Assembly: GCA_031273445.1 (NCBI GenBank)
Contig: JAISRV010000108.1
Span: 1 to 13,134 of the forward strand
Length of the DNA: 13,134 nt
Direction of reading: 5' to 3'
From: Candidatus Adiutrix sp.
GTDB taxonomy: Bacteria; Desulfobacterota; Desulfarculia; Adiutricales; Adiutricaceae
Shown here: positions 1 through 13,134 of the stretch, in pieces
Layout of the letters: every line of letters starts with the position of its first letter
How positions within the stretch are numbered: position 1 is the first letter of the stretch
Notes under the pieces: model-generated
Seen by the model: the letters and a program-made list of their open reading frames with translations, nothing else
Databases searched by the model: none
Told to the model about the DNA's origin: nothing
Made by a program: the position numbers and the translations under genes

Positions 1-1931
<1,931 letters not shown>

Positions 1932-1976
1932 AACGCCCCCGGCGGAAACACCCCGCGCTTTCGAAGACACGCGCTG

Positions 1977-2009
1977 AAAGCGCCGCCTGATGCGGCGCTT
2001 TTTGTTTTG
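1977..2009 (+). terminator. Rho-independent terminator of lon
   Basis: A perfect 10-bp stem, AAAGCGCCGC (1977-1986) with GCGGCGCTTT (1992-2001), closes a 5-nt loop CTGAT and runs into a T-rich tail TTGTTTTGT. The stem ends are A3/T3, so it may also act weakly on transcripts of the convergent hydrogenase operon. Confidence 0.85.
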
Positions 2010-2021
2010 TCAGTGACAAAA
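2005..2021. repeat. Short dyad TTTTGTCA-G-TGACAAAA
   Basis: Two 8-base arms in inverted orientation are separated by one base, overlapping the T-rich tail of the lon terminator. This could be an operator-like dyad or part of the convergent terminator region. The sequence alone does not decide. Confidence 0.35.
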
Positions 2022-2061
2022 ATGCTGGGGGGACAGCGGCGCGTCGGAACGCGGGACGCAT

Positions 2062-2097
2062 TCGGCCGGGTCGATTCATTCGACCCGGCCGATTTTT
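2062..2097 (+). terminator. Second hairpin between the convergent lon and hydA genes
   Basis: A perfect 13-bp GC-rich stem, TCGGCCGGGTCGA (2062-2074) with its complement at 2080-2092, closes a 5-nt loop TTCAT and is followed by TTTTTC on the + strand. It reads as a back-up terminator for lon. On the - strand, where the hydrogenase operon ends 35 bases before it, the same stem has no U-tract, so any role in terminating that operon is uncertain. Confidence 0.6.
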
Positions 2098-2126
2098 CAT
2101 GCGACGATGGGCGCCGGGCAGCGCGG

Positions 2127-3506
2127 TCAGTGGTGTTTGGGGTCGCCGGCGTAGGTGGTGTGAAGCAGCTTGTGGCTTTCTTTGCCGAGGGGCTTTTTCA
2201 GAAAATCGTCATACAGCTTTTTCACCGAAGGGTTCTCGTGCGACTTGCGCACCGGCAGTTCCTTATCGTGCGAATAGGTGGCGGCCGCGCGGGCCCTGTA
2301 GGCTTCGGGCAGGTCAAGGTCCACCAGCAACTTGGGCTGGCCGCCGCCGGTGACGCAACCTTCGGGGCAGGTCATGACTTCGATAAAATGATAGTCGTTC
2401 AGCCGGCCGGCCTTGAGCTCCTCCATGACCGGCTCCACATTTTTGAGGCCGGTCACGATGCCTACCTTTAGTTTCAGTTGGCCTACCGGCACTTCGGCCG
2501 TGCGGAAGCCGTCCGTGCCGCGCACCGCGGCGATGTCCACGGCTGGGATGGCTTCGCCGGTCAGAAGTTCATAGCCGGTGCGCAGAGCCGCCTCCATGAC
2601 GCCGCCGGTGACGCCGAATATGCCGGCGGCCCCGGAATAATCGCCCAGAGGTTTGTCGAAGCCCTCGTCGGGCAAGGCGGCGAAATCTATGCCCAGATCT
2701 TTGATGAGCCAAGCCAATTCCCTGGTGGTCATGACCACGTCGACGTCGCGGCCGCCGCTGTCGCTCATTTCCGGGCGGCTGGATTCAAACTGCTTGCAGG
2801 TGCAAGGCATAACCGAAACGACATAAATTTTTTCCGCCGGCGTTTTAGTGATTTTCGCGCCGTAGGTCTTCATCAGGGCGCCTTCGATCTGCTGCGGGCT
2901 TTTGGTGCTGGAAAGATGGTTCCTTAAGTCCGGATGCTTTGTTTCCACATAGCGCACCCAGGCTGGGCAGCAGGACGTGAACATCGGCAGCAGGCCCTTG
3001 TTCGTCACCCGGTCGATCAATTCGCTGCCCTCTTCCATGATGGTGACGTCGGCGCCGAAGTTGGCGTCGTAAACTTTGTTGAAGCCGATGCGCCTCAGGG
3101 CGGCGGCCAATTTGCCGGCGGCCAGGGTGCCCAGGGGGTAGCCGAAATCCTCGGCTATGGCCATGCGAACGGCCGGGGCGCACTGCACCAGGGTGAACTT
3201 GTCCGGGTCGGCCAAGGCCGCCTTGACTTCGTTCAGGCGGCAGACGTTATAAGCCGCGAACAGCGGCTCTTTGACCGATTCCGGCAAACCCCGCTCACTA
3301 CGCACTCTTTCATAGGCCTCGGCGCCGTGTTCGGCGACGGAGACGTAGGATTTGCATTTCTGAACGCACTGACCGCACATGACGCAACGGCTTTCGGCGA
3401 TCGTCTGCGGCTGATGCGGATAGCCTTCAATGGCCAGGGTCGGGCAGACTTTGGAGCATTCCTTGCATCCGGTGCAGAGGTTCTGGTCTATGGCGATTAT
3501 GGTCAC
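2127..3506 (-). CDS. hydA: [FeFe]-hydrogenase catalytic subunit of an HDCR-type complex
   Basis: 459-residue cytoplasmic [FeFe]-hydrogenase, predicted to interconvert H2 with protons and electrons at an H-cluster. The N-terminus has a two-cluster ferredoxin domain (C11/C14/C17/C21 and C41/C44/C47/C51). The H-cluster signatures are all present: L1 TSCCPAW (C179, C180), L2 MPCTCKQFE (C235) and L3 [12 protein letters not shown] (C380, C384). Residues matching the CpI proton path are kept (E159, E162, C179, S199). The C-terminal small-subunit-like segment, ending in SHKLLHTTY at 444-452, is fused. There is no signal peptide, twin-arginine motif or membrane segment. The start is GTG at 3506, overlapping the stop of the upstream iron-sulfur gene (GTGA), with a GGGGG-containing ribosome site just before it. 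It is the last gene of the fdhF operon. Its size and context match HydA2 of hydrogen-dependent CO2 reductase rather than NAD(P)-linked bifurcating hydrogenases, which carry longer N-terminal domains and separate flavin subunits. Confidence 0.95.
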
Positions 3507-4084
3507 AGCAACCCCCTTTCCGGGACGCCCGCATTGATGACGGCCAAGGCCTCGGCGGCCGCGATGTTTTTCCGTTTGCGGTCCGCGTCGACATCGGTAA
3601 GATGCAGGGCCTCGTTGGGACAGGCGCGGACGCAGGCCGGGCCGGCCGTATCTTCAAAGCACAGGTCGCACTTGGCGGCGGCGACTTTGCCCTCGTCCGA
3701 ATCGGCCTGGGGCACAGGCCGGCCGTCGACGAAATAAGGCAAAAGCGAGACCGCGCCGAAAGGGCAGGCCATCAGGCAATCCTTGCAGCCGATGCATTTC
3801 TTTTCGTCGACGATGACCACGCCGTCCGCGCGGCTGATGGCGAACTGTTTACAGACGGCCTTGCAGGGCGCGTTTTCGCAGTGTTTGCACTGGATGGGCA
3901 TGCTGGCCGTCTCCATGACGGTTACATAGAGCTTCGGCGTCACGGGCACGGCCACCGTGCCCACCGTCAGGCCCACTTTATTGCGTTTAACGTGGTGAGA
4001 CTGGAAACAGGCCAGTTCACAGGCTTTACAGCCTGAACACTTGCCTGGGTCAGCGCTCACGAACAAACCGAATTCACTTGGCAT
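3503..4084 (-). CDS. hycB: HycB-type electron-transfer subunit with four [4Fe-4S] clusters (distal copy, next to hydA)
   Basis: 193-residue polyferredoxin of the HycB/HydN family, expected to carry electrons between hydrogenase and formate dehydrogenase. Sixteen cysteines form four binding groups: KCSGCKACELAC near residue 15, QCKHCENAPCKAVCK in the middle, KCIGCKDCLMACPF near 95, and KCDLC...CVRACP near 140. There is no signal peptide or membrane helix, so it is cytoplasmic. The C-terminal 35 residues are Ala-rich and likely helical; in characterised HDCR a C-terminal helix of a HycB subunit takes part in filament assembly, but whether that applies here is unknown. The ATG at 4084 is supported by a near-perfect Shine-Dalgarno GGAGGTGA six bases upstream. 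The stop overlaps the GTG start of hydA by four bases, indicating translational coupling. It is paralogous to the iron-sulfur gene at 4290-4820 and corresponds by position to hycB3 of the Acetobacterium HDCR cluster. Confidence 0.92.
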   Translation of the reverse strand: MPSEFGLFVSADPGKCSGCKACELACFQSHHVKRNKVGLTVGTVAVPVTPKLYVTVMETASMPIQCKHCENAPCKAVCKQFAISRADGVVIVDEKKCIGCKDCLMACPFGAVSLLPYFVDGRPVPQADSDEGKVAAAKCDLCFEDTAGPACVRACPNEALHLTDVDADRKRKNIAAAEALAVINAGVPERGLL

Positions 4085-4204
4085 CAGATATCACCTCCAC
4101 ATAATATCCGGGCGGGGATAAGACCCGCGGCGACATTCGTCGGGCCTCGCCGCCGGTGTTCGACCGGGGCGGGGGGCGGCTTCAGGCGACGCGCCGATCC
4201 GGTT

Positions 4205-4307
4205 TCGGCCGGCGTTTCTAAGATTCCTGCGACAGTTTTTCGACCCGATGCCTGTCCCATAACGCCTCAGCCGATCTCGGCCGGCGTTTCTAAGATTCCT
4301 GCGACAG
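4205..4307. repeat. 31-bp direct repeat (4205-4235 and 4277-4307), 72 bp apart
   Basis: An identical 31-bp sequence occurs at 4205-4235 and 4277-4307. On the - strand the 4277-4307 copy spans the last codons and TAG stop of the upstream hycB plus 13 bases beyond. The other copy lies 72 bp (exactly 24 codons) downstream in the same frame, so LSQES-stop is spelled twice. Similarity continues weakly for about 8-10 bases past the exact match. This looks like a duplicated gene end, from slippage or unequal recombination. The rest of the 205-bp gap (4085-4289) holds GC-rich sequence and the strong ribosome site of the next gene; I see no other gene there. Confidence 0.85.
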
Positions 4308-4820
4308 GGCGGCCTCCAGGGCGCCCAGGCGCTTGAGCCTGATGGTTTCGCCCATGTTTTCCTGCGTCACCAGCCTCAGGGCGGCCGTCGGGCAAACCCG
4401 CAGGCAGGTCGGCCCTCCGGGCACGTCTTTGCAGAGATCACACTTGTTGGCCGTCGCTTTGGGGCTGCCGTCGGCGTTGAGCACGCCGCCGAGAGTCACC
4501 ATTTCCACGGCCCCGAAGGGGCAGGCCTCGGCGCAGGACTTGCAGCCGATGCACAAGGCGCGGTCGATGCTGACCGCGCCGTCGATCCTGGAAATGGCTC
4601 CGGACTTGCAAACCGCCATGCAGGCCGGGTTTTCGCAATGCTTGCACTGCACGGGCACGCTGACGTTATAGGTTTTGACGACTTTGAGCCGGGGATGGAA
4701 ATCGTAGCCGTCCGGGTCAATTTCAAATATACGCAGGCCCTCGTGGGCCACCACGCAACCGATCATGCAGGTGCGGCAGCCGATGCAAAGCATCGGATCT
4801 CCCTGAACAAACCCATTCAT
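4290..4820 (-). CDS. hycB: HycB-type electron-transfer subunit with four [4Fe-4S] clusters (proximal copy, next to fdhF)
   Basis: 176-residue polyferredoxin, the likely direct redox partner of the formate dehydrogenase encoded just upstream. Four cysteine groups are visible: LCIGCRTCMIGC near residue 12, QCKHCENPACMAVCK near 59, LCIGCKSCAEACPF near 89, and KCDLC...CLRVCP near 126, enough for four [4Fe-4S] clusters. It is cytoplasmic, with no signal peptide or membrane segment. The ATG overlaps the fdhF stop (ATGA), and a purine-rich GGGGAGGG lies just upstream inside the end of fdhF, so translation is coupled. The gene ends in TAG, and its last codons belong to the 31-bp repeat duplicated 72 bp downstream. 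It is a paralogue of the gene at 3503-4084, with the same cluster layout but a different, basic C-terminus (IRLKRLGALEAALSQES). Confidence 0.92.
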   Translation of the reverse strand: MNGFVQGDPMLCIGCRTCMIGCVVAHEGLRIFEIDPDGYDFHPRLKVVKTYNVSVPVQCKHCENPACMAVCKSGAISRIDGAVSIDRALCIGCKSCAEACPFGAVEMVTLGGVLNADGSPKATANKCDLCKDVPGGPTCLRVCPTAALRLVTQENMGETIRLKRLGALEAALSQES

Positions 4821-7006
4821 GCGGCCCTCCCCTCTTTCATGTCGATGCCCATGCGGCCGCGAATCAGCTCATATTCTTCGCGCACATGTTTTTCCGCCCA
4901 AGCCTGGTCTTCGATCTTTTCGACTTTACAGGCGCAATACTTGTATTCGGGCGTTTTGCTGATGGGGTCAAAGTTCCCGATCGTCAGTTCGTTGCAGGCC
5001 CCGATCCACCATTGGTAGGTCATATAGACGGCCCCCTTGGCGACGCGCCCGGTCGGGAGACATCTGGTGATGCAGTAGCCGCGCTTGGACAGCACCTTGA
5101 CCAGTTCGCCTTCAGCCAGGCCCAGGACCTCGCAGTCGGCCGGGTTCATCTGAATCCAGCCTGGTTCGTCTTCCAGGTTGCGCAGAGTTCGGCAGTTGCC
5201 GGTCATGGTGCGCACCGAATAGTGCCCGACCTCGCGAACCGTGGAGAGGGTCAGGGGGTACAGCTCATTTTCCAGCTCCAGAGGCGGCCGCCAGTCGGTG
5301 GCGAAAAATTTGGCCCTGCCGTCGGGATGGGCGAATTTGCCGTCTTTATGCAGAAAAGATGTGCCCTTGTCGTGGTCTTCCTTGCTGCGGCAGGGCCACT
5401 GGACGCAGACGTTTTTCTCGATCTTTTCGTCGGTGGCGCCGGCGAAGCCGGGGCAGAGCTCAATCACTTCGTTCCAGATTTCCACGGTGTTTTTATAGCT
5501 CATGGGATAGCCCATGGCCGTGGAAACCAGGCTGATGATTTCCCAGTCGGTCTTGACGTCGCCGCTGGGCTCAACGAGCTTGCGCGCCTTCTGAAAGCCC
5601 CGGTCGCAGCAGGAATAGACGGCGTCATGCTCGCACCAGCCGGTGGCCGGCAGAATGACGTCGGCATACTGCCCGGTTTTGTTCATATAAATGTCCTGAA
5701 GAACCACGAAGTCGCACTTCTCCAAAGCCTCCCGCACCTCGGCCAAGTCCGGGTCGGACTGGGCCGGATCCTCGCCCATGATGTAATAGGCGTGGACCTG
5801 TTTTTTAGGGTCGGTTTCGTGCAGCACCTGATGCGGCACCATGGTCAGGGTGAAGCCGGGCTGGTCGGACAGCTTCACGCCCCAAGCCTTTTCGAATTTT
5901 GCCCGCACCTCCGGAACAGTGACGCTCTGGTAGCCCGGATAGACATTGGGCAACGCGCCCATGTCGCAGGCGCCCTGCACGTTGTTCTGGCCCCGCACCG
6001 GGCCGATGCCCACGGAGGGGCGGCCGAAGTTGCCGGTCATGATGGCCAGGTTAGCCAGACCCTTGACCACGTCCACCGCCTGACCGAACTGGCAGACGCC
6101 CATGCCGTAAAGAATCATGGAGCGGCCGCTTAAGGCGTACATCCTGGCGGCTTTCCTGATGTCGGCGGCCTCGACCCGGGTTTGGGCGGTCACGCTTTCG
6201 GGCGTGTATTTTTTTATGACTTCCTTGAATTCGTCAAAGCCGTTCGCGTGTTTTTCAATGAAGTCGTAGTCGCACAGCCCTTCTTCCAGAATGACGTTGG
6301 CCAGGGCGTTGACCAGAAGAAGGTTGGAACCGCCTTTGAGCTGCAGATGCATATCCGCGATTCGGGCGGTTTCGATGCGCCGGGGATCAACGCAGATTAT
6401 TTTGGCGCCTTTCTGCTTGGCGCGCACTATGCGGCGGGCGACGATCGGGTGGGACTCGGCGCCGTGATAGCCAAAGACGAACAACAGGGCGGCGTCTTCT
6501 ATTTCATGCACGCCCATGCTCATAGCTCCTGAACCCAATGAATACTGTAGACCCGCTACAGAAGGGGCGTGTCATATTCGGGCGCAGTGGTCGACGTTGT
6601 TGGTGCCGACCGCGGAGCGGATGAATTTCTGCATCACATAGTTAGCCTCGTTGCCCGAGCCGCGGGCCGAGCCTGTGCCCATAATGGCGTCGGGGCCGTA
6701 TTTCGCCTTTATTTCCGAAAGGCGGCCGGCCACATGGGCAATGGCTTCGGGCCATTCGACCTCCTCCAGGGGGCTGCCTTTGCCGCCCTTGCGAATCATG
6801 GGTTTGACCAGCCTTTTAGTCAGAATCTGGGGGTCGTTGAGATAGTCCCAGCCGTAATGGCCTTTCAGGCACAGGGCGCCGTCGTTGGTGCGGCCGCGGG
6901 CCGGGACGGCTTCCAAAATCTTGTTCTTCTCTATGTCGACGGTGAACATGATCTGGCAGCCGGCCCCGCAATAGGCGCAAGTGCTTTGTATCTGCTTTAT
7001 GGTCAT
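4817..7006 (-). CDS. fdhF: Formate dehydrogenase catalytic subunit with selenocysteine (UGA at 6572-6574)
   Basis: 729-residue molybdopterin (Mo or W) formate dehydrogenase resembling E. coli FdhF (715 residues) along its whole length. A conventional translation splits it at UGA codon 145, but both halves are in one frame and the context CARI-Sec-HAPSVAGL matches the E. coli Sec140 site, so the UGA is read as selenocysteine. The N-terminal [4Fe-4S] ligands are C10, C13, C17 and C46, followed by K48, the counterpart of the electron-relay lysine K44. The active-site His follows Sec (H146), and the conserved arginine lies in PVRGQNNVQG (R338, E. coli R333). The C-terminal cofactor-binding end has STVREVGHYS, MTYQWWIGACNEL and KTPEYKYCA. 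There is no twin-arginine signal, so it is cytoplasmic. ATG at 7006 is preceded by AAGGAG eight bases away. It leads the operon and overlaps the next hycB by ATGA. The predicted role in this complex is CO2 reduction to formate and its reverse. Confidence 0.96.
6539..6574 (-). promoter_or_regulatory. Bacterial SECIS element at the fdhF UGA codon
   Basis: On the - strand, 10 bases after the UGA (6574-6572), a hairpin forms: CUGUAG (6561-6556), loop CGGGU (6555-6551), CUACAG (6550-6545). The E. coli fdhF SECIS sits in the same place and exposes a GGU(C) loop recognised by SelB; here GGU is also at the loop tip. The bases right after UGA (CACGCCCC) also resemble the E. coli CACGGCCC. This supports UGA decoding by SelB and tRNA-Sec rather than termination. 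Confidence 0.85.
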
Positions 7007-7254
7007 TTAAGCCGCTCCTTTTTTTTACATGCCGCTCTTGTCAGGCGGGTCGCCTCAAAATAGCCGGAAAAGGCGATCAACGGCGGATTCCCCACAGGCC
7101 AAACCCGTCGCCGCAACGCCGGACGCATTTGAAACAAAATCAGGCGAAACAATTTTAGTAAGCTGCGGGCCGATCTTATAGATAGCCGCATACAGACGGC
7201 GCCTTAGACGGCCCGTTATGCTTCCCCTGACTATTTACATGAACCCATGGGGCA

Positions 7255-7283
7255 AGAATAACTCTTTCCGCAAGTTTTGTCAA
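7255..7283 (-). promoter_or_regulatory. Candidate sigma-70-type promoter for the fdhF operon
   Basis: On the - strand TTGACA (7283-7278) is separated by 17 bases from TATTCT (7260-7255). The -35 is perfect and the -10 matches 4 of 6. It would give a 5' leader of about 240 nt before the fdhF ATG. This is a pattern match only; other promoters, including sigma-54 types, are not excluded. Confidence 0.4.
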
Positions 7284-7335
7284 ATCGTTTTAAAGAAGGA
7301 TCAACATCAAAAGACGGCGACTCAATGCCGTCAAC

Positions 7336-7363
7336 TTGACTCTTACCTGAATGTTGCTAAAAT
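7336..7363 (+). promoter_or_regulatory. Candidate sigma-70-type promoter upstream of the hybrid kinase
   Basis: TTGACT (7336-7341), a 16-base spacer and TAAAAT (7358-7363), each matching 5 of 6 consensus bases. Transcription would start near 7370, about 214 bases before the kinase ATG and just upstream of the structured segment at 7396-7480. Confidence 0.5.
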
Positions 7364-7369
7364 ATTTTC

Positions 7370-7480
7370 GACAGACCACGACTCAAACCAAGTCCGGCGG
7401 AAGACGCCTGCGAATTTATTGACTCGCCGAATAAACATATCAATTGTGATTTCGTCAAAGCTCGAAATCACAATATTTTT
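7370..7480 (+). ncRNA. Possible small RNA or attenuator leader upstream of the kinase
   Basis: Downstream of the candidate promoter lie three inverted repeats in order: GGCG-gaaga-CGCC (7396-7408), TTTATT-9 nt-AATAAA (7415-7435), and a 12-bp perfect stem (7443-7454 with 7463-7474) followed by ATTTTT. Together they would give a compact RNA of about 110 nt with an intrinsic-terminator-like 3' end, or a leader controlling readthrough into the kinase. I do not recognise a known RNA family. Confidence 0.3.
7443..7480 (+). terminator. Terminator-like hairpin (12-bp stem) upstream of the kinase
   Basis: ATTGTGATTTCG (7443-7454) and CGAAATCACAAT (7463-7474) are perfect inverted copies around an 8-base loop, with ATTTTT directly after. 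The stem is AT-rich, so as a terminator it is moderate. Such a dyad could instead be a regulator-binding site. Confidence 0.5.
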
Positions 7481-7583
7481 GCCGCCGAGGCGTTGCGATA
7501 TTCAATAGCCGGGTCTATATCCGGCGGTCGTCATCCGCAAACCTACGGCTGCCCGGTTAAGCCCCGAGAACATCGGTACAGAG

Positions 7584-9473
7584 ATGAAAAAATTTTTCGG
7601 CGAACATTTAACCGCTCCTTTATTCTTTGTCTCGGCTATTATCATGCTTTTTATATCCATTTACATCAGCATGATGATGAATTCAACCTCCGCTTTTCTC
7701 AAATCCAATATCGAATCCCGCCTTATAGCCATCAGCCGCCTGGCCGCCCAGGAGGCGACCCCATATGAACTCAGCCAGTTGGTCAGGCCGGAGGACATGG
7801 AAAAACCGCTATACGGCGAGTTGAAGCGGCGCCTGATCGCTTTCGGCGAAGAAGAGGACGTGCTTTTCGTCTATTACATGCGGCTGACTGAAGAGGGGCA
7901 GTGCCAATTCATAATAGACAACGATCTGACTGAAGACAGCGTGAGCCTGGCCAGCGAGCCTATCGACATAGAGCCCAGCCCGGAACTGGCCTTTTCCGGC
8001 CAGGCGGCCACCGCGGGGCTCGGCAATTATTCCGTGGGCTACACGGGGCTGCTCTCCTCTTTCGCCCCGGTCTTCGACGAAGAAGGCCGGGTGACCGCCA
8101 TAGCCGGAGTGGACATAACCGACGAGCAGGTCATCGTCATGCAGGACACTGTCGACAAGCTGGCCGCCATGTTGACGTTTTCCATGGTGGTAGTCCTGTC
8201 CAGCGGTTGCCTGGGGTTCTATCTCTACCGCCGCAAGGCCCGGCAGTCAAATGCGGCCAACCTTTCCAAGAGCCGGTTTCTGGCCAACATGAGCCACGAG
8301 ATACGAACCCCGCTCAACGCCATCATCGGCCTGTCGGAGATAGAGATGCAGAAGGAGCTGCCGCAGGAAACGCTGATTGATATTGAAAAAATCCGCAACT
8401 CCGGCGTCAACCTTCTGGGCATCATCAACGACATTCTGGACATCTCCAAAATAGAGGCCGGGGCCTTTGAAATAATTTTGGCCGACTTTGACGTGCCGAT
8501 GCTCATCAACGAGGTCGTGCAGCAAAATATCGTCCGCATAGGCGCAAAAAACATAAAATTCGTCTTGAAACTGGACGAGACCTTCCCGAATACCCTTCAT
8601 GGCGACGCGTTGCGCATCCGTCAAGTTTTGACCAACGTGCTTTCCAACGCCTTCAAATACACCAAGGAGGGCACGGTCACGCTGAGCATGGAATGGAAAC
8701 GCGCCGCCCCTTTCGCGGAATGCTCCTTCACCGTGTCCGACACTGGCGTCGGCATAAAACATGAAGACCTGACCAGGATGTTCAATGACTATACCCAGCT
8801 TAATTCAGCCGCCGACAGGAATATCGAAGGGACAGGCCTGGGGCTGGCCATAACGAAAAACCTGCTAAGGCTGATGGGCGGGAACATCACGGTTGAAAGC
8901 GAATACGGCTCCGGCAGCCGCTTTACGGTGAATTTGCCCTTGAAGATGGTCGGTGATGAGCCAATAGGCCTGCGGACAGCTGAGGAACTGACCAATTACA
9001 GCGACTCGAAAATGCGGCGCCGGCGGAAAAGCAATTTCGTTAGGTCCAAAATACCGCCCGGGCGGGTTTTAATCGTCGACGATCTTGACGTCAACCTCAT
9101 GGTGGCCAAAGGCCTTTTGAAGAGCTACGGCCTGGCCGTGGACACCGCCGCCAGCGGCGCCGAGGCCATTGAGAAGATACGTTCCGCGGCCCAGGGCCCG
9201 GTTTTGGAAAGATACGACATGGTGTTCATGGATCACATGATGCCCGGCATGGACGGCGTTGAGGCGACTCGCATCATTCGCCGGGAGATTGCCTCCGACT
9301 ACGCCAGGGCGGTGCCGATCATCGCCCTGACCGCCAATGCCCTGGCCGGCAGCCGGGAGATGTTCCTTGAAAACGGTTTTAATTCTTTCCTGCCCAAGCC
9401 CATCAACGTCGCCCAGCTGGATCGCGAGTTGAGCGCCTGGATCAAAGAGAAGCATTCAACTGATGACGTTTGA
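7584..9473 (+). CDS. Membrane-bound hybrid sensor histidine kinase (sensor - HisKA - HATPase - REC)
   Basis: 629-residue hybrid two-component kinase. Membrane helices at about 10-32 and 194-215 flank a roughly 160-residue extracytoplasmic domain; its end (SSFAPVFDEEGRVTAIAGVDI, in pieces) looks like a Cache/PAS-type ligand sensor. The HisKA H-box FLANMSHEIRTPLNA has phospho-acceptor His238. The ATPase domain has an N-box around N351/N355, a G1 box DTGVGI (386-391) and a G2 box GTGLGL from 416. A basic linker (RRRRK) leads to a C-terminal receiver domain with acidic pair D499-D500, phospho-acceptor D550 (FMDHMMPGMDG) and K605 in LPKP. All catalytic residues are present. No HPt or DNA-binding output domain is in the protein or window, so the partner is elsewhere. 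ATG 7584 is the only start codon after the in-frame stop at 7506; its ribosome site is weak. The gene is divergent from fdhF and overlaps the next gene by 11 nt. The ligand is unknown. Confidence 0.93.
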   Translation: MKKFFGEHLTAPLFFVSAIIMLFISIYISMMMNSTSAFLKSNIESRLIAISRLAAQEATPYELSQLVRPEDMEKPLYGELKRRLIAFGEEEDVLFVYYMRLTEEGQCQFIIDNDLTEDSVSLASEPIDIEPSPELAFSGQAATAGLGNYSVGYTGLLSSFAPVFDEEGRVTAIAGVDITDEQVIVMQDTVDKLAAMLTFSMVVVLSSGCLGFYLYRRKARQSNAANLSKSRFLANMSHEIRTPLNAIIGLSEIEMQKELPQETLIDIEKIRNSGVNLLGIINDILDISKIEAGAFEIILADFDVPMLINEVVQQNIVRIGAKNIKFVLKLDETFPNTLHGDALRIRQVLTNVLSNAFKYTKEGTVTLSMEWKRAAPFAECSFTVSDTGVGIKHEDLTRMFNDYTQLNSAADRNIEGTGLGLAITKNLLRLMGGNITVESEYGSGSRFTVNLPLKMVGDEPIGLRTAEELTNYSDSKMRRRRKSNFVRSKIPPGRVLIVDDLDVNLMVAKGLLKSYGLAVDTAASGAEAIEKIRSAAQGPVLERYDMVFMDHMMPGMDGVEATRIIRREIASDYARAVPIIALTANALAGSREMFLENGFNSFLPKPINVAQLDRELSAWIKEKHSTDDV

Positions 9474-10845
9474 TTTTTTGCGGCCCCTGGCCGAAGCCAT
9501 GGCGAAAAAAAACGGACGACTCCTCCTGGCGGGCGGAGTGGTGCGCGACCATTTTCTGAAGCTGTTCCGCGGCATGAGCCAGGCCGATGAAGAGAAGACC
9601 GACTGCGATCTGGCCGCTTCGGGGCTGGGCTTGGAAAAAATTTTGGAAATAGCGGCCGGCTTCGGCCCGGCCAAAATCGTCCGCCGTCGAACCTGCCTTG
9701 ATCAGGCCAGGGAAAGCGCCCTGATTCAATTGAAACTGAACGGCAAGCTGTTGGAATTGAGTCTGGTCCGCGGCCTGCCCACGGGCGGCGACGGCCTGCC
9801 TGATGACGCCCTGGCCCGCGATTACACCATCAACGCCGTTTATCTCGACCCGCTGACCGATGAGGCGCTGGATCCCCTGGGCGGCCTGAGCGACCTGAAG
9901 CGGGGCCGCCTGCGGCTGTGCCGCGATCAGGCCCTGGCCGATGACCCGCTGCGGATGCTGCGAGGGATGGGCCTGATTTCCCGTTTTGACTTATCGCCCG
10001 CGCCCCAGCTGCTGGCGGCGGTCAAACGTGACTTGAACGGTTTGATCCGGGTTCCCCCCGACCGCTTTTGGCCGGAATGGCGCAAATGGGCCGCGAGCGC
10101 CCGGCCGCATCTGGGCCTGGATTTTCTGGAGGCCAGCGGCCTTCTGCGCTTCTGGCCGCAACTGTACGTCCTGAAGCAAACCCCCCAGGATCCGTATTTT
10201 CACCCGGAGGGCGACGTCTGGCGGCATACGGCGCTGGCCGTCAAGGTCATGTCCGAACTGCCGCTGGAAACGGCTGACCGACGGATCAAACTGGTTCTGG
10301 CCGCGCTTCTGCATGACTTGGGGAAACCCGCGGTCACCACCCGGCATGAAGGCCGGTGGGTTTCGCGAAGGCATGCCCAGGCGGGTTTGCCTCCGGCTGA
10401 AGAATTTTTGCGCTCCATCAAAGCTCCCGGCCAGCTGATTCCGCCGGTGCTGAAGCTGGTCGGCCTTCACATGGACCTGAAACCTCAAGACGTCGCCCCC
10501 AAGGCCCTGCGCCGCCTGGCCCGGCGTTTAGCCCCGGAATGCGATCTGGCCGATTATTGGGCCTTGAGCGTGGCCGACTGGAACGGGCGCGGCCCGGGTC
10601 TGGAGCCGTTTCCCCTGAGTTTGACCGAATTTTTGGCCCCGGCGGGCAATCTGGCCCGGCCCCGGCCGCCGTTTCTGCGGGGGCGAGATTTGATGGCGCG
10701 TTTCAACCTGGCCCCGGGGCCGGCGATGGGGCGAATATTGCGGCGGCTGGATGAAGCGGCCGATGACGGGCTGGTCAAAGACGAACCGGAGGCCCTGGCC
10801 CTGGCGGCCCGGATGATCAAGGAAGAAGCCGGCCGGCGGCCGTGA
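9463..10845 (+). CDS. cca: CCA-adding / poly(A) polymerase-family tRNA nucleotidyltransferase with HD domain
   Basis: 460-residue class II nucleotidyltransferase. It probably builds or repairs the 3' CCA end of tRNAs, though an A-adding enzyme or poly(A) polymerase cannot be excluded from sequence. Visible motifs: GG-x-VRD near 24-29, metal-binding D47 and D49 in TDCDLA, the RDYTINAVYLDP motif (R119-D120), and DPLRMLRG from about 161. The nucleotide-selecting region is less standard (PPDRFWPEW at about 198-206, where many members have an E-R pair). The C-terminal half is an HD phosphohydrolase domain with HPEGDVWRHT (H247, H255), LLHDLGKP (H284-D285) and H304, as in E. coli-type Cca. Its ATG lies inside the last codons of the kinase gene (11-nt overlap, different frame), with only a weak purine stretch upstream, so expression is probably coupled to the kinase. 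The protein is soluble and cytosolic. Confidence 0.9.
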   Translation: MTFDFLRPLAEAMAKKNGRLLLAGGVVRDHFLKLFRGMSQADEEKTDCDLAASGLGLEKILEIAAGFGPAKIVRRRTCLDQARESALIQLKLNGKLLELSLVRGLPTGGDGLPDDALARDYTINAVYLDPLTDEALDPLGGLSDLKRGRLRLCRDQALADDPLRMLRGMGLISRFDLSPAPQLLAAVKRDLNGLIRVPPDRFWPEWRKWAASARPHLGLDFLEASGLLRFWPQLYVLKQTPQDPYFHPEGDVWRHTALAVKVMSELPLETADRRIKLVLAALLHDLGKPAVTTRHEGRWVSRRHAQAGLPPAEEFLRSIKAPGQLIPPVLKLVGLHMDLKPQDVAPKALRRLARRLAPECDLADYWALSVADWNGRGPGLEPFPLSLTEFLAPAGNLARPRPPFLRGRDLMARFNLAPGPAMGRILRRLDEAADDGLVKDEPEALALAARMIKEEAGRRP

Positions 10846-10940
10846 GGCTGAGATAAGCCTTTGGCCCGCCAAAATATACGGTCCATACGGTTAAAGCGCA
10901 CTTTAAATGTAAATGATCAGCTTGGCCGGCGGGGTCGCAG

Positions 10941-10968
10941 CTGGGCAAAAAATGTGCTTTTTGCCCAG
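10941..10968. repeat. 11-bp perfect inverted repeat (hairpin) downstream of cca
   Basis: CTGGGCAAAAA (10941-10951) and TTTTTGCCCAG (10958-10968) form a perfect stem around the 6-base loop ATGTGC. The A and T runs lie inside the stem and no T-tract follows, so it is not a classic terminator. It could be an RNA structure, a processed 3' end or a protein-binding dyad. Confidence 0.7.
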
Positions 10969-11090
10969 AGAAGGGCCTTTTAAGCGCGTCAACCAGTCGC
11001 TTCGCTCCGTCGCCCCTCAATGCCGTAAAACAAAAGGACGACGCCATAGAAGATAGAGACATGCGGGAATTTTTGCGCCTCTCCCATACT

Positions 11091-11114
11091 TTATATTTTT
11101 ATATTTTTATATTT
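11091..11114. repeat. Three tandem copies of the octamer TTATATTT
   Basis: TTATATTT is repeated exactly three times, followed by TATG and further AT-rich sequence to about 11126. It lies 74 bases upstream of the aminopeptidase start, where a promoter is expected. It may serve as an AT-rich UP-like or melting element, or as a slippage-prone repeat that alters promoter spacing. Confidence 0.9.
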
Positions 11115-11187
11115 TATGTAATATTATGACCTGAGCGAGGGGTCGGCAGCGCCGCCCGAAAGCTTTAGGAGGAGAATAAAGAGAATA

Positions 11188-12648
11188 ATGGCTGTAAAAA
11201 AGAAAAAAGAAGACCTCAAGCAACTGGCCGAAAAACTGACTTTTAAAACCAAGTGCCTCTGGGACGAAATGAATGACGCAAATCGCGAAGAGGCCTGGGA
11301 GCTGGCCGGCCGCTATATGAATTTCCTCACGCGCGGCAAAACCGAGCGGGCGGCGGCCCAAGAGACGGCGACCCTCCTGGCCGCCCGGAATTTCGCGGAC
11401 ATGAGCGCTCCCGGCGGCCTTAAGGCCGCCGGCCGGAGCGGCGGCTGGATTATCCATCAGGGCAAACTGACCGGCATTTTCGCCCCCGGCGCCGCCGGCC
11501 CGGCCGACGGCTTCAACATCATCGCCGCCCACGGCGACAGCCCCAGGCTTGACCTCAAGCCCAAGTGCGTTTACGAAGAGACGACCAGCGGCTTCGGCAT
11601 GCTCAAGACCAACCTTTACGGCGGCTTGAAAAAATTCCAGTGGCTGGCCCGCCCCCTGGCCCTGTGGGGCTTCTGCGCCCTGAAAGACGGCCGCACGGCG
11701 GACATCGTCTTCGGCGAGGAAGCCTCCGACCCGGTGTTGACCATTCCCGACCTTCTGCCCCACCTGGACCGCAAGGCCCAGCGCGGCAAAAAAATAGACG
11801 AGGCCATCGCGGCGGAAAAAATGAATATTCCCGCCGCCTCCATCCCCTTAGGCGAGCCGGAAGACAAAGACCGGCTGCGCCTGGCCGTGCTCAAGATTCT
11901 CCACGACCGCTGGGGCATAGTCGAAGAGGATATGGTCTCCTCGGAACTGGAGATAGTCCCGGCCGGCGCGGCCCGCGAAACAGGCCTGGACGGCTCGATG
12001 ATCGGCGGCTACGGCCAGGACGACCGCCTGTCCGTCTTCGCCGCCCTGGAAGCGCTCTTTTCTTTAAAAAAGAAGCCGCCCCGCCCGACTCTTATTTTGA
12101 TCTACGACCGCGAGGAGATAGGCAGCTACGGCTCGACCGGGGCCACCGGCAATTTCATCGAACATCTGGCCGCCCGCGCCTTTGAGGCCGCCGGCCTGGA
12201 GGCGCGCTGGCTGGCGGTTCACGAAGCCCTGATGAAGTCCAACGGGCTTTCGGCCGACGTGGAGGCGGCCATTGACCCGGATTATAAAGAAGTGCATGAG
12301 GAAATCAACTCGGCCCGCCTGGGCCGGGGGCCCTGCCTGGTGCGCTACACCGGCGGCGCCGGCAAATACGGGGCCTCCGAAGCCGGGGCGGAATACATGG
12401 CCCGGGTGCGGGCGGCTTTCGCGCGCGAAAAGGTTATTTGGCAGAGCTCGCTTCTGGGGAAGCAGGAAGAAGGCGGCGGCGGCACCGAAGCGCTCCATCT
12501 GGCCGCCTACGGCATGAATATCGTCGATTGCGGCCCGCCGGTGCTCTCCATGCATTCTCCGTTTGAAATATCCTCCAAGGCCGACCTTTGGATGACGGTT
12601 CGCGCTTACGCCGCTTTTCTTAAAATGGAATCTACATTCGCCGAATAA
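11188..12648 (+). CDS. M18-family metallo-aminopeptidase
   Basis: 486-residue zinc aminopeptidase of the M18 (aspartyl aminopeptidase-like) family, which removes N-terminal residues from peptides in the cytosol. Metal-binding and catalytic motifs appear in order: AAHGDSPRLDLK (H115, D117), GGYGQDDR (D278-D279), YDREEIGSYGSTGA (D307, catalytic E309/E310), LSADVEAAIDPDY (D357), EEGGGGTEA near 427, and the final SMHSPFEISSKAD (H456). No signal peptide is seen; the N-terminus is Lys-rich. The SADVEAAIDP segment departs from the more usual SADMAHA-HPNY form. The best Shine-Dalgarno, AGGAGG, lies an unusually long 15 bases before ATG 11188, with a weaker AAAGAG closer, and there is no alternative start codon just upstream in frame. 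Substrate preference is not deducible. It may be co-transcribed with the lipoprotein gene 58 bases downstream. Confidence 0.93.
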   Translation: MAVKKKKEDLKQLAEKLTFKTKCLWDEMNDANREEAWELAGRYMNFLTRGKTERAAAQETATLLAARNFADMSAPGGLKAAGRSGGWIIHQGKLTGIFAPGAAGPADGFNIIAAHGDSPRLDLKPKCVYEETTSGFGMLKTNLYGGLKKFQWLARPLALWGFCALKDGRTADIVFGEEASDPVLTIPDLLPHLDRKAQRGKKIDEAIAAEKMNIPAASIPLGEPEDKDRLRLAVLKILHDRWGIVEEDMVSSELEIVPAGAARETGLDGSMIGGYGQDDRLSVFAALEALFSLKKKPPRPTLILIYDREEIGSYGSTGATGNFIEHLAARAFEAAGLEARWLAVHEALMKSNGLSADVEAAIDPDYKEVHEEINSARLGRGPCLVRYTGGAGKYGASEAGAEYMARVRAAFAREKVIWQSSLLGKQEEGGGGTEALHLAAYGMNIVDCGPPVLSMHSPFEISSKADLWMTVRAYAAFLKMESTFAE

Positions 12649-12706
12649 ACATGTCGCGGGCCTATAACCTGACGGCGAAACCCCTGAAACCCGTTGTGGA
12701 GCAAGC

Positions 12707-13134
12707 ATGAAAAAACCGCCCCTTCTGATGCTGGCCCTCCTGGCCTCGGCCGTCATAGCCCTTTCCGGCGGCTGCGAAGATCAGCCGCGGGAAGAAGCCC
12801 GGCCTCAGGCGGAGGCGGCCGCGCCCACGCTTTCCGCCGCCGGGGAAGAAGCCCTGAAGGCTCGGCTGGCCGAGCTGCGCCAGGCCCTGACGCCGACGAT
12901 GGAGGAAAAGGAGCTGTTAAACGCGGGCCCGGCCGTCTGTGAAGCCGGCTGGACGGAAAGCGGATATTTCGTCAACCACAGCGGCGCGGCCGGCCTCTTC
13001 CACGGCTATGACCGCCCGTTCAACTTCATCTGGACCGGCCCCGTCAAAACCGTCCGGGGAATTGACGGCCGCGGCTACGACCTGATCGACGGCCAGGGGA
13101 CGCTCCTCGTCAAATATATGGACGAAGATCAATT
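12707..13134 (+). CDS. Probable exported lipoprotein, 3'-truncated by the window edge
   Basis: The open frame runs from ATG 12707 off the right end (142 codons seen, no stop). The N-terminus is a signal peptide: MKKPP, then a hydrophobic stretch LLMLALLASAVIALSGG, then Cys23 followed by charged residues (EDQPREEARP). SGGC is a non-ideal lipobox (Ser at -3), but the placement of the Cys at the end of the hydrophobic core favours a lipoprotein. Residues 24-45 are Glu/Ala/Pro-rich, a flexible tether; a helical segment follows (EEALKARLAELRQAL). The region from about 74 has WTESGYFVNH, HGYDRPFNFIWTGP and DGRGYDLIDG, which I do not recognise. A GGAG ribosome site lies five bases before the ATG. 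The function is unknown. Confidence 0.75.
   Translation, partial: MKKPPLLMLALLASAVIALSGGCEDQPREEARPQAEAAAPTLSAAGEEALKARLAELRQALTPTMEEKELLNAGPAVCEAGWTESGYFVNHSGAAGLFHGYDRPFNFIWTGPVKTVRGIDGRGYDLIDGQGTLLVKYMDEDQ

Follow-up and report, generated by a model that had tools for sequence, protein, structure and literature searches.

The locus raises the question of whether four adjacent genes of an uncultured gut bacterium encode a hydrogen-dependent CO2 reductase (HDCR) and how this enzyme is organized in its family. The window, the whole 13,134-nucleotide stretch analyzed here, belongs to an Adiutrix-genus MAG (Desulfobacterota) with a completeness of 72%. The Adiutrix family is known from termite guts. 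An initial annotation had proposed a four-gene HDCR operon, made up of a selenocysteine (Sec) fdhF, two four-cluster HycBs and an [FeFe]-hydrogenase, with ATGA and GTGA overlaps. Coordinates, motifs and protein families all agree with this proposal (Table 1). The genes lie in one cluster on the minus strand (7006-2127), with overlaps of ATGA at 4820-4817 (fdhF/hycB-a) and GTGA at 3506-3503 (hycB-b/hydA2) and a single 205-nt gap. Judged from sequence, they very probably encode the soluble HDCR of an Adiutricaceae bacterium. This reading stands on the observed genes, motifs, gene order and kinship, and on the acs and maturase genes that the MAG also carries. The locus is an ordinary, well supported new HDCR operon; HDCR as such, and HDCR genes from the Adiutrix family, had been reported before. 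The suggestion that the lineage is not a typical Firmicutes acetogen held, with Candidatus Adiutrix and Deltaproteobacteria as the nearest relatives.

Table 1. Positions of the HDCR genes and associated features in the window
Feature	Position	Strand	Description
fdhF	4817..7006	-	729 residues, UGA read as Sec; selenocysteine formate dehydrogenase / CO2 reductase catalytic subunit (predicted)
hycB-a	4290..4820	-	Polyferredoxin, four 4Fe-4S motifs; HycB3 position, adjoining fdhF; predicted C-terminal helix 153-175
hycB-b	3503..4084	-	Polyferredoxin, four 4Fe-4S motifs; HycB4 type; predicted C-terminal helix 165-186
hydA2	2127..3506	-	HDCR-type [FeFe]-hydrogenase, GTG start; two N-terminal 4Fe-4S motifs and H-cluster
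Sec codon, in-frame TGA	6572..6574	-	Context ARI-U-HAP; the single one in fdhF
SECIS-like hairpin CTGTAG-CGGGT-CTACAG	6545..6561	-	Begins 10 nt past the Sec codon
Inter-hycB gap, 205 nt	4085..4289	-	37-nt direct repeat, copies 4199-4235 and 4271-4307
Sigma-70-like promoter match	7255..7283	-	10/12, upstream of fdhF; consensus match only

The best solved relative of HydA2 is the HydA2 of the T. kivui HDCR (7qv7_D; 620 bits, with the next at 394). A tree of 41 of the 80 HydA2 loci kept and five other rows places it inside a 43-row HDCR clade that includes T. kivui (SH-aLRT 100), and the Adiutrix-family sequences form a clade of 13 rows (support 100). The two other [FeFe]-hydrogenases of the MAG fall outside the HDCR clade, so the phylogeny turned out as the proposed HDCR predicts. 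HydA2 has two N-terminal CxxCxxCxxxC motifs and the complete H-cluster motifs TSCCPAW, MPCTCKQFE and EVMTCPEGC. It carries TSCC, CTCK and CPEGC where the two paralogs carry TSCS, CTAK and CPGGC. The enzyme had been called a monomeric-type [FeFe]-hydrogenase. The [FeFe] part is correct, but "monomeric-type" is loose, since the group A model FeFe_hydrog_A is passed (423 bits, cut-off 406) while the monomeric B1 model, with a score of 150, stays below its cut-off of 450.

The four 4Fe-4S motifs of each HycB comprise 16 cysteines, and the best matches of the pair are HycB4 and HycB3 of 7qv7. The hycB-b product scores 183 bits with HycB4 compared to 114 with HycB3. The hycB-a product scores nearly equally with the two, and HycB of formate hydrogenlyase (FHL) is close. 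Because the mean pLDDT of the HycB-a and HycB-b models is modest (65 and 69), only their secondary structure and Foldseek ranking were used; the top matches are 7qv7_A for HycB-a and 7qv7_B for HycB-b. C-terminal helices of HycB3 and HycB4 are reported to mediate HDCR filaments in the available text of PMC10413684. C-terminal helices are predicted in both HycBs here, and their complex may form filaments. The C-terminal end of HycB-b is conserved in the family in an alignment of 23 of the 30 intended rows, which omits L020, L050, L061 and L068 (stop codon near the stretch end) as well as L021, L037 and L064, which had no such stop codon.

FdhF exceeds the cut-off of TIGR01591 (Fdh-alpha; 827 bits, cut-off 666), which together with the UGA at the active position and the SECIS-like hairpin indicates an FdhF-type Mo/W-bis-PGD formate dehydrogenase with Sec. 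A Sec codon lies at the equal site in all six FdhFs recovered beside HydA2 among 12 Adiutrix-family loci. With the stem register taken from the window, in which E. coli fdhF reaches just 3/6, the hairpin stem is fully paired (6/6) in 32 of 37 Sec genes versus none of 30 cysteine (Cys) genes. The second stem pair varies between U-A, A-U and G-U among the Sec genes. The single-sequence fold of the SECIS region is not better than shuffles (z 0.23), and an Rfam search of the window gave no match. FdhF groups with HDCR-linked FdhFs, as expected of an HDCR, both in a tree of 37 of the 65 recovered locus sequences with 12 others and in a second, careful tree (24 of 65 with nine others). These trees lack the T. 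kivui FdhF, of which only aligned pieces were available. At the sequence level, FdhF alone cannot tell HDCR from FHL, since it scores higher with E. coli FDH-H (903 bits) than with the T. kivui HDCR FdhF (620 bits) and FDH-H has only a tentative place at the base of the tree.

The T. kivui HDCR (PDB 7qv7) has the same four subunits, FdhF-HycB3-HycB4-HydA2, and its gene order fdhF-hycB3-hycB4-hydA2, as given in the accessible part of PMC7005907, is that of the window; position and Foldseek ranking pair the two window HycBs with HycB3 and HycB4. Unlike the window FdhF, the more distant T. kivui FdhF has Cys, and the T. kivui cluster includes fdhD, for which there was no match among the nine window proteins scanned. 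In E. coli FHL (FDH-H, HycB and [NiFe] Hyd-3), FDH-H and HycB are close to the window proteins, but the hydrogenase is [NiFe]. No gene for a [NiFe] hydrogenase large subunit or membrane subunit is present among the window proteins, and FHL was rejected on the lack of a [NiFe] module in the window. A four-subunit complex of the HDCR kind from C. beijerinckii is reported to have both activities (PMC12905484, in part); the locus presumably encoding that enzyme (L066) gives 58%. The HDCR identity given by the initial annotation is supported, but its statement that the enzyme works without ferredoxin is too strong, because the A. woodii HDCR is described in the available text of PMC6288185 as slowly accepting reduced ferredoxin too.

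The exact order fdhF-hycBa-hycBb-hydA2 is found in 34 of the 80 HydA2 loci, so the arrangement is not due to chance. Three loci have this order with a doubled fdhF-hycBa pair, and 20 have fdhF-hycBb-hydA2-hycBa. HydA2 is 72-78% identical to the Adiutrix-family loci, which are of the same family and different species. Within the family, only the window, L004 and L007 have the four genes colinear; the halves are convergent, swapped or unlinked at the other ten loci. In the fetched DNA, where some contigs are short, hycBb-hydA2 occurs without fdhF at six of 12 Adiutrix-family loci. One genome (G008) has the two halves on separate contigs, and another (G006, 77% complete) has HydA2 with no FdhF match. 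Among 16 family genomes, all seven with a Sec-type fdhF also carry an HDCR-type HydA2, and seven of the eight with HydA2 carry a Sec-type fdhF. HydA2 of G001 was assigned to the Adiutricaceae type because its two contig pieces match the window at 72% and 78% identity, and not from a tree. Of 25 family genomes, 13 yielded no HDCR-type HydA2 (>70% identity), among them G005, which belongs to the same genus and is 95% complete. The least expected result is that HDCR in the Adiutrix family appears to be split, with fdhF-hycB as one movable half and hycB-hydA2 as the other.

A second pair, fdhF(Cys)-hycB, lies on another contig (C382) of the MAG. Likewise, Acetobacterium of the A. woodii type (A. 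paludosum and A. tundrae, L050 and L062) has Sec and Cys FdhFs, both accompanied by a hycB of their own, next to a single hycB-hydA2 half, although there both pairs are in one cluster. The Cys-type FdhFs of Adiutricaceae form no single clade in the FdhF trees and are interleaved with those of treponemes, which points to transfer between phyla. An AU test, named after the earlier tree had been seen, rejected them as one clade (p 2.8e-112). The Sec FdhFs as one clade were not rejected (p 0.184), and we therefore claim no transfer for the Sec form. Taken together, there is an even chance that the Adiutricaceae HDCR consists of exchangeable halves, in which hycBb-hydA2 is the hydrogen half and the CO2 half, fdhF-hycBa, can be swapped between a selenium and a cysteine type, that the cysteine half crossed between Adiutricaceae and termite-gut treponemes, and that this genome has the clade's deepest-branching cysteine half among those sampled. 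If so, components of one enzyme are common to unrelated acetogens living in the same gut. Already in print, in the portions available, are HDCR genes of Adiutricaceae MAGs, two of which are named as being without fdhF (PMC9137090), and fdhF pairs of Sec and Cys type, known from A. woodii and from the termite treponeme T. primitia (the latter in PMC6288185). Unlinked halves could explain the published MAGs that have the other HDCR genes without fdhF.

The initial annotation also offered entry into the Wood-Ljungdahl pathway, or formate disposal, as the role of the enzyme and proposed a genome search. CODH/ACS genes are present in the MAG on two broken contigs, which supports the Wood-Ljungdahl role: C433 holds a C-terminal fragment of acsB, acsC and an acsE-like gene, and C10 holds acsD and an N-terminal fragment of acsA. 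Of these, acsA, acsB, acsC and the acsE-like gene are 83-91% identical to the cluster of G003 of the same genus. In NCBIfam, acsC and acsD pass the curated cut-offs, whereas the acsE-like gene and both fragments stay below them. Formate-THF ligase (fhs), also part of that search, was found in four of the seven genomes of the genus but not in the 72%-complete MAG or in G001, G002 and G014. The AcsB core domain is found in six of the seven, the exception being the window's MAG. Absence of acetyl-CoA synthase was considered since PF03598 was negative for the MAG, and rejected because a contig break cuts the gene, the AcsB end being located at the margin of C433. The MAG also holds the HydG and HydF maturases, and its two further [FeFe]-hydrogenases are NAD-type. 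SelB is over the cut-off in the MAG; tRNA-Sec is below the cut-off in this 72%-complete assembly.

In the proposed mechanism, H2 would be split at the H-cluster of HydA2, and electrons would probably pass through the two HydA2 clusters to HycB-b (HycB4), HycB-a (HycB3) and the FdhF cluster of one complex. CO2 would then be reduced reversibly to formate at the Mo/W-bis-PGD center with selenocysteine, and formate would enter the methyl branch of the Wood-Ljungdahl pathway. The separate NAD-type hydrogenases may supply other reductants. The C382 pair probably gives the same hydrogenase half a selenium-free catalytic half, which would act as a selenium switch.

Another possible explanation is that the same complex runs for the most part in the opposite direction and, as a soluble formate hydrogenlyase, turns fermentation formate into H2 and CO2 in a strain without acetogenesis. 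The characterized enzymes are reversible, HDCR-like clusters of Paenibacillus are proposed to run this way in the text available from PMC6288185, and formate-THF ligase was not found in the MAG. We consider this rather unlikely, since the acs genes and fragments are in the same MAG and both formate-THF ligase and the AcsB core domain occur elsewhere in the genus.

It is much less probable that FdhF and HydA2 are separate enzymes that are merely adjacent, with HydA2 and HycB-b forming an independent ferredoxin-type hydrogenase. The loci with hycBb-hydA2 alone, the separate contigs of G008 and the lack of an FdhF match in G006 would fit this. Against it, fdhF and HDCR-type HydA2 co-occur almost without exception among the 16 genomes, all four subunits match the solved complex, and the HDCR genes of strain 3443-3Ac are likewise predicted outside a single cluster (PMC10213532, available part). 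A sensory or regulatory [FeFe]-hydrogenase beside an unrelated formate dehydrogenase is hardly credible: nothing was found in its favor, and HydA2 clusters with HDCR HydA2s, shows no sensory domain by Pfam, scores above the group A cut-off and carries each of the three H-cluster motifs. A sensory or standalone hydrogenase was ruled out by motifs and tree.

HDCR couples H2 directly to CO2 fixation, which is relevant for CO2 capture and hydrogen storage, and the formation of formate that it catalyzes is where acetate synthesis starts. The locus extends the sequence diversity of HDCR by one more complete operon, from an uncultured Desulfobacterota family believed to contribute to gut acetogenesis. 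It also supports the view, already published, of Adiutricaceae as H2-consuming acetogens. The two-half organization and the interleaved Cys-FdhF tree make exchange of HDCR parts across phyla and selenium-supply switching in gut acetogens testable.

The operon is flanked by lon and a histidine kinase (7584-9473). This kinase had been described as a Cache-type hybrid kinase; Pfam finds no Cache domain in it (E up to 0.001). Lon, the kinase, CCA/HD, M18 and the 12707 frame had no match in the loci of other genomes (E 1e-20, 109 loci, many just a few kb), so the neighborhood is not conserved among the fetched loci; lon and the kinase matched only pieces of the same MAG. Four promoter-like matches were found in the region compared to 1.5 expected. 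In the gap between the hycB genes, which the initial annotation did not mention, there is no minus-strand terminator-like site, in a scan that overall yields no excess over shuffles. The second copy of the direct repeat extends into the 3' end of hycB-a.

The window carries the four-gene operon of the hydrogen-dependent CO2 reductase (HDCR) type described by the initial annotation, and both of its overlaps were confirmed. ATGA joins fdhF to hycB-a, the polyferredoxin gene beside it, and GTGA joins hycB-b to hydA2, with the two hycB genes set 205 nt apart. No terminator-like site was found on the minus strand in this gap, and a scan of the whole region showed no enrichment (7 compared with 7.3 in shuffles). 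FdhF passes the curated Fdh-alpha model with 827 bits (cut-off 666). HydA2 passes the group A [FeFe]-hydrogenase model with 423 bits (cut-off 406) and fails the monomeric B1 model (150 bits, cut-off 450). Each HycB has 16 cysteines arranged as four 4Fe-4S motifs, and HydA2 has two 4Fe-4S motifs and complete H-cluster motifs.

Coordinates of the operon and other features of the window
Feature	Position (nt)	Strand	Basis
fdhF, hycB-a, hycB-b, hydA2	7006 to 2127	minus	curated models, cysteine motifs
Single in-frame TGA of fdhF	6572-6574	minus	
37-nt direct repeat, first copy	4199-4235		
37-nt direct repeat, second copy	4271-4307		
GC-rich hairpin between lon and hydA2	2062-2092		
PolyA_pol/HD protein	9463-10845		

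Three smaller features were also seen. The copies of the 37-nt direct repeat are 95% identical and 72 nt apart, and the second extends into the 3' end of hycB-a. The hairpin, with 13 pairs followed by T's, may serve the convergent lon and hydA2 genes as a terminator. The PolyA_pol/HD protein bears a weak likeness to CCA-adding enzymes (best 112 bits, cut-off 439).

As the initial annotation expected, the hydrogenase groups with HDCR HydA2. Its top match among solved structures is T. kivui HDCR HydA2 (7qv7_D, 620 bits), followed by a chimeric periplasmic [Fe] hydrogenase entry (394 bits). In a tree of 46 rows, the window copy lies within a 43-row HDCR clade including T. kivui and within a 13-row Adiutrix-family clade (SH-aLRT 100 for each), and two further hydrogenases of the same MAG fall outside the HDCR clade. 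The motifs around the H-cluster bear this grouping out: the window HydA2 reads TSCCPAW, MPCTCK and CPEGC, and the two MAG paralogs read TSCSPGW, MPCTAK and CPGGC. Since the full window trio is carried by 37 of 81 recovered HydA rows (MPCTCK by 72, CPEGC by 50), this signature is common, not universal.

The polyferredoxin of hycB-b scores best against HycB4 (183 bits; HycB3, 114). That of hycB-a gave near-equal single-sequence scores to HycB4 (111), HycB of formate hydrogenlyase (FHL; 105) and HycB3 (100), and profile scores of 168, 143 and 167, respectively. Foldseek with a modest model ranked 7qv7_A first and FHL HycB second; this ranking, together with placement beside fdhF, fits HycB3. For FdhF, E. 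coli FDH-H (903 bits) is a nearer relative than T. kivui HDCR FdhF (620 bits).

The mechanism can be modelled on two purified enzymes, those of T. kivui (PMC6119302) and C. beijerinckii (PMC12905484). By homology with them, H2 would be oxidised at HydA2, the two HycBs would wire its electrons to FdhF, and CO2 would be reduced there in an overall reversible reaction. A C-terminal helix is predicted at the end of both HycBs, and these modelled helices appear to resemble the HycB terminal helices reported to mediate HDCR filaments (PMC10413684).

A potential hairpin, CTGTAG-CGGGT-CTACAG, starts ten bases past the fdhF UGA. All six pairs in this register were present in 32 of 37 Sec-type (selenocysteine) fdhF genes and 0 of 30 Cys-type genes, counts that are not independent events because the genes are relatives; one further gene without a readable site was left out. 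The second pair varies among Sec-type genes (U-A, A-U or G-U), and E. coli fdhF is among the five Sec genes missing the register. Single-sequence folding of the region was no better than shuffles. The MAG encodes SelB (360 bits, cut-off 242); tRNA-Sec scored 40.8 in this MAG, under the cut-off of 47, and was above it in 6 of 16 family genomes searched.

A second fdhF of the MAG, on contig C382, has Cys at the Sec position, is 68% identical and adjoins its own ferredoxin-type hycB (locus L126, the pair at 3850-6599). Such a Cys gene accompanies the Sec gene in six of the seven family genomes having the latter among the 16 searched, the exception being G003. In a careful tree of 33 FdhF sequences, the C382 copy is the first branch of the sampled Cys clade (98/98), on a long branch. 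Treponeme Cys copies are nested among those of Adiutricaceae, and a single clade of the six Adiutricaceae Cys copies was rejected (p-AU 2.8e-112); one Adiutricaceae clade of Sec copies was not rejected (p 0.184). A Cys fdhF of the related genome G001 groups with treponemes (100/99), and its contig (C148, locus L139) also bears an Adiutricaceae-type hycBb-hydA2 pair. This combination suggests transfer between phyla, in either direction.

Gene order was compared in the best 80 of at least 572 confirmed HydA2 relatives among genome contigs, some of these loci being cut by short contigs. The orders were fdhF-hycBa-hycBb-hydA2 (34/80), fdhF-hycBb-hydA2-hycBa (20/80), hycBb-hydA2 alone (13/80), a convergent form (3/80), doubled fdhF-hycBa ahead of hycBb-hydA2 (3/80), hycBa-hycBb-hydA2 with fdhF outside reach (3/80) and other forms (4/80). 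The 12 Adiutrix-family loci comprise two window-like colinear, three convergent, one swapped and six with hycBb-hydA2 alone. Throughout them the genes are arranged as two halves: hycBb adjoins hydA2 in 12/12 and hycBa adjoins fdhF in 6/6.

Within the same best 80 of at least 572, the twelve closest relatives (72-78%) carry the title Candidatus Adiutrix or Deltaproteobacteria, and next come records titled Sporobacter, Blautia and Treponema. We take the Adiutrix-titled records to be of termite-gut origin. The family is found in millipede guts too, where its members are termed putative acetogens (PMC10823672). An HDCR-type HydA2 (>70% identity) was detected in 12 of the 25 family genomes searched; within the genus the count is 5 of 7, this MAG among them. 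None was found at this threshold in same-genus G005, which is 95% complete, and the distribution is therefore patchy.

HDCR genes of Adiutricaceae MAGs are already published, two named MAGs having all sought HDCR and Wood-Ljungdahl genes except fdhF, and acetogenesis in Ca. Adiutrix intracellularis is credited there to Ikeda-Ohtsubo 2016 (PMC9137090). Sec/Cys fdhF pairs are known from A. woodii and T. primitia, and several sulfate reducers bear HDCR-like clusters (PMC6288185). The portions of the literature cited here hold no counterpart of the two-half organisation or the Cys-FdhF tree, and we do not claim their absence from print. Since the family's HDCR genes and such fdhF pairs are in print, the window operon is an ordinary HDCR case, its enzyme type and family both known. 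Earlier studies by the Leadbeater group reportedly dealt with fdhF genes from termite treponemes and from deltaproteobacteria not yet in culture.

The MAG holding the window (contig C56) has 2.79 Mb in 439 contigs and is 71.7% complete. CODH/ACS genes are present in it. A search for the AcsB core domain was negative because of a contig break: the final 122 residues of AcsB (83% to same-genus G003) open C433, and behind them lie acsC (89%) and then the gene of an acsE-like methyltransferase (91%). The edge of C10 cuts through acsA (83%), which acsD adjoins. The search for formate-THF ligase was positive in 22 of 26 genomes and negative in this MAG and in the compared genomes G001, G002 and G014. 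From the acs genes, we infer a role for the HDCR as Wood-Ljungdahl entry.

Other redox enzymes were located in the MAG. HydG and HydF are encoded on C425, where their neighbours are a NuoF-like gene and an [FeFe]-hydrogenase of the A6 type (NADH-dependent); C379 carries another hydrogenase of this type. An additional CODH on C315 scored 450 bits, under the cut-off of 478. On the same contig (locus L131, 4783-6924), a 713-aa frame fuses an O-acetylhomoserine sulfhydrylase domain to an N-terminal part resembling a 4Fe-4S ferredoxin; its neighbours are a CODH gene and one for an ABC transporter.
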